This document shows, one piece after another, positions 1 through 64,000 of a stretch of 64,000 bases of DNA. Position numbers and translations under genes: made by a program. The stretch spans positions 1 through 64,000 of the forward strand of contig BQML01000018.1 of the NCBI GenBank assembly GCA_022180565.1, given 5' to 3'. This DNA comes from Bacteroidia bacterium (GTDB lineage: Bacteria > Bacteroidota > Ignavibacteria > UBA10030). The notes under the pieces were generated by a model. That model had not been told where the DNA came from and searched no databases. It was given only the letters and a program-made list of their open reading frames with translations. Positions within the stretch are counted from its first letter, which is position 1, and every line of letters begins with the position of its first letter.

Positions 1-1
1 T

Positions 2-451
2 TTGTATCAACAACAGTTGGGTACGATTGGGAAATTTGTAAGAAGTTTTGAGATGCGGGATATCGACGATAGAACAATCTATTATCTGCAGTTTGCGTCC
101 AATCATTCGCTTGGTCATCAGAAGATGAAAGAGGCTATGTGGCAAGTCGATTCGGAGGGGGATTTTCGATTTTAAGATGCCACCGACCCGTCTCAACATT
201 TGCTGTTAAGGAAGGATCACACTCAACACCTCCTGTCATTAATTACATCTGAGTTTCGTGGTCAGAAGATCGACGTATCCGTTGTTCGTAAGTTTGTGAG
301 AGATCAGACGCCATTTATTGATACGCATCTTGTCGGCAGCCTTAAGCGGGCGGAATCGGAATCTACCATCTTGGTCGACTCGTTTAAGGTAGACGGAACA
401 AAGAGGCGAAGGAATTCCTTTCCCGACGGCGTTATGATCACATTTCTGTAA
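2..451 (+). pseudogene. TcmP (three-Cys-motif partner) gene, 3' part, interrupted by an in-frame TAA
   Basis: The 5' end lies outside the window. The frame is open from base 2 to a TAA at 173-175 and encodes a tail with YYLQFASNH and MKEAMW motifs typical of three-Cys-motif partner proteins. The same frame then continues to a second stop at 449-451. That extension carries TPFIDTHL and ends [15 protein letters not shown], which resembles the winged-helix-like C-terminal part of the same family. The first stop stands where I would expect a serine after FRF, so one C-to-A change in a TCA codon would explain it (inference). Restart at a TTG at 200 could still yield the C-terminal fragment of 83 residues. 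TcmP genes are usually next to a DUF5131 gene, as here. The molecular function of the pair is unsettled. Sequencing error cannot be excluded. Confidence 0.7.
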
Positions 452-465
452 CCTTCGAATGCATA

Positions 466-1245
466 ATGTCTCAAACCTCTAGAATTGAATGGACCGAAGC
501 CACGTGGAATCCCGTTACCGGTTGTAACAAAGTCAGCCCCGGGTGCAAGCATTGCTACGCTGAACGGATGGCGGCGCGATTGCAGGCGATGGGATCATTC
601 CGCTATCGCAACGGTTTCGAGATCACCCTCCAGCATGACATCGTCGATCTCCCTCTGCAATGGAAACAACCCAGAGTGATCTTCGTGAATTCCATGAGCG
701 ATCTCTTTCACAAAGACGTTCCGGTCGATTTCATCAAGAGGGTTTTCGCGACGATGGAAAAGGCCAGCTGGCATACATTTCAGATCCTCACAAAACGATC
801 GGATCGTCTCGCCGAGATAGCGGCGGGTCTTCCGTGGCCTGAGAATGTCTGGATGGGTGTCAGCGTGGAAGCCAACGACTACACGTTCAGGATTCACGAC
901 CTGCAGAAGGTGCCTGCGGCAGTGCGCTTTCTTTCAGTTGAGCCCCTCATCGGCCCGATTAAAGACCTTCCGCTGAAAGGAATTGACTGGGTTATTGTGG
1001 GTGGTGAATCAGGTCCGGGAGCCAGGCCTATGAAAGCGGATTGGGTGAGAAAGATCCGGAGAAAGTGCAAACTTCAGAGAGTCCCCTTCTTCTTCAAGCA
1101 ATGGGGTGGAAGAAACAAGAAAGCTGCGGGAAGGGTTCTGGACGGAAAAACCTGGGATGAAATGCCGGTGGCAAGAATTAGACAGAAACAGAAACCACAA
1201 TTGCCAAAGGATGGGCCGACGATGATACCAGCATTAGCCGGCTAG
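466..1245 (+). CDS. DUF5131 (phage Gp37/Gp68) family protein
   Basis: This 259-residue protein opens with the DUF5131 signature: [10 protein letters not shown] followed by C-x6-C-x2-C at residues 20-30 ([11 protein letters not shown]). The three cysteines resemble a radical-SAM-like iron-sulfur motif and give the three-Cys name to the partner family. Later family blocks are visible: [32 protein letters not shown] and [15 protein letters not shown]. The ATG at 466 starts 14 bases after the broken TcmP gene, so the two were probably co-transcribed. Such pairs are common on phages and integrative elements, which hints that this end of the window is accessory DNA. The reaction is not established. 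The partner is disrupted here, so the pair may no longer work together. Confidence 0.88.
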
Positions 1246-1276
1246 AAAAAAAGCCCGAATCGCCGGATCCGGGCTT
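1246..1276 (-). terminator. Rho-independent terminator of the thioredoxin operon
   Basis: On the minus strand a stem AAGCCCG / CGGGCTT with a GC-rich 12-base loop (1251-1276) runs into seven T (A at 1246-1252 on the plus strand). It lies about 30 bases past the thioredoxin stop. Read on the plus strand it may also serve the DUF5131 gene that ends at 1245, although the T run there is only three bases. Confidence 0.75.
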
Positions 1277-1286
1277 TCCCGAGCCA

Positions 1287-1315
1287 CTTCTCACGTCTTG
1301 CTTCTCACTTCTCAC
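1287..1315. repeat. Short tandem-like repeat, unit CTTCTCAC
   Basis: The unit CTTCTCAC occurs at 1287-1294 and 1301-1308, followed by an overlapping copy at 1308-1315. It overlaps the end of the thioredoxin gene and lies beside its terminator. Similar short repeats occur at 10428-10441 and 59326-59346. Confidence 0.6.
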
Positions 1316-1682
1316 CATCGAGCTTCACTTCCGCCAGCAATTCCTCTTCTACCGCCTGTTTCAGAACGTCCTTTGGCAGGGCTCCGACCGCCATCTTCGG
1401 CTGACCGGTTTTCGGGATGAAGAGGAGCGACGGGATGCTGCGGATGCCGAACGCACCGGCAAGTTCCTGCTCTTCGTCGGTATTCACCTTATAAAAATTC
1501 ACACGGCCGGCGTATTCTTTCGACAGTTCCTCAATCACCGGGGCCACTGCGCGACACGGCCCGCACCACGGGGCCCAAAAATCGATGACCGCAGGGATCT
1601 CACCTTCGAATTTCCATTCCTTGTTCTTCTCGTAATCAAAGACCTTCTCCAAAAAGGTCTGCTTCGTCAAGGCTTCCGCCAT
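1305..1682 (-). CDS. trxA: Thioredoxin
   Basis: The product is a 125-residue single-domain thioredoxin. The redox motif WCGPC is at residues 39-43 and the cis-proline loop is seen as SIPSLLF about 45 residues later. The length is close to the usual 105-110 with a charged tail. It has no signal peptide, so it should be cytoplasmic and act as a general protein disulfide reductase. It is the last gene of a leftward operon rhodanese-DUF6132-DUF302-thioredoxin, 26 bases after the DUF302 stop. This company suggests sulfur or redox homeostasis rather than ribonucleotide reduction. The final codons lie in a CTTCTCAC short repeat, so the C-terminal GEK tail may be recent. A thioredoxin reductase is not in the window. 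Confidence 0.95.
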   Translation of the reverse strand: MAEALTKQTFLEKVFDYEKNKEWKFEGEIPAVIDFWAPWCGPCRAVAPVIEELSKEYAGRVNFYKVNTDEEQELAGAFGIRSIPSLLFIPKTGQPKMAVGALPKDVLKQAVEEELLAEVKLDGEK

Positions 1683-1708
1683 AAGCTCCTCTCTTTCATG
1701 TTCGTTGT

Positions 1709-2092
1709 TTACAGATGATCCAGCACTCGTTGAATCCTCTCCCGCACTTCCCCCGCGATGGATGCCAGGGTCTCGTTCTCAGTCAGTTTCGTCATCGCCA
1801 TTGGATCAAATGCCATGACGACGCACCCCGTCCCCTTCTCTGTCACTACAATATTGCACGGCAGGAGGAGGCCGACGGCCTCTTCTGCCTGAAGCGCCTT
1901 GTGGGCGAACGGAGGATTGCAGGCGCCGAGAATGACATACCGCTTGAAATCGATGCCGAGCTTCTGTTTCAGCGTGTCCTTTACATCGATCGTCGTCAGG
2001 ACGCCGAATCCCTCCTTCTTCAGCTCCTCCGTTGCTTTTGCAACAGTATCATCGAAGGAAAGGTTCACTTCTTTGGAAAATCCGTAGTCCAT
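1709..2092 (-). CDS. DUF302 domain protein
   Basis: This 127-residue protein matches the DUF302 family. Recognisable blocks are GFGVLTTIDVKDTLKQKLGID, the YVILGACNP motif with its conserved cysteine, and LLPCNIVV. No membrane segment or signal peptide is visible, so it is probably soluble and cytoplasmic. The family has no firmly known reaction; it is often encoded near sulfur metabolism, thioredoxin or heavy-metal genes. Here it lies between a small membrane protein of the DUF6132 family and thioredoxin, with gaps of 1 and 26 bases, so it belongs to the same transcript. Two conserved cysteines could be targets of the neighbouring thioredoxin, which is inference. Confidence 0.9.
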   Translation of the reverse strand: MDYGFSKEVNLSFDDTVAKATEELKKEGFGVLTTIDVKDTLKQKLGIDFKRYVILGACNPPFAHKALQAEEAVGLLLPCNIVVTEKGTGCVVMAFDPMAMTKLTENETLASIAGEVRERIQRVLDHL

Positions 2093-2093
2093 G

Positions 2094-2306
2094 TCACGAT
2101 CCTTGCGTTGGTTTTCTGAGACTGGGCATCAAGAAAAAACCCATCGCCGCGCCGTACAGCGTTGATGTCCACGGATTACCCGTGATCGGGCACGTCCCGG
2201 AGACACAACCGATGAAATAGTAATACGCGTAGCCGCCCAGTGCACCCAGGAGCACCGGCAGACTCCGCCACAGCCACGATGTGATTACAGATTTCGGAAG
2301 TTCCAT
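2094..2306 (-). CDS. Small membrane protein, DUF6132 family
   Basis: This 70-residue protein has two predicted membrane segments, one near residues 12-32 (LPVLLGALGGYAYYYFIG) and one near 48-60 (TLYGAAMGFFLM). Between them is C-x4-CPITGNPW, the hallmark of the DUF6132 family. The two cysteines are probably at the membrane face. The function is unknown; the family is commonly beside rhodanese and thioredoxin genes. The start overlaps the end of the rhodanese gene by 22 bases, so translation is likely coupled. The DUF302 gene begins one base after its stop. Confidence 0.85.
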   Translation of the reverse strand: MELPKSVITSWLWRSLPVLLGALGGYAYYYFIGCVSGTCPITGNPWTSTLYGAAMGFFLMPSLRKPTQGS

Positions 2307-2671
2307 TCTGCCATTCCGCCCTTCAGATTTGCCGCCCGAAATCCCGCCTTAGCAAGGCGGGCTGTAGCCGGGATGCTTCGGCTCCCCGTTTGGCAATACA
2401 CAACGATCTCCTTGTTCCTGTGCGGGTCCAGTTCTCTGATTCTCGTTGCAAGCTCGTGAAGCGGAATGTGCAGAGATCCTGGCACTGAGCCTCTGCGTCG
2501 CTCGCCGTTAGTCCGCACATCGAGAAGAATAACGGACTCGCCGGATGAGATCTTTTCCGCCACTTGATCGGCATTGTAGTGCGGGACTTTCAGGAAAAGG
2601 ACGACCCGTCGGATGAGGGGCACGGCCACCACGGCAATGAATCCGTACAAGAAGAGTTCGGAACCGTTCAA
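2285..2671 (-). CDS. Membrane-anchored rhodanese-like protein
   Basis: A 128-residue protein with an N-terminal membrane segment (residues 6-27) followed by one rhodanese domain. The active-site loop is CQTGSR with the catalytic cysteine at residue 93, and the family's CH2A-like block ILLDVRTNGERRRGSVPGSLHIP is present. It would transfer sulfane sulfur or sense persulfides. The anchor should place the domain at the inner membrane; the side is uncertain. The start is a TTG preceded at 6 bases by a strong AAGGAGG, which supports this unusual start. It heads the operon that ends with thioredoxin. I found no convincing promoter in the 91 bases upstream. Confidence 0.88.
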   Translation of the reverse strand: MNGSELFLYGFIAVVAVPLIRRVVLFLKVPHYNADQVAEKISSGESVILLDVRTNGERRRGSVPGSLHIPLHELATRIRELDPHRNKEIVVYCQTGSRSIPATARLAKAGFRAANLKGGMAEWNFRNL

Positions 2672-2762
2672 AGAAGACCTCCTTCAGTTGCCCCCCAATA
2701 ATTAGATGAAGCGTTTTTCAGAAGGATTCAGAAATGGCTGAGAACGGGCTCGACAAGGGCCC

Positions 2763-3320
2763 TTACTCAAGATCATCTGGCGAGTTCACATTTTTGAGCA
2801 TTCTGACGTGAAATCGGGGATCCTGGAGCGGATTGATCAATTCCGCGCCGACCTCATCCAGAAGATCGGTCATTCGAAGTTGCCCTTGTTCGAGCCTCGA
2901 AGCGATGGCGGGGAGAACAGTCTGCTGATAAAGACCGCACAACGGATAACGGCGGGTGCCGTCCCACAGGATGCAGACGGGAGAGGGCGACCCTTTGCCG
3001 ATCAGTTCTTTCACAAGCTCTGGCGGAACGAACGGCATGTCACACGGCATGACAAACACGGGTGCGGGGGCCGCAGTCATCAATGCGGCGTGAATTCCGC
3101 CGAGCGGACCGGAGTTCTTCACGATATCCGGGACGACCGTGATACCAAATGACGCATAACGCGAACCATGATCGGCTACAATAAACACACTCTCAAAGAG
3201 TGATTGGAGCATCTCGATCGTCCATGCGATCATCGGCTTGCCACGCAGGGGTATCAGACCCTTCTCTCGGCCCATTCTGCTGGATTGTCCGCCGGCCAGG
3301 ATTGCTGCGTGGGGAAGCAT
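2763..3320 (-). CDS. mobA: Molybdenum cofactor guanylyltransferase
   Basis: The 185-residue protein attaches GMP to molybdopterin to form the bis-MGD cofactor of anaerobic molybdoenzymes. The nucleotide-binding signature AGGQSSRMGREKGL is at residues 9-22, followed by LRGKPMIAWTIE. Later blocks VPDIVKNSGPLGGIHAAL and VMPCDMPFVPPELV fit MobA, including the PCDMPF metal-site motif. Length is typical (about 190). It is monocistronic as far as seen: the ECF sigma gene is divergent, and the rhodanese operon starts 91 bases downstream. No molybdoenzyme is encoded in the window, so its client lies elsewhere. Confidence 0.93.
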   Translation of the reverse strand: MLPHAAILAGGQSSRMGREKGLIPLRGKPMIAWTIEMLQSLFESVFIVADHGSRYASFGITVVPDIVKNSGPLGGIHAALMTAAPAPVFVMPCDMPFVPPELVKELIGKGSPSPVCILWDGTRRYPLCGLYQQTVLPAIASRLEQGQLRMTDLLDEVGAELINPLQDPRFHVRMLKNVNSPDDLE

Positions 3321-3692
3321 AGTGATGGGGTCTTCTCACAAGTTTGAAATCCAAACACCCTCTGTGCTAACTTTCTCCGCCCAACCTTTCGGCATCCTTC
3401 CTTCTTTTTCTTCTTTGTCGCGGAGGAGGACCGTCCTTTGAATACAACACAATTTTTTCCTTCCTCGCAATGGGGTATCCTTCAAGCATCGTCAGGTCAC
3501 GTGTTCAGCAGTCGGAACGTGATATTCGCTGCACCCCGCCTCGCCCCGAAGATCCGGAAGCCGGTAATCGCTTTTTCCTTGCTGGAAGAGTGTTTTATTC
3601 ACGGTCAACGAAGGCACGATGAATGGATGACATGCTTCTCCAGCTGCATTTTCGTGTTGAAGACGCACAAATTCGTTCGTATTCTTAGTTTC
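3321..3692. other. Intergenic region between mobA and the ECF sigma gene
   Basis: This stretch of about 370 bases separates two divergent genes. A plus-strand frame stays open through it from 3438, but the encoded residues do not resemble any part of an ECF sigma factor, so I treat it as non-coding. A possible -35/-10 pair TTGAAG-17-TATTCT ends only about 7 bases before the ATG at 3693. I see no convincing terminator, repeat or RNA. Confidence 0.4.
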
Positions 3693-4304
3693 ATGAGCAT
3701 GCAGGAGCCAAGGGAAAACCGAAAGATGATTCAGCGCGCCCAGAATGGGGACGAAGGCGCGTTTCGGGAACTCGTGCGGACGTATCAAGACATGGTGTAC
3801 CGGTTTGCCTTCCATGTTTGCCGCGACGAGGAGAAGGCTGAAGAGACCCTCCAAGATACCTTCGTGAACGTTTACCGCAAGCTTGGTCAATTTGACGGGA
3901 AATCGAAATTTACGACCTGGCTCTACCGGATTGTAGCAAACAATTGTCTCATGAAGCGGCGCAGGAGGAAACTGGATATCGCTTCGATTTCCCTCAACGC
4001 TCCTGAGGGATTCCGCAATGATCCGCTGACGGATGACGAGGGCAACGTCATTCAAACCGTGCCTTCGTGGAAACCGACACCCCTCGATGCCATGATGGAC
4101 GCAGAACTGCGGGATATTATGGAGAAGGCCATTCAGAAACTCCCTGTGGAGTACAGAATCGTGTTCGTTTTGCGGGACATCGAAGAGAAGACAGCAGAGG
4201 AAACGGCGAAAATCCTCAATTTATCCATTCCAGCCGTCAAATCGCGGCTCCGCCGGGCCAGAATGTTCCTGCGCGAACAACTGCATGGATATATGAAAGT
4301 ATGA
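3693..4304 (+). CDS. ECF-type RNA polymerase sigma factor
   Basis: A 203-residue sigma-70 family protein of the extracytoplasmic function type. Region 2 is clear (GAFRELVRTYQDMVYRFAFH, then AEETLQDTFVNVYRKL and FTTWLYRIVANNCL), and region 4 ends the protein (LPVEYRIVFVLRDIEEKTAEETAKILN, then IPAVKSRLRRARMFLREQL). I chose the ATG at 3693, where homology begins; the frame stays open upstream to 3438 without family similarity. The stop overlaps the start of a zinc-finger anti-sigma-like gene by an ATGA. That layout is normal for an ECF factor held by its anti-sigma partner. The stimulus and target promoters are unknown. Confidence 0.93.
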   Translation: MSMQEPRENRKMIQRAQNGDEGAFRELVRTYQDMVYRFAFHVCRDEEKAEETLQDTFVNVYRKLGQFDGKSKFTTWLYRIVANNCLMKRRRRKLDIASISLNAPEGFRNDPLTDDEGNVIQTVPSWKPTPLDAMMDAELRDIMEKAIQKLPVEYRIVFVLRDIEEKTAEETAKILNLSIPAVKSRLRRARMFLREQLHGYMKV

Positions 4305-4642
4305 AGAAACGAAGCAACGCTTCGACGACTCAACGAACCAACGCGTCGACGAGTCGACGGATGAATAACAGAACTATTCAGCGTGGTCGCAGGTCGGCAC
4401 TGCGCGTTCGATGCGGTGAGATTGTACGACACCTTTGCGACAATCTCGACGAAGGACTGAACACGCGGAGGTGCAGGGAAATCAAAAGGCATCTGAGGAA
4501 CTGCCCTAATTGCACAGCGTATTTGGATAGTTTGAAGAAAACTGTTTTCCTCTACAAACACATCCAAAATCCGAAGTCAGGAGCGAGGCGGAAACTCATT
4601 CTGGCTGCCTTCCGGAAGTCAGAACCGAGAAGCAAGAAATGA
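4301..4642 (+). CDS. Zinc-finger (zf-HC2-like) putative anti-sigma factor
   Basis: A 113-residue protein with a zf-HC2-like motif: a leading cysteine in RCGEIVRHLCDNLDE, then REIKRHLRNCPNC with the H-x3-C-x2-C zinc ligands, then AYLDSLKKTVFLYK. Such proteins bind and inhibit ECF sigma factors, often sensing redox state through the zinc cysteines. No membrane segment is seen, so it would be cytoplasmic. It starts on an ATGA overlap with the sigma gene. The first 28 residues (KKRSNASTTQRTNASTSRR) come from a low-complexity stretch built on CGAC/AACG units; the original start may be the ATG at 4361. A close relative lies at 5107-5319. Confidence 0.8.
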   Translation: MKKRSNASTTQRTNASTSRRMNNRTIQRGRRSALRVRCGEIVRHLCDNLDEGLNTRRCREIKRHLRNCPNCTAYLDSLKKTVFLYKHIQNPKSGARRKLILAAFRKSEPRSKK

Positions 4643-4863
4643 GAACGTAGCTCACCCCCTTCGGTTCGTCTCCCCCTTGACCCTTTCTGTTTCCTTTGCC
4701 CCAGCCCGCCACGTACTCGCGGAGACCGGCAGATCCCGGACCAGCGTACGACGGCGGCTCACACTTTTCGCAGTTTCATATGCCATCGTGAATCCTTTTC
4801 TCCTTCCCTGCATCTTACCTGTTGAAAGTCCAACATCTTTTTTCACCACGACAGGAGTTTTCT

Positions 4864-5079
4864 ATGAAGAAGAACATGGGAAATACAGATCGTCTGCTTC
4901 GCCTTCTTTTCGCAGTTGTGGTCGCTGTGTTGTACTTCACCGACACGATCACCGGTTTCATCGGCGCAATTCTGGGCATTCTGGCCGTTGTCTTTCTCCT
5001 GACGTCCGTCGCCGGCACGTGCCCGCTCTATATGCCGTTTCGGTTCTCAACCAAGAAGGAAACCAAGACCAGCGCCTGA
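4864..5079 (+). CDS. DUF2892 (YgaP-like) membrane protein
   Basis: A 71-residue inner-membrane protein of the DUF2892 family. The N-terminal MGNTDRLLRLLFAV block is followed by two hydrophobic segments (about residues 8-26 and 31-52) and the conserved AGTCPLYMPF end motif with one cysteine. The ATG at 4864 is preceded by AGGAG; an open frame upstream lacks similarity. In other proteins this domain is fused to rhodanese, as in YgaP, which suggests a link to sulfur or cyanide handling, but the function of the stand-alone form is unknown. It lies between two genes for zinc-finger proteins that could be anti-sigma factors, so it may belong to the stress response of the nearby sigma factor (inference). 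The 220 bases before it contain no feature I can support. Confidence 0.85.
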   Translation: MKKNMGNTDRLLRLLFAVVVAVLYFTDTITGFIGAILGILAVVFLLTSVAGTCPLYMPFRFSTKKETKTSA

Positions 5080-5106
5080 TGCGTTTGGAACCAGTGAGGA
5101 AAGATC

Positions 5107-5319
5107 ATGCGGTGCCGAGAAGCGGTGAAAATCATTGCGGAGAATCTCGGCGCGCTTGACGGGCGGTACTTTGAAGCTGTCCGGGCACATCTCCAGACTT
5201 GTTCCAACTGCTCGGCGTATCTCGACAGCCTCGAAAAAACCGTTCTCCTCTACCGGCGTATTCTTCCTCCAACGATCAATTTCCTTTTCGATCTTCATGC
5301 GGCCCGAACCGCTGGATGA
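5107..5319 (+). CDS. Second zinc-finger anti-sigma-like protein
   Basis: This 70-residue protein resembles the product of 4301-4642: CREAVKIIAENL, AHLQTCSNCSAYLDSLEKTVLLYRR aligns with RHLRNCPNCTAYLDSLKKTVFLYKH. It keeps the H-x3-C-x2-C zinc motif. It is separated from that paralogue by the DUF2892 gene and lies 27 bases after it. There is no second sigma gene nearby, so it may compete for the same ECF factor or bind another one encoded elsewhere. The final 23 bases overlap the next small gene. It is short for an anti-sigma factor, which usually has a further sigma-binding helix. Confidence 0.7.
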   Translation: MRCREAVKIIAENLGALDGRYFEAVRAHLQTCSNCSAYLDSLEKTVLLYRRILPPTINFLFDLHAARTAG

Positions 5320-5545
5320 ACTCACTTTCGAACGCCTGGACGGCACAATTCAACGCGATCTCATCGGCTCGCATTGCGCTGGGATAGAGGAGAACATTGC
5401 TTTGGCCTCGTCGGCAGAGGAGGCGGAGTCTGTTGTCCGAAATGCCTGTGAGAGATTCAGACGCGAATGTCCAAGCCGGATTGTCCGGAGAGCTCTTGAA
5501 CGCCGCTTGTGGAAAGTGTTTGAGCGGTACTGGAAAAAGAAGTAG
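5297..5545 (+). CDS. Hypothetical protein, 82 residues
   Basis: I do not recognise a family. The ATG at 5297 overlaps the end of the second zinc-finger gene by 23 bases in another frame, so translational coupling is possible. The protein is charged and predicted helical, with two cysteines and a basic end (RRALERRLWKVFERYWKKK). No membrane segment is visible. It is convergent with hemN, with only four bases between the stops. The alternative is that the zinc-finger gene and this frame were one longer gene split by a frameshift: the two frames together would give a protein of about 145 residues. An alignment to longer zf-HC2 proteins would settle this. Confidence 0.5.
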   Translation: MRPEPLDELTFERLDGTIQRDLIGSHCAGIEENIALASSAEEAESVVRNACERFRRECPSRIVRRALERRLWKVFERYWKKK

Positions 5546-5549
5546 ACGG

Positions 5550-6926
5550 CTACACCGTCTTCGAAAAGACGTTCTCTCTGCGCATGGTTTTGAGGTACGC
5601 GTCGAAGCACATGGCGATGTTGCGGAGAAACATCCTCCCCTCCCTCTCCACCGTGATCTTTTCGATCGTGTGCCTGACCAGACCATCCCGTACGAACTCC
5701 TTCAGCTCCGAAAGCGATGAATCAAAGTACTCGTCGAACAGAATACCAAACTTTTCTTCCACATCAGCTTTCACGACTTCGAGGTCGCACATGACCCGCA
5801 TGATCACATAGTTTCTGATCTGATCATCCTTTCCCATTCTGTACCCGACCGCCGTCGGAAACCTGCCCTCCTCAACCGCTCTTCTATATTCCGGCATCGT
5901 TTTGTGGTTCTGTGCATATACGGAACCGAAATGAGAGATCGATGAAAGACCGAATGCAAACAAGTCTGCACCCGCGCGGGTGGAATAACCCTGGAAATTC
6001 CGATGAAGCTTTTTTTCGGCCTGCGCAGCCGCCATCTCGTCCTCAGGTCTGGCAAAATGATCCATGCCGATGTACACGTATCCCGCTCCCGTGAATGTCT
6101 CGATCGTCTGTTTCAGAAGATGAAGCTTTGTTTCTGCCGATGGGAGATCTTCGGGATGAAGAAGCTTTTGATGAGGCTTCATCCAGGGGACGTAAGCGAA
6201 ATTGAACACCGCGATCCTTTCGGGATCAAGAGCAACCACCTTCTCCAGCGTCCGTTGGAAGGTCTCCACAGTCTGAAGCGGAAGCCCGTAGATAAGATCA
6301 ACGTTGATACTGGGGATGCCGAGTTCCCGGGCGAATTGCATGGCTTGTCTCGTCAGTTCCTCGGGCTGAATTCTGTGTACGGCGCGCTGGACGCGCTCGT
6401 CAAAATCCTGCACGCCGATACTGATCCTGTTCACTCCACCGGCCTGAAAGGCCTGCAGGTGCTCCCTCGTGAGACCTCGGGGATCGATCTCGACACTGAA
6501 CTCGGCGTCGCCGGCAAAGGTGAAGCGTTGACGAAGGAACGACGTTAGATCCAGGATTTGATTCGGTGTGAGATACGAGGGTGTCCCTCCCCCCCAATGC
6601 ATTTGAACGACGGGCCGATGTCTTCCGATATAGAAAGCCGCCTTTGCAATCTCTTTCTTCAAAAGCAGAAGATAGTCTTCAATCCGGGTTCGGTCCGACG
6701 TGACGAAAGTGGTACAACCGCAAAAATAGCAGAGCGTATCACAGAAGGGAATGTGAAGGTAGAGAGAAATCGGCGACGTGTTCTCATCGTTGTTTCTGAT
6801 CAGATCGATCTCGAACTTTTTTGCATCATAATCAGCGCTGAACAGGGGTGCTGTCGGATAACTCGTGTACCGCGGTCCGGGTTTGTCGTACTTGCGCAGA
6901 AGATCGAGCGAAACGGAACCAAGCAT
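5550..6926 (-). CDS. hemN: Oxygen-independent coproporphyrinogen III oxidase
   Basis: This 458-residue radical SAM enzyme converts coproporphyrinogen III to protoporphyrinogen IX without oxygen, a step of anaerobic heme synthesis. The CxxxCxxC cluster motif is at residues 62-69 (CDTLCYFC) followed by GC, the arrangement of true HemN. The N-terminal YDKPGPRYTSYPTAP motif also separates it from the HemW-type proteins. GGGTPSYL and the C-terminal HemN domain are present and the length is typical. AAGGAG stands 6 bases before the ATG. A sigma-54-type promoter lies at 6957-6972 with a TTCCCA-N4-TGGGAA palindrome about 75 bases further up. That predicts control by the activator encoded at 29787 and fits the large heme demand of the cytochromes in this window. 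Confidence 0.96.
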   Translation of the reverse strand: MLGSVSLDLLRKYDKPGPRYTSYPTAPLFSADYDAKKFEIDLIRNNDENTSPISLYLHIPFCDTLCYFCGCTTFVTSDRTRIEDYLLLLKKEIAKAAFYIGRHRPVVQMHWGGGTPSYLTPNQILDLTSFLRQRFTFAGDAEFSVEIDPRGLTREHLQAFQAGGVNRISIGVQDFDERVQRAVHRIQPEELTRQAMQFARELGIPSINVDLIYGLPLQTVETFQRTLEKVVALDPERIAVFNFAYVPWMKPHQKLLHPEDLPSAETKLHLLKQTIETFTGAGYVYIGMDHFARPEDEMAAAQAEKKLHRNFQGYSTRAGADLFAFGLSSISHFGSVYAQNHKTMPEYRRAVEEGRFPTAVGYRMGKDDQIRNYVIMRVMCDLEVVKADVEEKFGILFDEYFDSSLSELKEFVRDGLVRHTIEKITVEREGRMFLRNIAMCFDAYLKTMRRENVFSKTV

Positions 6927-6956
6927 GAATTCTCCTTCAACTTACCCCCTCACCAT

Positions 6957-6972
6957 TGCAAACGCGGTGCCA
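6957..6972 (-). promoter_or_regulatory. Sigma-54-type promoter of hemN
   Basis: On the minus strand the sequence reads TGGCACCGCGTTTGCA, matching TGGCAC-N5-TTGC exactly. Counting 12 bases from the -12 C puts the start of transcription near 6946. This leaves a 20-base leader carrying AAGGAG before the hemN ATG at 6926. Confidence 0.85.
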
Positions 6973-7043
6973 TGTAGGTATCCCGATTTCCTTTGAGATA
7001 AGCGTCGAATTGATCCAGCCCTTTTTCAATCCGGGTAATACAA

Positions 7044-7059
7044 TTCCCATTTCTGGGAA
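7044..7059. promoter_or_regulatory. Putative activator site (UAS) for hemN
   Basis: Perfect dyad TTCCCATTTCTGGGAA, identical base for base to the site at 50557-50572 before ccmF. It is 72-87 bases upstream of the sigma-54-type promoter, a usual distance for NtrC-family binding sites. Confidence 0.75.
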
Positions 7060-7065
7060 AAGGGC

Positions 7066-8199
7066 CTAATCCATTCTTCCCCAAAGATCTGCGGCCTCAC
7101 TGAGGAGCATCATTTTCGCCCGCTCAACGTGAGGGGCAACCGAACATGCCGTACTCAAAATGAAACCTCCTCCTGCTTTGCCCACTTCAATTCTCGATTT
7201 CAGGTCGTCGAGAATCTCCTGCGGCCCTTTCTTCAGGAGCGTGTTGACGGAATCCACGTTCCCCTTGATGAACGCCCGTCCCCGCAAACGCCACTTGGCA
7301 TCCTCCAACTCCACGTCGCCGAGAGGCGGCGGATCCAAACACTCCAATCCCTTGATGCCGGATTCCAGCATGAGTTCCAACCTGTCTCCAATGGATCCGC
7401 ATGTATGCAGATAGGCAGGTATGCCTTCCCTCTGGATTGCCTGCACGACGGGCGTTTCGTACGGCAGAACGAACTCCCGGTACATTGCCGGCGAGATGAA
7501 GCCTGCACCCGCGAACGGCGAGGAGATCTTCACTGCGTCGACATCTTCTCTGCTCATGTCTCCGGCAAGAGCGGTGACGAGAGCCGCGAACCTCGAGAGA
7601 ATCCTCCGCGCCTCGTTCGGAAATTCGAGGAGGCCGATCAGCCCCTGCTCAAGGCCGACAAAATCGAGGTAATAGTCAAACGGCGAGGTCACTTCCCCGT
7701 GAATGGAAATCTCCTCTCCAACGTTCCTCCGAAGGACACCGAAGATGCCCAGCCGGTTTGATTCATGAATGCGGAAGCGCAGACCCTGGGAGACAGGTAT
7801 GTATTCAAGACGCTCGGGCAGATCGGCATCATTCAACTCTGCAAGCGTCACCGCGGGAACCGTTGGCAACAATGAATGCGGAAGGTCGTCCGTGGGGTAC
7901 CCCAAAGAATCACCGTTACGCCAACGGACGATTTCCTCGCCTTCAACGATCCTGCGCTCGCTAAGCTGATCCTTCCAGTCCGGGTCGTGCCCATGAAGAC
8001 TGACGAGGATACCGTCGAACTGGTACCGTTCCCTGAGGCGGACGAGACCTTCGACAAAGGTTGCCTCGTCGTGCCAGAAATCCACCGGGGAGACGCCGAG
8101 TTGTACCAGCATGTGTCCGATGCTCAACTGAGCCATCACGGGAACGCGGTCGGGAACGCCGAGACTCATGGCCGTACGGATACGTTCCCTCGGGGTCAT
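7066..8199 (-). CDS. Uroporphyrinogen decarboxylase family protein (MtaA/CmuA-like)
   Basis: The 377-residue protein has the URO-D fold of the group that includes corrinoid methyltransferases such as MtaA. Visible blocks are TPRERIRTAMSLGVPDRVPV, ISSPFAGAGFISPAMYREFVLPY, PAYLHTCGSIGDRLELMLESGIKGLECLDPP and FIKGNVDSVNTLL. The HTCG motif is the zinc or substrate loop typical of methyltransferase members, so it is probably not HemE of heme synthesis. I chose the ATG at 8199 because GGAGAGG stands 10 bases before it; an ATG at 8217 is an alternative. It is the last gene of a leftward run led by the Rrf2 gene. No corrinoid protein is encoded nearby, so the methyl donor is unknown. Confidence 0.85.
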   Translation of the reverse strand: MTPRERIRTAMSLGVPDRVPVMAQLSIGHMLVQLGVSPVDFWHDEATFVEGLVRLRERYQFDGILVSLHGHDPDWKDQLSERRIVEGEEIVRWRNGDSLGYPTDDLPHSLLPTVPAVTLAELNDADLPERLEYIPVSQGLRFRIHESNRLGIFGVLRRNVGEEISIHGEVTSPFDYYLDFVGLEQGLIGLLEFPNEARRILSRFAALVTALAGDMSREDVDAVKISSPFAGAGFISPAMYREFVLPYETPVVQAIQREGIPAYLHTCGSIGDRLELMLESGIKGLECLDPPPLGDVELEDAKWRLRGRAFIKGNVDSVNTLLKKGPQEILDDLKSRIEVGKAGGGFILSTACSVAPHVERAKMMLLSEAADLWGRMD

Positions 8200-8203
8200 G
8201 GAT

Positions 8204-9001
8204 TCAGCCCTCTCCATAGGCGATGCCGAGAAGAAAGCCGTAGACCAGGGATTGCGCCAGAAGGAGGAAGCCGAGGTTGCGGAAGCGGACCGTTGGGGAA
8301 AGCTTCACGGTGCCCATGAGCGCATGGACACTCATGGGGACAAAGGCAACAAGAGTAAGCGCCGGCGTGTAGTGTGTGGCCACAAAAACGGAGACGACAA
8401 CGATCACAAATACGTGGTACACGAGATTGAGCGCTCCAAGTCCCATTCGTTGACGCAAGTCGATGTGCACCTTCCTTAAAGCGGCGGCTCTGAGCTTCAT
8501 GTGTACATAGATGACCCCCGAGCCGAAAAACAGCACGTGGAGGATCCAGACAAAAACCGTATCCATGCTCAAGGAATTATTCAGAACATACCCCGCCGAG
8601 GGTCCTGTCATGGTCAGTCCAATCACCGCCCAGAGATCGGCTCCGACAGACTTCGGCTTTCCTCGAACGAGGCTGACGCTTACAAAAAAGCAACCCGCGG
8701 CGAGAGCCGCGATGGGTATCAAGAGGAGGAAGCCGCGAACAAGCAAGGGTACGCCGAAGACTATCCCTGCCACAATGTAGACGCCCGCCCAGAACCGGCT
8801 ACGCTGATCTCCCGATCGGCCGCGGAGCATTGTTTGGAGAGGATAGTATGCCAGGAAGAAGCTCATGGCCGAGGCCATGAGAAGAAGCAAATCTGTTGTG
8901 ACATGTTCTGCGATGAATACAGAAACAGTCACGGGGACCAGGAGCACCGCCCAGGCTCCATGCTCTTTGGGGATTACAGCACTGCCGAATCTACCCATCA
9001 T
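8204..9001 (-). CDS. YwiC-like membrane protein
   Basis: The 265-residue protein begins with the YwiC-like signature PKEHGAWAVLL and has about eight hydrophobic segments over its whole length. The family is found in many bacteria, often near anaerobic respiration or nitrate and nitric oxide genes (ywiC of Bacillus lies beside narGHJI and fnr), but no activity is known. It starts 39 bases after the DUF6448 gene and ends 4 bases before the chosen start of the UroD-like gene, so it is part of the same transcript. The neighbourhood (Rrf2, ScdA) fits a role under nitrosative or low-oxygen conditions, as inference. Confidence 0.85.
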   Translation of the reverse strand: MMGRFGSAVIPKEHGAWAVLLVPVTVSVFIAEHVTTDLLLLMASAMSFFLAYYPLQTMLRGRSGDQRSRFWAGVYIVAGIVFGVPLLVRGFLLLIPIAALAAGCFFVSVSLVRGKPKSVGADLWAVIGLTMTGPSAGYVLNNSLSMDTVFVWILHVLFFGSGVIYVHMKLRAAALRKVHIDLRQRMGLGALNLVYHVFVIVVVSVFVATHYTPALTLVAFVPMSVHALMGTVKLSPTVRFRNLGFLLLAQSLVYGFLLGIAYGEG

Positions 9002-9040
9002 CGGCTTCCGTTCCTATCGGCATCTCAAACGCATTGACAT

Positions 9041-9661
9041 CTATGGAACGTGCTGCTCGTGATCGCGGTCTCCAGAGGCGCCCCCGGCCTGCTTGTGTCC
9101 TTTTGCACCAGCCGCTTGGAAGAGCCTCTCTGCATAGTGTAAGAATTCTACGTAGGCGGCAACATAGGCTCTTCCCGAATTCACGCTCGCGTCGGCCTCC
9201 TTCTTTGTTTCGACGACACGGTCAAAGCGGGTCTTCAATCCCGACTCCAGAATTCCATGCAGTCCCTTCATCAGCGCCTTCAGGTCTCCGGATTCCAGAG
9301 CCTTGTCCGCTTCCTCCACTCCGGGTTCAAAGGGGACATCCGCCGACCGAAGACCTGTGTAGGGCGCTCCCTCGCTTGCGCGATGAATCCGCACAAGGGT
9401 TTCAAAGAAATACCTGTCTGCAAGCTCTCTTGCGACGCCACCGGTGCGTCGTACCTCAAGCGTCTTTCGAAAGGCTTCGCGGATTTCCCGCTCATCCTGG
9501 GGGCGGACCCACCTCAGAACAAGAGTCACGTCGCCTTTTTCGAGAGCTTGCCGGGCGGCAGCCACCACGGGGCCTTTCATCGAATCACAATGGGCCGCAG
9601 CGAATTCGGTGGACAACAAAGTGCAAGACAGAACGAATATGCCTAAGAAAAGTTGTTTCAT
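9041..9661 (-). CDS. DUF6448 family exported protein
   Basis: This 206-residue protein has a signal peptide (KQLFLGIFVLSCTLLSTEFAAAHC) whose cleavage near AAAHC would leave HCDSMKGPVV, the conserved start of DUF6448 proteins. The VTLVLRWVRPQDEREIREAF and YFFETLVRIHR blocks also fit that family. The end is His- and Gly-rich (GHKQAGGASGDRDHEQH), which might bind metal. The function is unknown. I chose the ATG at 9661, which has GGGAG 9 bases upstream; a GTG at 9679 overlapping the ScdA stop is an alternative. It follows scdA directly and is presumably periplasmic. Confidence 0.82.
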   Translation of the reverse strand: MKQLFLGIFVLSCTLLSTEFAAAHCDSMKGPVVAAARQALEKGDVTLVLRWVRPQDEREIREAFRKTLEVRRTGGVARELADRYFFETLVRIHRASEGAPYTGLRSADVPFEPGVEEADKALESGDLKALMKGLHGILESGLKTRFDRVVETKKEADASVNSGRAYVAAYVEFLHYAERLFQAAGAKGHKQAGGASGDRDHEQHVP

Positions 9662-9675
9662 TGCGTGTTTCTCCC

Positions 9676-10410
9676 TCACGATCGTGGTGCTGTCAGTTCC
9701 TGCTCCAGTGCCATTGCCTTTGGAAACAGAATGTTATTCTCAAGGTGCACATGCCGGTGCAGGTCTTCCTCGAACAATTGAAGTTCCCTGAAGCTGATTC
9801 TGTAGGTGGTGCAGGCGTCGTCAGGAGGTGTATAATTGGCGGTCAGTGATCGTATCGCTTCCATTTCATCCCCCGCTGCCTTGTGCTCCATTTCCATCAT
9901 GCGGATGGGGTTTTGCACTCCGCCAAAGGGAGATTCCTCTAGGGGGGTACCGTTGCGTTTTGCTTTGACCAACTCCAGAATGTAGGGGAACAACACATGC
10001 TCCTCCTTCATCATATGAGCCGCCATATCCTTTGCGACGGCATTGAAATGACGGGCGACTTCAACGACCTCCGGATGCCTTTCCCCGTGCACAGCGGCAA
10101 CCTTCTGAGTGTGGGTCAACAGCACCGGAATCGCTTCTCGGACATACTCGTGATGCACACGAACAATGTAGTTAATCAACTCATCAGACGGCCAAGCGGA
10201 GAAGGTTGGGGCCTGATCTCCCGTCTTTTGATCGAGCTCCTGCAGGCCGGCATACACGAGTGCGGGATCGAGTCCCTTCTTTGAACAGGCCTGCTCTATG
10301 GTTACCCCTCCACCACAGCAGAAATCCAGCGAGAATTTCTCGAACACTGCGGCAGCGCGGAAATCGTCTGTGACGATGGACTTGAGCGTAGCATTCTTGT
10401 ATCGATCCAT
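9676..10410 (-). CDS. scdA: Iron-sulfur cluster repair di-iron protein (RIC)
   Basis: This 244-residue protein is of the ScdA/YtfE type, which helps repair iron-sulfur clusters damaged by nitric oxide or oxidants and carries a hemerythrin-like di-iron site. The N-terminal ScdA domain has the DFCCGGG motif near residues 28-34. The following hemerythrin domain shows the expected His/Glu ligands: VRVHHEYV, GERHPEVVEVARHF, HMMKEEHVLFPY, MEMEHKAAGDEM and HVHLENNILFP. It is cytoplasmic. It lies in the operon headed by an Rrf2 regulator with an NsrR-like cysteine pattern, which strongly suggests control by nitric oxide or cluster status. The next gene, DUF6448, begins 14 bases later. Confidence 0.95.
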   Translation of the reverse strand: MDRYKNATLKSIVTDDFRAAAVFEKFSLDFCCGGGVTIEQACSKKGLDPALVYAGLQELDQKTGDQAPTFSAWPSDELINYIVRVHHEYVREAIPVLLTHTQKVAAVHGERHPEVVEVARHFNAVAKDMAAHMMKEEHVLFPYILELVKAKRNGTPLEESPFGGVQNPIRMMEMEHKAAGDEMEAIRSLTANYTPPDDACTTYRISFRELQLFEEDLHRHVHLENNILFPKAMALEQELTAPRS

Positions 10411-10427
10411 GATAAGATTCCGTTCTT

Positions 10428-10441
10428 GGTTATGGGTTATG
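10428..10441. repeat. Tandem GGTTATG repeat between scdA and the methyltransferase gene
   Basis: Two exact GGTTATG units are followed by GGTT and a T run. The repeat covers the methyltransferase stop at 10437-10439 and the short gap before scdA. Confidence 0.5.
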
Positions 10442-11255
10442 GGTTTTTTTGTTTCTTGAGTCTTTCGTTTTCAGTCTTCTCGGACGGTCTGTTTGCCAGA
10501 ACGACGAGATCCTTCGATTCCAGAGGTATGAACTCGGAGAGGGCGATGCTGCCGAACGTTCTGATCTCCGAAAACCCAACAGCCACAAGCGTGTCCTGAA
10601 GTTCATTGCACAGCACCGGACGAAGGCGGACGCTTCTTGTCTTTTGACGGACAATTCCGTTCTCACGCTGAATGGTGAGAATGTTGAAGATTACATGGTT
10701 TCCTTCGAAATCGTAAAAACGGACAAACGTCGTGTCTCTGTTTTCCTTGACGCTCTGCACTCGTTGCCTCTGCGCAAGAATTCTCTCGTAGTTCAGATTC
10801 TGCAGAAACAATAATCCCCCGGGCCTCGTGCAGGCGAAGAACTGTTCCAGCGTTTCTCGCAAATCCTCCCCGGTTTCCAGGTGGGCCAGCGAGTTTCCCA
10901 AACTGAGGACAAGGTCGAACTGCCGTTGGAGCGTAGCATGAAGGGACTGGAACGGTGTCTCCACGAATTCGATGTTTACGTTCATTTCTCTTGCATGGTG
11001 TTTTGCTTCGCGGAGCATGGCCGGGGAAACATCGATTGCAGTCACCGCAACGCCGAGTTGTGCCAACAACAGAGCGTGGAACCCCGTTCCGGTGCCCGCG
11101 TCGAGGGCGGTGTGCAGGCCGTATTTTTCGACGAGCATCCGGAAGAAAGGTCGTTCGTGTACGAACCGTTTTGGAAAACTTGTCATCAAGTCGTACTCCC
11201 CGGCCAAATCGTCGTAGAAATCACGGACCGGGTCAATGTTTACGGCTTCAGTCAT
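10437..11255 (-). CDS. Class I SAM-dependent methyltransferase
   Basis: A 272-residue protein with the class I methyltransferase fold. Motif I is ALDAGTGTGFHALLLAQLG, followed by the acidic VTAIDVSPAML and FDLVLSLGNSLAHL. The FYDDLAGEYDLMT start is common in small-molecule methyltransferases. The ATG at 11255 overlaps the end of the polyferredoxin gene by 8 bases; a longer frame upstream has no similarity. Its substrate is not evident. It lies between a membrane iron-sulfur protein and scdA in the Rrf2-led operon. The last dozen residues (KTENERLKKQKNP) fall in low-complexity sequence. Confidence 0.85.
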   Translation of the reverse strand: MTEAVNIDPVRDFYDDLAGEYDLMTSFPKRFVHERPFFRMLVEKYGLHTALDAGTGTGFHALLLAQLGVAVTAIDVSPAMLREAKHHAREMNVNIEFVETPFQSLHATLQRQFDLVLSLGNSLAHLETGEDLRETLEQFFACTRPGGLLFLQNLNYERILAQRQRVQSVKENRDTTFVRFYDFEGNHVIFNILTIQRENGIVRQKTRSVRLRPVLCNELQDTLVAVGFSEIRTFGSIALSEFIPLESKDLVVLANRPSEKTENERLKKQKNP

Positions 11256-12450
11256 GAGGCGTGTACTCCGGCACATTTCCGCGAAAATGCTGATAGACGG
11301 GCTTGTCAAGCTCTTGAAAGCGTCTTTGATACTCCTGCCTCGTTATCCCGTTTTGCCAGTATCCGCTCAGCATGGCGAGTCCGGTGATCCCTACGAACAA
11401 ACCGGCGACCAGGGCGCCGAAAACCCAGGACGGAACAGGACGGGCGGTCCTTCGCGAAGCGCTCATGACAAGCGTGTTTTTCACGGGACAGGCTTCGACG
11501 CACTGCAGACAGCTCATGCATTCGTCGCTCCAGACCCTTCCGGCCCTGTGCACGTTGATCGACGACGGACACGCCTTGGTGCACAGCTCGCAGTCGATGC
11601 ATGTGGACTTGTTGCGCGTGATCTTGAAGGGGCTCAGGAAGCTGAGGAAACCGAGAAGGGCGCCGTAGGGGCACAGGTAACGGCACCAGAAATTCTTGAT
11701 GATCACCGAACCAAACATCAGCATCAGAATGGTCCACAGGGCGAACGTGGAGATGTCGGCAAAGAAGAGATACATCTTGATATCCGCCACTTTGTTGTAT
11801 GGACTGTAGATGAAACGGCGGAGGGAGAAGACATCCATGGTCACGATGGAATAGACAAAATAGAGGAGCAGGAGGTATTTAAGGGATCGAAGGGGATAAT
11901 CGAGCCATCGGGGAACTCTCACATTCTTTCCAAACACCCTTTGACCGAAGAGCCAGAGCGCTTCGCTCAGAGTTCCGATGGGACACAGCCAGCTGCAAAA
12001 GGCCTTCTTCAGAAGAATGCTGACGCCGACAATGGCCAGAAAAATAAAGATTGATGCAGGATGGATGTTGTTCACGATGCCCGTTTGGATCCAGTACGAA
12101 AGGCTCATGAGAGCACTGATGGGAAGGAATCCTTCGACGCCGGGAGGGCGTGTGACAAAAGGCTCCGAGCCGTGAGACATCCCCCATTTCACAAAGAGAT
12201 GAAATTCGTACCCGATCCAAAGACAGAGCAGGATGAACGTGAACTGAATTGTAGAGCGGAGGAACTGCGAATCCTCTTTTAACCTCCACACGAGCCGCTT
12301 GTACCAGGACGGCTCAAGCGAGAAGTTTGGCTTTCGTCTCCGCAATTCCGGAGGAATCTTTTTGATTCTCCTCAGCGGTCGATCAACACCGGCGGTTCGC
12401 TGTTGCGCTACGAGATCCATTTCAGATATTCTTCTCTGATTTGTGTTCAA
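11248..12450 (-). CDS. Membrane-bound 4Fe-4S protein (NapH/CcoG-like polyferredoxin)
   Basis: A 400-residue integral membrane protein. It has about five hydrophobic segments, two Cys pairs at membrane ends (CSWLCPIGTLSEALW and CRYLCPYGALLGFL) and two ferredoxin-type clusters (CIDCELCTKACP and CMSCLQCVEACP). A last membrane segment follows near residue 345. This is the build of NapH, NosR-like and CcoG proteins, which pass electrons across or along the inner membrane. The N-terminus is basic and cytoplasmic. It is the second gene after the Rrf2 regulator, with 6 bases between them. A role in reducing an enzyme of nitrogen-oxide metabolism or in cluster repair is possible, but its partner is not identified here. 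Confidence 0.88.
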   Translation of the reverse strand: MNTNQRRISEMDLVAQQRTAGVDRPLRRIKKIPPELRRRKPNFSLEPSWYKRLVWRLKEDSQFLRSTIQFTFILLCLWIGYEFHLFVKWGMSHGSEPFVTRPPGVEGFLPISALMSLSYWIQTGIVNNIHPASIFIFLAIVGVSILLKKAFCSWLCPIGTLSEALWLFGQRVFGKNVRVPRWLDYPLRSLKYLLLLYFVYSIVTMDVFSLRRFIYSPYNKVADIKMYLFFADISTFALWTILMLMFGSVIIKNFWCRYLCPYGALLGFLSFLSPFKITRNKSTCIDCELCTKACPSSINVHRAGRVWSDECMSCLQCVEACPVKNTLVMSASRRTARPVPSWVFGALVAGLFVGITGLAMLSGYWQNGITRQEYQRRFQELDKPVYQHFRGNVPEYTPHD

Positions 12451-12456
12451 AAAAAA

Positions 12457-12885
12457 TCAAACATATTCTGGCTTCCGCATTTCTCTGGCAACCTGGGCGA
12501 TGTTCTTACTAACCAGCATGGAGTAGATTCCGTCTCTTAGACCCGCCCATTTTTCATGCACGGCACAGGGGTTCTGTCCGGAACACTCCGGAAAGCCGAG
12601 AACACAATTCTTCGTGAATCCGACTCCATCAACGGCCTCGACAACATGGAACAGGGTTATATCCTTTGCCGGCATGGCGAGCCTGAATCCCCCCGTTGGT
12701 CCTTTTTGTGAGGCCAGCAATCCCTTGTAACTGAGATCCTGGAGAATCTTGCCCAAGAAGTGATACGGGATCCCCAACTTCTTCGCAAGTTCCTTAATGG
12801 AGGTCATCTCTCCTTCAGGTTTGAGGGCCAGGTACGTTACCGCCTGAAGTGCGTATTCACATTGTCGGCTAAAGATAAGGCTCAT
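12457..12885 (-). CDS. Rrf2 family transcriptional regulator, NsrR-like
   Basis: The 142-residue protein has the Rrf2 winged helix (CEYALQAVTYLALKPEGE, IKELAKKLGIPYHFLGKILQDL, GLLASQKGPTGGFRLAMP). Three cysteines at residues 94, 101 and 107 (CVLGFPECSGQNPC) match the spacing seen in members that bind an iron-sulfur cluster and sense nitric oxide (NsrR) or cluster status (IscR). It heads a leftward operon with a polyferredoxin, a methyltransferase and scdA. A perfect inverted repeat lies between -35 and -10 of its own promoter (12912-12931), so it probably represses its own operon. Which signal it senses cannot be told from sequence alone. Confidence 0.92.
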   Translation of the reverse strand: MSLIFSRQCEYALQAVTYLALKPEGEMTSIKELAKKLGIPYHFLGKILQDLSYKGLLASQKGPTGGFRLAMPAKDITLFHVVEAVDGVGFTKNCVLGFPECSGQNPCAVHEKWAGLRDGIYSMLVSKNIAQVAREMRKPEYV

Positions 12886-12904
12886 ATTCAGAGTTCTTTA
12901 TCCT

Positions 12905-12933
12905 AAATTAGGACAATAAACAGTTATTGTCAA
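12905..12933 (-). promoter_or_regulatory. Promoter and operator of the Rrf2-led operon
   Basis: On the minus strand TTGACA (12933-12928) and TAATTT (12910-12905) are 17 bases apart. The perfect dyad GACAATAAACAGTTATTGTC (12912-12931) covers most of the -35 box and spacer. A second dyad, TCCTAAATTAGGA (12901-12913), covers the -10. A protein bound here would block polymerase, which fits autorepression by the Rrf2 protein. Confidence 0.8.
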
Positions 12934-12950
12934 GTCTTATTTTTACGTTT

Positions 12951-13598
12951 TCACCGAATATAATCTGCCCCGGGAAGATGCTCAGCAGACCATGTTTTCC
13001 AAGAGAGAATCCCTGCGGCCACCCAGACAAGGGGAATGATACCAAGGAGAAATGCCCCCGCCTCAGGTCCGCTCCGGATCGCGACATGCGCAACATTGAT
13101 TTCTCCCAGAAGCGGCGGCGTGAAAGGATCGACCCGAATTGTGGCAAAGGGGTTAAGGGAGTGGCCGTAAGACGACAACGTGGAGTGGAAACTCCACAGC
13201 GCAAACAGGCCCAGATACACAGCCAGGACAAACAAGTCAATCAATCGGGACATTGTTCCCAGCACCATAGTTCTCAGAGCCAGGATGAAGCATACTCCCA
13301 GAAGAAAGGGCAACCAACGAAACTGCGCAATCTCCTCAGGCTCGACGGGTCTCATGCCCAGGTAATGATTGAGCGCGTTGATTTCGAGAAGGTCCCCAGG
13401 CTTTCCCTCCTCTAACGTGTGCGAATAAATCCTCAGCACCAATCCGCCGGGATATCGTTCGGATCGAAACTCGATCTGCCAGAGCGGGAGCGCAAAGACG
13501 GGGAAGAAGAGCAGGGCTCCCACAAAGATGATGAGGCGGCTGCGAAGGTCAAGAGGGATTTGAAAGAACTCCGTCGTTTTGATGATCACGCGTTGCAT
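12951..13598 (-). CDS. Unknown membrane protein, 215 residues
   Basis: I do not recognise a named family. There are about five hydrophobic segments: near residues 22-45, 95-115, 120-140 and 185-205, with one more likely. The first loop is periplasm-sized and contains YSHTLEEGKPGDLLEINALNHYLGM. The His and acidic residues there could bind metal. Similar small membrane proteins occur near nitrous oxide or copper genes, but I would not name it on that basis. It starts 15 bases after the hemerythrin gene and is the last gene of the long leftward nifJ operon. No terminator is visible before the Rrf2 operator 18 bases downstream. Confidence 0.7.
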   Translation of the reverse strand: MQRVIIKTTEFFQIPLDLRSRLIIFVGALLFFPVFALPLWQIEFRSERYPGGLVLRIYSHTLEEGKPGDLLEINALNHYLGMRPVEPEEIAQFRWLPFLLGVCFILALRTMVLGTMSRLIDLFVLAVYLGLFALWSFHSTLSSYGHSLNPFATIRVDPFTPPLLGEINVAHVAIRSGPEAGAFLLGIIPLVWVAAGILSWKTWSAEHLPGADYIR

Positions 13599-13613
13599 AA
13601 TGGCCTCCGGATG

Positions 13614-14129
13614 TCAGGATGCCTTGTTGATCGCCTCTAAAAGAGCCTGGCGCTGATTGTTGGTGAGAAGTTGACGAATAGCCGGGTAGAGAATCGTGTC
13701 CTCCCTCCGAATGTGCGTTCTCATGAGATCCACGATCATTTCCGCGATGGAGACAACATTTCTGATCGATGTACCGTGCAATCGGCCTTCTTCCACCTCT
13801 TTCACGGCTGTCAGCAGGTCCGAGAATGCGTCCCACAAATCCCTGTGCTCACCCTTCACCTGCTCCGCAAGCGATTTCATATGCGACTCTACGAGGGGAA
13901 AGACAAGGCGCTCCTCGATCTCTGTGTGTTTACGTACTTCCGTATTCATCCAGCGGATGATGGCTGCAATTTGCTCAAACGCTTCGGGAGAGAAGCCATT
14001 GACCCGGATGGATTCCGCGGCCTGCTCCAGCATGCTCAGCTGATGCATTCCCTTTTCATGGTCCTGGAGCAGGATGTCGATCGGATGCTGCGGGGTCTTT
14101 CTCTTTCCTGATCGTGCGAGAGACTTCAT
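13614..14129 (-). CDS. Hemerythrin-like domain protein
   Basis: A 171-residue four-helix protein with the hemerythrin-like ligand pattern: LLQDHEKGMHQL, VRKHTEIEERLVFPLVE, VKGEHRDLWDAF and MRTHIRREDTILYPAIRQLL. It would hold a non-heme di-iron site that may bind oxygen or nitric oxide, in the cytoplasm. The ATG at 14129 overlaps the stop of the 2-oxoacid oxidoreductase beta/gamma gene by ATGA, so it is translated with that enzyme. These oxidoreductases carry oxygen-sensitive clusters, so an oxygen-scavenging or sensing partner would make sense (inference). The N-terminal 20 residues are basic. Confidence 0.88.
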   Translation of the reverse strand: MKSLARSGKRKTPQHPIDILLQDHEKGMHQLSMLEQAAESIRVNGFSPEAFEQIAAIIRWMNTEVRKHTEIEERLVFPLVESHMKSLAEQVKGEHRDLWDAFSDLLTAVKEVEEGRLHGTSIRNVVSIAEMIVDLMRTHIRREDTILYPAIRQLLTNNQRQALLEAINKAS

Positions 14130-15484
14130 AATGCCGCCTCGCTCTGAAGTTGTTGAACCCCCCATCTCACCTTTTCGGCCGGTGCTTCACCAAACGCGTC
14201 CTGAACAGCCTCAACACAATCAGAGACCGACGCAAACCGGTCTCGAACTGCAAGCGTCATAAGAAATCCCAGCGCCGCCCATTCAGGTCCAAACACTTCG
14301 CGAAGCGGAAGGTGACGGACGCGCCCGCTGAAGTGGTCGCACGGCAGTGACTTATCCACGAAGACCTCCGCGGTTTCCCCGGCCTTCGCCCTCCATCCGG
14401 AGACAACTGCCTCACGCCATCCATCTGCCGAGAGAATTCCAAGAACGTCGGGCTGTTCAATGCCCGTATACAAGATCGGAGAAGGCCCGATCTTGACCTC
14501 CGACAGGGAGAAACCGGAGCCCTGAGTGACCGGATTGTCATTCTTCTGCGTCACGTGGTACCCCATTCCCAGCATCAACTCGGAAAACACTGCTGTCGAT
14601 GATTGCACGCGTTCACCTGCGCTCCCGGCGACAACGATTCCCAGCTCCTTCCGGAGGGGATGTGCAGGAGTTTGGACAGCTCTGATCGTCCTCCCAGGCC
14701 TCAGGTCCCTTTTTCCGTTCAACGGACGGATCCGGTTGTGGTAGGGTTGTCTGTCTGTTCGCGCAACGATTGTGCCCAACTCCCAGCCTTGACGCCGCGC
14801 CAGCTCTTTCAGGGCAGAGCCGATCATGGCATTGTGCCTGGACGCGTACTCGGTGCAAAGCTCCAGAATCTCGACCAGGGCGAAGTTAGGCGTTGCGATG
14901 GCTTCCTGCAGGGTGGCCGACAACGCCCGGTCGGTCGCCAGGTGACGCGCAACGAAGGGAGCATGACTGTTCTTCAGGATCCCGCACAGGTCCATCGGGG
15001 GAACGACATTGCCCTCGGGCGTCGTTGCCGTCACAAGACCCTCCGGCGTCAGAGAAGATCCCTGCCCTCCCGTCATCCCGTAAACAAAGTTATTGCCGAC
15101 CAGCACGGTCACATCCACGTTCAGCATCGCCGCGTGCACAAGGTGCTGAAGTCCGATCATGGCGCCCCCATCTCCAATCAGAACAATCGTTTTCAACCTT
15201 CGCTCGGAGAGGACGGAATCTGCGAGAGCAATGCCGGTTGCGAACGCTGTGGAACGTCCATGAGTCGTGTGAACCGTATGAATCGTTGGAAAGAGGGAAT
15301 CGGCGAGGCCGATACAGCCGATGTCGGTGACCAGAACAACGTCCCGCGCCGGTAGGCGCAGTGCACGGAGGGCCTCATCCAGCCTCCGGAGAACGTGGGA
15401 GTGGCCGCATCCTTTGCAGAACGGGAACACCGCGTTCGGGGCAAGATAGGTCTCACTGGCGAGATTGTCCGTCGATGCGGTCAT
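14126..15484 (-). CDS. 2-oxoacid:ferredoxin oxidoreductase, fused beta and gamma subunits
   Basis: The 452-residue protein is a fusion. Residues 1 to about 245 are the thiamine diphosphate-binding beta subunit: FCKGCGHSHVLRRL, VTDIGCIGLADSLF, VLIGDGGAMIGLQHLVHA with the GDGG cofactor motif, and NNFVYGMTGGQ. From about residue 285, RKELGIVVAGSAGERVQSSTAV begins a gamma-type domain that normally is a separate protein of about 180 residues. Together with the alpha subunit upstream, which overlaps by ATGA, it would oxidise a 2-oxoacid and CoA to acyl-CoA with reduced ferredoxin. The substrate is not clear. The GMTGG loop is normal, and the gamma glycine motif is altered from GxGGQG to GSAGERV. 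Confidence 0.87.
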   Translation of the reverse strand: MTASTDNLASETYLAPNAVFPFCKGCGHSHVLRRLDEALRALRLPARDVVLVTDIGCIGLADSLFPTIHTVHTTHGRSTAFATGIALADSVLSERRLKTIVLIGDGGAMIGLQHLVHAAMLNVDVTVLVGNNFVYGMTGGQGSSLTPEGLVTATTPEGNVVPPMDLCGILKNSHAPFVARHLATDRALSATLQEAIATPNFALVEILELCTEYASRHNAMIGSALKELARRQGWELGTIVARTDRQPYHNRIRPLNGKRDLRPGRTIRAVQTPAHPLRKELGIVVAGSAGERVQSSTAVFSELMLGMGYHVTQKNDNPVTQGSGFSLSEVKIGPSPILYTGIEQPDVLGILSADGWREAVVSGWRAKAGETAEVFVDKSLPCDHFSGRVRHLPLREVFGPEWAALGFLMTLAVRDRFASVSDCVEAVQDAFGEAPAEKVRWGVQQLQSEAAL

Positions 15485-16599
15485 TGGACCTCTTTCACGG
15501 CTTCAAGGATTTCTCCCGGTGTGATCATGGAACCGACCTTGTTGACTCCCCGAACGTCGGCCCCGTGGAAGAGTGAGGAAAGAACTGAGCGGTATAAACC
15601 CGTCAGATTTTCCTCGGGCACAATGACAGTGCGAATCCCCGCGAGCGCCTTCACAATGGCTTTCTTGGGAACAGGAAACAGAGATTTAATGGCGAGGAAC
15701 GAAACGGCAGTACCTTCGGCGCGGGCGCGCACGACCGCCTGAAGTGCAGCGCGGCTCGTTACGCCATAACTGACGACAAGCGTCTCCGCGCCGGCCTGCA
15801 GATCGGATTCAACCACTGAGAAATCCTGTTCACGCCATCGTATCTTTTCTTCCAGATGTCTCAGCACTTGCACGGTTTCGGGGGAATTCTTCTGGAGTCG
15901 TCCCTGCTTGTCATGCGCAGAGCCGGTCACGGTAACTTTCTCATATCCCCCGACAGGCCTGAAGCCGGGGATTTCCTGAGGGAACTCGAAGGCATACGCA
16001 GCGCTTCCCGCTTTGGCTGTGGGCCTGTCCTGGGCAGTCATCGGGCAGAGCGCATGATCATCAATCCGTTCGGACGTCATGGCAATTTCCTTGTCGGTCA
16101 AAAGAACGACCGGCGTCCGGTACACCTCTGCCCAGGTAAAGGCCAGGATCGCCAGCGAATAACATTCCATAGCGGTCGCTGGACAAAGAACGGGGATCGT
16201 ATATCCGCCGGAAGTGCAGTACTCTGCGAGGAGCACATCGCCCTGCGCCCCTTGTGTTGCCCCCCCTGTACTCGGCCCGAGCCTCTGCACAAGAGCGATC
16301 ACGAGCGGCGTCTCGGTCATCAGGGCGAACTGAACTGACTCGGTCATCAATGCCCAGCCTGGCCCTGACGTAGCAGTCATGGCTTTCAATCCCCGCAACG
16401 AGGCTCCAATGGCATACGCGATGGCGGAGATCTCGTCTGGAGCGCTGAGAGCAAGTCCGCCCCTCCCGGGCAGCATGTCAACCATGCCCTTGAAAATGCC
16501 TGTCGCGGGGGTGATCGGGTAGCCGGCGAAAAACTTGCATCCCGCCTGGACCGCACCCTCGACGATCATCTGGTTTCCATTGCGAAATCTGAGATCCAA
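15481..16599 (-). CDS. 2-oxoacid:ferredoxin oxidoreductase alpha subunit (second set)
   Basis: The 372-residue protein has the alpha-subunit hallmarks GNQMIVEGAVQAGCKFFAGYPITPATGIF, APDEISAIAYAIGASLRGLKAMTATSGPG and LGPSTGGATQGAQGD. The domain II end block is present with AIVKALAGIRTVIVPEENLTGLY. It pairs with the fused beta/gamma protein downstream (4-base overlap). The likely start is a TTG at 16599 with no clear ribosome binding site; no ATG precedes the family similarity. The protein is close to KorA-type subunits, but indolepyruvate or other aromatic 2-oxoacids are possible substrates. It is the second such complex in the same operon. Confidence 0.85.
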   Translation of the reverse strand: MDLRFRNGNQMIVEGAVQAGCKFFAGYPITPATGIFKGMVDMLPGRGGLALSAPDEISAIAYAIGASLRGLKAMTATSGPGWALMTESVQFALMTETPLVIALVQRLGPSTGGATQGAQGDVLLAEYCTSGGYTIPVLCPATAMECYSLAILAFTWAEVYRTPVVLLTDKEIAMTSERIDDHALCPMTAQDRPTAKAGSAAYAFEFPQEIPGFRPVGGYEKVTVTGSAHDKQGRLQKNSPETVQVLRHLEEKIRWREQDFSVVESDLQAGAETLVVSYGVTSRAALQAVVRARAEGTAVSFLAIKSLFPVPKKAIVKALAGIRTVIVPEENLTGLYRSVLSSLFHGADVRGVNKVGSMITPGEILEAVKEVQ

Positions 16600-16701
16600 T
16601 GTTGAGACGTGGCGAAGAGTAAAGGGTGAACAGGGAACGCCTTTCTTGACTTCGGCATGGCGCCCGAAAAAGGAACATGCACGATTGGTCCGCAGGGAAC
16701 C

Positions 16702-16971
16702 TCAGCAACCGGCCGGGTCGAAGCTCGCCATGACACCATCGAGTGTTTCGCCCCGTGCGTGCATTGCGGAAAGCTGTCCGCTGATGAGGTCGCTCACGTC
16801 CTGATGGACCTTCACCAGATCGTCGAGGAGCGCGTGAACCTCAGGATAATCACACTCGGAACGGACACCTTGATAGAAGGCAATGAGGTCTTCTTCCTGC
16901 CGAAGAGCCCTTTTGAGCATTGCACAGGTCTCGCGGCATGCATGTTCACAACGGACATCGTTCATCTTCAT
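16702..16971 (-). CDS. Hypothetical small helical protein with Cys and His
   Basis: I do not recognise a family. The 89 residues are predicted to be mostly helical. The N-terminus has a C-x3-C-x3-C run (CEHACRETC) and the C-terminus ends in DPAGC. DLIAFYQGVRSECDYPEVHALLDDLVKVHQDVSDLI is compatible with a small helical bundle, possibly metal-binding. It lies between the gamma subunit of the Vor-type complex (18 bases away) and the second alpha subunit (102 bases away). The position suggests an accessory or cluster-related role, as inference only. The 102-base gap after it shows no terminator or promoter that I can support. Confidence 0.7.
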   Translation of the reverse strand: MKMNDVRCEHACRETCAMLKRALRQEEDLIAFYQGVRSECDYPEVHALLDDLVKVHQDVSDLISGQLSAMHARGETLDGVMASFDPAGC

Positions 16972-16989
16972 GGCGGTTTCCTTCTGTGG

Positions 16990-17556
16990 TCACTGGTTCT
17001 GTTCCACGGCGACCGCCGAACCGAGGGCGATTCCGATCTCCAGGGCCTTCGCGTTCAGCGGAAGAAGATGGTGGTGACGCTCGGGAAGCACTTTTTTTAG
17101 TGCCGACAAGACATTGGCAACTTCGATGATGGGCTTCCTTGACAAAAAACTGCCAAGGAGGATCATGTTGGCAACTTGTTTCTTCATCAGTTTGTTCGCT
17201 TCCTTCAGGGCCTCAACGGAGAGGATATCGATATCCGTTCGCGTAGGCGGATGAAGAACGGTGGATGCTTCATACAACAGGAGGCCACCCGGTTTGACCG
17301 CCGACTCAAATTTCTCCATCGATGGCTGATTAAGCACAATGGCTGAATCAAAGCGTGTAATGATTGGAGAGCTTATCCTGGCGGGTGAGACGATCACGAT
17401 GCAATTCGCCGTTCCGCCGCGCATTTCGGGTCCGTACGACGGCATCCAGCTCACCTCCTTGCCTTCAATCATGGCCGCGTAAGCAATGATCTGCCCGAGG
17501 GAGAGCACCCCCTGTCCGCCGAAGCCTGCAATCACGATTTCATGAGATCCATTCAT
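16990..17556 (-). CDS. 2-oxoacid:ferredoxin oxidoreductase gamma subunit (Vor/Kor type)
   Basis: A 188-residue gamma subunit. The start HEIVIAGFGGQGVLSLGQIIAYAAM and the block SWMPSYGPEMRGGTANCIVIVS are family signatures. It belongs with the alpha (18675), beta (17903) and ferredoxin (19763) genes upstream. AAGGAAAC precedes the ATG at 17556, so I prefer this to an upstream start at 17586. A small unknown protein (17577-17906) is encoded between beta and gamma, 20 bases before this start. The complex would be cytoplasmic. Confidence 0.93.
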   Translation of the reverse strand: MNGSHEIVIAGFGGQGVLSLGQIIAYAAMIEGKEVSWMPSYGPEMRGGTANCIVIVSPARISSPIITRFDSAIVLNQPSMEKFESAVKPGGLLLYEASTVLHPPTRTDIDILSVEALKEANKLMKKQVANMILLGSFLSRKPIIEVANVLSALKKVLPERHHHLLPLNAKALEIGIALGSAVAVEQNQ

Positions 17557-17576
17557 TGTTGTTTCCTTGGTAAGAG

Positions 17577-17906
17577 TTATCCGCACAATTCCTTTCGTGC
17601 TGTCTTGCTTCGAACCTGCATAAGATATCGGCCTGCCTTCTTTTGATCCCTCCTTACGGTAATCTGATCACCCTCTTTCAATCCTTCCCACCGGATAAAA
17701 TAATGCCGGTGCGGCTCCTCGGGTCCGCGACACTCACACGGGTATGACTCCATGGCCACTTTCCGGATCACCATGCCGTTCACAAGATCGAAGGTCTGAC
17801 CCGCAAGCGGAAAGAAGGCAAGACGATTCTTCGGTACAAAGAGGAAGCCTTCCTTTTCCTCTTCCTTTGAAACAACTCTGGTATAGGAGTCTGCGTCCAT
17901 GATCAA
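17577..17906 (-). CDS. Hypothetical protein between beta and gamma subunit genes
   Basis: A 109-residue soluble protein of unknown family. It contains a Cys-x-Cys with His (PCECRGPEEPHRHYF) and looks rich in beta strands (HYFIRWEGLKEGDQITVRRDQ). The start overlaps the end of the beta-subunit gene by 4 bases, so it is translationally coupled to the oxidoreductase. The CEC...HRH cluster could bind a metal ion. It may be a complex-specific accessory or assembly protein; that is inference from position only. Confidence 0.7.
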   Translation of the reverse strand: MIMDADSYTRVVSKEEEKEGFLFVPKNRLAFFPLAGQTFDLVNGMVIRKVAMESYPCECRGPEEPHRHYFIRWEGLKEGDQITVRRDQKKAGRYLMQVRSKTARKELCG

Positions 17907-18673
17907 TCCCGTGGAACTTTCAGATCACCCGGCGGATAGAGAGGAAACATATTTTTTTCCAGCCAGTCATTTGATTCCTTAGGTGTCATTTTCCACCCGG
18001 AGGGGCAATTGGACACCACCTCGATGAAACACGTTCCCTTGTTTCGTTTTTGATATTCCAGGGAATTCCGGATGGCTTTTTTCAGTTTCCTCACCGCAGT
18101 CGCCGTGTGGACGGACTGGCGGGTGACGTAGTAGGCTCCGGGAAGTTGCGCCACAAGTTCCGTCATCTTGAGCGGAAACCCCATGACGGCAGCATCTCGC
18201 CCGAGGGGCGTCGTAGACGTTACCATGCCCAGCAGTGTGGTCGGCGCCATTTGTCCTCCCGTCATTCCGTAAATCGCGTTGTTGATAAAAACGACGAGGA
18301 TGTTCTCGCCTCGGTTGACCGTGTGGATCGTCTCGGCGGTGCCTATGGCTGCAAGATCCCCGTCACCCTGGTAGGAAAAGACGAACCTGTCGGGCAGAAT
18401 CCGTTTGATCCCCGTCGCCACCGCCGACGCTCGTCCATGAGCGGCCTCCTGCATATCGATATCCATGTAGTTGTAGGCGAATACGGAGCAGCCGACCGGA
18501 GCCACGCCGACGGTCTTTTCCTGAATGCCCATTTCCTGAACGACTTCCATGAGAAGACGATGTACCACACCGTGTCCGCAACCGGGACAATAGTGCATCG
18601 GCGTATCGGTCAGCGTTCGCGGACGCTCGTACACAAGCTCCATTCCGTCGATACTCGTCGCAACATGTCCCAT
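17903..18673 (-). CDS. 2-oxoacid:ferredoxin oxidoreductase beta subunit (Vor/Kor type)
   Basis: The 256-residue protein binds thiamine diphosphate and a 4Fe-4S cluster. Signatures are MHYCPGCGHGVVHRLLMEVV, VGCSVFAYNYMDIDM, AHGRASAVATGIKR, FSYQGDGDLAAIGTAE with the GDGD cofactor motif, and NNAIYGMTGGQMAPTTLLG. The HYCPGCGHG form is typical of VorA- and KorB-type subunits. It starts one base after the alpha subunit gene stops. With alpha, gamma and ferredoxin it would oxidise a 2-oxoacid, most likely a branched-chain one given the VorB-like alpha subunit. Confidence 0.93.
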   Translation of the reverse strand: MGHVATSIDGMELVYERPRTLTDTPMHYCPGCGHGVVHRLLMEVVQEMGIQEKTVGVAPVGCSVFAYNYMDIDMQEAAHGRASAVATGIKRILPDRFVFSYQGDGDLAAIGTAETIHTVNRGENILVVFINNAIYGMTGGQMAPTTLLGMVTSTTPLGRDAAVMGFPLKMTELVAQLPGAYYVTRQSVHTATAVRKLKKAIRNSLEYQKRNKGTCFIEVVSNCPSGWKMTPKESNDWLEKNMFPLYPPGDLKVPRD

Positions 18674-18674
18674 G

Positions 18675-19766
18675 TCAGCTCCTTTCCGCCTCGAGCGCCA
18701 CTCCCTGCGCCAGGGCTTCGATCTGATTCAGAACCTCTTCCGGCGACGGGATCATTCCACCCATTCTTCCGAAGAATTGCACCGGCCGCCGGCCATTGAC
18801 CGCCAGTTTCACATCTTCCACCATCTGTCCAGCGTTCATTTCGACCGTCAGGATTGCCTCCACGGTCTCTGCGCGTTCTGCAAGCGCCGTCGAGGGGAAG
18901 GGATAGAGCGTCTTGGGCCGCAGGAGTCCTGTTTTGATGCCCTTGACCCGTGCGAGCTCGATTGCTTTCTGACAGATGCGCGCGGAAAGCCCGTAAGCGA
19001 CAAGCAGGATTTCCGCGTCATCTGTCTCCAGAACTTCGAACTGCGCTTCCCCTTGCAGGCGGCGATACTTCTCCTGGAGGATAAGATTCACCTGTTCCAT
19101 CTTTTCAGGTTGAATGAAAAGGGACGTGATGATATTGCGCTCGCGGGTTGGGGGTTTGCCGGTTGTTGCCCACGGTCGGGGGACGATCGGGAGCGATCCT
19201 TGCTTCGGGAGAATGACTTTCTCCATCATCTGACCCAATGCCCCGTCGGCCAGGATCATCGCGGGATTACGATAGCTCTCGGCCAGACGAAATCCCTCGA
19301 AAACCATGTCGGCCATTTCCTGGACGGTCGATGGAGCAAGTACAATCAGGTGATAATCACCGTGGCCCCCTCCTTTCGTTGCCTGAAAGTAATCACCCTG
19401 GGCGGGTTGAATTGTTCCGAGACCCGGGCCGCCCCGATTCACATTAACGACCAGACACGGCAGTTGCGCCGACGCCATGTACGAGAGGCCTTCCTGCATC
19501 AGACTGATTCCCGGGCTTGACGAGGAGGTCATCACGCGGGCTCCCGCTCCCGATGCGCCGAAGATCATGTTGATCGCAGCGAGTTCGCTTTCGGCCTGAA
19601 GAACGATGCATCCTCGCCCGGCTCCCTCTGCCGCCAGATACTCCAGCACTTCGGATTGGGGAGTGATGGGATATCCGAAGTACGCCTGTAATCCTGCGCG
19701 GAGGGCTGCCTCGGCAAGGGCCTCATTTCCCTTCATGAGTCTGGGTTCATTATCGTGCGCAATCAT
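18675..19766 (-). CDS. vorB: 2-oxoacid:ferredoxin oxidoreductase alpha subunit, VorB-like
   Basis: The 363-residue protein closely follows the VorB pattern: MKGNEALAEAALRAGLQAYFGYPITPQSEV, LQAESELAAINMIFGASGAGARVMTSSSSPGISLMQEG, NRGGPGLGTIQPAQGDYFQATKGGGHGDYHLIVLAPS, and NPAMILADGALGQMMEKV. VorB is the subunit of 3-methyl-2-oxobutanoate:ferredoxin oxidoreductase, which turns branched-chain 2-oxoacids into acyl-CoA and reduced ferredoxin. Related Kor enzymes act on 2-oxoglutarate, so the substrate is not certain. The ATG at 19766 overlaps the ferredoxin stop by ATGA; the frame is open further up but out of family. Confidence 0.9.
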   Translation of the reverse strand: MIAHDNEPRLMKGNEALAEAALRAGLQAYFGYPITPQSEVLEYLAAEGAGRGCIVLQAESELAAINMIFGASGAGARVMTSSSSPGISLMQEGLSYMASAQLPCLVVNVNRGGPGLGTIQPAQGDYFQATKGGGHGDYHLIVLAPSTVQEMADMVFEGFRLAESYRNPAMILADGALGQMMEKVILPKQGSLPIVPRPWATTGKPPTRERNIITSLFIQPEKMEQVNLILQEKYRRLQGEAQFEVLETDDAEILLVAYGLSARICQKAIELARVKGIKTGLLRPKTLYPFPSTALAERAETVEAILTVEMNAGQMVEDVKLAVNGRRPVQFFGRMGGMIPSPEEVLNQIEALAQGVALEAERS

Positions 19767-20008
19767 GATTCTACTCCGACCTTGTTCTTCGCCGTCTTCT
19801 TCGTGCGGTAGACGGTGATGGCTCCCTCCGGACACACGAGGGCGCAGTTGATGCAACCGGTACAGTTGTCCTGCACGAGATGGACGACCCGGTAGCCCAG
19901 GTTGTTCATTCGATCCGACAGTCCGAGGCTTTCCTGCGGGCAGGCCGCGATACAGAGCTCGCAACCTTTACAGATCGCCTCGTCAACAACAAGAGTTCCT
20001 CGTATCAT
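19763..20008 (-). CDS. 4Fe-4S ferredoxin subunit of the Vor-type complex
   Basis: An 81-residue protein with two ferredoxin motifs: CKGCELCIAACPQ near residue 13 and CTGCINCALVCPE near residue 49. The MIRGTLVVDEAICKGCELC start is typical of the delta subunit of Vor and Kor complexes. GAAGGAAGGG precedes the ATG. It would accept electrons from the beta subunit and pass them to free ferredoxin. It is the first gene of the alpha-beta-gamma set and lies 48 bases after the malic enzyme gene. Confidence 0.94.
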   Translation of the reverse strand: MIRGTLVVDEAICKGCELCIAACPQESLGLSDRMNNLGYRVVHLVQDNCTGCINCALVCPEGAITVYRTKKTAKNKVGVES

Positions 20009-20056
20009 GCAGTTCCCTTCCTTTCGAAGCCGGTCAAAACGCGTCCGGCGAGAACA

Positions 20057-22366
20057 TTAGTTGTGATGGACCTCCAGCGATCCCTCGGCTACGGAGACTT
20101 TGATCCCGTTGCTCTCCGTTTGCTGTTGCGCTTCGAAAACGGCCATAGCCGTCATGTTCACGATGTCGTTCACGTCGACGCCGGGCGCAAGGAGATACAC
20201 GGGCTTCCGGATCCCCAGCAGAATTGGACCGATCGCGGTCGCGCCGCCGAGCTTTCCGAGCAGTTTGTAGGCGATGTTGGCTGACGTGAGATCGGGGCAA
20301 ATCAGGATGTTCGCGGCTTTTGTGAGCGAACTGAACGGGAAGTATTCTTCCATAATCGCGGGATCTGTGGCCGTGTCGGCCATCATTTCACCGTCCACCA
20401 TCAGTGCGGGATCCATTTGTTTGACCAGATCCGTCGCCCTTCTCACTTTATCCGTGTACGGATGGCGTGTACTGCCGAAGTTGCTGAACGACAGCATGGC
20501 CACCGCGGGCTCAATATCCAGCTGACGCACTTTGCGTGCGGCCAGCAATGCGATTTCGGCAAGCTGCTCGGCCGTCGGATCAATGTTTACGGTCGCGTCC
20601 GCGATGAAGACCGTCTGGTTCTTGAAGACCAACATATACAAGCCGGCGATCGTGGTTACCTTGTCCTTCCTTCCGATGATCTGCAGAGCGGGGCGCACGG
20701 TGTTCGGATAATGCTGGGTTAACCCTGAGATCAGTCCATCCGCGTCCCCTTCCCGTACCATCATCATGCCGAACACGTTATGCGTTTTCATGTCGCGTTC
20801 GGCATCGTAGCGCGTTCGCCCTTTGCGTTGCCGAAGCTCGTAATAGGCAGTAACATAAGCGTCGTGTTGAGGAGATTTGGAGGGATTAATCACCTCGACG
20901 CCGTCCAAATCGAGTCCCAGCTCCTTGATGCGCTGTGCGATCAGGGTCCGGCTTCCGAGCAGGATCGGCTTGGCGATGTGCTCTTCCAGCACAATGTTTG
21001 CAGCCCGGAGGATTTTTTCCTCTTCGCCCTCAGGAAACACGATGCGCTTCGGAGCCTGCTGAGCCCGATGGATGAAGAATCTCATAACTTCGCGGGACTT
21101 ACCGAGTCTCGCTTCGAGGGCATCGCGATAGGCTCCGAAGTCCTTGATGGGCACGCGCGCAACACCGGAATCCATCGCGGCCTTCGCAACCGCAGTGGCC
21201 TCCCACCACAAAACGCGTGGATCGAAAGGTTTCGGGATGATGTAGTCCTTTCCGAATTCGATCCGTTTACGGCCATACGCCCTGATCACGGAATCGGGCA
21301 CATCCTCTTTGGCGAGGTTTGCAAGGGCCATCGTAGCGGCGACCTTCATGTCGTCGTTAATGGCGGAAGCACGGACATCCAGAGCCCCCCGAAAGATGAA
21401 CGGGAACCCGAGGACATTGTTGACTTGATTCGGATAGTCTGACCGGCCCGTGGCCATGATAATATCGTCACGCGCGGCCGTGGCTTCCTCATAGGAGATT
21501 TCCGGATCAGGATTCGCCATGGCCATCACAATCGGTCGATCAGCCATGGAGCGAATCATCTCTCGGCTCACGATGTCCTTTGCCGATACCCCGCAGAACA
21601 CATCAGCCCCTTTCATGGCGTCGGCAAGCGTTCGGGCCTCGGTTTCAATCGCGAAATATTCTTTGTAGGCGTTCATTCCTGCGGTTCGACCGCGGTACAC
21701 GACTCCCTTGGTATCGACGAGAATCATGTTTTCACGTTTCACGCCGAGCCGTTCGTAATGACGTGCACAGGCAATGCCCGCAGCACCGGCTCCGCTGAAG
21801 ACGACCTTGACATCGCCAATCTTCTTGCGCTGAATCTCAAGAGCATTGAGGAGCGCCGCTCCGCTGATAATCGCGGTTCCGTGCTGATCGTCATGAAACA
21901 CCGGGATGTTCATGATCTTCTTCAGCTCTTCCTCAATGAGGAAGCACTCCGGCGCCTTGATATCTTCGAGATTGATTCCGCCGAAGGTCGGTTCGAGGAG
22001 GCGCACAGCGTTGATGATTTCCTGCGGGTCGTGTGTATTGAGTTCGATGTCGAAAACATCGATGTCGGCAAATCTCTTAAACAGAATCCCCTTGCCTTCC
22101 ATAACGGGCTTCCCGGCCAAAGCGCCGATGTCCCCCAGTCCGAGCACGGCCGTGCCGTTGGACACCACCGCAACAAGATTTCCTTTGGCGGTGTAGAGGT
22201 ATGCGTCATCGGGGTGTTCATGGATTTCGCGGCACGGCTCCGCCACCCCGGGCGTATAGGCAAGCGAGAGGTCGCGCTGGGTTTGGCAAGGCTTTGACGG
22301 AACCACCTCAACCTTCCCCCGCCTTCCCTGAGCATGGTAATCGAGCGCATCCTGTTTGCGGATCAT
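20057..22366 (-). CDS. maeB: NADP-dependent malic enzyme with phosphotransacetylase-like domain
   Basis: The 769-residue protein has the MaeB layout. Residues 1 to about 430 are malic enzyme: [62 protein letters not shown] and [20 protein letters not shown]. From about 440 a phosphate acetyl/butyryl transferase-like domain follows ([55 protein letters not shown]). It decarboxylates malate to pyruvate; the second domain is regulatory in known enzymes. Pyruvate would feed the NifJ enzyme encoded upstream. The ATG at 22366 overlaps the preceding stop by ATGA and has AAGGAAG before it. Confidence 0.95.
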
Positions 22367-22740
22367 GGGTGTCTTCCTTCTTTCAATGTCGCGGGACTTG
22401 TTTTTCGTATGACCGACCCGCGACAGGTCGGGCACACGTCGCTCAGGGGACGATAACGCAACTGTCCTGCCGTCAGCGTCCGTCCGCACACACCGCATAC
22501 CGGTAACCGGCCGTTCTCAGCGGAACGAAACCGTTCGCGTATCACGCTCAACTGAGTGCCGGCCTGAATCTTGTCCGGGCACTCCTTCCCGGCGTACCGC
22601 AAACAAGGCTTGACGACCTGATCACAGGTACTGCAGATGAACTCCTCTCCGTCCAAGCTGTTGCAGAGAAATGGCGAGGACTCCATAGTCGTCAAGGTTG
22701 TCCGCCAGTGTCTGATCAGGATACACTTTTGGAGGCTCAT
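22363..22740 (-). CDS. Small multi-zinc-ribbon protein with a TraR/DksA-type finger
   Basis: A 125-residue protein with several CxxC pairs. [21 protein letters not shown] is a first Cys cluster. The C-terminal part, [25 protein letters not shown], follows the CxxCG-x2-L/I-x4-L-x3-P-x4-CxxC pattern of the TraR/DksA zinc finger. It lacks the long coiled coil of DksA, so action on RNA polymerase is doubtful. It overlaps both neighbours by ATGA and must be translated with them. A second protein with a related finger is encoded at 31810-32172. An ATG at 22686 is an alternative start. Confidence 0.75.
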
Positions 22741-23651
22741 GGTTCTTCCGAAAGCTCGGCAAGGCATTCTCTCGCACGCAGAAGTGGGCCTGCGGAGTCC
22801 TTGAACGGAACCCAGGATGACCAGATTGGGCCGAGCGCATGGAGGGTGATGCCGAATTCACGCGTCAATGGGGCAGGGTTGCCCACGGACCCCTGGATCA
22901 TGAAGTCCACGAGCGCCGGGGTCAGGCCGGGAATGACACGCGAGAGAAACACGGCGAGCCGGACCGGCAAGTGGCTCATAGGCACGTCGGGATTCCTGTT
23001 GAGCAGCATCACAAGCTCGTTGATAGTCATGCGATCCGGCCCGCACAGCTCATAAACACCGGGCCTTCCGTTTTCCAAGGCACGGACGAGGACTTCTGCG
23101 ACGTCCTCCCGAAAGACAGGAGCAACAATATTAAGGCCATTCCCAAGGATCTTCACCGGCTCGCCGTCGATCGACAGCAGAGCTTGCGCCGTCGGCCCCG
23201 GATCTTGCGGCGGACCTATGATGTGCGTAGAACGAATGACCACCGTCGGAATCCTTGTTTCCCGCAGGATTCGTTCCGCTTCCCCTTTTGTCCGGAGATA
23301 CTCGTTTTCTGACGTTTCATCGGCGTTCACCGTGCTCAGGACAATGATCCGTTTAACATTGGATCCCCGCGCCGCCGATGCCACCGCAGCCGCGGTCGCT
23401 ACGTTTGAGCCATAGTACGTGTCCGAGGACTTCGGCAGGAGCGTTCCGGCAAGATGAATAACGGCGTCCGCGGTCTCGATAACGCGAACAGCCCTCGGAT
23501 CGTCGAGCAAGGAAACGATGGTTTTCGCCGGACATTCCGGCCATGTTCGCCTTGCGATAACCGTCACGTCGGCTTTCGAACGCAGAAGTCTTTTCGTCAC
23601 TGCCCGGCCCACCTGGCCGTTGGCACCCGTTATGACCACCTTCGTCGCCAT
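22737..23651 (-). CDS. NAD(P)-binding epimerase/dehydratase family protein
   Basis: The 304-residue protein belongs to the atypical short-chain dehydrogenases. The Rossmann motif VVITGANGQVGRAVTKRLL opens the protein, and ADAVIHLAGTLLPKSSDTYYGSNV and RTKGEAERILRETRIPTVVIRSTHIIGP follow, with the YxxxK catalytic pair replaced by YLRTK. This resembles the NDUFA9/NmrA-like group that binds NAD(P) and may be structural or act on quinone or lipid substrates. It lies within the nifJ operon and overlaps the next gene by ATGA. A direct role in ferredoxin-linked metabolism is not evident. Confidence 0.85.
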   Translation of the reverse strand: MATKVVITGANGQVGRAVTKRLLRSKADVTVIARRTWPECPAKTIVSLLDDPRAVRVIETADAVIHLAGTLLPKSSDTYYGSNVATAAAVASAARGSNVKRIIVLSTVNADETSENEYLRTKGEAERILRETRIPTVVIRSTHIIGPPQDPGPTAQALLSIDGEPVKILGNGLNIVAPVFREDVAEVLVRALENGRPGVYELCGPDRMTINELVMLLNRNPDVPMSHLPVRLAVFLSRVIPGLTPALVDFMIQGSVGNPAPLTREFGITLHALGPIWSSWVPFKDSAGPLLRARECLAELSEEP

Positions 23652-23680
23652 AGCGCTCTCAGATGTCGTCGGTCACCGCC

Positions 23681-24034
23681 TCATTGGACATTCGCCCGGA
23701 GCCGCAGAGAAGAGTTCTTCGCTTTCAATTCCTCCACAGCCTCCGCAATCACAGGGAGAAACTTTGAAAACCAATCCATGTCCTCGCCGGGGATCTGTTC
23801 CGCCTCGGAGGCTTCGCCTTTTCTGGATTCCATCTCGGACAGGAACTGCTGGAAGTACGCCACGAGGGACGGGCTCTTCCCCGTGAGGACTGCATCCAGC
23901 GCTTGCGGTAAGAACCTGTTAAGGGGACAGTCCTTCCAGTCGCCGGATCCACACACACCCATGCCGGAAGGATAAAGACAATCCGTGCACACCGCCGTCC
24001 GAACGGCCGCCTCCATATCTGACATCCGCTTCAT
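23681..24034 (-). CDS. Cys-rich protein with one C-x2-C-x8-C-x7-C-[AP]-L domain
   Basis: The 117-residue protein has one copy, near residues 16-38 (VCTDCLYPSGMGVCGSGDWKDCPL), of a four-cysteine domain found twice each in the proteins at 27721-28056 and 56375-56701. The spacing of the four cysteines, C-x2-C-x8-C-x7-C, is identical to the first domain of both. A helical segment with a proline follows (FLPQALDAVL), as in the relatives. The remaining residues are charged and helical without further cysteines. The four cysteines could bind zinc or an iron-sulfur cluster. The start overlaps the nifJ stop by ATGA, so it is coupled to pyruvate:ferredoxin oxidoreductase. I know of no function. Confidence 0.78.
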   Translation of the reverse strand: MKRMSDMEAAVRTAVCTDCLYPSGMGVCGSGDWKDCPLNRFLPQALDAVLTGKSPSLVAYFQQFLSEMESRKGEASEAEQIPGEDMDWFSKFLPVIAEAVEELKAKNSSLRLRANVQ

Positions 24035-27000
24035 TGGGTCCCTCCTTTTTTTGTTGTTCCCGACTCCGCGCCGTTTTGCGGTCTTCGGGTGACCGCAAGG
24101 TTCTCGTACATCCTCCAGCGTTCCTCAATATCATGCTGTTCGAGTTCTGCAAGCGTGTGTGCGCGTTCGGGATCCAATTTCTGGAGAATCTTGAAACGAT
24201 CCTCACGCGCCATGAACTCGCTCACCGGCAACTTGGGTGCTTTGGAATCCAACGTGAACGGATTCTTGCCGTCGGCCTGAAGCTTGGGATTGTAGCGGAA
24301 GAGCGGCCAGTATCCGGTGTCCACTGCAAGTTTCTGATTGGTCACGCCCTGGCTCATGTCCAGCCCATGCGCAATGCAGTGGGCATAGGCAATGATCAGG
24401 GACGGGCCATTAAACTTTTCCGCCTCCATGAACGCCCGGACTGTCTGTGCATCGTTGGCTCCCATCGCAACACGCGCGACGTACACGTTTCCGTACGACA
24501 TGGCCATGAGAGCCAAGTCCTTCTTTGCCGTGGGTTTGCCCCCTGCGGCGAATTTGGCAACCGCCGAACGCGGAGTAGACTTCGACATCTGCCCACCCGT
24601 ATTCGAATACACCTCCGTGTCCAGAACCAGAATGTTGACATTCTTGCCGGAGGCAAGTACGTGGTCAAGGCCGCCGAATCCGATATCGTAGGCCCATCCG
24701 TCCCCACCGATGATCCAGATACTTCGTGTGACCAGAGTATCGGCCACCTCCAGAAGGTTCCTCGCGTCGGGGGTATCGATGACGCGCAATCGTTCCTTCA
24801 GCTCAGTCACCCGCTCCCTCTGCTCATAGATCCCTGCCTCATCGGACTGGTCCGCATTCAAAATGGCATCCGCAAGGTCCTGGCCGATCTGACCGGCCAT
24901 TCGAGCGAGGAGTTCGCGGGCGTACTCATTCAGCTTGTCGGTCGTCGCCCTTATTCCGAGGCCGAACTCCGCGTTATCCTCGAAGAGCGAATTGGACCAC
25001 GCGGGGCCCCTCCCGTCGCGGTTTTTGGTATAGGGAGTGGTCGGGAGATTGCCCCCGTAGATCGAGGAGCATCCGGTGGCATTGGCAATGATCGCTCTGT
25101 CGCCGAAGAGCTGGGTGACAAGCTTCACATAGGGAGTTTCACCACAGCCACTGCAGGCTCCCGAAAATTCGAAGAGCGGCTCGAAGAACTGCGATCCCTT
25201 CACGGTATCGGCCTTGATCATTCGCCGGTCGATGTCGGGAAGGTTGAGAAAGAACTTGAAGTTCTCCCGCTCTTGTTCCCGCAGCGGCGGCTGGGGTTTC
25301 ATGTTCAGCGCCTTGATCGCCGGATCCGTCTTGCTGCGCGCGGGACAAATTTCGACGCATAATTGGCACCCTGTGCAATCCTCCGGCGCCACCTGCACGG
25401 TGTACCCGGCCTCGCCAAATTCCTTGCCTTTGTACTCCATGGACTTGAACGACGGCGGGGCATTCACCAGCAACGCGGGATCATAGGCCTTGACGCGAAT
25501 GGCGGCGTGCGGACAGATCATCGCGCACTTGTTGCATTGAATGCAGAGATCGCTCTCCCACACGGGAATTTCCAGAGCGATGTTGCACTTCTCCCATTTC
25601 GCCGTGCCGGTCGGAAATGTGCCGTCAACGGGCAACGAACCTACCGAGAGAGAGTCTCCCCGCCCGGCGATCATGGCCGCCGTCACCCTCTTGACAAACT
25701 CGTCCGCTTCATCCGGCACAGGCGGCGGAAGCTCGATTTCGCTTGTAGCACGCTCCGGAATGCGGACCTCGTGCAGGTTATCGACCGCAGCGTCCACAGC
25801 GCTGTAGTTCTGCCGAATGACCTGCTCTCCCTTCTTCCCGTACGTTTTCTTGATAGCTTCCTTGATTTTCGCGATTGCCTCGTCACGGGGAAGAATTCCG
25901 GCAAGGGCGAAGAAACATGTTTGCATGATCGTATTGATTCGTCCACCCATTCCCGTTTCCCGCGCAACCCTGTACGCATCGATCACATACAGTTTGAGAT
26001 TTTTTTCGATGATCTCTTCCTGAATGGGCTTCGGCAAATGATCCCACACCTCCGAAGGACCGTAGGGAGTATTGAGGAGGAATGTTGCTCCCGGTGCCGC
26101 GCTCTGGAGAACGTCGAATTTCTCCAGCAGGAACCACTGGTGACATCCGACGAAATTCGCGCTGGTGACGAGGTACGTGGACCTGATCGGTCGCGGCCCG
26201 AATCTCAGGTGAGAGGTGGTTGTCGTCCCGGACTTTTTGGAATCATACACAAAATATCCCTGCGCATACAGATCGGTCCCCTCCCCGATGATCTTGATCG
26301 AGTTCTTGTTGGCACTTACTGTGCCGTCGGAACCGAGTCCGTAGAAAACGGCGCGCACAACGTCGGGAGACTCAATCGTAAAGGCCGGATCGAACGGCAA
26401 GCTTGTCATGGTCACGTCATCATCAATGCCGATCGTGAAGTGATTCTTGGGGAACTTCTTCTTGAGCTCATCGAACACCGCTTTGACCATAGCAGGAGTG
26501 AATTCCTTGGAGGAGAGGCCGTAGCGGCCGCCAACGACCCGGGGAAACGCCTCAAAGGGCATACTGCCGTCCATAGTGCCCTCGGCGAGGGCGGCCAAGA
26601 CATCGGTGTAGAGGGGCTCACCCGCCGCACCAGGTTCCTTGGTCCGGTCCAGCACCGCAATCGACCGAACCGTGCGGGGCAAGGCTTTCAGGAAACGTTC
26701 CACCGAGAAGGGGCGAAAGAGCCTTACCTTGAGCAAGCCAACGCGTTCACCCAACGACTGGAGGTACTCGACCGTTTCCTGTGCGGTCTCCGCCCCTGAG
26801 CCCATCATGATGATCACCCTCTCGGCTTCGGGATCCCCGTAATAATCAAAGAGGTTGTACCGGCGGCCGACAACTTCGGCGAAACGGTCCATAACACTCT
26901 GAACGATGGCAGGACACGCGGCATAGTAAGGGTTCACTGCCTCCCTCATCTGAAAGAAGACGTCCGGATTCTGCGCCGATCCCCGAAGAACGGGGCGTTC

Positions 27001-27681
27001 CGGTGTCAGGGCCCTGCGCCGGTGCTCGCGCACGAGCTCTTCATCAATCATGGCCCTGAGATCGTCATCGTCCAGCGGACGGATCTTCATAACCTCGTGC
27101 GACGTTCTGAAACCGTCGAAAAAATGCAAAAACGGAACGCGCGCCTCCAGCGTTGCGGCATGTGCGATAAGTGCGAGATCCATCACTTCCTGAACGGAGT
27201 TCGACGCGAGCATGGCCCACCCTGTGGACCGGGCAGCCATCACATCGCTATGGTCGCCGAAAATCGATAGTGCATGGGTCGCAACTGTTCGGGCCGCAAT
27301 GTGAAAAACAGTCGGGGTCAGCTCGCCGGCAATCTTGAACATGTTCGGAATCATGAGCAGAAGGCCTTGCGACGCGGTGAACGTTGTTGACAGCGCACCG
27401 GCCTGCAGGGCGCCATGGACGGCCCCGGCCGCGCCGGCTTCGCTCTGCATTTCAATGACGGTCGGCACTGTGCCCCAGATGTTTGTCCTTCCCTGCGATG
27501 ACCATTCATCGGCCCATTCACCCATAGCCGAAGAAGGCGTGATAGGATAGATCGCGATGACCTCGCTCAACCTGTGAGCCACCGAGGCAGCCGCTTCGTT
27601 GCCGTCAATGGTGATCGTCTCCTGCTTTTCCGGTGCTTCGTTTTCAAGAACCTCTTCCGGCGTTTGTTGTGACGTCTTCAT
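24031..27681 (-). CDS. nifJ: Pyruvate:ferredoxin (flavodoxin) oxidoreductase
   Basis: This 1216-residue single-chain enzyme oxidises pyruvate and CoA to acetyl-CoA and CO2 and reduces ferredoxin or flavodoxin. Domain order is as usual: the alpha part (IDGNEAAASVAHRLSEVIAIYPITPSSAMGEWADEW), gamma part (FYGLGSDGTVSANKNSIKIIG), two ferredoxin clusters near residue 700 (CIQCNKCAMICPHAAIRVK and CTGCQLCVEICP) and the thiamine diphosphate part (FSGACSGCGETPYVKL, ATGCSSIYGG, GGDGWAYDIGFGGLDHVL). The length is slightly above the common 1170-1200. It is the second gene of a 16-gene leftward run under a sigma-54-type promoter at 28087-28102. It supplies reduced ferredoxin in anaerobic growth. Confidence 0.97.
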   Translation of the reverse strand: MKTSQQTPEEVLENEAPEKQETITIDGNEAAASVAHRLSEVIAIYPITPSSAMGEWADEWSSQGRTNIWGTVPTVIEMQSEAGAAGAVHGALQAGALSTTFTASQGLLLMIPNMFKIAGELTPTVFHIAARTVATHALSIFGDHSDVMAARSTGWAMLASNSVQEVMDLALIAHAATLEARVPFLHFFDGFRTSHEVMKIRPLDDDDLRAMIDEELVREHRRRALTPERPVLRGSAQNPDVFFQMREAVNPYYAACPAIVQSVMDRFAEVVGRRYNLFDYYGDPEAERVIIMMGSGAETAQETVEYLQSLGERVGLLKVRLFRPFSVERFLKALPRTVRSIAVLDRTKEPGAAGEPLYTDVLAALAEGTMDGSMPFEAFPRVVGGRYGLSSKEFTPAMVKAVFDELKKKFPKNHFTIGIDDDVTMTSLPFDPAFTIESPDVVRAVFYGLGSDGTVSANKNSIKIIGEGTDLYAQGYFVYDSKKSGTTTTSHLRFGPRPIRSTYLVTSANFVGCHQWFLLEKFDVLQSAAPGATFLLNTPYGPSEVWDHLPKPIQEEIIEKNLKLYVIDAYRVARETGMGGRINTIMQTCFFALAGILPRDEAIAKIKEAIKKTYGKKGEQVIRQNYSAVDAAVDNLHEVRIPERATSEIELPPPVPDEADEFVKRVTAAMIAGRGDSLSVGSLPVDGTFPTGTAKWEKCNIALEIPVWESDLCIQCNKCAMICPHAAIRVKAYDPALLVNAPPSFKSMEYKGKEFGEAGYTVQVAPEDCTGCQLCVEICPARSKTDPAIKALNMKPQPPLREQERENFKFFLNLPDIDRRMIKADTVKGSQFFEPLFEFSGACSGCGETPYVKLVTQLFGDRAIIANATGCSSIYGGNLPTTPYTKNRDGRGPAWSNSLFEDNAEFGLGIRATTDKLNEYARELLARMAGQIGQDLADAILNADQSDEAGIYEQRERVTELKERLRVIDTPDARNLLEVADTLVTRSIWIIGGDGWAYDIGFGGLDHVLASGKNVNILVLDTEVYSNTGGQMSKSTPRSAVAKFAAGGKPTAKKDLALMAMSYGNVYVARVAMGANDAQTVRAFMEAEKFNGPSLIIAYAHCIAHGLDMSQGVTNQKLAVDTGYWPLFRYNPKLQADGKNPFTLDSKAPKLPVSEFMAREDRFKILQKLDPERAHTLAELEQHDIEERWRMYENLAVTRRPQNGAESGTTKKGGTQ

Positions 27682-27720
27682 GATTCTTCCTTTTCAGAGA
27701 CCCCTCGTGAATTCAACAAT

Positions 27721-28056
27721 TCATTGCGCGTTCGTGAACGTTCCCAGGTGCACCTCGTCAATCACATCCAGCACCAGGGGGTAATACCGATCCAGGGCAC
27801 ACTCGAGCGTACTACGCAGAATACAGGAACCATCATCAAGCTGGTGGACACAGCGAGAGCAAATGCCTGCTCTCAGAGCATTCACGGAATCCTCGTAGGA
27901 GCCGCCCTGGGTTTCCCGTGCAATCCGAACAATCTCCGGAAGCGATTCTTTGAGCGCACAAGTGAGCGTCGAAGGCAATCTGCAGTTGCCCCTGCCATCT
28001 CCATCGATGCACTTCCGGCAAACCTTTTCCTGAATCAGACTCCAGTATTGTTCCAT
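27721..28056 (-). CDS. Cys-rich protein with two C-x2-C-x8-C-x7-C-[AP]-L domains
   Basis: The 111-residue protein has two copies of a four-cysteine domain, at about residues 13-34 (CRKCIDGDGRGNCRLPSTLTC) and 65-85 (CSRCVHQLDDGSCILRSTLEC). Both use C-x2-C-x8-C-x7-C followed by AL and a short helix. It is related over its length to the protein at 56375-56701, including the shared CxxCIDGD and CRLP blocks. It is cytoplasmic by sequence. AAGGAGG precedes the ATG. It is the first gene of the nifJ operon, 20 bases from the predicted transcription start. It may bind a metal or cluster and serve the ferredoxin enzymes; this is inference from position. Confidence 0.82.
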   Translation of the reverse strand: MEQYWSLIQEKVCRKCIDGDGRGNCRLPSTLTCALKESLPEIVRIARETQGGSYEDSVNALRAGICSRCVHQLDDGSCILRSTLECALDRYYPLVLDVIDEVHLGTFTNAQ

Positions 28057-28086
28057 GGCCGTCCTCCTTACACTCTTTTCGCCTGA

Positions 28087-28102
28087 CGCAATTACCGTTC
28101 CA
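28087..28102 (-). promoter_or_regulatory. Sigma-54-type promoter of the nifJ operon
   Basis: The minus strand reads TGGAACGGTAATTGCG, one base off TGGCAC-N5-TTGC. The predicted start near 28076 leaves a 20-base leader with AAGGAGG before the first gene. The only change from consensus is C to A within the -24 box; the GG and GC doublets are intact. Confidence 0.72.
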
Positions 28103-28244
28103 CCGCCGGGCGCGGCCCACCACCCTCTCTTTTTTCCATGGAATCAGTTGTTTTGTCTCAATTGATATTGAATTCGGGAATACATCTTCCCTTTTTTGCA
28201 AAAGGGGGCGTCATCCCGGATATCACTCCGCATTTCAGGATTCG

Positions 28245-28260
28245 TTCCTGATTTTGGGAA
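28245..28260. promoter_or_regulatory. Putative activator site between the divergent nifJ and kinase promoters
   Basis: TTCCTGATTTTGGGAA fits the TTCCCA-N4-TGGGAA dyad with a changed left arm. It is about 90 bases upstream of the kinase promoter and about 143 from the nifJ promoter, so one site could serve both. The rest of the 28057-28379 gap holds an oppositely arranged repeat GGGAATACATCTTCCC (28176-28191) and nothing else I can name. Confidence 0.6.
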
Positions 28261-28350
28261 GATTCGGTCGTTCTTCTCATTCTTGAGAAATTTCATGTGT
28301 ATATTTAAACTGGGTATCTTCAACGGGCGGCATTCTCAATTCTGAAAACG

Positions 28351-28366
28351 TGGCACATGGATTGCA
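28351..28366 (+). promoter_or_regulatory. Sigma-54-type promoter of the kinase/activator operon
   Basis: TGGCACATGGATTGCA matches TGGCAC-N5-TTGC exactly. The predicted start near 28377 is only three bases before the ATG at 28380, so the message may be almost leaderless or translation may begin further in. Confidence 0.8.
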
Positions 28367-28379
28367 GGGTTATTCTACT

Positions 28380-29786
28380 ATGACGGTACCGATTTCACGA
28401 TATGGTCGTGTTTTCGACCTCCTTCCGGAAATGATCTTTATCCTTCAGGATGGGGTCATCGTTGATCACAATCCTGCGGCGTCGGACGGGACGGGGTACA
28501 GACCGGAGGTGCTCAACGGCCTGCGGGCAGAACGACTTGCCGCTGAGACGTATCGCGGGGAGTTTGCAAGCCTCATTGCTTCCCAGACTCAGGAGCGGAA
28601 GTGTGAGATGGTGTTTGAGAGAGCCGACGGCTCGCCTTTTGATGCCGATCTTACGATCCGAACTCTTGCTACACCGGAGAGGGTGCTGAAGATCCTGTTC
28701 GTGAATGACATCACGGAACAAAAGAAGAAGGAATTGGACCTCCTCAGATTCTCCAACGTCATTCACCACACAATCAATCCAATCCAGATCACCGATGCGA
28801 CGGGCGTCATGGTGTACGTGAACCCGGCCTTTGAACGCGCGAGCGGATACAAGGCCGAAGAGCTCATTGGCCGGAATCCCAACGTTCTCAGCAGTGGAAA
28901 ACACACGAAGGAATTCTGGCGGAAGGTGTGGAGTGAAATTCTTGAGGGGAGGATGTGGGTAGGAGAAATTGAGAACCGGAGGAAAGATGGGTCATTGCTG
29001 CAGGTCGAGTTGGTGATCTCCCCGATCATCGATCCCCAGGGGAAAGTCGTCGGATTCATGGGGGCGCATCGTGACATCACGCATCAGAAAGAGCTCGAGC
29101 GTCAGCTCGTCCGCTCACAGAGAATGGAGAGCATCGGGACGCTGGCCGCAGGCATTGCCCACGAAGTAGGCAATCCCCTCACGTCGATCTCCTCCCTGGT
29201 CCAGGTGATTCTCCGGACGACGCAGGACGAGTTTGCGAAAGAGAAGCTGGAGTTAATCAAGAATCAGATCAACCGCATTACACGCATCATAAGAGATCTC
29301 GTAGATTTTTCCCGACCCTCGAGTTACGTGGTGAAGCCGACGGAGATCAACGAGGTTCTTCGGGACGCCTTGAACATTGTCCAGTACGGCAAGAAAGTCA
29401 AACACATCCATTTCGATGTTCAGCTCAATGCCGGCCTTCCCAAGATCAATATCGTCCCCGATCAGTTGGTCCAGGTGTTCATCAATATTCTCATGAACGC
29501 GGTCGATGCTCTTGACGGCATCCCCGGTACGATCCGCCTTGCCACGGAGTTGACAGGCAAGGAGGTGCGCGTGGTGGTCGCCGACACTGGTCGTGGAATC
29601 GATCCGGCCGACCTCGAAAAGGTGTTCGAGCCCTTCTTTTCCACCAAGGAAGTCGGAAAAGGGACGGGGCTCGGACTCTGGGTCAGTTACGGCATCGTGA
29701 AGAATTTCGGGGGAGAGATAACCGTCGAGAGCACCCCCGGCAAGGGGAGCACGTTTGTCATCACACTTCCAACCAGAGGTGAATAG
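28380..29786 (+). CDS. PAS-domain sensor histidine kinase
   Basis: The 468-residue kinase has two PAS domains (about residues 10-110 and 122-240; the second has the clear NPAFERASGYKAEELIGRNP block), a HisKA domain with the phospho-accepting histidine in GIAHEVGNPLTSISSLVQ, and an HATPase domain (INILMNAVDALDG, VVADTGRGIDPADLEKVFEPFFSTK, GTGLGLWVSYGIV). No membrane segment is seen, so it is a cytoplasmic NtrB-like sensor. The PAS domains could bind heme, flavin or another cofactor; no clear ligand residue is evident. It stops directly before the ATG of its regulator. A start at 28350 is excluded because it lies within the -24 promoter element; an ATG at 28431 is a later option. Confidence 0.92.
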   Translation: MTVPISRYGRVFDLLPEMIFILQDGVIVDHNPAASDGTGYRPEVLNGLRAERLAAETYRGEFASLIASQTQERKCEMVFERADGSPFDADLTIRTLATPERVLKILFVNDITEQKKKELDLLRFSNVIHHTINPIQITDATGVMVYVNPAFERASGYKAEELIGRNPNVLSSGKHTKEFWRKVWSEILEGRMWVGEIENRRKDGSLLQVELVISPIIDPQGKVVGFMGAHRDITHQKELERQLVRSQRMESIGTLAAGIAHEVGNPLTSISSLVQVILRTTQDEFAKEKLELIKNQINRITRIIRDLVDFSRPSSYVVKPTEINEVLRDALNIVQYGKKVKHIHFDVQLNAGLPKINIVPDQLVQVFINILMNAVDALDGIPGTIRLATELTGKEVRVVVADTGRGIDPADLEKVFEPFFSTKEVGKGTGLGLWVSYGIVKNFGGEITVESTPGKGSTFVITLPTRGE

Positions 29787-31160
29787 ATGGCTGTTCGAAT
29801 TCTTATTGTTGACGATGAACAAATCATCCGCGAATCTCTCACCTTCGTCCTGCGCAAGGAGGGCTATGAAGTCGAAGAAGCGGCGAACGGAAGAGAGGCT
29901 CTCTCAAAGCACGAACAAAAGGCTTTCGACATCATCATCACCGATATCGAAATGCCCGAGCTCAGGGGAATTGAGCTCCTGGAACGCGTGGCCCAGAGGT
30001 CGCCTCAGACGTTTGTCATGATTATCACGGCCTTCGCGTCGATTGAGACGGCAATTCAAGCCCTCCGCAAGGGCGCCTACGACTATATCCTCAAGCCGGT
30101 GGAATTCGACGATCTTCTCCACCGCGTCCGCAAACTTGTCGAACACCGGGAGCTTACCACGGAGAACATCTTATTGCGCAAGGAGCTGAGCCGGACGTAC
30201 GACTTCGACCAGATTATCGGTCAAAGCCAGAGCATGAAACAGGTGTTTGAGACCATCAAACGGATTTCCCAGAGCGATGGAACCGTGCTGATCACGGGCA
30301 AGAGCGGAACAGGAAAGGAACTGGTAGCTCGTGCCATCCATTACAACGGGCCGCGAAAGCAACGGAGATTTGTTGCAGTGAACTGCGGAGCTATCGTCGA
30401 TACGTTGTTCGAAAGCGAGCTCTTTGGCCACAAGAAGGGATCGTTTACGGGGGCAACGGCCGACAAAGACGGCCTCTTCAAGGTGGCCGACGGCGGTACG
30501 ATCTTTCTGGATGAGGTCGGGGAAATTCCCCAGCATCTCCAGGTGAAGCTCTTGCGGGCGATTGAGCAGAAGGAAATCACGCCGGTGGGAAGGACGGAGC
30601 CGATCACGATGGATGTGAGAATCATAGCCGCGACCAACAAGGACCTGCGCATCGAGGTGGAAAAGGGAAGATTCCGTGAGGATCTCTTCTACAGGCTGAA
30701 TGTCGTTGAAATCCACCTCCCCTCACTCACAGAGCGGCCTGAGGATATTCCCTTACTGGCGAACCACTTCCTCAGCCTGTATCGAAATCAGATGAGCAAG
30801 CCAGTCAAAGGATTCAGTAACGAGGCGATGAACGCGCTCATCAACTACCGATGGAAGGGGGAGGTTCGCGAACTCGAGAATGTGGTGGAACGGTCGGTCA
30901 TTTTCTGCGACGGCGATTTCGTGGAACTCAGACACCTGCCGGAGTATTTCCGCTCGCCGGGAGGAGGTGGATCCCCCCTGCCGCAATCGCCGGGGGAATC
31001 GCTCAAGGAAGCGATCAAGCAATTCGAGCGTCAGTATATTCAGCAAGCGCTCTCGAACCACGGACACAACAAAGAAGAAACGGCACGGGCCCTGGGGATC
31101 AGCCTTTCCTCTTTGTACCGGAAGTTCGACGAACTCTCCATTCCCTTATCAAAGGACTAG
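29787..31160 (+). CDS. NtrC-family sigma-54-dependent response regulator
   Basis: The 457-residue activator has a receiver domain with the phospho-acceptor Asp53 (IIITDIEMP), an AAA+ domain with Walker A (GKSGTGKE), the sigma-54 contact loop GSFTGA in place of the usual GAFTGA, Walker B (GGTIFLDEVGE), and a Fis-type helix-turn-helix at the end (NHGHNKEETARALGISLSSLYRKF). It should drive sigma-54 RNA polymerase from sites upstream of promoters. It is co-transcribed with the kinase. Seven dyads of TTCCCA-N4-TGGGAA type lie upstream of sigma-54-type promoters in this window; I infer that this protein binds them. RpoN itself is not in the window. Confidence 0.95.
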   Translation: MAVRILIVDDEQIIRESLTFVLRKEGYEVEEAANGREALSKHEQKAFDIIITDIEMPELRGIELLERVAQRSPQTFVMIITAFASIETAIQALRKGAYDYILKPVEFDDLLHRVRKLVEHRELTTENILLRKELSRTYDFDQIIGQSQSMKQVFETIKRISQSDGTVLITGKSGTGKELVARAIHYNGPRKQRRFVAVNCGAIVDTLFESELFGHKKGSFTGATADKDGLFKVADGGTIFLDEVGEIPQHLQVKLLRAIEQKEITPVGRTEPITMDVRIIAATNKDLRIEVEKGRFREDLFYRLNVVEIHLPSLTERPEDIPLLANHFLSLYRNQMSKPVKGFSNEAMNALINYRWKGEVRELENVVERSVIFCDGDFVELRHLPEYFRSPGGGGSPLPQSPGESLKEAIKQFERQYIQQALSNHGHNKEETARALGISLSSLYRKFDELSIPLSKD

Positions 31161-31188
31161 GCTTTTCTTAGCCCCCGAGCGGGAGCAA

Positions 31189-31204
31189 TTCCGAGTTCTG
31201 GGAA
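31189..31204. promoter_or_regulatory. Putative activator site before the receiver/TonB operon
   Basis: TTCCGAGTTCTGGGAA keeps the dyad TTCCCA-N4-TGGGAA with one changed base and shares the central TCTGGGAA with the hemN and ccmF sites. It is 103-118 bases upstream of the sigma-54-type promoter. Confidence 0.68.
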
Positions 31205-31306
31205 TCCGGTCGCAAAATTTATATTCGCGGCCATCCCCACCCTCCCCTTTTTGCCTTTTCCCCCCATTTCGCAAACCGTTCCACCCTTCCCGAGACCGCT
31301 TCCTCA

Positions 31307-31322
31307 TGGCACAAAACTTGCC
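31307..31322 (+). promoter_or_regulatory. Sigma-54-type promoter of the receiver/TonB operon
   Basis: TGGCACAAAACTTGCC matches TGGCAC-N5-TTGC exactly. The predicted transcription start near 31333 leaves a leader of only about seven bases before the ATG at 31340. Confidence 0.8.
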
Positions 31323-31339
31323 CCTTCCTCGGTAGAGCC

Positions 31340-31804
31340 ATGAAACAGGGAAATGAACATACCGAGATCGCACAGGAACAAGTAACGACCTGGACAGACC
31401 CTTTGCTGGTTTTCAGCCCCGACCCTGACGTGGCGCATAGCCTGACTATGCTCCTCGAGAACCACTACGCGGTCGAATCCGAAACGGACCTGTCTCATTT
31501 TGAGGAGCATCTTCATCGGCTCAATCCGCCGATTCTACTGGTGGATTTGCACCCTTTTGCACCGGAAATCCGCAAGACCGTCGATATCTTGCGCCGAAGA
31601 CCGGGGAAATGCCCCGTGATCATGTTCCACGTGTACAGAAATGCCAGGCCGGAGATCGAACAGGCCATTCGGTCGGTGTCCGACATTGTTCTCTATAAGC
31701 CGATCAACACAGATCTGCTTGCGGAGCTCATTTCGGTTCTCATGGCTGTTCATGAAACGAAATCGTTCCAGGAAATTCAGCGGAAAGATCCAGAGCGAGT
31801 TTGA
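31340..31804 (+). CDS. Stand-alone receiver-like protein
   Basis: A 154-residue protein with the outline of a response-regulator receiver and no output domain. After an N-terminal extension of about 20 residues, LLVFSPDPDVAHSLTMLL stands where the acidic pair is expected, ILLVDLHPF holds the likely phospho-acceptor Asp, and IVLYKPINTDLL holds the conserved Lys-Pro. The acidic pocket is degenerate (DPD rather than DD). It may be a phosphate sink, an adaptor, or a non-phosphorylated pseudo-receiver. It lies just downstream of the activator gene under its own sigma-54-type promoter. The next start overlaps or closely follows the stop. Confidence 0.75.
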   Translation: MKQGNEHTEIAQEQVTTWTDPLLVFSPDPDVAHSLTMLLENHYAVESETDLSHFEEHLHRLNPPILLVDLHPFAPEIRKTVDILRRRPGKCPVIMFHVYRNARPEIEQAIRSVSDIVLYKPINTDLLAELISVLMAVHETKSFQEIQRKDPERV

Positions 31805-31809
31805 GTCCC

Positions 31810-32172
31810 ATGGTTGCATACAAACAACGGTGGACTGTCGGCGTCTTGGTACAGGAGGTAGACAAAGCCCTTCAGCAGACGTATCGACAGAGTTTGAAAG
31901 AGGTCGTGCAGGACCTGACTCTCCGGCACGCGTTCCGCTCTGCGCACCCCAGCAATACCGAGATCTTAAGAACGCTCTATGAAACCGGCGTCCTCCGTAT
32001 GTCCGGTTCTTCCGCGACCGGGCGGTTACACGCGGCCCTTGGGCGCTTTACTCGCAGAGCCGTTGGTACGTGCGTGCGGTGCGGAGGGAGCATTGAGATG
32101 CGCCAACTCGGAACAAATGCGGGTACGCGCCTCTGTGCACAATGTCAACGACAGCATTCAAAACCGGCGTGA
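31810..32172 (+). CDS. TraR/DksA-type zinc-finger protein
   Basis: The 120-residue protein ends with a four-cysteine finger CVRCGGSIEMRQLGTNAGTRLCAQC, which follows the CxxCG-x2-I-x3-RL pattern of TraR/DksA proteins, though the usual Pro of the finger is missing. The N-terminal 85 residues are helical but I see no clear DksA coiled-coil tip with the DxxDxA motif. It may bind RNA polymerase or only zinc. I chose the ATG at 31810, five bases after the receiver gene stop; a TTG at 31801 overlaps that stop. It lies in an operon with TonB and a stress protein. Confidence 0.7.
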   Translation: MVAYKQRWTVGVLVQEVDKALQQTYRQSLKEVVQDLTLRHAFRSAHPSNTEILRTLYETGVLRMSGSSATGRLHAALGRFTRRAVGTCVRCGGSIEMRQLGTNAGTRLCAQCQRQHSKPA

Positions 32173-32176
32173 CACC

Positions 32177-32887
32177 ATGATTCTCGATCGAACCCGATAT
32201 ACCTTTCTGAGCAGAATGAGACGACCGGAAGGGATAGCCCCGAGGGTCCTGAAGAGTGATCGTGTTCGCCTTGGCGCGCCGCAGAAAGTGATCTTCGAGG
32301 CATCCGTCAGTGCAACGCTGCTTCTGATGATTGGAATGTTTCTGTTCTTTCCCGATATCAAGTCGACAAAGAAGATTGTACCGGGCCGGCAGGAAGTCGT
32401 AACAATTGAGGAGATCGAACAGACCCGGCAGGAACACAGGGCGCCGCCGCCCCCGCGGCCGCCAATCCCCGTCGAAGCGCCGGGTGATGCCGACGTTGAG
32501 GATGTGGAAATCGCCAGCACGGAGCTCATGCCGACCGCGGAAGTGACTCCTCCGCCTCCGGCCCCCACAGACGAGGACGAGCAATACTTCGTGGTGGTGG
32601 AGGAAATGCCGAGAATCGTGGGAGGGGTCGAAGCACTCGCACGGGTCCTTGAATACCCGGAGCTTGCCATCCGCGCAGGAGTCCAAGGCCGGGTGTACGT
32701 TCAAGCGTATGTGGATGAGAAAGGACGAGTGACCAAAACCGAAATCATCAAGGGGATCGGCGCAGGATGTGACGAAGCCGCCATGGAGGCAGTCAAAAAA
32801 ATCACGTTCATTCCCGGCCGACAGAGAGGGATCCCCGTCAAGGTCAAAGTCTCCGTCCCGGTCGTGTTCAGACTGACAACCTCGTAG
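32177..32887 (+). CDS. tonB: Energy transducer TonB
   Basis: A 236-residue TonB family protein. One membrane segment lies near residues 43-62 (ASVSATLLLMIGMFLFF), followed by a proline-rich periplasmic stretch (APPPPRPPIPVEAPG, TPPPPAPTDE) and the C-terminal TonB domain with MPRIVGGVEALARVLEYPELAIRAGVQGRVYVQAYVD. This links the proton motive force to outer-membrane receptors. ExbB/ExbD and a TonB receptor are not in the window. The ATG at 32177 follows the zinc-finger gene by 4 bases. Control by the sigma-54-type promoter at 31307 would tie outer-membrane uptake, perhaps of iron or heme, to the respiratory regulon (inference). Confidence 0.93.
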   Translation: MILDRTRYTFLSRMRRPEGIAPRVLKSDRVRLGAPQKVIFEASVSATLLLMIGMFLFFPDIKSTKKIVPGRQEVVTIEEIEQTRQEHRAPPPPRPPIPVEAPGDADVEDVEIASTELMPTAEVTPPPPAPTDEDEQYFVVVEEMPRIVGGVEALARVLEYPELAIRAGVQGRVYVQAYVDEKGRVTKTEIIKGIGAGCDEAAMEAVKKITFIPGRQRGIPVKVKVSVPVVFRLTTS

Positions 32888-32921
32888 AAGGGGACGGCCT
32901 GATCTTCGGAAGGACAATGCC

Positions 32922-33863
32922 ATGATTCACATTCGGAATATTCTCTTCCCAACCGATTATTCCCGCTGTTCCGATGAAGCGTTCGTTCGCGCCCTCTGGC
33001 TTGCGGAACGGTACGACGCGGCTCTCCACATTCTCCACGTCCTTCTGCCCCTCGAAAGCGATCCGCACAGCCTCAAGCATTACCTCCCCGCCCTCGATCT
33101 CGTTCAGGGGCAGATCGATCAACTGCCTGGAATAGCACACGAAGGGAGGCCTTTGAAACGGTATGCGGATGTGAAGATCATAACCGAGACCGTGAGAGGG
33201 ATTTCGGCGGCTTCGGCAATCCTGGAATATAGCAACGAGCATGAAATCGACGTGATCGTCATGGGAACGCACGGCAGGAAAGGCATTAACAGGCTGATGA
33301 TGGGGAGCGTGGCCGAAGATGTCGTACGGATGGCGACCTGTGCGGTTATGTCAGTCCGCGAACCGGCACGGAAAACCTCGCCGGCACATATTCTCGTTCC
33401 TGTCGATTTTTCGGATCATTCGGTCGAGGCCTTGTCGGTGGCACGATCGCTCGCAGTCGATCTTGACGCAACGATCCGGGTTCTGCATGTGATCGAAGAG
33501 GTCATCCACCCCTCTTTCTATGTCACCGGTCAAACATCGCTTTCAGCCTGGTTTCCGGAACTGGAGGCCACAGCATTGCGGGAAATGCGGCGTCTCACTG
33601 CCAGGGCGGAGGGCCCTGACGTTCCCATCGAATACCATATAAAAGAAGGCCGGGCCTCGTTGGAAATCGTTTCGTTTGCCAAGAGGCAGGACATTCAGCT
33701 CATCGTCATGGCCAGCCACGGTCTCTCTGGCGTGGAGCATCTGCTTCTGGGAAGCGTCACCGAGCGTGTCATCCGGCTGGCTCCGTGTCCGGTTCTGACT
33801 CTCAAGTCGTTCGGAAAACGGCTGATCAAGAATGAAGAGCATCGGGCCGTGGAGTTCGAATGA
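32922..33863 (+). CDS. Universal stress protein with two Usp domains
   Basis: The 313-residue protein has two Usp domains in tandem. The first begins IRNILFPTDYSRCSDEAF and has the nucleotide loop GTHGRKGINRLMMGSVAEDVVR; the second begins AHILVPVDFSDHSVEAL and has ASHGLSGVEHLLLGSVTERVIR. Both loops keep the G-x2-G-x9-GS pattern of ATP-binding members, the second with S-H-G at its start. It is cytoplasmic and probably acts in survival under energy or redox stress. It is the last gene of the receiver/zinc-finger/TonB operon. A single-domain relative is at 53212-53694. Confidence 0.93.
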   Translation: MIHIRNILFPTDYSRCSDEAFVRALWLAERYDAALHILHVLLPLESDPHSLKHYLPALDLVQGQIDQLPGIAHEGRPLKRYADVKIITETVRGISAASAILEYSNEHEIDVIVMGTHGRKGINRLMMGSVAEDVVRMATCAVMSVREPARKTSPAHILVPVDFSDHSVEALSVARSLAVDLDATIRVLHVIEEVIHPSFYVTGQTSLSAWFPELEATALREMRRLTARAEGPDVPIEYHIKEGRASLEIVSFAKRQDIQLIVMASHGLSGVEHLLLGSVTERVIRLAPCPVLTLKSFGKRLIKNEEHRAVEFE

Positions 33864-33908
33864 GTCAGAGAGAAGAGGGGGAAGTCATCTCCGGGGGACA
33901 ATTCCATG

Positions 33909-33937
33909 TTGAAAATTCGCTGCGGGGGCAGTATAAT
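33909..33937 (+). promoter_or_regulatory. Sigma-70-type promoter of the 13-heme cytochrome gene
   Basis: TTGAAA (33909-33914) and TATAAT (33932-33937) are exactly 17 bases apart, about 57 bases before the start codon. No TTCCCA/TGGGAA dyad lies near, so this gene seems to be outside the sigma-54 set. Confidence 0.8.
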
Positions 33938-33993
33938 AAGCACTCACCCGCAAGGGAACTTCCATAATCTTTGAACTCGACAACCCCGTCTTC

Positions 33994-36150
33994 ATGATCC
34001 TGCGCATTTCAGTACCCCGAACGTCCCTCCGCACTGCCTCCACCGCCCTTCTGACCTGTCTCTTCGTCGTTCCTCTGATTGGTCAGACGCGGGAAGACTG
34101 CCTCATGTGCCACAGTGATCCCGACCTGACGATGGAAAAGCGTGGAAAACAGGTCTCATTGTTTGTGGATGAAAAACCCCTTGCCGCCTCGCCCCACGCA
34201 AGCCTCCTGTGCGTTGCCTGTCATACAGGATTCGATCCGGAAAACATTCCGCACAAGGACCCGATGACGCCCGTGAACTGCAGGACGTGCCACAGCGATG
34301 CACCCAGGAAGCACGCGTTTCATCCCCAGATGATCCGGGCGAACAGCGCGGACGGTTCCAAGGATGTCTCCTGCAAGTCGTGCCACGGAACACACGATGT
34401 CGTCTCCCCAAAACTTCCCTCATCCCCGTTTCATTCATCGCGGGTTGTAACCGCGTGCACGGCCTGCCACGAAGAAGTTTATCGTTCGTACGCCCAATCG
34501 GCCCATGGCGAAGCGCAGCGCCAGGGAGTCGACGGCAGTCCCACGTGCCTCACATGTCATCGGAATGACATCACACCGGAGCCCGGCAGGGACACCCAGA
34601 AACTGAAAATCGCGCAGGAGCGCATGTGCCTCACCTGCCATCTCGACGATCCGAATGTGAGGGCACGCACTTCCCCTTCCACCGGCTTCATCGCGGCTTA
34701 TGAAAACAGCGTCCATGGAAAGGCGTTGCTGGGCGGGAACGGCAAGGCGGCAAACTGCGTGGATTGCCACGGCAGTCACGAAGTAGCCAAAGGAATCGAT
34801 CCCTCCTCGCATGTCCACCGCCAAAAGATCTCTTCCACGTGCGGAACGTGTCATGCGAACATAGCTGAGGAATTCAACGCGGGCGTCCACGGACACGCCG
34901 TCCAGCGAGGCATCAAAGACGCTCCCGTCTGCACAGATTGCCACGGAGAGCATAACATCCTTTCCCCGTCTGATCCGCGCTCGCCTGTGGCTCCCCTCAA
35001 TGTCTCCGGCCGCGTCTGCTCACCCTGCCACAACTCGGTCGCCCTCAGCGAGAAATACGGAATCTCCGCCAACCGCTTTCAGACGTTTTCCGACAGTTAC
35101 CACGGGCTTGCTGTCCGTGCAGGGTCGGTCGAGGCCGCCAATTGCGCCAGTTGCCACGGAGCCCACAAGATTCTCCCTTCCAGCGATCCCGCTTCTTCGG
35201 TTCACAAGGATAACCTGGCCCAAACATGCGGAGGCTGTCACCCGGGAGCGAACGAGCGTTTCGCGATCGGAAAGGTCCATGTTTCCATGGCAAGGGAGGA
35301 AGAACCTGTCTTGTATTGGATCGCGACCGCCTATATCATTCTGATCGTCTCGATCGTCGGCGGGATGGCGGTGCACAATACCGCCGATTTCATTAAAAAG
35401 AGCAAGCGGAGGCTCAGGATTCGGAGGGGTGAGATTCCGGAACACACGGGCAGGGGATTGTACCTCCGCATGACCTTGAGCGAGCGGCTTCAGCACGGCA
35501 GCCTGCTCGTGAGCTTCATCCTGCTGGTCATCACCGGGTTCATGCTCCGCTACCCCGATGCATGGTGGGTGATCTGGATTCGCAGTCTCAGCGACAGCGT
35601 CTTCGATCTCCGAGGCCTCGTTCACCGAATCGCTGCCGTCATCATGGTCGCGGCAAGTCTCTACCACATCGGTTACCTTGCACTGACAGACCGGGGGAAG
35701 GCTCTGTGGAGAGACCTGCTCCCGCGTTTTCAGGATCTGCGGGATGCTCTCGCGGTGCTGAAGTACAATTTTGGATTCTCCAAGGTCAAACCCCGTCTCG
35801 GACGATTCAGCTACATCGAGAAAAGCGAATACTGGGCCCTCGTCTGGGGCACGATTGTCATGGCAGTGACCGGCGTAATCATGTGGTTCGACAACACGTT
35901 CATGAGCGTGTTGACCAAGCTTGGTTGGGATATTGCCCGCACCATTCACTTTTACGAAGCCTGGCTCGCCACGCTTTCCATCATCATCTGGCATTTTTAC
36001 TACGTGATTTTCAATCCGGATGTCTATCCCATGAATATGGCGTGGCTGACAGGTCATTTGAGCGAGAGCGAAATGGCAGAGGAACATCCGCTTGAATTGG
36101 AAGCACTCAAGAGGGAAGGGATGGATGAGGTGAAAACCAAGCAGCAATAG
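33994..36150 (+). CDS. 13-heme cytochrome c fused to a membrane cytochrome b domain
   Basis: The 718-residue protein has a signal peptide, 13 CxxCH heme sites between about residues 37 and 420, and a C-terminal membrane part of about six segments with histidines suited to b-type heme (LQHGSLLVSFILLVITGFM, LVHRIAAVIMVAASLYHIGYL, IHFYEAWLATLSIIIWHFYYV). The c-type part would be periplasmic. This fusion recalls CbcL-type inner-membrane quinol dehydrogenases of metal-reducing bacteria, which pass electrons from quinol to periplasmic cytochromes. The heme count and cytochrome b524-like end fit that idea, but direction of electron flow is not proven. It has its own sigma-70-type promoter. Bacterioferritin follows 82 bases later. 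Confidence 0.9.
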   Translation: MILRISVPRTSLRTASTALLTCLFVVPLIGQTREDCLMCHSDPDLTMEKRGKQVSLFVDEKPLAASPHASLLCVACHTGFDPENIPHKDPMTPVNCRTCHSDAPRKHAFHPQMIRANSADGSKDVSCKSCHGTHDVVSPKLPSSPFHSSRVVTACTACHEEVYRSYAQSAHGEAQRQGVDGSPTCLTCHRNDITPEPGRDTQKLKIAQERMCLTCHLDDPNVRARTSPSTGFIAAYENSVHGKALLGGNGKAANCVDCHGSHEVAKGIDPSSHVHRQKISSTCGTCHANIAEEFNAGVHGHAVQRGIKDAPVCTDCHGEHNILSPSDPRSPVAPLNVSGRVCSPCHNSVALSEKYGISANRFQTFSDSYHGLAVRAGSVEAANCASCHGAHKILPSSDPASSVHKDNLAQTCGGCHPGANERFAIGKVHVSMAREEEPVLYWIATAYIILIVSIVGGMAVHNTADFIKKSKRRLRIRRGEIPEHTGRGLYLRMTLSERLQHGSLLVSFILLVITGFMLRYPDAWWVIWIRSLSDSVFDLRGLVHRIAAVIMVAASLYHIGYLALTDRGKALWRDLLPRFQDLRDALAVLKYNFGFSKVKPRLGRFSYIEKSEYWALVWGTIVMAVTGVIMWFDNTFMSVLTKLGWDIARTIHFYEAWLATLSIIIWHFYYVIFNPDVYPMNMAWLTGHLSESEMAEEHPLELEALKREGMDEVKTKQQ

Positions 36151-36163
36151 AGAGATCCGGACA

Positions 36164-36189
36164 GACGTCCCCCCTGCGACAGGGGCGTC
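36164..36189. terminator. GC-rich hairpin after the 13-heme cytochrome gene
   Basis: Inverted repeat GACGTCCCC / GGGGCGTC with a nine-base loop, 14 bases past the stop. There is no T run, so it may be a weak terminator or a message-stabilising hairpin before bacterioferritin. Confidence 0.45.
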
Positions 36190-36232
36190 CGAACGGGCGC
36201 CCTGACACTGAATCAATGAGCGAGGAAATACT

Positions 36233-36700
36233 ATGAAGGGCAACGATAAACTCATCAGCACGTTGAACGAACTTCTGGCAGACGAACTGACGGCCATCAG
36301 CCAGTACATGGTCCATTCGGAAATGTGCGCCTCGTGGGGTTACGGAACGTTGCACGAAGCGATCGAGAAACAGGCGAAGGATGAAATGCACCATGCTGAA
36401 TGGCTCATCCAACGGATCCTGTTCCTTGAAGGGACTCCGATCGTTTCAAAGCTCCGTCCGATGAAAATCGGCGCATCTGTACAGGAAATGGTCACGAACG
36501 ACCAGGATGCCGAGCAAGAAGCGATCCGCGCCTACAACAAGGCTATCACACTTGCGCACGAGGTCCAAGATCAGGCAACTGCAGATTTGCTGACCAAAAT
36601 CCTCAAGATGGAAGAAGAACACGTGGATTGGGCCGAGATACAGCGTACGCAGATCGAGCAAATGGGACTGGCGAATTATTTGGCGAATCAGAGTACCTGA
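36233..36700 (+). CDS. bfr: Bacterioferritin
   Basis: The 155-residue ferritin-like protein stores iron and detoxifies ferrous iron. The di-iron ligands are seen in LLADELTAISQYMVHSEMC, KDEMHHAEWLIQRI, and the second pair near AEQEAIRAYNKAI and MEEEHVDWAE. A methionine for axial heme binding near residue 52 (KQAKDEMHHAEW) may be M51, as in bacterioferritins. The length is typical at about 158. GAGGAAATACT precedes the ATG. It lies between the 13-heme cytochrome and the transketolase gene. It could buffer iron for the heavy heme demand of the region. Confidence 0.92.
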   Translation: MKGNDKLISTLNELLADELTAISQYMVHSEMCASWGYGTLHEAIEKQAKDEMHHAEWLIQRILFLEGTPIVSKLRPMKIGASVQEMVTNDQDAEQEAIRAYNKAITLAHEVQDQATADLLTKILKMEEEHVDWAEIQRTQIEQMGLANYLANQST

Positions 36701-36769
36701 GAGATGGATCTCTGGCTTGGGAAGGGACTTTTCTTCTTGTTAGGATAGAATCTCACCACACAACCGCGT

Positions 36770-36817
36770 TTCTCACATCTGGGAATCATTCTTCCTCTTC
36801 ATTCCCAAATGTGAACT
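36770..36817. promoter_or_regulatory. Pair of putative activator sites before transketolase
   Basis: Site 1 is TTCTCACATCTGGGAA (36770-36785), one base off the TTCCCA-N4-TGGGAA dyad. Site 2 is TTCCCAAATGTGAACT (36802-36817), with one good arm. They are 32 bases apart, about three helical turns, as for paired NtrC-family sites, and lie upstream of the promoter at 36857. Confidence 0.62.
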
Positions 36818-36856
36818 AAAACCATTTTTTTTGCCCGATAAGGGGGAAAAACGCCT

Positions 36857-36872
36857 TGGTACGCAAATTGAC
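36857..36872 (+). promoter_or_regulatory. Sigma-54-type promoter of transketolase
   Basis: TGGTACGCAAATTGAC keeps the GG doublet and spacing of TGGCAC-N5-TTGC but has T for C in the -24 box and TTGA at -12. The predicted start near 36883 leaves a 32-base leader with GGGAGG before the ATG. It is weaker than the others, and supported mainly by the paired dyads upstream. Confidence 0.58.
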
Positions 36873-36914
36873 GGAATAGGAGAGAAACTCCACTCTTTCA
36901 ACCGGGAGGTCTCC

Positions 36915-38951
36915 ATGCCGCTGATGAATTCCCGGACCGGGGAGGTCCGAAGGCGCTATACGATCCAGGAACTATCCGAAGCTGCGAATTTGATGCGGGG
37001 ATATGATCTGATAGCCCTTGCGGCAGCGGGGTCTGGTCATTCGGGCGGAACGCTTTCCATCATGGATATTACAGCCGCGCTCTACTTACATGCGGCGCGC
37101 CTTGATCCTGAGGATCCACACTGGGACGGCCGGGACAGGATCGTCTGGTCGGCAGGTCACAAGGCTCCCAGCCTGTATCTCGGTCTCGGGATGGCCGGCT
37201 ACTATGACGTGAAGACTGTAGCCACCCTGCGGAAGCTGGGAAGTCCTTTCCAGGGCCACCCACATTGGCTTAAGCTCCCGGGTGTCGAAGTCTCAACCGG
37301 TTCGCTTGGACAGGGGTTGAGCATCGCCGTGGGATTTGCTCTCGGCCTTCGTTTGAAACACAACACCGCATCGCGGGTCTTCTGCCTCATGGGCGACGGC
37401 GAACAGCAGGAAGGACAGATCTGGGAAGCGGTGATGGAAGCCGGACATTACAAACTCGACAATCTGATCGGAATTATCGACCGCAACAGACTCCAGATCG
37501 ACGGCTGGGTCAAGAACGTGATGAACGTCGAGCCCCTGAAAGACAAATATGAGGCGAATGGTTGGAATGTCCTCGAGATCGATGGACACTCGATGGAACA
37601 GATCGTTGCGGCATTGGACACCGCGCGGGGTTTCAGGGGAAAACCGACGGTCATCCTCGCGCAGACGGTGAAGGGGAAAGGGGTGGACTTCATGGAGGAC
37701 GTCGCGGGCTGGCACGGGAAGGCACCATCGCTTGAAGAGATGAAACGAGGGCTGGAGCAGTTGGGTCTCGCGGGAAGGCTTCCGGTCGAAGAAATGCTCA
37801 GCCTTGCCCGGGATTACCAACGGGAAACGGACATCCGGGTGAAATCGAAGGTGCCGTCATTCCGAAAGAACTCCTGGTGGAATGAGGATGAATTGATGCG
37901 TGTCGAGATGCAGCCGACGCGAAAGGGATTTGGTGCGGCTCTTCAGCGGCGAGGCGATGATGAACGCGTTGTATGTCTCGGTCTGGACATTTCCGGGTCG
38001 ATCACGATCAGTGATTTCTACGAGAAGAACCCCGAGAGGAAAGAACGCTGGCTGAGCCTTGGGATCGCCGAGCAGAGCGCGGTATGCGTGGCGGGCGGAC
38101 TGGCCCGCGAAGGGAAGATCCCGGTTCTCGGCACCTATGGCACGTTTGCCTCGGGACGTTGTCTCGATCAGATCCGTACGACGGTGTGCTACGGCGAGTT
38201 GAACGTTCTCATTGCCGGCGCACACGGCGGCGTGTCCGTCGGCCCCGACGGTGCAACGCATCAGGCGCTTGAGGACCTTTTTCAGATCTGCGGACTCCCG
38301 AACATGAACGTGGTCGTACCGTGTGATGCCATTGAAACGCGAAAGGCGACGGAGTATCTCCTCTTCGGCCTCCACGGCCCAAAGTACATTCGCTTTGCCC
38401 GCGAGGCGACGCCGATTGTCACAACCGAGGAAACGCCGTTCGTGTTCGGCAAGGCCAACGCCATCAAGTACCAGGGCCTCCAGCCGCGGTTCATTGATGC
38501 TTACGAAACGACATTGGCCTCGGAGTTCGAGTATGGCGACGAACAACTCGCACTGATAGCGTGCGGACCGATGGTACCTGAAGCGATGCGGGCTTCCTGC
38601 ATTCTTCAGGAAGAGTTCGGCATCTCCTCGGTGGTTCTCAACATGCACACGCTGAAGCCGCTGGACGTCGACGCGGTGGTCAAAGCCGCGGCGGCAACGG
38701 GGATACTAGTGACCGCCGAGGAGCATCAAATCGGGGGCCTCGCGGACAGGATTTCCAGAATCCTCACCGAATCGCCCTCGCTCTATCAAGTCCCGCTGAT
38801 CACCGGATCGATCGGCGTCAAGGACCGCTTCGGCGAATCCGGCGCTCCGTGGGAACTCGTAAAGGAATTCGAGGTGGCGGCAGAGCATATCGTTCAAAAA
38901 GCTGTGGAGTTGATCGATTTGAAAAAGAGGTCGGTGGCAATTCGCTATTAG
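36915..38951 (+). CDS. tkt: Transketolase
   Basis: The 678-residue enzyme moves two-carbon units between sugar phosphates in the non-oxidative pentose phosphate pathway. The thiamine diphosphate part has GSGHSGGTLSIMDITAALYL, STGSLGQGLSIAVGFALG and CLMGDGEQQEGQIWEA with the GDG-N cofactor motif. The C-terminal half has WLSLGIAEQSAVCVAGGLA and AGAHGGVSVGPDGATHQALEDL. Its sequence is like the split N and C halves of archaeal and some bacterial transketolases joined together. I chose the ATG at 36915, which has GGGAGGTC before it; an earlier in-frame start would lie before the predicted promoter. It may be co-transcribed with the aminotransferase and the NapC-bc complex. Confidence 0.93.
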   Translation: MPLMNSRTGEVRRRYTIQELSEAANLMRGYDLIALAAAGSGHSGGTLSIMDITAALYLHAARLDPEDPHWDGRDRIVWSAGHKAPSLYLGLGMAGYYDVKTVATLRKLGSPFQGHPHWLKLPGVEVSTGSLGQGLSIAVGFALGLRLKHNTASRVFCLMGDGEQQEGQIWEAVMEAGHYKLDNLIGIIDRNRLQIDGWVKNVMNVEPLKDKYEANGWNVLEIDGHSMEQIVAALDTARGFRGKPTVILAQTVKGKGVDFMEDVAGWHGKAPSLEEMKRGLEQLGLAGRLPVEEMLSLARDYQRETDIRVKSKVPSFRKNSWWNEDELMRVEMQPTRKGFGAALQRRGDDERVVCLGLDISGSITISDFYEKNPERKERWLSLGIAEQSAVCVAGGLAREGKIPVLGTYGTFASGRCLDQIRTTVCYGELNVLIAGAHGGVSVGPDGATHQALEDLFQICGLPNMNVVVPCDAIETRKATEYLLFGLHGPKYIRFAREATPIVTTEETPFVFGKANAIKYQGLQPRFIDAYETTLASEFEYGDEQLALIACGPMVPEAMRASCILQEEFGISSVVLNMHTLKPLDVDAVVKAAAATGILVTAEEHQIGGLADRISRILTESPSLYQVPLITGSIGVKDRFGESGAPWELVKEFEVAAEHIVQKAVELIDLKKRSVAIRY

Positions 38952-39065
38952 ACGATTCGACAACGGGAAGGGAGAGACGAGAGTGTCGGAAACCGAGGAA
39001 GCAGAGACTCCTCTCTCACGTCTTGCACGTTGTTGTTCACGATCCCGTTTCACATGAGGCTTGAC

Positions 39066-40310
39066 ATGAAACTCGCATCCCGCATTACCCGGCTGGGAAC
39101 CGAAACGGCCTTTGAGGTTCTGGCGGAAGTGAACGAACTGCGCTCGCGCGGCAAGGATATTATCGCCCTCTCTATCGGTGAACCGGCATGTGCCACAGCA
39201 CCTCATATCAAACAGGCCGCGAAGGACGCGCTGGACCGAGATCTGACACACTACAGCCCCTCCGGGGGAATCGCAGAGCTTCGGTCGGCCGCGGCTGTGT
39301 ACGTGTCCCGGAGCAGGGGCATTCCCGTTGATCCTGCGGAGGTTGTAGTCGTCCCCGGCGGAAAACCCATCATCTTCTTCAGTATCCTCGCCTGTGTCGA
39401 AGAAGGCGATGAGGTCGTGTATCCGCTTCCCGGCTATCCGATCTACGAATCCATGATCAATTTTGTCGGAGCGACTCCCGTTCCCCTTCGCCTGCGCGAA
39501 GAGAAGCGGTTCAGCTTTGACATTGGAGAGCTTCGATCAAAGATCACGGACCGGACACGCATGATCATCGTGAACTCGCCGCACAATCCGACCGGCGGCG
39601 TGATTCCGAAAAACGATCTCCACGAGATCGCCGAGCTTGCGCTGGAGCACGACATCTGGGTGCTTTCCGACGAAATCTATTCCCGAATCATCTATGAGGG
39701 CAAGGCAGAGAGTATCAGTCAGTTTCCGGGCATGAAGGAGCGAACCATTATCCTCGACGGCCATTCAAAGACGTATGCCATGACCGGCTGGCGCGTGGGA
39801 TACGGCGTGATGCCTCGTGAACTGGCAGCGCACGTGACGCGCCTGATGACAAATTCGAATTCCTGTACAGCCACGTTTACACAGTATGCGGCACTGGCGG
39901 CTCTGGAAGGGCCGCAGGACTCTGTGGATACCATAGTCGAAGAATTCCGGAAGAACCGCGATCTGATCGTCAGGGGCCTGAACGCCATAGAGGGATTCCA
40001 TTGTCACACGCCCGCAGGGGCGTTCTACGCGTATCCGAACGTCACCGAGGCCTGTAGGAAGCATGGATTCAGAGACTCAAGACAGCTCCAGCAGTTTCTC
40101 TTACACCATGCCGGGGTCGCGGTACTCGGCCAACAGTGCTTCGGAACCAGGTTGCCGGGCGACGACCAGGAGTACATCCGCCTTTCCTACGTTTCGTCGG
40201 TGTCGGATCTTCAGGAGGCTTTACGGCGCATCCGAGAAGCCCTTGCGGATGCCCAAAGGCTCAAGGCCTTTTTTAAGGAACAAGAAGACCGAGATCTCGT
40301 CAGGCAGTGA
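39066..40310 (+). CDS. Pyridoxal-phosphate aminotransferase, class I/II (aspartate aminotransferase type)
   Basis: The 414-residue protein is a fold-type I aminotransferase. It shows IALSIGEPACATAPHIKQAA, HYSPSGGIAELRSAAAVY, the NSPHNPTGGV block, VLSDEIYSRIIYEG and the cofactor lysine in DGHSKTYAMTGWRVGYG. The C-terminal Arg that binds the substrate carboxylate is in YIRLSYVSS. It probably exchanges amino groups between aspartate or a similar amino acid and 2-oxoglutarate. I chose the ATG at 39066, with GAGG 7 bases before it; an ATG at 39054 is equally in frame. It is 114 bases after transketolase and 100 before the NapC-like gene. Confidence 0.9.
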   Translation: MKLASRITRLGTETAFEVLAEVNELRSRGKDIIALSIGEPACATAPHIKQAAKDALDRDLTHYSPSGGIAELRSAAAVYVSRSRGIPVDPAEVVVVPGGKPIIFFSILACVEEGDEVVYPLPGYPIYESMINFVGATPVPLRLREEKRFSFDIGELRSKITDRTRMIIVNSPHNPTGGVIPKNDLHEIAELALEHDIWVLSDEIYSRIIYEGKAESISQFPGMKERTIILDGHSKTYAMTGWRVGYGVMPRELAAHVTRLMTNSNSCTATFTQYAALAALEGPQDSVDTIVEEFRKNRDLIVRGLNAIEGFHCHTPAGAFYAYPNVTEACRKHGFRDSRQLQQFLLHHAGVAVLGQQCFGTRLPGDDQEYIRLSYVSSVSDLQEALRRIREALADAQRLKAFFKEQEDRDLVRQ

Positions 40311-40410
40311 ACCCCCTCACGTTGAGTGGTATTATGAGCCAGAAATTCGTAGGTTCCCTGCAATCACCGATGTCTCGAGACAGACATTCCTTCGAAAGGA
40401 CTCTGAGCCT

Positions 40411-41904
40411 GTGAGACGCATTTTCCCCCTTTCTTTCTACAACCCGATCACTCTCCTGGGTGCCGCCGTCGCCACCGTCAGCTTCGGTCTGATCCTGTTT
40501 CTCACCATCCTGGAATTGTTTGCGGCCGAGCAGAAGCCGTACATGGGCATCCTCACGTTTATCGTGCTGCCGGGGATACTGCTGATCGGCATCGGATTGA
40601 TCGTTCTTGGAATCCTGAGAGAGCACCGCAGGGAACGACTCGGAAAACCGCTGGGGCTTCACCTTCCGGTCATCGACCTAAACAATCCGCGTCACCGCAC
40701 TGCCTTTACGTTCGCTTCGAGCGGAGCAATTCTGCTCCTTGCATTTTCCGCCTTCGGCAGTTTCAAGGCTTACGAGTATACGGATTCCGATCAGTTCTGC
40801 GGCGAGATGTGCCATACGGTGATGGAGCCTGAGTACACGGCCTATCAGTTTTCGCCGCACGCGCGCGTCGGGTGCGTGAAATGCCATATCGGACCCGGAG
40901 CAGGATGGTTTGTCCGATCGAAGCTCTCCGGAGCCTATCAGGTGTATGCGACGACGTTCGACCTCTATCCGCGGCCAATTCCCACCCCCATCCAAAATCT
41001 TCGTCCTGCGCAGGAAACGTGCGAACAATGCCATTGGCCCAAGCACTTTTTCAGCGAAAAGCAGAAGGAGCACACCTATTTCATGACGGACGAAGCGAAC
41101 ACCCGATGGAAACTGAATCTCCTGATGAAGATCGGCGGCGGGAATATTGAAGCAGGTCCTACTTCGGGTATTCATTGGCACATGAACATCGCCAACGAAG
41201 TGATTTATGCCCACAGAGATTCGGCCCGGCAGGATATTCCCTGGATCAGGGTTCGGAGCGCTGATGGAACGGTGAAGATCTACACGCGGGAGGGTTCGAG
41301 TCTGACCGATGAAGAACTCGAGGCTCTCCCCAAGCGCCGCATGGACTGCATCGATTGCCACAACAGACCAACTCATATTTACCATCCGCCGACGCGCTCG
41401 GTCAACCACGTAATGGCGCTCGGTTGGATCAGCCCCGAGCTTCCGTTTGCAAAGAGCCTTGCCGTGGATGCCCTCGAACAGCCCTATTCGTCCAAGGAAG
41501 CTGCCCTCGACAGTATCCGCCTCATGATCGAAGGCTTTTACCACGACCGGTATCCGCAGGTCGCCGCAGCGCGTTCCGCAGAGATCGAGCGGATGGTTGT
41601 CGAGACTCAAAAGATCTATTCACGGAATTATTTCCCTTACATGAAGGTGAGCTGGAAACGCTTCACGGACAACATCGGTCACTTATATTATCAGGGCTGT
41701 TTCCGCTGTCATGACGAACAACATTCGACCGAGTCGGGGGAAACACTCACCAAGGACTGCAACGCGTGCCACACGATTCTCGCTCAGGAACTTGGAAAGG
41801 GGCACCAACGCATTTCCCTGACGGGCATCGAATACCGGCACCCCGTCGATATCGGAGACGCCTGGAAAACCATGAACTGCAACGAATGCCATAACCCCCA
41901 ATAG
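40411..41904 (+). CDS. NapC/NirT-type membrane cytochrome c, seven heme sites
   Basis: The 497-residue protein has two N-terminal membrane segments (about residues 10-40 and 50-75), a third near 105, and a periplasmic heme part. The first heme site is CGEMCHTVMEPEYTAYQFSPHARVGCVKCH, with the x3 spacing CxxxCH seen in one group of NapC/NirT proteins. Six further CxxCH sites follow (CVKCH, CEQCH, CIDCH, CFRCH, CNACH, CNECH). It would oxidise quinol and hand electrons to periplasmic cytochromes. The start is a GTG at 40411 where similarity begins; the frame is open upstream over the aminotransferase gene. It forms a tight operon with Rieske, cytochrome b and an 11-heme protein. Confidence 0.87.
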   Translation: MRRIFPLSFYNPITLLGAAVATVSFGLILFLTILELFAAEQKPYMGILTFIVLPGILLIGIGLIVLGILREHRRERLGKPLGLHLPVIDLNNPRHRTAFTFASSGAILLLAFSAFGSFKAYEYTDSDQFCGEMCHTVMEPEYTAYQFSPHARVGCVKCHIGPGAGWFVRSKLSGAYQVYATTFDLYPRPIPTPIQNLRPAQETCEQCHWPKHFFSEKQKEHTYFMTDEANTRWKLNLLMKIGGGNIEAGPTSGIHWHMNIANEVIYAHRDSARQDIPWIRVRSADGTVKIYTREGSSLTDEELEALPKRRMDCIDCHNRPTHIYHPPTRSVNHVMALGWISPELPFAKSLAVDALEQPYSSKEAALDSIRLMIEGFYHDRYPQVAAARSAEIERMVVETQKIYSRNYFPYMKVSWKRFTDNIGHLYYQGCFRCHDEQHSTESGETLTKDCNACHTILAQELGKGHQRISLTGIEYRHPVDIGDAWKTMNCNECHNPQ

Positions 41905-41913
41905 GAAAACGCC

Positions 41914-42360
41914 ATGCCTGAGACCAATCCATCGGGCGGCAAGCGCGAATTCCTGAAGGTTTTGTTGGGAGGAAGCTTCTTCGCGTGGCTGGCCTCGGTT
42001 CTGTATCCGGTTCTCGCGTACATGAAGCCGCCGCCGCAAGCCGGGGTCGAGGTAAGCTCCGTCAACGCAGGACTTGTTTCGGATCTTCCTCCCGATTCTG
42101 GCAGAATCATCAAGTTCGGCACAAAACCGGTGATTCTTATCAAAACTGCTTCGGGAGACCTGAAGGCGTTCGACGCGACGTGCACGCATCTCGACTGCAC
42201 GGTTCAGTACCGCGCGGACATGGGCGTGATTTGGTGCGCGTGCCACAACGGAAAATATGATCTGACGGGACGGAACATCGACGGGCCTCCGCCAAGGCCG
42301 CTTGCACCCTATCGTGTCACTCTGCAGGGCGACGAGATCCTCGTGTCGAAAACGACATGA
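41914..42360 (+). CDS. Rieske iron-sulfur protein
   Basis: The 148-residue protein has an N-terminal membrane anchor (residues 11-32, [24 protein letters not shown]) and a Rieske domain with the 2Fe-2S ligands CTHLDC and CACHNGKYD. It would be the high-potential iron-sulfur subunit of a quinol-oxidising bc complex, facing the periplasm. The GGKREFLK start looks like a tail of a twin-arginine-like signal but has only one Arg after a Lys. It lies 9 bases after the NapC-like gene and overlaps the cytochrome b start by ATGA. Confidence 0.93.
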
Positions 42361-43436
42361 TGAACTTTCTCCGACAAACATACATTTGGCTTGATGAGCG
42401 ACTCCAACTGAGGGACCTTGTCGATTTTCTCGGCAAGAAATATGTGCCGGTGCACCGTCACTCCGTCTGGTACTATTTTGGCGGAGTCTCCCTCTTTCTG
42501 TTTCTTGTCCAGGTTGTCACCGGGATCCTCCTCTTGCTCTACTACAAGGGAAGCGAGGAGCTTGCGTTCGAGAGCATCCAGTTCATCATGTCGCGCGTAC
42601 AGTTTGGATGGCTTATCCGTTCCATTCACAGCTGGGCGGCAAATCTCTTCATTCTTGCCGCGCTGATCCACATGTTCAGCGTGTTCTTTGAAAAGGCCTA
42701 CCGCAAGCCGCGTGAACTCACCTGGGTTACCGGCATGCTCATGTTGTTTGTGGGATTCGGGTTTGGATTCAGCGGTTATCTCCTGCCGTGGAATGAACTC
42801 GCTTTCTTTGCCACGAAGGTAGGCACCGACATTGCAGGCGTGGTTCCGGTCATTGGCAAGCCTCTCCTCGAATTTCTGCGCGGCGGCCCGGAGGTGACCG
42901 GGGCAACCCTTTCCAGATTCTTCGGATTCCATGTTGCGGTCTTTCCCGGCATTTTTACAATCCTCCTGGGCATCCATCTTCTGCTCGTTCAGCGCCAGGG
43001 AATGAGTGAGCCACTCGGTCTCGAGAAGAACCCGTCCCTCGAGCAGAAACGCATGCCGTTTTTCCCCAATTTCCTCCTGCGCGACCTGCTGCTGTGGCTC
43101 ATGGTGCTCAATCTCCTCGCCATCCTGGCCGTGTTCTTCCCCTGGGAGTTGGGACAAAAGGCCGATCCGTTCGCTCCGGCCCCTGCCGGAATCAAGCCCG
43201 AGTGGTACTTCATGTTCATGTTCCAGACTCTCAAGCTCCTCCCCGCGCACGTCTTGTTTGTGGATGGGGAAGTGCTCGGCATCAGCTTGTTCGGCCTGGC
43301 CGGTATCCTCTGGCTTCTTGTCCCATTCTGGGACCGCAGGAGTGCTCGTGGGGAACAGAACAGATTTGTCAACTACCTCGGTCTGTTTGCCACGCTCTAT
43401 ATCATCCTCTTCACCATCCTGGGCTACCTGTCATGA
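42357..43436 (+). CDS. Cytochrome b of a bc-type quinol oxidoreductase
   Basis: A 359-residue integral membrane protein with about eight segments. The two heme-b histidine pairs are seen in [21 protein letters not shown] and [24 protein letters not shown]. The quinol-site motif is present as [16 protein letters not shown], corresponding to the PEWY loop. The layout is that of cytochrome b6 and subunit IV joined, or a short cytochrome b. With the Rieske protein upstream it forms the core of a bc complex. Cytochrome c1 is missing; the NapC-like 7-heme and the 11-heme proteins probably replace it. Overlaps on both sides by ATGA. Confidence 0.94.
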
Positions 43437-44890
43437 TCCGACGTCTTGTGCTCATGGTGCTCTTCACGGCCGTTCCCCTCCCCGGTCAGGATCATGTCGA
43501 CCAGTGCCTGCAGTGTCACCAGACCCTCGAAGATGAGCCCTCCACCTTATTCATCCGCGACATTCATCGCCTCCGCGGCATTACCTGTGCAGGCTGTCAC
43601 GGGGGAGACCCCAGAGCGGAGGAAATGGAAGATGCCATGAACAAGCAGACGGGCTTCTTAGGTGTGCCAAAAGGCGATGAGATCACAGGCCGGTGTGTGA
43701 AATGCCATTCTGACCAGGAGAGGATGAAGTCCTATGGATCCAACGGGAGAACCGATCAGGAACTTCTCCTCCGTCAGAGTGTTCATGGTCGTCTTTCCGT
43801 CTCCGGAAAGGAGCGACTTGTCCAATGCACGACCTGTCACAATGCGCATGGGATCGTCAGCGTCAAGGACAAGAGATCTCCCGTTCATCCGCTCAACGTG
43901 ACCGCAACATGCGCCTCCTGCCACGGAAACCCGGCATACATGCGCAATTACAATCCGGCCCTTCCCGTCGATCAGCTCCCCAAGTACCGGACGAGTGTAC
44001 ATGGCCGGCGGAACGCGCGCGGGGACACTCGCGTAGCCGAGTGCGCAAGCTGTCACGGGAGCCACGATATCCGCTCCGCACACGATGTGAAGTCAAGCGT
44101 TTACCCCACAAATCTGCCTGCCACGTGCGCGTCCTGCCATAGTGATTCGGTGCGGATGAAGCCCTATGGAATCCCCACAAATCAGTACGAATCCTTTGCC
44201 GAAAGTGTGCACGGGATCGCGCTCCTTGAGAAACACGATCCCGGCGCCCCCGCGTGCAATGACTGTCACGGCAATCACGGAGCGGCTCCCCCAGGAGTCC
44301 AGTCGGTTTCGCAGGTTTGCGGAACGTGTCATGCGCTCAATGCGGATTTGTTTTCCCGAAGTCCTCATAAGAGGGCGTTTGATCAGAGAAATCTTCCGGA
44401 ATGCGAGACCTGTCATGGGAACCACAGCATCGTTGCCGTCACCGACAGGTTGATTGGATCAGAGCCGCCGGCGGTGTGTGCACAATGCCATTCACCAACG
44501 GAGTATCCCGCGGGATACACCGCTGCGATGTCCATGCGCGCGATAATTGACTCCCTGGTCACGCTCGAAGAGCAGGCTCGGGCCCTTGTTGAAGAGGCAG
44601 AGCAAAAAGGCATGGAGGTTTCGGAACAGCGCTTCGCTCTCAGGTCTGTGCGTCAGGCTCGCCTGGAATCCAGGACAACGATCCATGCCTTCGACAAAGC
44701 CAAGTTGCAGGAAGTCGCGGCAAAAGGCATCGCGGCGGCACGAGACATCCATGTTCAGGCACAGGAAGCGATTGATGAATATTACTTTAGAAGAATCGGT
44801 CTCGGAGTGAGCACGCTGATCATTACGCTTCTGGTTATCGGGTTGTATCTGTACATTAAGAAAATCGAATCGAACGGCCAACAACGGTGA
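43433..44890 (+). CDS. 11-heme cytochrome c with C-terminal membrane anchor
   Basis: The 485-residue protein has a signal peptide ([17 protein letters not shown]), 11 CxxCH sites up to about residue 350, a long helical stretch (residues 360-440) and a last membrane segment ([18 protein letters not shown]). The fold of the heme part resembles the cytochrome c nitrite reductase and octaheme families only in general form. I see no CxxCK catalytic heme. It would be periplasmic, tethered to the inner membrane, and take electrons from the Rieske/cytochrome b core. It is the last gene of the complex and starts on an ATGA overlap. Confidence 0.9.
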
Positions 44891-44929
44891 TATTTTGAGT
44901 GATTCCCGACATAAAACCATTACCAGGTC

Positions 44930-44958
44930 TTGACTTTCTTGCCGCGACGGTGTAGACT
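44930..44958 (+). promoter_or_regulatory. Sigma-70-type promoter of the 4-heme cytochrome
   Basis: TTGACT (44930-44935) and TAGACT (44953-44958) are 17 bases apart, about 40 bases before the ATG. It suggests that the 4-heme gene is transcribed apart from the bc complex. Confidence 0.7.
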
Positions 44959-44998
44959 GGCAAGGCCCGGTCTCTTCATTTACTTCAGGAGCCTCCAT

Positions 44999-45538
44999 AT
45001 GATCAAGCAATCGCTGGGTATTGTGACCCTCTTTCTCTTCACTTTTTCAGCTCTCCCTGCACAGAACAAATTTGTCGGTACCAAGATGTGTGCCCCCTGT
45101 CATCGTACGGAAAAGCAGGGAAAACAAATGGATATCTGGCAAAAGAGTCCGCACGCTTCTGCGTACAAAGCACTGACCACAGCCAAGGCAAATGAGGTGG
45201 CGAAACAGAAGGGTTTTACGACCCCTGCCGCAGAAACGGCCGAATGTCTGAGCTGTCATGCGCCGGAACATGCGGCGAAGAATGTCGAGAAATCCTTCAA
45301 CGCTCAGGAAGGCGTTCAGTGCGAAACCTGCCACGGTGCGGGGTCGGCGTATAAGACCATTACGATCATGAAGGATCGTGCAAAATCCATTGCGGCCGGC
45401 ATGACCGAGTATAAGGACGCGGCAGCCATAGAAGCGAAGTGCCGGACATGCCATAACGAGAAGAGTCCTACTTTCAAGGGATTCAACTTTGAGGAATACT
45501 GGAACAAAATCAAACATCCGGTGCCCAAAGCAGGATGA
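44999..45538 (+). CDS. Cytochrome c-554-like 4-heme protein
   Basis: The 179-residue protein has a signal peptide (SLGIVTLFLFTFSALPAQ) and four CxxCH sites: CAPCH, CLSCH, CETCH and CRTCH. The arrangement HKM..FVGTKMCAPCH followed by WQKSPHASAYKAL is typical of the cytochrome c-554 family, periplasmic electron carriers. The start ATG at 44999 follows AGGAG; an upstream frame overlaps the promoter. It lies between the bc complex and the porin operon and could carry electrons between them. A hairpin terminator follows. Confidence 0.92.
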   Translation: MIKQSLGIVTLFLFTFSALPAQNKFVGTKMCAPCHRTEKQGKQMDIWQKSPHASAYKALTTAKANEVAKQKGFTTPAAETAECLSCHAPEHAAKNVEKSFNAQEGVQCETCHGAGSAYKTITIMKDRAKSIAAGMTEYKDAAAIEAKCRTCHNEKSPTFKGFNFEEYWNKIKHPVPKAG

Positions 45539-45561
45539 CCGGTTTTCTGTGGAAATTTTTC

Positions 45562-45597
45562 AACGGCGTTTCACCGGCTGTGGAACGCCGTTTTCTT
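45562..45597 (+). terminator. Rho-independent terminator after the 4-heme cytochrome
   Basis: Stem AACGGCGTT / AACGCCGTT (45562-45592) closed over a 13-base loop and followed by TTCTT. It lies 24 bases past the stop codon and separates the 4-heme gene from the porin operon. Confidence 0.75.
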
Positions 45598-45658
45598 ACA
45601 TACAGACCCAAAATAGTCGATACCATTCCCAACATTGAAAACCACAACAGAGCTTTCC

Positions 45659-45674
45659 TTCCCACTTTTGACAA
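45659..45674. promoter_or_regulatory. Putative activator site before the porin/cytochrome operon
   Basis: TTCCCACTTTTGACAA has a perfect left arm and a right arm with two changes from TTCCCA-N4-TGGGAA. It is 68-83 bases upstream of the sigma-54-type promoter at 45742. Confidence 0.5.
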
Positions 45675-45741
45675 CATCCGTAATTTTTGTGTGAATTTCG
45701 GCGTTTTTCGGGCAATTCGTGGGAGGGAGAGGCCTATGTGG

Positions 45742-45757
45742 TGGCACGAGGTTTGAG
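45742..45757 (+). promoter_or_regulatory. Sigma-54-type promoter of the porin/cytochrome operon
   Basis: TGGCACGAGGTTTGAG keeps the full TGGCACG box and spacing, with TTGA for TTGC at -12. The predicted start near 45768 leaves a 29-base leader before the ATG at 45797. Confidence 0.68.
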
Positions 45758-45796
45758 CATTCTGAACCAGCGATTCCTATCATCTTGAGACCGGTT

Positions 45797-47095
45797 ATGA
45801 AAATCAAACTGACGCTTATTCTAGCCCTCGGCGTTGTCTCGGCGGTCCAAACTTCTTTCTCGCAGTTTCTTCAGGCCAGGCTTGTCACCTCGGCCTACGC
45901 CTGGCAGCGTCACGACACTGTCGGGATATCCTCCAATCATTTGTACGGCTATCAATCTGCGCAGTTCTCCATCTCTCAGGATGACTTCACGTTCTCCACC
46001 TATCTGCAAGCGTGGAACGACTTTTCGGGACCTTTGAAGAACAAGGGGAGGATCCGCCTTTATTCCCTCCAACTGAAATGGCGGGATATCGGGGGCGTCG
46101 GCGATGCCACAGTGGGCAGACAGGCGATTTTCGCGGGTGTGGGGAACGGAACCGTGGACGGTGTTTCGGCCACAGCCCGATTCCTCGATCACCGTATCAA
46201 GGTTCTTGGGTATCTTGGAGCCCTGGCACCGGCCGGAATGAAGGGAGAGATCATCGATCATCCCTCGAAGAACGCGATGTTCGGCGCTCAGGTGGTTGCG
46301 ATGCCCGTGGACTTCGGACAGATCTCGGTGAGCTACGCGAACAAGCGCATCCAGCCCGAAGCGTACACTGCACTTCGGCGCGACTCGCTTTTCAACCCGG
46401 TCCTTGTGGAAATCAGCCCCTCGGCCAGGATCGAAGAGTATCTCAGTGTCGATGCGAGCGCCGAGTACGACATGGTGTACGGGTACGTTCGCTATGATCA
46501 CGATCTGCAGTTTGCGAAGATGTCCCGGATTCAATTGTTCACGCGTGTTACGCCGATCGACCGGATCGGGATTACCGGAGAGTATTTAAAACGCGAACCT
46601 CGCATCTCGTTCAATTCGATCTTCTCGGCGTTTACTTACAATTCCCTCGAAGAGTTCGAGGTCGGTCTTGAGTACGACGTTCATTTTCTTGACGGCGTTC
46701 GAACGTTTGCGCGTTACGGGGAAGTCTCTTACGGCGACGAGATTTCCCAGCAATACACGTTTGGAGCAAACTGGAAGTACGTTTCTGCCAGCGCCTCGAG
46801 CTTGAGCGGATACAACGGCAGGATCAACGCGGCAACAATCAACGGGGGCTATCCGTTGTTTGACCATATGCTCACGCCCACGGCGTCATTCACGTACGGC
46901 TATTACAAACTGAACCGCTATCAGGCGAAACGCGATCCTGCGTTGAGCGCGTCCATCGGAGCAGTGTACAGACCCATGCCGGTTTTGTCCGTGGACACCC
47001 AGGTGCAGTGGATTCAAAACAAGATCTACAAGAACGATGTCCGGGTATTTCTCCGGGCAAGCTACCTTCTCAGCGAACGACTCACACTGTTTTGA
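45797..47095 (+). CDS. Outer-membrane beta-barrel protein (porin-like)
   Basis: The 432-residue protein has a signal peptide (KIKLTLILALGVVSAVQTSFSQ) followed by alternating amphipathic strands rich in Tyr, Gly and charged residues, ending in LLSERLTLF with a C-terminal Phe as in outer-membrane barrels. No family name is certain. The order porin, 14-heme, 7-heme lipoprotein, 6-heme lipoprotein resembles porin-cytochrome conduits of metal-reducing bacteria such as Geobacter, where a barrel insulates a periplasmic cytochrome reaching through the outer membrane. I infer the same role. The next gene begins 7 bases later. Start ATG 45797 is set by the signal peptide. Confidence 0.82.
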   Translation: MKIKLTLILALGVVSAVQTSFSQFLQARLVTSAYAWQRHDTVGISSNHLYGYQSAQFSISQDDFTFSTYLQAWNDFSGPLKNKGRIRLYSLQLKWRDIGGVGDATVGRQAIFAGVGNGTVDGVSATARFLDHRIKVLGYLGALAPAGMKGEIIDHPSKNAMFGAQVVAMPVDFGQISVSYANKRIQPEAYTALRRDSLFNPVLVEISPSARIEEYLSVDASAEYDMVYGYVRYDHDLQFAKMSRIQLFTRVTPIDRIGITGEYLKREPRISFNSIFSAFTYNSLEEFEVGLEYDVHFLDGVRTFARYGEVSYGDEISQQYTFGANWKYVSASASSLSGYNGRINAATINGGYPLFDHMLTPTASFTYGYYKLNRYQAKRDPALSASIGAVYRPMPVLSVDTQVQWIQNKIYKNDVRVFLRASYLLSERLTLF

Positions 47096-47102
47096 GACTC
47101 CC

Positions 47103-48341
47103 ATGAGACTTCCTCCAGTGTTCCGCTCCAGTATCGTTCTGCAGGGATATTTGTTCCTCGCGGGTATCTTTCTGCTGATTTTCGCGGCGACGTTCGTTAC
47201 GCAATCGGGCGAGCCGGACGACAAGCAGGACCGGGCGGCGCTCATCAAGTTTTCCCATGCTTATCACATCAAGGAAGTCGGCGTAGCCTGTGTGGACTGC
47301 CACGACGCCGCCCCGACCAGCCGGCTTTCAGCGGACAATTTGCTCAGCAAGAAAGCCAATTGTGAGTCATGTCATGAGGAACAGCTGGCCAACAACTGCA
47401 CTTTCTGCCATACGAGCGATAATCCCGAGACCTACGTTGCCTTCCTGAGCCCGATCCGTGAGCTTAGATTCAATCACGACCTGCATGTCAACGGCCAGAG
47501 CATGCAGTGCGAAACGTGCCACACGGGGATGGACCAGATGACCCTGGCAACCGAGAAGAGCCTACCGCCGATGGCGACGTGCAACACCTGCCATAACGAC
47601 CTGGCCGCCTCGAACGCCTGTGAAACCTGCCACACCGATTTCGCCGCCCTCCGGCCTGCCGGCCACGACAGAACGACGTTCGTGACCGAACACAAGTTCC
47701 TCGCCCGGATGCAGGATGCGACCTGCATGTCGTGTCACACCGAGGAATCCTGCCAGGATTGCCACAGTAATCCGGACCTCGTGCAAACCGGCCTCGAGAA
47801 ACGCGATCTTGTTTCCCCAAGGGCCACGCGCATCACGGCGAACGATCGTGCCCAGGGAATGGTGCTGAAAAAAGTCCACGATCTGAACTTCCGCTTTACA
47901 CATGGAGTGGTGGCTTCGGCAAAGGCTGGGGAATGTGCGACCTGTCATTCCACCGAGCAATTCTGTTCCACCTGCCACATGGCGGGCGGAAACATCACGC
48001 AGGCGCAGTTCCGTCCTCTGACTCACCAACAGCCCAATTTTACGACGCTGGGATTCGGCTCGGGCGGCGGGCTCCATGCAACGCTCGCCCGGAGAGATAT
48101 CGAGAGCTGTGCATCGTGTCACGATGCCCAGGGGGCCGATCCCACATGCATCACCTGTCACATGGATTCCGACGGTCTCAAGAACACGGATCCCCGAACG
48201 CATTCGCGCGGATTCATGAGGGACGTGAAGGGAGACTGGCATTCCGATCCGGGTTCGAGTTGTTATGTATGTCATTCCGATGGCAACGCCCGCGTAGGCG
48301 GAGTGAGCGGAATCGGCTTTTGCGGATACTGCCATCAATAA
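47103..48341 (+). CDS. 14-heme cytochrome c
   Basis: The 412-residue protein has an N-terminal hydrophobic stretch (GYLFLAGIFLLIFAATFV) that serves as signal or anchor, then 14 CxxCH sites: CVDCH, CESCH, CTFCH, CETCH, CNTCH, CETCH, CMSCH, CQDCH, CATCH, CSTCH, CASCH, CITCH, CYVCH and CGYCH. It has no catalytic signature that I can name. It follows the porin by 7 bases and would be the periplasmic or barrel-spanning cytochrome of an outer-membrane conduit. The ATG at 47103 is the first after the porin stop. Confidence 0.9.
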   Translation: MRLPPVFRSSIVLQGYLFLAGIFLLIFAATFVTQSGEPDDKQDRAALIKFSHAYHIKEVGVACVDCHDAAPTSRLSADNLLSKKANCESCHEEQLANNCTFCHTSDNPETYVAFLSPIRELRFNHDLHVNGQSMQCETCHTGMDQMTLATEKSLPPMATCNTCHNDLAASNACETCHTDFAALRPAGHDRTTFVTEHKFLARMQDATCMSCHTEESCQDCHSNPDLVQTGLEKRDLVSPRATRITANDRAQGMVLKKVHDLNFRFTHGVVASAKAGECATCHSTEQFCSTCHMAGGNITQAQFRPLTHQQPNFTTLGFGSGGGLHATLARRDIESCASCHDAQGADPTCITCHMDSDGLKNTDPRTHSRGFMRDVKGDWHSDPGSSCYVCHSDGNARVGGVSGIGFCGYCHQ

Positions 48342-48353
48342 CCGGGACAGGCC

Positions 48354-49223
48354 ATGAAGAACACTCAACTCTTTCTGACCGGCATAACGACCATCGCCCT
48401 TCTCACGGGGGGCTGTAGTGACCTGAAGGATACGCTTCCCCCGGTGGCGGAGAATACGGGCGTGCATCCGGCCGGTTGGCTGACAAAGACGTCCGCCGAT
48501 TTTCACGGCAACGCGATACGCAACCAGGGGTGGGATATGCGTCCATGCCGGACATGCCACGGAAGCTCGTACACCGGCGGCACATCCATGGTCTCCTGCC
48601 GAACGTGCCACACTGAAGTGCTCGGACCCGAGCATTGCAATGTTTGCCATGGTTCGGCATCGAACTCGGCCCCCCCGCGCGATCTGAGTGGAAACACCGA
48701 CAAAAGTTTTCGCGGTGTAGGCCAGCACCAGGTTCACGTTATGGGAACAGCCCGCACAGCCCCCGTGGGCTGTTCAACCTGCCATGTTCTGCCGGCGGGT
48801 GATATCTACGACCCAAATCACATTGACGCAAACCCCGGACAGGCCGAAGTGAACATGACAGGACTGGCGGCTAAACGAACCGCGGGCGCAACACCTGTAC
48901 CGGTGTACTACACGCAATCCACCGCCTGCGGCAACACTTATTGCCACGGGCAATTCAAGAACGGCAATGGTGATAATCCGATGTTCTGGGTCGGCGGCGC
49001 CGCTCTGAGCGGGGCTTGCGGGTCATGTCACGGGGATGTCTCCAGGCCTACGCTCGCCGAGCGCGCCCTCCCGAAAACTGCGGCGCAGGGGGGAACGCAT
49101 CCAAACAATCTGAACTGCGCCAATTGTCACGGAGATGTCGTCAATGCCAGTTTGCAGTTTGTCGATCCGTCAAAACACGTGAACGGATATCTGAATGTGT
49201 TTGGACAAGTAAGGGAGTTTTAG
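48354..49223 (+). CDS. Heptaheme lipoprotein cytochrome of CxxCH/Cx4CH type
   Basis: The 289-residue protein has a lipoprotein signal (LFLTGITTIALLTGGC) with a lipobox ending at Cys21. It has six CxxCH sites (CRTCH twice, CNVCH, CSTCH, CGSCH, CANCH) and one spaced CGNTYCH (Cx4CH), as in the CxxxxCH/CxxCH proteins of Geobacter and relatives. It is likely on the outer membrane, perhaps exposed. It starts 12 bases after the 14-heme gene. The lipid anchor and heme form support an outer-surface role in the conduit. Confidence 0.88.
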   Translation: MKNTQLFLTGITTIALLTGGCSDLKDTLPPVAENTGVHPAGWLTKTSADFHGNAIRNQGWDMRPCRTCHGSSYTGGTSMVSCRTCHTEVLGPEHCNVCHGSASNSAPPRDLSGNTDKSFRGVGQHQVHVMGTARTAPVGCSTCHVLPAGDIYDPNHIDANPGQAEVNMTGLAAKRTAGATPVPVYYTQSTACGNTYCHGQFKNGNGDNPMFWVGGAALSGACGSCHGDVSRPTLAERALPKTAAQGGTHPNNLNCANCHGDVVNASLQFVDPSKHVNGYLNVFGQVREF

Positions 49224-49264
49224 AGTGTTGTTGTTTTTCTGTTTTCAATATCCCGAATGTTAGA

Positions 49265-49288
49265 AGGCACACCACGAAGGTGGTGCCC
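49265..49288. other. Intercistronic hairpin in the cytochrome operon
   Basis: The sequence GGCACACCAC-GAAG-GTGGTGCC folds into a strong hairpin with a GAAG loop. There is no T run. It lies between the 7-heme and 6-heme genes, so it may modulate message stability or partial readthrough. Confidence 0.55.
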
Positions 49289-49322
49289 TAACAGTAGCAC
49301 ATTCATCGTCAGGAGGTTCTCC

Positions 49323-50489
49323 ATGAAAAAGATACTGTTGCTTGGTTCGACCCTGCTCGTTGCCTCACTTGTCGTTTCGGCCCTGCAGGGATGCAAAGGA
49401 CCCGAGGGACCGGCAGGTCCTCCGGGTGAGTCGACGATTCTCCAGCTCGAAGGCTTCGCTGAAGGGATCGTCTGCGGAGACTGTCATAATCCCGACACCG
49501 ACACGACGTACTACGTGTGGGCACGCAAGTATCAATGGGAGCAGTCGAAGCATTTCTACGGCGGAGATTATGAGCGGGCAGGTTCCGCGTGCGCAGAATG
49601 CCATACGACAGAAGGATTCATTCAAAAAACCGCCGGCAAGACAGTAACGGCGGCAGTGAACCCTTCGCCCCCCGGTTGCTTTGCATGCCACTCGCCCCAC
49701 TCCCGGGGAGATTTTTCCCTGCGCGTGTCTTCCCCTGTAACCCTGCTGGCCGGGATTGCCGGAGAAGCCGACGTAACATTTGATTTCGGGAAAGGAAACC
49801 TCTGCGCCTCATGCCATCGGCCAAGATCCATCAGTCCGAAACCTGATCCAACAAAAACCGCTGTGACGGACACGATTACGATCTCCAACAATCGCTGGTA
49901 TCAGCATTATGGAGTGCAGTCCAGCATTCTCAACGGGACGGGAGGGTTCAAGTTCACCGACTATACGTATGCCGGCAATTCAGCTCACACGACGGCACCC
50001 CTGATCAAATCGGAGGGATGCATTCAGTGCCACATGGCGAATCCTCCGATGACGCAATCGTATCCGTTTGGCGTCGCAGGCGGCCACACTATGAATATCC
50101 GGTACGACCTCCACGGAACACCGTCATCTCTGCTCGAAGGCTGTAAGAATACGGCGTGCCATCCGACCATTACTTCCGTGGACTACCACAGTGTTCAGAC
50201 CATTGTTACGGCGTATCTTGATACTCTGGCAACAATGATGACAGATACATCGATTGTCAATAAGTGGAACAAAGGTGCCAAGGTTCCATGGCTGGCCGGC
50301 GATGCTATTTCCGGGTATACGATCAATGCCGGCAGTGGAAGTAATGCCCTCAAGATCGCCCCTGCGTCGCGCGCCGGCGCGTTGTACAATTTCATGATGG
50401 TCGAGCACGATCTGAGCCACGGGGTTCATAACTCGGTCTATGTCATCGACCTGCTGAAATCATCGCTTGCCGAGCTCCGCAAGCCGTAG
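49323..50489 (+). CDS. Hexaheme lipoprotein cytochrome with collagen-like start
   Basis: The 388-residue protein has a lipoprotein signal (LLLGSTLLVASLVVSALQGC) followed by a short collagen-like linker GPEGPAGPPG. Six heme sites follow: CGDCH, CAECH, CFACH, CASCH, CIQCH and one wide CKNTACH (Cx4CH). The C-terminal 100 residues have no further heme and may bind a partner or surface. AGGAGG precedes the ATG at 49323; an upstream frame crosses the hairpin. It is the last gene of the porin operon and the best candidate for an outer-surface terminal cytochrome (inference). Confidence 0.88.
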   Translation: MKKILLLGSTLLVASLVVSALQGCKGPEGPAGPPGESTILQLEGFAEGIVCGDCHNPDTDTTYYVWARKYQWEQSKHFYGGDYERAGSACAECHTTEGFIQKTAGKTVTAAVNPSPPGCFACHSPHSRGDFSLRVSSPVTLLAGIAGEADVTFDFGKGNLCASCHRPRSISPKPDPTKTAVTDTITISNNRWYQHYGVQSSILNGTGGFKFTDYTYAGNSAHTTAPLIKSEGCIQCHMANPPMTQSYPFGVAGGHTMNIRYDLHGTPSSLLEGCKNTACHPTITSVDYHSVQTIVTAYLDTLATMMTDTSIVNKWNKGAKVPWLAGDAISGYTINAGSGSNALKIAPASRAGALYNFMMVEHDLSHGVHNSVYVIDLLKSSLAELRKP

Positions 50490-50515
50490 TTTTCTTTTTG
50501 GTTAAATACAGGCAC

Positions 50516-50550
50516 AAGGGCTGTCCCCATCGGGATGGCCCTTTGCTTTT
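50516..50550 (+). terminator. Rho-independent terminator of the porin/cytochrome operon
   Basis: Stem AAGGGC-x2-TCCC / GGGA-x2-GCCCTT (50516-50543) with a CATC loop, followed by TTGCTTTT. It lies 27 bases past the stop of the 6-heme gene, and just before the activator site for ccmF. Confidence 0.8.
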
Positions 50551-50556
50551 GTAACT

Positions 50557-50572
50557 TTCCCATTTCTGGGAA
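50557..50572. promoter_or_regulatory. Putative activator site before ccmF
   Basis: Perfect dyad TTCCCATTTCTGGGAA, identical to the site at 7044-7059 before hemN, 43 kb away. It lies 120-135 bases upstream of the sigma-54-type promoter at 50692. Confidence 0.78.
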
Positions 50573-50691
50573 TCCCTCCCTTTTTTTCCTATTTGCCGGA
50601 ACCGAAGCTCTCCCAGTCCTGTACAAGAGGCTGTAAATCAGTCTTTTTTTCCCAAATCCCGCTGAGGGGGAGGAAAAGTGAATTTTCCTGT

Positions 50692-50707
50692 TGGCACGGA
50701 GGTTGCT
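50692..50707 (+). promoter_or_regulatory. Sigma-54-type promoter of ccmF
   Basis: TGGCACGGAGGTTGCT is a full match to the TGGCACG-N4-TTGCW consensus. The predicted start near 50718 leaves a 35-base leader to the ATG at 50753. Confidence 0.88.
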
Positions 50708-50752
50708 AAAATCCGATCGATAGATCTTTCATGAAGGAAGGAAATAAAGGAC

Positions 50753-53077
50753 ATGGCAGCTTCAATTTTGGTCTGGATCGCGTTCGGGGCGGCGCTGGTG
50801 TCGGCGTTCGCCTATCATCAGAGCGCAACGAAGAAACGAATGCTGGTGCCGTTGGCCCGACGAAGCTTTGTCGTGATGGCCGCCGGCGTCGTCGCCGCTT
50901 CCATTCTGCTCATGATGTTCATTCTGCGGCATCAGTTTGAGTATTCGTACATCTGGAATTACAGCTCACGGGATCTCCCCCTCCCCCTCCTCCTGACAAC
51001 GTTCTGGGCCGGTCAGGAAGGAAGCTTCATGTTCTGGGCGCTCTGCAGTACGATCATCGGCTTCGGCCTGTTGAACTTCACGCGCAGAAAGCACATTGAA
51101 TACGAAACGATGGCCGTCTATTCCCTCCTTCAGGCATTCCTCCTTCTTCTGCTGCTTGTCAAATCACCGTTCAGATACATCTGGGATGCGTTTCCGGATC
51201 AGGTGCAGGTGGGATTCGTTCCGCCTGATGGCAAGGGATTGAACCCCCTCCTGCAGAATTTCTGGATGATCATCCATCCGCCGGTCCTTTTCATCGGCTT
51301 TGCGGCAATGGGCGTTCCCTTTGCGATGGCGGTGGCGGCGCTCTGGAAACGGTCATACAACGACTGGGTCATCAAGGCCCTTCCGTGGACCATGTTTGCA
51401 GCTATTGCTCTGGGCGCCGGGCTTATGTTCGGCGGGTACTGGGCCTACGGTGTTCTTGGCTGGGGTGGATGGTGGGGCTGGGATCCCGTCGAGAACTCCT
51501 CGTTGATCCCCTGGATCGTCGTGGTCGCACTCCTGCATACGCTCCTCGTTCAGAAAAAAACCGGGAAACTGATCAGAACGAACTTCATTCTGGCTGTTCT
51601 TGGTTTTGTTCTCGTCATCTACAGTACGTTCCTCACAAGAAGCGGAATTCTTGGCGATGCCTCTGTGCATTCGTTTGTGGATCCCGGAGCTTTTGCCTAC
51701 GCCCTTCTGGTTCTCTGGATGCTGACGGTCACCGTGCTTGGATTCGGCATGGTGCTCAGACGCTGGAAGGAGCTCAAGGCACTGGGGGCCCCTGTGGGCA
51801 GCTTCAGCCGCGAGTCGCTCATTGCCCTTGGTTCAGCCGCTCTTGGCGCCAGCGCACTCGTAATCTTTTTTGGAACGAGCCTTCCCATCGTTTCACGATC
51901 GACCATCGAGCCGAGTTTCTACGATTCCATGAACCTGCCGATTGCCGCGATCATGCTGCTCCTCCTGGGCATCAGCCTCCTCGTCCAATGGCGCGTCGAC
52001 TCCCCAGCCGGCCTGGTACGACGCTCGCTGAGAGGCATCCTCATCGCTCTCGCCGCAACGGCCGGGCTTTTCGCCGTCGGCGTCCGGGATCTTTCCATGC
52101 TCGCGCTCGCAGCCGCGTCCCTCTTTGCATTGGTAGTGAATGTCGAACGGCTCGTCGCTCTGGCACGCGTCAACCCGGCCGGCACCGGAGGCGCCATCGC
52201 CCACATCGGCCTGGCTCTCCTCTTCCTCGGCATCATAGGATCAGGCCGCTATGGGCAGAAGGTGACCGCCTCTCTTCCTCAAAACGAGCCGAAGGAGATT
52301 TTCGGTTACGCGGTCACCTACGAGGGAGCGCAACCGTTTGAGAACGGAACGAAATATCGGTTCAGAGTCTCGGTGGAGCGGAATGGATCGACGACGACCC
52401 TGTCGCCGGTGATGTTTCAGAGCAGTTATAACAACAGCCTCATGCGCGAACCTGACTACATGAGTTCCCTGGTTCGCGATTTCTATCTTGAACCTGTCGC
52501 AGTAGAAGCCACGCATGATCATGCCTCCGGAACCGTCTATGAATTCCCCAAGGGCGATGTGAAGGAAATCGAGGGAAAAAACATCACTTTCGTTCGCTTC
52601 GAGATGAACCAGCACGGCAATGAATCCATGGTGAGCGGCGAGGGATTCTCCGTCTCTGCGGTTCTTGAAGTGCGCGGTGGGAATAAGAAGGAGACCTTGA
52701 CTGCTTCCACGGTGTTCCGCCAAGGCCAGCCTCCCCAACCGGCCCCGGTAAGGACCCGGGACGGGGAGCTGGAGATCTCGTTCCTTGGGATGAACATCGA
52801 CAGGGATACGAGGCAATCGACCGTCCAGTTGAGCATCCGCAATCCGAAGACCGACGAACACGACCATGCACAGGATCGTGAGGTTCTGGTGGTGGAGGCC
52901 AGCCTCAAGCCGTTCATGAATCTCGTCTGGATCTCTGCGGTCCTGGTCCTCGGCGGCCTTGCACTTGCTCTTTCGGAAACGCGGAAGATCTCTCCTCCGC
53001 CTTCACCAAAGCGCAACAGCATGAAGAGAGAACCCGCAGTGGAACAAGAACCTGCGATGGAAGAAATCGTATCGTAG
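50753..53077 (+). CDS. ccmF: Cytochrome c maturation heme lyase CcmF-like
   Basis: The 774-residue integral membrane protein belongs to the CcmF/CcsA group that joins heme to CxxCH motifs in the periplasm. About 14 membrane segments flank the tryptophan-rich heme loop WGWGGWWGWDPVENSS near residue 240. WAGQEGSFMFWAL and the conserved HPPVLFIGFAAMGVPFAMAV block are also CcmF features. A soluble periplasmic part (about residues 505-730) and a last segment near 735 end the protein. No ccmABCE genes are in the window; they must be elsewhere. A consensus sigma-54-type promoter and dyad precede it, so cytochrome assembly would be switched on with the cytochromes. Confidence 0.93.
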   Translation: MAASILVWIAFGAALVSAFAYHQSATKKRMLVPLARRSFVVMAAGVVAASILLMMFILRHQFEYSYIWNYSSRDLPLPLLLTTFWAGQEGSFMFWALCSTIIGFGLLNFTRRKHIEYETMAVYSLLQAFLLLLLLVKSPFRYIWDAFPDQVQVGFVPPDGKGLNPLLQNFWMIIHPPVLFIGFAAMGVPFAMAVAALWKRSYNDWVIKALPWTMFAAIALGAGLMFGGYWAYGVLGWGGWWGWDPVENSSLIPWIVVVALLHTLLVQKKTGKLIRTNFILAVLGFVLVIYSTFLTRSGILGDASVHSFVDPGAFAYALLVLWMLTVTVLGFGMVLRRWKELKALGAPVGSFSRESLIALGSAALGASALVIFFGTSLPIVSRSTIEPSFYDSMNLPIAAIMLLLLGISLLVQWRVDSPAGLVRRSLRGILIALAATAGLFAVGVRDLSMLALAAASLFALVVNVERLVALARVNPAGTGGAIAHIGLALLFLGIIGSGRYGQKVTASLPQNEPKEIFGYAVTYEGAQPFENGTKYRFRVSVERNGSTTTLSPVMFQSSYNNSLMREPDYMSSLVRDFYLEPVAVEATHDHASGTVYEFPKGDVKEIEGKNITFVRFEMNQHGNESMVSGEGFSVSAVLEVRGGNKKETLTASTVFRQGQPPQPAPVRTRDGELEISFLGMNIDRDTRQSTVQLSIRNPKTDEHDHAQDREVLVVEASLKPFMNLVWISAVLVLGGLALALSETRKISPPPSPKRNSMKREPAVEQEPAMEEIVS

Positions 53078-53211
53078 AGAGGGAAGGAAGAACATCACGA
53101 TCCCGACGAGCCGATCTCGAAACGGGAATCGAAATTCAACATTCTGAACACAGGGAGCGACGTCTGGTTTACCTTTCGATGCGAGGTTGTTGCATTTCCG
53201 ACGGAGGTTCC

Positions 53212-53694
53212 ATGAAATCACCCAAGAACATTCTTGTTCCCATCGACATGTCGGTTCTTTCGATTACGGGTCTGCAATATGCCGAGGATATCGCGGAGCA
53301 TTTCGGATCGACGATTACCGTGCTCTACGTCGCGGGCCCCGACGAACTTTCCGAACAAGAGCACGGCCCGGCAAAGGAAGCTGAAGCGAAAATAAAACAG
53401 GCTATCGCGCATCTCCTTCTCGATCATAACGTCGTCACGACGAGCCTGAAGATCGAAATCCGGCGCGGGTCACCGGCGCAGGAGATCGTGAAGGCTTCCC
53501 GAGAACTTCACTCCGATCTGATCGTCATGTGCACACACGGGCGAAGCGGATTGAGCCACATGCTGATGGGCAGTGTTGCGGAGAAAGTGGTACGGACGGC
53601 CCTCTGTCCTGTTCTCACGATTAAACCCGATGAGTTCTCGGAGTTAGTCAACGTTACGGATGAAGACATTACGAACGGTCTTCACCTCGAATAG
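53212..53694 (+). CDS. Universal stress protein, single domain
   Basis: The 160-residue protein has one Usp domain: KNILVPIDMSVLSITGLQYAEDIAEHF at the start and the ATP loop CTHGRSGLSHMLMGSVAEKVVR. The length is near the family norm of about 145. The ATG at 53212 follows GGAGG. It is likely a cytoplasmic nucleotide-binding stress protein. The 134 bases upstream have no promoter or terminator that I can support. The two-domain relative at 32922 has similar loops. Confidence 0.92.
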   Translation: MKSPKNILVPIDMSVLSITGLQYAEDIAEHFGSTITVLYVAGPDELSEQEHGPAKEAEAKIKQAIAHLLLDHNVVTTSLKIEIRRGSPAQEIVKASRELHSDLIVMCTHGRSGLSHMLMGSVAEKVVRTALCPVLTIKPDEFSELVNVTDEDITNGLHLE

Positions 53695-53858
53695 AAAGGG
53701 CCTCGACTCTTGCGGACCGGCAGGAGCCCTCTTGTCGCCTGTGGAAACTGTTTCGGAGTGTGTGATCAAAGATTGCACGTAAACCTTTTCCCTGAAAGGG
53801 ATCGAATTGACATGATTCTTGCGCACTTTGGAAGAAGAGATTCTTGAAAGGAGACCGT

Positions 53859-54998
53859 GTGACCATAGGCATTCTCAAAGAAGACAATGTGCTCGAACGC
53901 CGCGTTGCATTGACCCCCGCGGGTGTCCAGACGCTCGTCAGCGCCGGCCATGTGGTTTACGTTCAGCATGAGGCGGGGCTTCAGACGTTGTTTCCCGACG
54001 AAGAGTATCAAAAAGCAGGGGCGGTGATCAACTATACCGCCCAGGAGATTCTTAACCGCAGTGAAATCATCCTGAAGGTCGCTCCACCGACCGAATTCGA
54101 GCTCGCCCTGATGTCGAAAGACCAGGCCCTGCTTTCGTTTCTCCATCTGGCCGTTTCCAATAAGAAAACCGTCGAATTCTTTCTCCAGCGCCAGGTCACA
54201 TCGGTAGCGTATGAGCTGATTGAAGACAGCCGGAGAGACCTTGCTGTTCTCCAGGTCATGAGCGAAATTGCGGGCCAACTCTCTATCCAGGTCGCGGCGC
54301 ACTATCTGCAATCAAAGGAAGGCGGACGCGGCATTCTTCTCGGCAATATTCCCGGAGTTGCACCTGCCTCCGTCGTCATTCTCGGCGCCGGAACGGTGGG
54401 GAGAACCGCCGCCCGTGTGGCGCTCGGGCTTGGCGCGCAGGTCACGGTCCTCGACAGAGACATGACCCGTCTGCGAGCCCTCCATCATCTCTTTCCGGTT
54501 GTCAACACGGCCACGGTAACCGAGTACAATGTGGCAAAGGCTGTCCGGCACGCGGACGTGGTGATCGGCGGTGTTCTTCTGAAAGGCGAGCGGGCGCCGC
54601 ACATTATTACGGAGCCCATGGTGAAGGACATGAAAGTAGGATCGGTCATCATCGACGTTTCGATCGATCAGGGCGGCTGTGTCGAGACGAGCAGGCCTAC
54701 GAGCCTCGATGAACCCACGTTCACGCGGCACGGCGTTGTGCATTATTGCGTGCCCAACATGACCGCAGCCGTTCCCAGAACCGCATCTGTCGGTCTCACG
54801 AATGCGATCCTGCCGTATCTTCTGGATCTCGCGAACAAGGGCATCCGCGATGCGTTGCTCTCGAACACGGGTCTCGCGGTCGGGGTCTGCACTTACGACG
54901 GTGTATGCACGAACGAAGCCATCGCCCGTGTCTTTGATCTCAAAGCGAAAACGCTGTCTTCGCTTCTCGGCGACAACCTTCACACGATGAGAAATTGA
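53859..54998 (+). CDS. ald: Alanine dehydrogenase
   Basis: The 379-residue enzyme interconverts alanine with pyruvate and ammonia using NAD. Family blocks are present: TIGILKEDNVLERRVALTPAGV, VQHEAGLQTLFPDEEY, LLSFLHLAV with the catalytic His, the NAD site VVILGAGTVGRTAARVALGLGAQVTVLDRD, and VIIDVSIDQGGCVETSRPTS. The GTG at 53859 has AGGAG five bases upstream and begins the similarity; a TTG at 53844 would overlap that site. The enzyme could make pyruvate for NifJ from alanine. The 160 bases before it hold a weak sigma-54-like site (53808-53823) discussed below. Confidence 0.94.
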   Translation: MTIGILKEDNVLERRVALTPAGVQTLVSAGHVVYVQHEAGLQTLFPDEEYQKAGAVINYTAQEILNRSEIILKVAPPTEFELALMSKDQALLSFLHLAVSNKKTVEFFLQRQVTSVAYELIEDSRRDLAVLQVMSEIAGQLSIQVAAHYLQSKEGGRGILLGNIPGVAPASVVILGAGTVGRTAARVALGLGAQVTVLDRDMTRLRALHHLFPVVNTATVTEYNVAKAVRHADVVIGGVLLKGERAPHIITEPMVKDMKVGSVIIDVSIDQGGCVETSRPTSLDEPTFTRHGVVHYCVPNMTAAVPRTASVGLTNAILPYLLDLANKGIRDALLSNTGLAVGVCTYDGVCTNEAIARVFDLKAKTLSSLLGDNLHTMRN

Positions 54999-55055
54999 CA
55001 GAAGCACAGCTTTCCATCATTGAGTGTGACTTTTGAATCGTGACAGAGCGCTCCT

Positions 55056-56378
55056 ATGAACTGGCTTTCAACGTACAAACAAAAAGTCGTCCCGCTGGAA
55101 GAAGCAGTGAGCGTCGTGCGGTCCGGCGACCGGGTCTTCTTCAGCGGCAACGCGGCCACTCCTCTCCTCCTCATGAATGCTCTTGCCGCGCGCAAGGATG
55201 AGCTTTATGACGTGGACCTGAACCATGTGCTTCTGCTCGGAGACGATCCTCTGGCCAAACCCGGAATGGAAAGGCACTTCCGGCACAATTCGCTGTTTGT
55301 CGGAGAGGCCGACCGCGAAGCCATAGCCGCCGGACGGTCGGCCTATGTGCCGATCCACCTCTCGGAGATTCCCGGCTTGTTTTCTCGCGGTATAATTCCG
55401 CTCGATGTCGCGTTCATCCACGTCTCCCCACCCGATGAGCACGGATTCATGAGCTTCGGGGTTGAATGCGCGGCATCAAAATCCGCCGCAGAGAATGCAA
55501 AGATCGTCGTCGCCCAGGTCAACGAGCGCATGCCGAGGACGCTGGGTGACGTCTTCATTCATGTTTCCCATGTTCATAAGATTGTGGAATGCTCCGAGCC
55601 TCTAATGACACTTCGGGGAGCGGGGTCGAGCGAGGTTGAGCGGAAGATCGCGGCCCACATCGCAAACCTCATCCAGGACGGCGACACGCTCCAGCTCGGC
55701 ATTGGCGGAATACCGGATGCAGTGATCGCGCAGCTTGACTCCAAGAAGCACCTGGGTATTCACACCGAAATGGTGTCCGACGGCGTGGTACGGGCCCTCG
55801 AAAGCGGCGTTGTAACTAACCGGAGAAAGACTCTCCATCCGGGCAAGATCATCGCAACGTTCGTGCTTGGGTCCGAAGACCTCTACCGCTACGTGGACAA
55901 TAATCCGATTTTCGAACTGCATCCCTGCGATTATACCAACAACCCCTTTATCGTGGCGCAGAATGACAACATGGTAGCGATCAATTCAGCGATTGAGGTC
56001 GACATTACGGGTCAGGTCTGTTCGGATTCGATCGGCCCGAAGATCTACAGCGGATTCGGCGGGCAGGTAGACTTCATTCGCGGAGCTGCGTATTCAAAGG
56101 GAGGAAAACCGATCATCGCATTGCCTTCGACTACCAAGAACAACACGATCTCGCGCATCGTACCTCAGCTCAGGCCCGGTGCGGGCGTCGTCACAACAAG
56201 AGCCGATGTGCACTACGTGGTAACCGAATTCGGTGTGGCCTCTCTCCACGGCAAAAACCTCGTGGAGCGAGCAGAGGCTCTTATGGCAGTGGCGCACCCG
56301 GCTTTTCGGGATGAACTCTATGAATACGTCCGCGCCACGAACAAATCTTCGAAAACGAGGGAGAAGGTGGCCTCATGA
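55056..56378 (+). CDS. Acetyl-CoA hydrolase/CoA-transferase family protein
   Basis: The 440-residue protein belongs to the Cat1/4-hydroxybutyrate CoA-transferase-like family. Blocks include HVSPPDEHGFMSFGVECAASKSAAENAK, the glycine loop LQLGIGGIPDAVIAQL, LGIHTEMVSDGVV, the block SAIEVDITGQVCSDSIG, and VVTEFGVASLHGKNLVERAEAL. It would transfer CoA between acetate and another acid or hydrolyse acetyl-CoA. Downstream of pyruvate:ferredoxin oxidoreductase metabolism this could recover energy or form acetate. It overlaps the following Cys-rich gene by ATGA, a pairing that parallels nifJ with its Cys-rich neighbours. Confidence 0.9.
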   Translation: MNWLSTYKQKVVPLEEAVSVVRSGDRVFFSGNAATPLLLMNALAARKDELYDVDLNHVLLLGDDPLAKPGMERHFRHNSLFVGEADREAIAAGRSAYVPIHLSEIPGLFSRGIIPLDVAFIHVSPPDEHGFMSFGVECAASKSAAENAKIVVAQVNERMPRTLGDVFIHVSHVHKIVECSEPLMTLRGAGSSEVERKIAAHIANLIQDGDTLQLGIGGIPDAVIAQLDSKKHLGIHTEMVSDGVVRALESGVVTNRRKTLHPGKIIATFVLGSEDLYRYVDNNPIFELHPCDYTNNPFIVAQNDNMVAINSAIEVDITGQVCSDSIGPKIYSGFGGQVDFIRGAAYSKGGKPIIALPSTTKNNTISRIVPQLRPGAGVVTTRADVHYVVTEFGVASLHGKNLVERAEALMAVAHPAFRDELYEYVRATNKSSKTREKVAS

Positions 56379-56701
56379 ACCCTGCCTGGGAATCCATTCG
56401 CATCAGCATCTGCCGCCGGTGCATCGACGGAGACAACAGCGGCGCATGCCGCCTGCCGGAGGAGGAATTCTGCCCCCTGGAATCCTACTTTCCGGACGTC
56501 GCCGACGTGATTTTTTCGGGACGCGGAAAGACCCCGGCGGAGGTTCAGAAACTCCTCCGGGGACGTGTATGCGCACAATGCTCCGCAGGTTCAGAGGCAT
56601 CCTGCCCGAAACGGGATAAGCTCGAATGCGCTCTCGAGCGCTCTCTGCCTCTGATCATCGAGAAGATCGGCTCCCTGGGTGTGAGGTGGACAACGGTGTG
56701 A
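56375..56701 (+). CDS. Cys-rich protein with two four-Cys domains, paralogue of 27721-28056
   Basis: The 108-residue protein has two four-cysteine domains. Domain 1 (about residues 13-34) is CRRCIDGDNSGACRLPEEEFC followed by PL, spacing C-x2-C-x8-C-x7-C. Domain 2 (about 66-87) is CAQCSAGSEASCPKRDKLEC followed by AL, spacing C-x2-C-x7-C-x7-C. The shared CxxCIDGD and CRLP blocks show that it is related to the first protein of the nifJ operon, 28 kb away. It is translated together with the acetyl-CoA hydrolase/transferase gene (ATGA). Function unknown; zinc or iron-sulfur binding is possible. Confidence 0.82.
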   Translation: MNPAWESIRISICRRCIDGDNSGACRLPEEEFCPLESYFPDVADVIFSGRGKTPAEVQKLLRGRVCAQCSAGSEASCPKRDKLECALERSLPLIIEKIGSLGVRWTTV

Positions 56702-56740
56702 CGGATTCTTCCTTTGTGTTCTCTTGAAGGCTGAGGCCCC

Positions 56741-57004
56741 ATGCCTGACCCGAAAACCATCATGCATCGTTCCATCCGTCAGGTCGAAACCGATCTGGAG
56801 AGGATTGGAATGATTGTTCGTGCTTTCGAACGCGAACTTGATCAACTGCACGTCGGCTCGCGCGAGCGTGATCGTCTCGAGGGCATGAAAGAACAGTTAA
56901 GCGAAATCCGCACCCGCCTCGAGGGGCTGTACGCGTTTGTCCAGTTGTGCGAAAAGAAGGCTGATCGCGCTGAAGAGTCTGAAGACGTTGATGTGTGGAT
57001 GTAA
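56741..57004 (+). CDS. Small coiled-coil protein of unknown function
   Basis: The 87 residues are almost entirely helical and charged, with a heptad-like pattern over about residues 8-75 (VETDLERIGMIVRAFERELDQL, then RDRLEGMKEQLSEIRTRLEGLYAFV). It has one cysteine. I do not recognise a family. It follows the Cys-rich gene by 39 bases and lies 53 bases before the radical SAM gene, in the same direction, so co-transcription is likely. It may be a dimeric adaptor, but there is no direct evidence. Confidence 0.65.
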   Translation: MPDPKTIMHRSIRQVETDLERIGMIVRAFERELDQLHVGSRERDRLEGMKEQLSEIRTRLEGLYAFVQLCEKKADRAEESEDVDVWM

Positions 57005-57057
57005 ATCGTTGCACATTTCCCACTGTCCGTTATCGGCTCATACCCGAAGCAGTTGCC

Positions 57058-57990
57058 ATGAATGTTCGGCGTCACGTTTATGGGCCGATCCCATCCCGTC
57101 GCCTGGGCCGTTCCCTCGGCGTGGATGTGATCCCTCACAAACTCTGCACCCTCGATTGCCTGTTCTGCGAACTTGGACCCACGGACAAGCGCGGACTGCG
57201 CCGCAGGGAGTATGTCTCTCCTTTCGTCGTTGTGGCCGAGATCAAGAATGCCCTCGAGGAGGACCGTGTCGACGTGATCAGCTTCTCCGGATCCGGCGAA
57301 CCCACGCTCAACTCCTCACTCGGCATCATGATCCGCTCGATCAAATCGTTCACAGACGTGCCGGTGGCGGTCCTGACCAACGGAACCCTGCTGTTTCTTG
57401 AGGATGTTCGGAGAGATCTCATGGGGGCGGATATCGTCCTTCCTTCGCTTCACGCCGCCCGGACTGCCGCATTCGAAGCCGTCACACGCCCGCATCCGCT
57501 TCTCAGACTCCACACAATCATCGACGGACTGAAGCGGTTCCGTAAGCAATACCGCGGAGCACTCTGGCTTGAGATCCTCCTCGTGCGCGGAATCAATGAT
57601 TCCGACGATGAACTCTTGGAACTGCGAAAAGCCCTCAACGAAATCAGGCCGGATCGCATTCAGCTCAATACCGTTGTGCGCCCTCCCTCCTCACCCCACG
57701 CCCTCCCTGTCCCGTGGGAACGATTGGAGGCCATCAAGAGCTTTTTGGGGGAGCAATGCGAAATCATAGCCCCCAGGGAACAGCTGTCGGGCGGAAGGGA
57801 CGGCCTGGACGTCGATGTATTGCTTGCCACCCTGCGCCGGCGCCCTTTGAATGTATCGGAAATCGCCGTACTTTTCGGGAAGAGCGAACTGTCCGTGTCG
57901 CAATGGCTTGAGCAACTCGTTCGTGCGGGAACCATCCGCTCGTTCCTGTATCAGGATAAAAAATACTACAAACCTCAGGATCAGACATAG
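57058..57990 (+). CDS. Radical SAM protein, YgiQ/wyosine-like group, with winged-helix end
   Basis: The 310-residue protein begins VRRHVYGPIPSRRLGRSLGVD, typical of a radical SAM subgroup of unknown activity. The cluster motif is CTLDCLFCE (CxxxCxxC) near residue 30, and FSGSGEPTLN is the GEP-like motif that contacts SAM. Residues beyond about 240 form a winged-helix domain (RRPLNVSEIAVLFGKSELSVSQWLEQLVRAGTI) that ends KKYYK. I chose the ATG at 57058, where similarity starts. It stops two bases before cydA, so it is probably co-expressed with cytochrome bd. The substrate is not known. Confidence 0.88.
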   Translation: MNVRRHVYGPIPSRRLGRSLGVDVIPHKLCTLDCLFCELGPTDKRGLRRREYVSPFVVVAEIKNALEEDRVDVISFSGSGEPTLNSSLGIMIRSIKSFTDVPVAVLTNGTLLFLEDVRRDLMGADIVLPSLHAARTAAFEAVTRPHPLLRLHTIIDGLKRFRKQYRGALWLEILLVRGINDSDDELLELRKALNEIRPDRIQLNTVVRPPSSPHALPVPWERLEAIKSFLGEQCEIIAPREQLSGGRDGLDVDVLLATLRRRPLNVSEIAVLFGKSELSVSQWLEQLVRAGTIRSFLYQDKKYYKPQDQT

Positions 57991-57992
57991 CC

Positions 57993-59324
57993 ATGGAAGA
58001 CGCCCTCCTCATCAACCGGCTCCAATTCGCCTTCACCATCATGTTTCATTATCTCTTTCCCCAGCTGACGATGGGCCTGGGTCTTCTCCTTGTCCTCATG
58101 AAGGGGGCGTTCCTGAAGACCGGAAACAACCGCTACAATGAAGCGGCACGCTTTTGGGGGAAGATCTTCGCCGTCAATTTTGCCCTGGGCGTTGTCACGG
58201 GAATTCCGATGGAGTTCCAGTTCGGCACCAATTGGGCGCGGTTCTCTACGTTTGCGGGAGGCGTCATCGGACAAACATTGGCGATGGAAGGCATGTTCGC
58301 TTTCTTTCTGGAATCAAGCTTTCTCGGCCTGTTCTTGTTCGGAGAAAAGAAGCTTGGACCGAAAGGCCATTTTGCGGCGGCCCTGGCGGTTTTTGCCGGG
58401 TCGTGGATCTCCGGCTACTTCATCGTGGCCACCAATGCATGGATGCAGAATCCCGTCGCCTATACCGTTGCGGCCGACGGGACCGTTCATCTCAACGACT
58501 TCTGGGGACTGCTCCTGAACCCCTGGCTCCTCTGGCAGTACACGCACACAATGATCGGCTCGGTCATTACCGCGGCGTTCGTGGTGTGCGCTGTGGGCGC
58601 CTACTATATTCTTTCCGGAAAGCATCCCGAACACGGCATGGTGTTCATGCGTTTCGGCGTTCCCGCCGGTTTAATCGCTTCTGTTCTTGTGGCGTTCCCA
58701 ACGGGCGACGCCCATGCACGCATGGTGGCCGAAAAACAACCCGTGACGTTCGCTGCTATGGAGGGACTGTTCGAAACGAAAGAAGGTGCCGAACTCGTTT
58801 TCATCGGTCAACCCGATATGGAGAAACTCGCCATCGACAACCCTCTGCACATTCCGAAATTGCTGAGTTTTCTCACGCACTATCGATGGGAGGCCGAGAT
58901 CCATGGACTCAAGGAATTCGACCGTTCCCTGTGGCCGACCAACATTCCGCTTTTGTATTACAGTTACCACGTGATGGTCGGATTGGGTACGATCTTTATT
59001 GTCGTCATGGTCACATCATTCTATGCGCTGAAACGCAATACCTTGCCGTCCCTCCGCTGGCTGTTGTGGATCCTGATGCTTGCGTTTCCGTTTCCGTACA
59101 TTGCCAACACCGCGGGGTGGATGACGGCGGAGCTTGGCCGCCAACCGTGGCTGGTGTACGGACTCATGCGGACGGTCGATGGAACATCCACGACCGTTTC
59201 AGCGGGAAACAGTCTGTTCACTCTCCTCGGATTCATCGGTATGTATTTTGTCCTGGGCACGCTGTTCGTCCTCCTGGTCCTCAAACGAATCAATACGGGA
59301 CCGGTGGCAGTGGAGGGTTCTTAA
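57993..59324 (+). CDS. cydA: Cytochrome bd ubiquinol oxidase subunit I
   Basis: The 443-residue subunit carries the hemes of cytochrome bd, which reduces oxygen with quinol at high affinity. His19 (FTIMFHYLFPQLTMG) corresponds to the heme b595 ligand, EFQFGTNW and GRQPWLVYGLMRT are conserved blocks, and about nine membrane segments are visible. The Q-loop is short. It would protect the oxygen-sensitive ferredoxin enzymes and cytochromes from oxygen. It forms an operon with the radical SAM gene before it and cydB after it, the latter across a 41-base gap with a repeat. Confidence 0.95.
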   Translation: MEDALLINRLQFAFTIMFHYLFPQLTMGLGLLLVLMKGAFLKTGNNRYNEAARFWGKIFAVNFALGVVTGIPMEFQFGTNWARFSTFAGGVIGQTLAMEGMFAFFLESSFLGLFLFGEKKLGPKGHFAAALAVFAGSWISGYFIVATNAWMQNPVAYTVAADGTVHLNDFWGLLLNPWLLWQYTHTMIGSVITAAFVVCAVGAYYILSGKHPEHGMVFMRFGVPAGLIASVLVAFPTGDAHARMVAEKQPVTFAAMEGLFETKEGAELVFIGQPDMEKLAIDNPLHIPKLLSFLTHYRWEAEIHGLKEFDRSLWPTNIPLLYYSYHVMVGLGTIFIVVMVTSFYALKRNTLPSLRWLLWILMLAFPFPYIANTAGWMTAELGRQPWLVYGLMRTVDGTSTTVSAGNSLFTLLGFIGMYFVLGTLFVLLVLKRINTGPVAVEGS

Positions 59325-59325
59325 C

Positions 59326-59346
59326 TTCACCATTCACCATTCACCA
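59326..59346. repeat. Three tandem TTCACCA units between cydA and cydB
   Basis: Seven-base unit TTCACCA repeated three times without change, filling most of the 41-base intercistronic gap. Copy number could vary between strains and alter spacing to the cydB start. Confidence 0.75.
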
Positions 59347-59365
59347 TCCAGCCCTTTCATAGCCA

Positions 59366-60412
59366 ATGGAAACTCTCTGGTTTGCTCTCGTCGCCTTTAT
59401 GCTGGCAATGTATGTGATTCTCGACGGTTTTGATCTCGGAACGGGAATCATTCATTTTCTCGCGGCAAGGAATCCGGAAGAGCGGAACATTCTCCTGCGT
59501 GCCATTGGGCCCGTGTGGGACGGCAATGAGGTATGGCTCCTGGCCGCGGGCGGCACCCTGTACTTCGCCTTCCCGCTTCTCTACGCATCGAGCTTCAGCG
59601 GCTTTTACCTTCCACTCATGATCGTTCTCTGGCTCCTGATGCTTCGGGGCCTGGGCATCGAGTTTCAGCACCAGGTCCATAATCCGCTCTGGAAATCCTT
59701 CTGGCATATCGTCTTTTCCTTCGCCAGCATATTGCTGACGATCTTCTTCGGCGCAGCGTTGGGGAATGTGGTACGCGGGGTACCGCTGAACGCTGACGGG
59801 TACTTCTTTGAACCGCTCTGGACCACTTTCACCGTTGTCCCCGAGGCAGGAATTCTCGACTGGTTCACGGTGCTCATGGGACTCGTAGCGTTCTTCGTCC
59901 TTGCCAACCACGGATCGAACTACATAGCGCTCAAGACCCTGGATCCTATACGGACGAGAGCTCACACGCTCGCGCGCGGTTCTTGGTGGGGCGTAGTACT
60001 GACTTCCGTTGCCGCCCTTGCCGCCACCTGGTCCATCCATCCGGAGATCTGGGACAACTACAGTTCGTTTGTCTGGGGCTGGATCTTCCCCGCCGCCGGC
60101 GTTGCGGGACTGTTTGGTATGTGGTACTTCAACAGGACCCAGGAGGACCTGAAAGCCTTTCTATCATCCTCTCTTTTTATAGCAGGCATGCTGGCCGCCA
60201 CGGCCTTCGGTCTGTACCCCAAAGTGCTTCCTGCCTCAACCAATCCCGCCTACAGCCTTACCGTGTACAACACCCGCGCGCAGGAATACGGACTTCAGGT
60301 CGGACTCACCTGGTGGCTGATCGGAATAGTATTTGTCGCTGGATATTTCTTCTACGTCTACCGCACATTCCGGGGGAGAATCACGGTTGTGACGGAGGAT
60401 GGGGGATATTAA
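59366..60412 (+). CDS. cydB: Cytochrome bd ubiquinol oxidase subunit II
   Basis: The 348-residue protein is the second subunit of cytochrome bd. It starts with METLWFALVAFMLAMYVILDGFDLGTGIIH, the CydB hallmark, followed by IGPVWDGNEVWLLAAGGTLYFAFP and ANHGSNYIALKT. About eight membrane segments cover the length, which is in the normal range (335-380). It pairs with cydA upstream. A CydX-like small subunit was looked for downstream in 60413-60450 and not found. Confidence 0.95.
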   Translation: METLWFALVAFMLAMYVILDGFDLGTGIIHFLAARNPEERNILLRAIGPVWDGNEVWLLAAGGTLYFAFPLLYASSFSGFYLPLMIVLWLLMLRGLGIEFQHQVHNPLWKSFWHIVFSFASILLTIFFGAALGNVVRGVPLNADGYFFEPLWTTFTVVPEAGILDWFTVLMGLVAFFVLANHGSNYIALKTLDPIRTRAHTLARGSWWGVVLTSVAALAATWSIHPEIWDNYSSFVWGWIFPAAGVAGLFGMWYFNRTQEDLKAFLSSSLFIAGMLAATAFGLYPKVLPASTNPAYSLTVYNTRAQEYGLQVGLTWWLIGIVFVAGYFFYVYRTFRGRITVVTEDGGY

Positions 60413-60451
60413 GAAGGCCGTTCAAGGTTCGAACGGAGGATCCTTTTCTTC

Positions 60452-60484
60452 ATCCTCTCATCTAATACATGAGGGGATTTTTTT
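60452..60484 (+). terminator. Rho-independent terminator of the cyd operon
   Basis: Stem ATCCTCTCAT / ATGAGGGGAT with a seven-base loop (60452-60478) followed by a run of T. It lies 40 bases past the cydB stop. Confidence 0.88.
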
Positions 60485-60531
60485 GTACTTTTCCTTGAAT
60501 CTCGTGCGAAGAAGGAAGGCAGGATTCATCT

Positions 60532-60972
60532 ATGGCATTGAAAACAGCTGAATTGCGGCATGTCAGAGGCATCACATTCGTCGGCAAAGGATTGTCCAAT
60601 CACTGGGTGGTGATGGATGGCGAGGAGGAGTTCGGCGGGAGTCGTGCCGGTTCGACACCGAAGGAACTGGTGCTCATAGGCCTGGCGGGTTGTACGGCGA
60701 GCGATGTGGTTCCTATCATGAAAAAAAAGCGGGTGCCGTTTGTGGATTTTGAGATCAAGATCACGGCCCACGATCGCGAAGAACACCCTCGGATCTTTAC
60801 GGATATTCATGTCGAATACATCGTCTACGGAGACAACATTCATCCGGCCGATGTTGAGCGGGCGATCGAACTCTCCACGACAAAATACTGCTCCGTCACG
60901 GGCATCCTGAAGGCCTCTGTCCCCATCACACACTCCTATCGCATCGAGCCGGCTGAAAAGGCCCCGCGCTGA
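60532..60972 (+). CDS. OsmC family protein
   Basis: The 146-residue protein matches the OsmC/YhfA group. The active-site region is LIGLAGCTASDVVPIMKKKRVPF with one cysteine, and a second cysteine falls in STTKYCSVTGIL near residue 123. Members reduce organic hydroperoxides with these two cysteines; YhfA-like ones may have other roles. It is cytoplasmic. GAAGGAAGG precedes the ATG. It stands alone between the cyd terminator and the alkyltransferase-like gene. Confidence 0.92.
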   Translation: MALKTAELRHVRGITFVGKGLSNHWVVMDGEEEFGGSRAGSTPKELVLIGLAGCTASDVVPIMKKKRVPFVDFEIKITAHDREEHPRIFTDIHVEYIVYGDNIHPADVERAIELSTTKYCSVTGILKASVPITHSYRIEPAEKAPR

Positions 60973-61038
60973 GTTCGGTTTGTGACCCTGGACGCCTTTG
61001 TTTTCGGGGGGGAAGGAAGGAAAGTTTCCTTAATTTCC

Positions 61039-61455
61039 ATGCCGTCAAGGGAGATTTTTTTGAGAGCAAACCATAAAAAGCGAGGGAAGAAAACTTATAC
61101 GTCGCCGCCAGGTCGCGAGGCGTTTAAGAGGTGTATTTGGGACATTGTTTCGGAAATCCCCCGCGGGAAGGTCCTCACCTACGGTGCCATTGCCTCAATG
61201 ATCCCCCGGCCGAAGGGTGTGCGCGCGCGCTTTTACGACGTAGCCGCACCGCGTTGGGTGGGAAACGCCATGGCCGCCTGTCCGCCAGGCCTCCCCTGGC
61301 ACCGTGTAATCAATGCACAGGGAATGGTCAACAAACGAACCGACAGCAAGGACCATCTCCTCCAACGAGAGCTCCTCGAGCAGGAAGGTGTCGTGTTCGA
61401 TGCAAGAGGCAGAGTTGACCTTGAAATCTTTGGCTGGAAGAAGACCGGTCGATGA
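61039..61455 (+). CDS. Alkyltransferase-like (ATL) DNA-binding protein
   Basis: The 138-residue protein has the fold of the C-terminal domain of O6-alkylguanine DNA alkyltransferase: FKRCIWDIVSEIPRGKVLTYGAIASMI, followed by VGNAMAACPPGLPWHRVINAQG. The motif is PWHRV where the repair enzyme has PCHRV, so the acceptor cysteine is replaced by tryptophan, as in ATL proteins. These bind alkylated guanines and hand them to nucleotide excision repair. I chose the ATG at 61039; a GTG at 60982 gives a longer N-terminus without similarity. Basic N-terminus (HKKRGKK). It lies 66 bases after the OsmC gene. Confidence 0.88.
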   Translation: MPSREIFLRANHKKRGKKTYTSPPGREAFKRCIWDIVSEIPRGKVLTYGAIASMIPRPKGVRARFYDVAAPRWVGNAMAACPPGLPWHRVINAQGMVNKRTDSKDHLLQRELLEQEGVVFDARGRVDLEIFGWKKTGR

Positions 61456-61544
61456 AACCAACCTGCGTTGATCCCGTATGAAAAGTTCGCCTCGCGCCCC
61501 ATGGGCGGAAACCGCTCCTTGATCCATTCACTGTCGGAACTGCG

Positions 61545-64000
61545 ATGATACAAAGGTTTCGTTTTCTTCTCCTTGCTTGTGCGATGGCAACAGTGTCATC
61601 GTCAACCGTGGCCCAGAAACCCCGCACAGAAGGATCCGCGGCGGTTCTTACGGTGGACAGCGTTCGCTCCACCCTTGCCCATCGCGATTCGCTGGCGAGG
61701 GTCATCATCGAATTCCGTGAGCCCCCTCTCTTTGTGGCCGCCGTGCAGGGATTGGCAAAAACCGATGCCGCGGTTTACAGCAACCGTTTTGCGACTTTCA
61801 TGAATGACCTCGCCGCGGCGGGTTTGCGATGGCCGACGGGAGCGGAAACAGACTTGAAAAAGTTCACTCGGGTATTTTTCGGTGTAGGGCTCAGCGTGCC
61901 CTCGTCGGCGCTTGGAGACATCGCTCGTATCCCCTACGTCAAGGCAGTCCATCCGGATAAGTCGGTTCGGGCAGCCCTGGGGAAGAGTGTCACGCAATTG
62001 GGGGTTCCGGAGGTTTGGCAATCGTTCGGCGCCCTCGGTCAGGGCGTGCGCGTGGGGGTGATCGATACCGGGATCGACTATCTGCACCCTGCGCTTGGGG
62101 GAGGATTTGGAGACGGCTTCAAGGTCATCGGGGGATACGATTTTGTGAACGACGATCCCGATCCGATGGACGACAACGGTCATGGGACCCACGTTGCGGG
62201 GATTGTTGCGGCGGACACGGACAGCATCAGAGGTGTCGCACCGAAAGCAACTCTGTATGCCTACAAGGTCCTCGGTTCGAATGGAGGCGGACTTGAAAGC
62301 GATGTGATCCTTGCCATCGAGAAGGCTGTGGATCCGAATGGTGATGGAGATCCGTCGGATCACCTCGACATTGTCAATCTGAGCCTCGGATCGGCCACAG
62401 GTTCCACAACCGATCCGGGCTCCGTGGCCGTGGATAACGCAACCAGGCTCGGAGTTCTCCTTTGCGTCTCGGCCGGCAATGCCGGCTATGCCCAGGGAAA
62501 CCATCAGAACAACTATTTTCTTGACGGATCAGGAACTCTCGGGAGCCCCGGAACAGCGCTCCTTGCTCTGACAGTGGGAGCGGTGGATTCAACCAACCAG
62601 CTTGCTCCGTTCACGTCGAAAGGTCCGAACCGGCACGGGTTTGGCGTCAAACCCGATGTTGTCGCTCCCGGCGTCAGGATCCTCTCCACTTATCTGAATA
62701 ACACGTATCATTCGCTGAACGGAACCTCGATGGCGGCTCCGATGGTGACGGGTGTCGCCGCGCTGCTGAAGAGCCTGCATCCCGAATGGCCGGCGCTCCG
62801 CATCCGGTCGGCAATCATCAACACGGCAAATGATCTCGGCTTTTCGGCATTTCACCAGGGAGCAGGACTCGTCCGCGCCCCCGCCGCCGCTTCAAGCACC
62901 GCGTGGACGCTCCCTTCGAACTTCAGTTTCGGCTTTGCCGATCCGACGGCATCCCTCTGGACACGAGCGGAAACTCTTTTTGTGTACAACGGGAATGCAA
63001 GCGTCCAGACGTTCGTCTCGACCGTTTCGGGGGTGCCTGCCGGAGCAACGCTGACGATTGCCCCTTCCTCGTTTACCGTAAGCCCGGGAGACTCGGTCAG
63101 GGTCATTGCCACTCTTTCCGTCAACACATCGAGCATTCCGGTCTCTCAGGGGGATATTCTCCGTTTTTGGGGGCGTGTTCGTCTCACGGGAACTGTGGAC
63201 ACTCTGAATGTGGCATGGGGGTTCGCACGCGGAGCACGAGTCACGCTTGTCTTCAACGAACCCTCCCCAGAGTTTCTCGTGTACGGCGGGCCGGTGTTCT
63301 CGCACAGCTCCGAGCGCATCATCCACTGGTCGTCCCTGACTTCGGCACACTATTACGGACTGCCGAAACAGCCTTACGGACTTCTTGCCGCCTTTCGCTC
63401 CGCGAACTCACCCGAGGCCTTGGTCATCAAACAACACACCGTGACATCCGACGACGAGATCATTTCTTTCAACACGGGATCGGCCGTGTTCCCGCTCGTC
63501 TATCGCAGTGTGGACCACAACGGCAACCCCTTATCTGCATCGTCCGCTCGGCAGAAAGCCCTCATGACGACAATCCCTGCCTTCGGTGACTGGCCTTTTG
63601 TGTTTTCCGGAGCCAACGATACGGTGCTGATTTCGTCGATCCCCGCTCCCTATACCTTCCGTCCGCTTGAATTTCAGTTCGACCCTGCAAGCTCCGGAAC
63701 GTTCCACATCACGCAGTTTGATCCGTTTGCGTCGCTTTCCGGGTCCCGCATCCTGGCCAATACCCCCGCGGATTACATCAGCCAGCGATTTCACATCAAG
63801 ACTCCGACGGGCGTTTTCCAGACACTCTTGGTCGCCGAGATTTTTTCCTACCGGGAATTGCCTGGACCCCGGGGTGTAGAAGGGGCCCTTGTCGGACTCA
63901 GAATGGAGGTGGACACGTTGACGGTGACGGATGACGAGGTTCGGTTCACGGGATACTTCGGGCGGTCGAACATTTCCGATGACGTCGCTGTGGCATTTCA
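61545..64000 (+). CDS. Secreted subtilisin-like (S8) serine protease, 3' end outside window
   Basis: The frame is open from the ATG at 61545 to the window end, giving at least 818 residues. It has a signal peptide (QRFRFLLLACAMATVSSSTVAQ) and an S8 domain with the triad Asp174 (VIDTGIDYLHP), His213 (DDNGHGTHVAGI) and Ser395 (NGTSMAAPMVTGVAALL). An inhibitor I9-like propeptide precedes (RVIIEFREPPLF, then VPSSALGDIARIPYVKAV). After the protease domain are beta-rich regions of unknown type (SVQTFVSTVSGVPAGATLTIAPSSFTVSPG). A sorting domain such as the type IX signal could lie in the missing end. It probably acts outside the cell or in the periplasm. Confidence 0.92.
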   Translation, partial: MIQRFRFLLLACAMATVSSSTVAQKPRTEGSAAVLTVDSVRSTLAHRDSLARVIIEFREPPLFVAAVQGLAKTDAAVYSNRFATFMNDLAAAGLRWPTGAETDLKKFTRVFFGVGLSVPSSALGDIARIPYVKAVHPDKSVRAALGKSVTQLGVPEVWQSFGALGQGVRVGVIDTGIDYLHPALGGGFGDGFKVIGGYDFVNDDPDPMDDNGHGTHVAGIVAADTDSIRGVAPKATLYAYKVLGSNGGGLESDVILAIEKAVDPNGDGDPSDHLDIVNLSLGSATGSTTDPGSVAVDNATRLGVLLCVSAGNAGYAQGNHQNNYFLDGSGTLGSPGTALLALTVGAVDSTNQLAPFTSKGPNRHGFGVKPDVVAPGVRILSTYLNNTYHSLNGTSMAAPMVTGVAALLKSLHPEWPALRIRSAIINTANDLGFSAFHQGAGLVRAPAAASSTAWTLPSNFSFGFADPTASLWTRAETLFVYNGNASVQTFVSTVSGVPAGATLTIAPSSFTVSPGDSVRVIATLSVNTSSIPVSQGDILRFWGRVRLTGTVDTLNVAWGFARGARVTLVFNEPSPEFLVYGGPVFSHSSERIIHWSSLTSAHYYGLPKQPYGLLAAFRSANSPEALVIKQHTVTSDDEIISFNTGSAVFPLVYRSVDHNGNPLSASSARQKALMTTIPAFGDWPFVFSGANDTVLISSIPAPYTFRPLEFQFDPASSGTFHITQFDPFASLSGSRILANTPADYISQRFHIKTPTGVFQTLLVAEIFSYRELPGPRGVEGALVGLRMEVDTLTVTDDEVRFTGYFGRSNISDDVAVAF

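Follow-up and report, generated by a model that had tools for sequence, protein, structure and literature searches.

We describe two copies of one conserved 20-bp motif on either side of the gene for an Rrf2-family regulator, found in a stretch of DNA of 64,000 nucleotides (hereafter the window). The first copy, O1, lies at the rrf2 promoter, while the second, O2, lies behind the rrf2 stop codon and is preceded, at a fixed distance, by an A/T tract (Table 1). We propose that Rrf2 represses its own promoter at O1 and that, when bound to O2, it blocks elongating RNA polymerase; reasoning from sequence and from analogy with known roadblocks, we put the probability of this account as a whole at about one half.

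Table 1. Features of the rrf2 region, in order of decreasing position in the window
Feature	Position	Strand	Basis or remark
-35 box TTGACA of the rrf2 promoter	12928..12933	minus	42 aligned rows keep a TTGAC block at operator positions -27..-23
20-base dyad GACAATAAACAGTTATTGTC	12912..12931		perfect 8-bp arms around a 4-nt loop; exists in the window but is not kept by relatives; probably chance
13-base dyad TCCTAAATTAGGA	12901..12913		6-bp arms around a single central base; exists in the window, but relatives do not keep it as a dyad; overlaps O1 at one end
-10 box TAATTT	12905..12910	minus	TAWWTT kept at -4..+1 of the operator
O1 TTAGGATAAAGAACTCTGAA	12887..12906	minus	1 nt before the rrf2 ATG; family consensus TTMRGAYnnnnnnRTCYGAW
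rrf2, Rrf2-family regulator, 142 aa, C-x6-C-x5-C-x2-H	12457..12885	minus	PF02082; NCBIfam superfamily
T8 tract	12449..12456	minus	directly after the rrf2 stop codon; ends with a T at O2 position -9, 12 nt ahead of the O2 core
O2 ATCAGAGAAGAATATCTGAA	12421..12440	minus	second motif copy, behind the rrf2 stop codon; touches the ATG (12420) of the NapH-like gene that follows
NapH-like 4Fe-4S membrane protein, first gene after O2	11248..12420	minus	domain scans
SAM-dependent methyltransferase	10437..11309	minus	domain scans
RIC/ScdA iron-sulfur cluster repair di-iron protein	9676..10410	minus	TIGR03652 252.6 bits, cut-off 204.7

The rrf2 gene leads a co-directional row that continues with genes for NapH-like, methyltransferase, RIC/ScdA, DUF6448, YwiC-like and URO-D-like proteins, and scdA/ric, which the preliminary description of this DNA had linked to the regulator, is indeed the third gene after rrf2. 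The open reading frame list starts the NapH-like gene at a TTG at 12450, the end of the T tract; the ATG follows at 12420. The DUF6448, YwiC-like and MtaA/URO-D-like genes after RIC occupy positions 7066-9679, and DUF6448 or YwiC recurs beside the motif at four other loci (L068, L071, L074 and L154). Adjoining rrf2 on its upstream side, positions 12951-14165 encode, in the same orientation, a family-less membrane protein and a hemerythrin-like protein.

The window protein is a clear member of the Rrf2 family (PF02082, 108.3 bits against a cut-off of 30, E 4.2e-31; TIGR00738, 106.3 bits against 73.3). In the NCBIfam scan the superfamily alone scored above its cut-off, with the NsrR and IscR equivalog models at 53.9 versus 182 bits and 62.5 versus 207.55 bits, respectively; we therefore file it as an Rrf2 protein working like NsrR and not as NsrR. 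Its best sequence match among solved structures is of the IscR type. The three cysteines that had been noted earlier are present, but their spacing is not the NsrR-like one then suggested: it is x6,x5, as against the x5,x5 given for Streptomyces coelicolor NsrR (Cys-93/99/105) in the accessible part of PMC4432287. The arrangement C-x6-C-x5-C-x2-H recurs in 48 of 49 near relatives, the exception being truncated by a contig end, and in all 32 far relatives, and the window protein probably carries an Fe-S cluster on C-x6-C-x5-C(-x2-H). The window's genome also encodes a paralogous Rrf2 (L002, contig 42 of G000; 47% identical), which has its own operator copy at 13412-13431, followed by genes for a cytochrome c and a nitrate-reductase-like protein.

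For the comparison of upstream regions we collected Rrf2 relatives by a protein search of 100 related genomes, 98 of which gave a match, and added 68 loci from named genome contigs, mainly of Ignavibacteria and other Bacteroidota. Among the resulting 78 distinct upstream regions, 44 contain the 20-bp motif at more than 12 bits, compared with a 99th percentile of 8.0 bits and a maximum of 13.8 bits in shuffled regions; the GA and TC of the motif are invariant in the 42 aligned rows. In the window O1 sits between the -10 box and the start codon. The -35 and -10 boxes are 17 bp apart and do not appear in the list of a promoter-prediction tool, the rules of which are stricter. On this alignment O1 is an ordinary autorepression operator, and it is very probable that O1 and O2 are both operators of the window Rrf2, which would be the protein that binds them.

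A second, far sample came from an Rrf2 search of 296 genomes of the phylum, 270 of which gave a match; 40 regions retrieved and 30 others yielded, with L089-L105 included, 86 rows that have downstream sequence. Here O1 is followed by TAnnTTTG, the consensus of the Bacteroidota -7 box (PMC9723704, consulted in part), in 24 of 27 rows, mostly about 17 nt past the core, as counted on a list of 37 far loci picked by eye. The single autoregulatory site is thus found in two promoter layouts: about 17 nt upstream of TAnnTTTG in distant Bacteroidota (L089-L103 and L163-L232, upstream of rrf2), and between the -10 box and the ATG in Ignavibacteria.

O2 is nearly as widespread as O1. We compared 56 distinct loci, namely those with an Rrf2 at least 50% identical and with enough flank, excluding L078 and L104 (contig ends) and matches starting after residue 6. 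O1 is present in 39 and O2 in 38 of them: 33 loci have both sites, five have O2 only, six O1 only and 12 neither. The distance between the two sites in the window is 466 bp. By its sequence signals O2 is a regulator site in a transcribed region that has no promoter there: when scored with O1's own -35/-10 columns, 0/38 O2 rows reach O1's lower quartile, and TAnnTTTG follows O2 in 0/37 of the far loci picked by eye. Moreover, in all eight Kryptoniota-like rows O2 comes 10 nt after the first ATG, which would place O2 inside the coding sequence, although later in-frame GTG or TTG codons in several of these rows leave some doubt.

These observations bear directly on the alternative in which a second promoter, weak or of an unusual kind, stands just before the downstream genes, with O2 as its operator and the A/T tract as one of its parts. 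O2 is often close to the next ATG, as O1 is in Ignavibacteria, and in two Flavobacterium-like genomes tract and operator stand just upstream of the -7 box of a nirK-like gene; furthermore, the signals sought at O2 were the O1-type -35/-10 pair and TAnnTTTG, and not those of alternative sigma factors. Nevertheless, we reject the ordinary form of this alternative on the missing promoter signals and on the ATG positions, since with an ATG that precedes O2 in eight rows, and touches it in others, transcription would have no space in which to start beyond the operator. We consider a second promoter unlikely, though a rival to be taken seriously.

The A/T tract is what suggests that RNA polymerase would be halted at O2, because it stands upstream of the site at a fixed distance. 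Position -9 is a T in 36/38 O2 rows and position -8 a G in 28/38; in the eight rows with the next ATG at -10, the letters at -9 and -8 belong to that start codon, and the T5 tract ends two bases earlier (peak at -14). The distance from tract end to core is exactly 12 nt in 20/38 near rows and in 20/38 far rows, the latter being the 38 of 86 in which the best core matched at 7 or 8 of its 8 letters, compared with shuffle means of 0.44 and 0.61 and a maximum of 4; since the rows are related, these counts overstate independence (27 single-linkage clusters at 65%, 8 of which have the -12 tract). In four more far rows this distance is 11 or 13 nt; the tracts of the far sample read AAAAATTT, TTTTTTT and similar. 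The same -12 register is thus seen in Ignavibacteria and in distant Bacteroidota, whatever the distance to the stop codon, which ranges from 19 to 28 nt (stop to core) in the near rows with the tract at -12. The best T column reaches 36/38 when rows are aligned on the site versus 29/37 when they are aligned on the stop codon, and at L053 T8-N8-O2 is found as a complete unit about 400 nt past the rrf2 stop, directly before another ATG. As judged from these alignments, the tract belongs to the operator and not to the stop codon.

Other properties of the tract set limits to its reading. The T5 run is missing in 6/38 O2 rows, and the tracts of distant rows are often AnTn instead of T-only. No consistent hairpin precedes the tract in the 38 O2 rows, and we therefore reject an ordinary hairpin terminator. 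A pattern composed of tract and operator matched 47 times in 296 genomes versus 42 times in the reversed control; with no genome-wide enrichment, its use as an element at many genes is not supported. In one Bacteroidota genome (L263 and L264) tract and operator occur three more times, each time before a DUF2249-like gene the ATG of which lies inside the operator; two of the three directly follow a ferredoxin gene.

It is also conceivable that O2 acts as an auxiliary operator, looping with O1 or storing repressor, and that the tract serves to bend the DNA or to lengthen the stretch contacted by Rrf2. The joint presence of both sites in 33/56 loci and the AnTn tracts of distant rows would agree with such a role. 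An extended contact, however, would predict a tract at O1 as well, and none is found there in the aligned O1 rows, near or far; the five loci with O2 but no O1 also speak against this role, as does L053, where O2 lies some 400 nt further on together with its tract. We regard this reading as improbable, though likewise a rival to be taken seriously.

The preliminary description had placed the operators elsewhere, in two dyads that overlap the -35/-10 pair and adjoin O1. Both exist in the window, and their perfect arms over the -35 box, spacer and -10 box, together with rates of just 0.023 and 0.034 for such 8+8 and 6+1+6 dyads in shuffles of the AT-rich 80-bp intergenic stretch alone, speak in their favour. 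Similar dyads are, however, common across the window at large (31 perfect dyads with 8-bp arms and loops of 0-20, against 18-42 in ten dinucleotide shuffles; 35 dyads of the 6+1+6 type, against 14-26). The arms of the 20-base dyad are fully complementary in the window only, with a mean of 2.24/8 pairs in the other 41 aligned promoters (n=42), and the 13-mer averages 2.9/6 pairs; the closest relative, with a 92% identical Rrf2 protein, has no 20-base dyad in its upstream region, and the promoter spacer in which that dyad lies carries almost no information in the 42 aligned rows. Absence upstream of orthologous genes, which the preliminary description had itself named as refutation, is what the aligned promoters show. 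A scan of the genome with up to three mismatches found the 20-base dyad at seven places including itself, versus two for the reversed control, and no further good copy. The 13-mer shares only its TTAGGA end with O1. We conclude that the two dyads are probably chance, and give almost no credence to their being operators, a reading that we reject on non-conservation, chance frequency and the genome scan. What stands of the earlier interpretation is a presumed, probably Fe-S, autoregulator of the Rrf2 family leading a ScdA/RIC row, with a real operator at its promoter; the operators it proposed do not, nor, by the tests applied here, does the NsrR label.

Where else the motif occurs informs us about the likely signal. 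In strict form it has 41 matches in 33 of the 100 related genomes and none in the reversed control, and by comparison of positions 23 of the 41 adjoin an Rrf2 gene. Elsewhere it is found at a NapH-like/methyltransferase pair without rrf2 (L146), at a divergent NO reductase gene norB (L147), at genes for a cytochrome c and a NarG-like protein (L149; called NarG-like by resemblance to L002, its own Pfam scan being empty), at DUF6448 and RIC (L154) and at a molybdopterin oxidoreductase gene (L156). The matches L151 (CopD-like) and L162 (CHRD domain) are ambiguous. Three strict matches resemble chance or coding sequence (L133, L137 and L161). Three more (L134, L135 and L139) seem to lie in the coding sequence of LGQNYPNPFNP, which we take to be the type IX secretion signal and which is a source of false positives for the motif. 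Our inspection of the 41 left out five without a locus (G046:C10, G087:C78, G059, G035 and G062). In the far sample the next gene after O2 has a RIC signature in 13 of 24 loci, drawn from the 37 picked by eye; the gene behind the two Flavobacterium-like sites is, as we read its sequence, presumably nirK. Within the window's own genome the 20-base consensus, when one mismatch is allowed, has 66 matches versus 35 for the reversed control, many of them GC-rich, and a sequence-model scan lists O1 as its one match (E 1.98).

By position, then, the motif lies near genes of the NsrR type of nitrogen-oxide defence (RIC, norB and nar genes), and judging from these neighbours an NsrR-like function is likely. 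This points to nitrogen oxides as the signal, with iron or redox as possible alternatives. Because the motif is found near nar, norB, scdA/ric and nirK-like genes, and because C-x6-C-x5-C-x2-H is near-invariant, the protein is likely a nitrogen-oxide-responsive Fe-S repressor.

We propose the following sequence of events. Rrf2 would bind O1 and repress its own promoter, and would lose its affinity for DNA upon encountering nitric oxide or related species. It would also bind O2, the second copy of the motif, located behind the rrf2 stop codon and ahead of the next gene's start, and there halt RNA polymerase that has already transcribed rrf2. The end of the halted transcript would lie in a weak A/U hybrid at the tract, so that the complex would backtrack or be released; the NapH-like, methyltransferase and RIC genes would stay off while some regulator is still made, and under nitrogen-oxide stress O1 and O2 would open together. 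The five loci that keep O2 without O1 speak for the whole account, and the 12/56 loci with neither site and the O2 rows without a T5 run speak against it. The elongation block in particular has to contend with the nirK-like sites, where the tract goes with a promoter operator, as well as with the AnTn tracts, the lack of a hairpin and the lack of composite enrichment.

Several consequences follow. A chance dyad has been replaced by an operator that can be footprinted, a nitrogen-oxide regulon now has its motif in a phylum that is both large and little studied, and the fixed geometry of tract and operator makes a specific prediction on transcription elongation. If O2 does act as a roadblock, Bacteroidota would long have had a means of regulating termination that needs no RNA hairpin. 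Our literature search, which is weak evidence of absence with most subscription journals outside it, found no description of the operator or of the tract-operator composite; roadblock repressors and the RNA polymerase I roadblock/T-rich terminator, on the other hand, are already known.

Among the relatives of the regulator, IscR has the arrangement C..C..C-x2-H, and the window Rrf2 shares this layout; unlike IscR, it falls below the IscR cut-off and its gene has no adjoining isc/suf genes. NsrR, as described in the available portions of PMC1274295 and PMC4432287, is an Rrf2-family repressor that targets ytfE/dnrN (RIC), norB and nir genes and is autoregulated. With it the window protein has in common the Rrf2 fold family, three cysteines, similar targets and, as proposed, autoregulation. 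Unlike NsrR, a [4Fe-4S] nitric-oxide repressor, it has the x6,x5 spacing with a following His, and its operator is GAY-N6-RTC and not the published NsrR box gATGyAT-N5-ATrCATc (PMC1274295, in part).

Repression by roadblock, in which a regulator binds the DNA downstream of the start site and transcription past this regulator is lowered, is described for LacI, PurR, GalR, CcpA and CodY (PMC4132739 and PMC10310618, in the parts consulted). O2, where a block is so far deduced, differs in that it sits at the junction after the regulator's own gene and, across many lineages of a single phylum, is accompanied by a conserved A/T tract whose distance from it is fixed. In the RNA polymerase I terminator, which combines a Reb1/Nsi1/TTF1 site with a T-rich element, the enzyme pauses within T-rich sequence while still 15 bp short of the site of the protein, and a hairpin is needed for release (PMC12366685, in part). 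At O2 the protein site is likewise preceded by a T-rich stretch, here 12 nt from the core; unlike the Pol I system, the O2 unit is without a consistent hairpin, bacterial, inside an operon and presumably signal-controlled. We tentatively suggest, while holding the odds to be somewhat against it, that many Bacteroidota lineages may use for nitrogen-oxide defence a signal-dependent, hairpin-independent terminator, made of an Fe-S repressor bound after its own gene and an A/T release tract at a fixed 12 nt, a device that in bacteria would correspond to the roadblock/T-rich terminator of Pol I.

What the first reader, a model, noticed from the sequence alone, without database searches (positions are those of the whole stretch)
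45797..50489. Porin plus 14-, 7- and 6-heme cytochromes: a candidate outer-membrane electron conduit
A signal-bearing beta barrel is followed within 7 bases by a 14-heme protein and then by two lipoprotein cytochromes, both with one wide Cx4CH site. This is the composition of porin-cytochrome complexes for extracellular electron transfer, but the proteins do not look like MtrABC or the Geobacter OmbB/OmaB/OmcB sets by any motif I know. The collagen-like linker after the lipid anchor of the last protein is unusual and may extend it from the surface.
Basis: partly seen in the sequence, partly recalled or inferred. Interest (0 to 1): 0.78.

Follow-up and report, generated by a model that had tools for sequence, protein, structure and literature searches.

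The report
Ignavibacterial outer-membrane electron conduit operon
This is a set of genes for a protein 'wire' that probably carries respiratory electrons through the outer membrane of an Ignavibacteria-type bacterium; the same conduit was already reported from Ignavibacterium album in 2014, but here it sits beside genes for the inner-membrane half of the pathway.

Summary
A plug-less beta barrel (predicted 22 strands), a 14-heme cytochrome 7 bases downstream, and two lipoprotein cytochromes with 6+1 and 5+1 heme sites are encoded at 45797-50489. In 81 of 81 related loci the barrel lies directly upstream of the multiheme protein, and in 78 of 79 a Cx4CH cytochrome follows. The interpretation (outer-membrane electron conduit) is well supported. 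The suggestion that it matches no known set is only partly right. It has the composition, gene order and heme numbers published for the porin-cytochrome (Pcc) cluster IALB_1837-1840 of Ignavibacterium album, and orthologous clusters occur in Melioribacter, Stygiobacter, Ignavibacterium and Kryptonium records. Other papers call Ignavibacteria porins 'OmbB-like'; I could not test that sequence relation. MtrB is excluded. The collagen-like linker is real (3-9 Gly-X-Y triplets) but belongs only to the accessory last cytochrome, found in 12 of 80 loci. The window therefore encodes a near-complete quinol-to-surface chain, which favours outward electron flow. No function was tested. Verdict: new member of a known kind.

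The parts
45797..47095 (+). 22-stranded outer-membrane barrel without plug domain (conduit sheath)
   Evidence: AlphaFold2 model mean pLDDT 91.6, pTM 0.82, 22 long strands after a signal helix; closest solved folds are barrels of 22-strand TonB-dependent transporters and other large pores; no Pfam, NCBIfam or PDB sequence family
47103..48341 (+). 14-heme c-type cytochrome, proposed wire inside the barrel
   Evidence: 14 CxxCH; core of 12 hemes plus a C-terminal pair in most orthologues; 12 invariant extra His and invariant Met157 among 52 sequences; barrel directly upstream in 81 of 81 loci
48354..49223 (+). 7-heme lipoprotein cytochrome (6 CxxCH + 1 Cx4CH), conserved outer-membrane cytochrome of the conduit
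   Evidence: orthologue directly downstream in 79 of 79 loci, 78 with Cx4CH
49323..50489 (+). 6-heme lipoprotein cytochrome (5 CxxCH + 1 Cx4CH) with collagen-like Gly-X-Y linker after the lipid Cys; accessory surface cytochrome
   Evidence: linker of 3-9 Gly-X-Y triplets in its orthologues; present in 12 of 80 loci
50516..50543 (+). terminator-like hairpin closing the conduit operon
   Evidence: 12-pair stem followed by T-rich tail
44999..45538 (+). tetraheme cytochrome c554-like protein, proposed periplasmic carrier
   Evidence: PF13435 E 4.8e-16; c554-type gene upstream in 53 of 57 loci with enough flank
43433..44890 (+). 11-heme cytochrome with C-terminal membrane helix
   Evidence: 11 CxxCH and one helix at 455-473
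42357..43436 (+). cytochrome b (b6/subunit IV type)
   Evidence: PF00033 E 7.7e-49, PF00032 E 7e-10
41914..42360 (+). Rieske iron-sulfur protein
   Evidence: PF00355 E 4.3e-13
40411..41904 (+). ImcH-type inner-membrane quinol oxidase, 497 aa from a GTG start
   Evidence: three N-terminal helices, one CX3CH next to the third, six CX2CH, NapC/NrfH similarity match the published ImcH description (PMC6295460)

Best explanation
A porin-cytochrome (Pcc) conduit of the Ignavibacteria type for extracellular electron transfer. Proposed path: menaquinol is oxidised at the inner membrane by the ImcH-type protein and/or the Rieske/cytochrome b/11-heme complex. Electrons cross the periplasm via the tetraheme c554-like protein, enter the 14-heme protein, and pass through the outer membrane inside the 22-strand barrel. 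They leave through the surface lipoprotein cytochromes (7-heme always, 6-heme with collagen-like spacer in this lineage) to an acceptor such as Fe(III)/Mn(IV) oxide, humics, an electrode or a partner cell. Shown here: gene content, heme counts, order, conservation, barrel fold (predicted). Inferred: insertion of the 14-heme protein into the barrel, surface exposure, electron flow and its direction, the acceptor.
For: Barrel found in 76 of 100 relatives and in 57 same-class genomes of a phylum-wide draw. Barrel model has 22 strands and no plug, so its lumen needs a filler. Its most conserved long external loop (267-283, EPRxxYNSIFSxF) has pLDDT under 50 at 270-278 without a partner, as expected of a docking loop. 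Published I. album cluster: porin IALB_1839, 14-heme 400-aa IALB_1838, atypical-motif outer-membrane cytochrome IALB_1837, periplasmic IALB_1840 (PMC4245776), the same as Ignavibacterium loci L145 and L153. ImcH-type, Rieske and cytochrome b upstream.
Against: No experiment on this organism or family. I. album itself did not grow on Fe(III) or Mn(IV) oxides (PMC4245776). The 14-heme model is poor (pLDDT 61.5), and no complex with the barrel could be predicted. The window copy has no clear signal-peptidase site and could stay anchored in the inner membrane. Surface exposure of the lipoproteins is not shown.
Confidence: 0.85

Rival explanations
1. Same conduit, but used inward: electrons are taken from outside (Fe(II), cathode, partner cell) to the quinone pool.
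For: Conduits of Mto/Pio type work inward (PMC6295460); cytochrome bd at 57993-60412 offers an oxygen sink.
Against: ImcH has been implicated only in quinol oxidation (PMC6295460), and the Rieske/cytochrome b pair also normally oxidises quinol. Melioribacter reduces Fe(III) (PMC6137239).
Confidence: 0.08
2. The 14-heme protein is an inner-membrane-anchored electron carrier of ActA/NapC type, and the barrel is a separate porin.
For: Uncleaved-looking N-terminal helix in the window copy; only 49 of 75 orthologues have a plausible cleavage site. The N-terminal half resembles ActA of alternative complex III (sequence; fold Z 6.7-6.9).
Against: Strict adjacency to the barrel in every locus is not expected of an unrelated porin; plausible cleavage sites in two thirds of orthologues; ActA's partner genes are not in this operon.
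Confidence: 0.05
3. The barrel is a substrate-specific porin and the adjacency to cytochromes is incidental.
For: Foldseek ranks substrate-specific porins (OccD/OccK, AlgE) and ushers among the matches.
Against: Adjacency conserved 81 of 81; 22 strands without plug; the matches reflect barrel size only, at 6-16% identity.
Confidence: 0.02

Closest known systems
Pcc gene cluster of Ignavibacterium album JCM 16511 (IALB_1837-1840; Shi et al. 2014, PMC4245776)
   Same: porin, 14-heme protein of about 400 aa, outer-membrane cytochrome with atypical motif, extra periplasmic cytochrome, same order; named Ignavibacterium loci carry clear orthologues of all four
   Different: here an extra 6-heme lipoprotein with collagen-like linker, and the imcH/Rieske/cytochrome b/11-heme genes directly upstream
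OmbB-OmaB-OmcB of Geobacter sulfurreducens
   Same: order porin, periplasmic multiheme, outer-membrane lipoprotein cytochrome; porin in the 18-22 strand range given for Pcc porins; Cx4CH/CxxCH domain first described from Geobacter (PF09698)
   Different: 8-heme and 12-heme partners in Geobacter against 14 and 7+6 here; sequence relation of the porins not tested here, published as distant (PMC4245776) or OmbB-like (PMC7399161)
MtrCAB / MtoAB / PioAB
   Same: function as outer-membrane conduit of barrel plus multiheme wire
   Different: no MtrB_PioB match in the barrel or in the whole genome; 14 rather than 10 hemes
ImcH (Geobacter)
   Same: 40411-41904 has the published ImcH make-up (3 TM, CX3CH, six CX2CH, about 500 aa)
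   Different: the 2018 survey found no mtrAB/mtoAB next to imcH; here imcH lies beside a Pcc-type conduit in many genomes
Dodecaheme cytochrome GSU1996 (3ov0)
   Same: best sequence-profile match of the 14-heme family in the PDB, E 2.8e-26
   Different: GSU1996 belongs to no barrel cluster as far as I know; similarity is of repeated c7-type modules

Membership tests
[quoted passage not shown]
   22 strands in a confident model; range from PMC4245776
Pcc porin-cytochrome complex (OmbB/OmaB/OmcB type) | adjacent periplasmic c-cytochrome with 5-14 typical hemes and no atypical motif | tested here: met
   14 CxxCH, no Cx3-5CH, directly downstream in 81 of 81 loci; periplasmic location itself not shown
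Pcc porin-cytochrome complex (OmbB/OmaB/OmcB type) | outer-membrane lipoprotein cytochrome in the same cluster, often with atypical heme motif | tested here: met
   7-heme and 6-heme lipoproteins, each with one Cx4CH; location in the outer membrane itself not shown
Pcc porin-cytochrome complex (OmbB/OmaB/OmcB type) | porin sequence homologous to OmbB | not testable with these tools
   no OmbB sequence or profile on hand; published as homologous for other Ignavibacteria (PMC6137239, PMC7399161)
Pcc porin-cytochrome complex (OmbB/OmaB/OmcB type) | trans-outer-membrane electron transfer by the purified complex | not testable with these tools
   needs biochemistry
Ignavibacteria Pcc cluster (IALB_1837-1840 type) | porin + about 400-aa 14-heme protein + atypical-motif cytochrome in this order, orthologous to Ignavibacterium proteins | tested here: met
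   about 42% identity over 400 aa of the 14-heme protein and conserved four-gene block in Ignavibacterium L145 and L153; the type-strain record itself was not retrieved
Mtr/Mto/Pio conduits | MtrB_PioB barrel (PF11854) | tested here: not met
   no match in the barrel or in six frames of the genome
Mtr/Mto/Pio conduits | decaheme MtrA-type wire | tested here: not met
   14 hemes; DmsE/MtrA-type model TIGR03508 only 21.8 bits against a cut-off of 192
ImcH quinol oxidase (40411-41904) | three N-terminal TM helices, CX3CH beside the third, six CX2CH, 495-519 aa | tested here: met
   against PMC6295460

The most novel reading that the evidence does not exclude
The 14-heme protein keeps its N-terminal helix in the inner membrane and reaches across the periplasm into the barrel. 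Together with the ImcH/Rieske/cytochrome b module encoded next to it, this would form one continuous quinol-to-surface wire, and the collagen-like spacer would hold a mobile reductase head away from the cell.
Probability: 0.07. Interest if true: 0.8.

Novelty: new member of a known kind. Interest (0 to 1): 0.42.

Why it matters
The conduit was known from single Ignavibacteria genomes. Here the barrel is found in most genomes sampled from its order and in many of its class, with strict linkage of barrel and wire, so extracellular electron transfer may be close to a core trait of this environmental group. The side-by-side imcH, Rieske/cytochrome b and conduit genes give a testable whole pathway and a likely direction. 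The barrel family has no public profile in Pfam or NCBIfam, so annotation pipelines miss it.

Tried and rejected
Genome-collection scan with the barrel alignment: no conserved stretch long enough, so the 14-heme alignment was used. Sequence search of the PDB with the barrel and its profile: only chance hits to a viral spike. Plasmid search with the 14-heme protein: only partial hits to c3-type cytochromes of other complexes. RNA families and tRNAs: none. Promoter scan: no more than chance. Four loci first scored as lacking the barrel were wrong anchors in my script and disappeared on recount. Barrel matches to ushers, Occ porins and TonB-dependent transporters are taken as barrel size only. 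Barrel/14-heme mirror-tree correlation of 0.92 was not used as proof, since common descent alone gives high values. Fold search with the 14-heme model is weak because that model is poor.

Full report
Observation. Fourteen, six and five CxxCH motifs compare with shuffled means of 0.12, 0.05 and 0.02. The two Cx4CH sites are real. In the 7-heme protein the site lies in a domain that Pfam and NCBIfam know from Geobacter (PF09698, TIGR01904).

Barrel. The 432-residue protein matches no Pfam, NCBIfam or PDB sequence; single relatives give weak hits to generic outer-membrane barrel models. With 72 sequences AlphaFold2 gives a confident model (pLDDT 91.6, pTM 0.82) of a signal helix and 22 long strands, with no plug domain (strands counted by me from the listed elements, leaving out a short hairpin at 190-206). 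Solved structures of similar fold are the barrels of TonB-dependent transporters, which also have 22 strands but carry a plug. A pore that wide would leak unless filled. The 17-residue loop 267-283 is the most conserved long loop (mean 0.69 against 0.40-0.48 for the other loops of nine residues or more), and its residues 270-278 are the only stretch with pLDDT under 50. That is what a loop ordered only by a partner would look like (inference).

Fourteen-heme protein. Its family has a core of 12 hemes; most members add a C-terminal pair. Among 52 members of the 14-heme form, 12 further His are invariant, matching the 12 non-motif His of the window protein, plus Met157. So twelve hemes can be bis-His and one may be His/Met (inference). 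The N-terminal half resembles ActA of alternative complex III and multi-c7 cytochromes. Two thirds of the orthologues have a plausible signal-peptidase site; the window copy has none, so anchor versus signal is open.

Linkage. A scan of named genomes with the 14-heme alignment gave 80 loci, whose titles name Ignavibacteria, related Bacteroidota bins and Kryptonia, or no group. In 81 of 81 instances the barrel is directly upstream, and in 79 of 79 a relative of the lipoprotein cytochromes follows, 78 with Cx4CH. The barrel is found in 76 of 100 relatives and, in a draw over the phylum, in 57 genomes of the same class and one outside it, which has the same four-gene block with the barrel reading frame broken.

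Known or new. Shi et al. 2014 (PMC4245776) describe in Ignavibacterium album a Pcc cluster with porin IALB_1839, a 14-heme 400-residue protein IALB_1838, an outer-membrane cytochrome with atypical motif IALB_1837 and a periplasmic cytochrome IALB_1840. Two Ignavibacterium loci here (L145, L153) have that block with 398- and 400-residue 14-heme proteins orthologous to the window's. Later papers report OmbB-like or Geobacter-like porins in Ignavibacteria and Melioribacter (PMC7399161; PMC6137239). So this is a member of a described conduit type. It is not Mtr: neither the barrel nor the genome matches MtrB_PioB.

What the finding left out. Upstream, on the same strand, are a 497-residue protein with three N-terminal helices, one CX3CH and six CX2CH, which is the published description of ImcH (PMC6295460); a Rieske protein; a cytochrome b; an 11-heme cytochrome with a C-terminal helix; and a c554-like tetraheme protein. 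Of 57 named loci with at least 8 kb upstream, 23 have the imcH-type gene, 20 the Rieske/cytochrome b pair, 17 both, and 53 a c554-type gene. Melioribacter-type genomes instead carry 16- to 19-heme modules there. The outer-membrane block is thus constant and the inner-membrane module varies. ImcH is known only as a quinol oxidase, which favours outward flow.

Collagen-like linker. It is present in nearly all full-length orthologues of the last cytochrome, 3 to 9 Gly-X-Y triplets between the lipid Cys and the first heme. That protein occurs in 12 of 80 loci, so it is an accessory surface part, not part of the core conduit. That it acts as a spacer is inference.

Mechanism and limits. Electron flow menaquinol, ImcH/Rieske-b complex, c554-like carrier, 14-heme wire in the barrel, 7-heme and 6-heme lipoproteins, external acceptor is the best reading. 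Only gene content, conservation and the barrel fold are computed results; the rest is inference. I. album did not grow on Fe(III) or Mn(IV) oxides (PMC4245776), so the natural acceptor may be something else.

Noticed in passing
window 40411-41904: ImcH-type quinol oxidase gene close upstream of an outer-membrane conduit; the 2018 ImcH survey saw no mtrAB/mtoAB next to imcH. Linkage recurs in 23 of 57 loci.
   Followed up: partly
window 41914-44890: Rieske/cytochrome b pair with an 11-heme, C-terminally anchored cytochrome where cytochrome c1 or f would be expected.
   Followed up: partly
window 50753-53077: CcmF/NrfE-type heme lyase directly downstream of the conduit operon, in the same place in many relatives.
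   Followed up: no
window 57993-60412: Genes read as cytochrome bd oxidase in the same window (by eye, no family search), so oxygen is a possible terminal acceptor as well.
   Followed up: no
L138 3908 onward: The c554-barrel-14-heme-lipoprotein block is present twice in tandem.
   Followed up: no
L171 6910-10821: Another class of the phylum carries the four-gene block with a 12-heme wire; the barrel is split over two frames (frameshift or assembly error).
   Followed up: partly
L090 (window-family relative): The downstream Cx4CH cytochrome is 875 aa with 18 CxxCH and 3 Cx4CH, a much enlarged version of the 7-heme lipoprotein.
   Followed up: no
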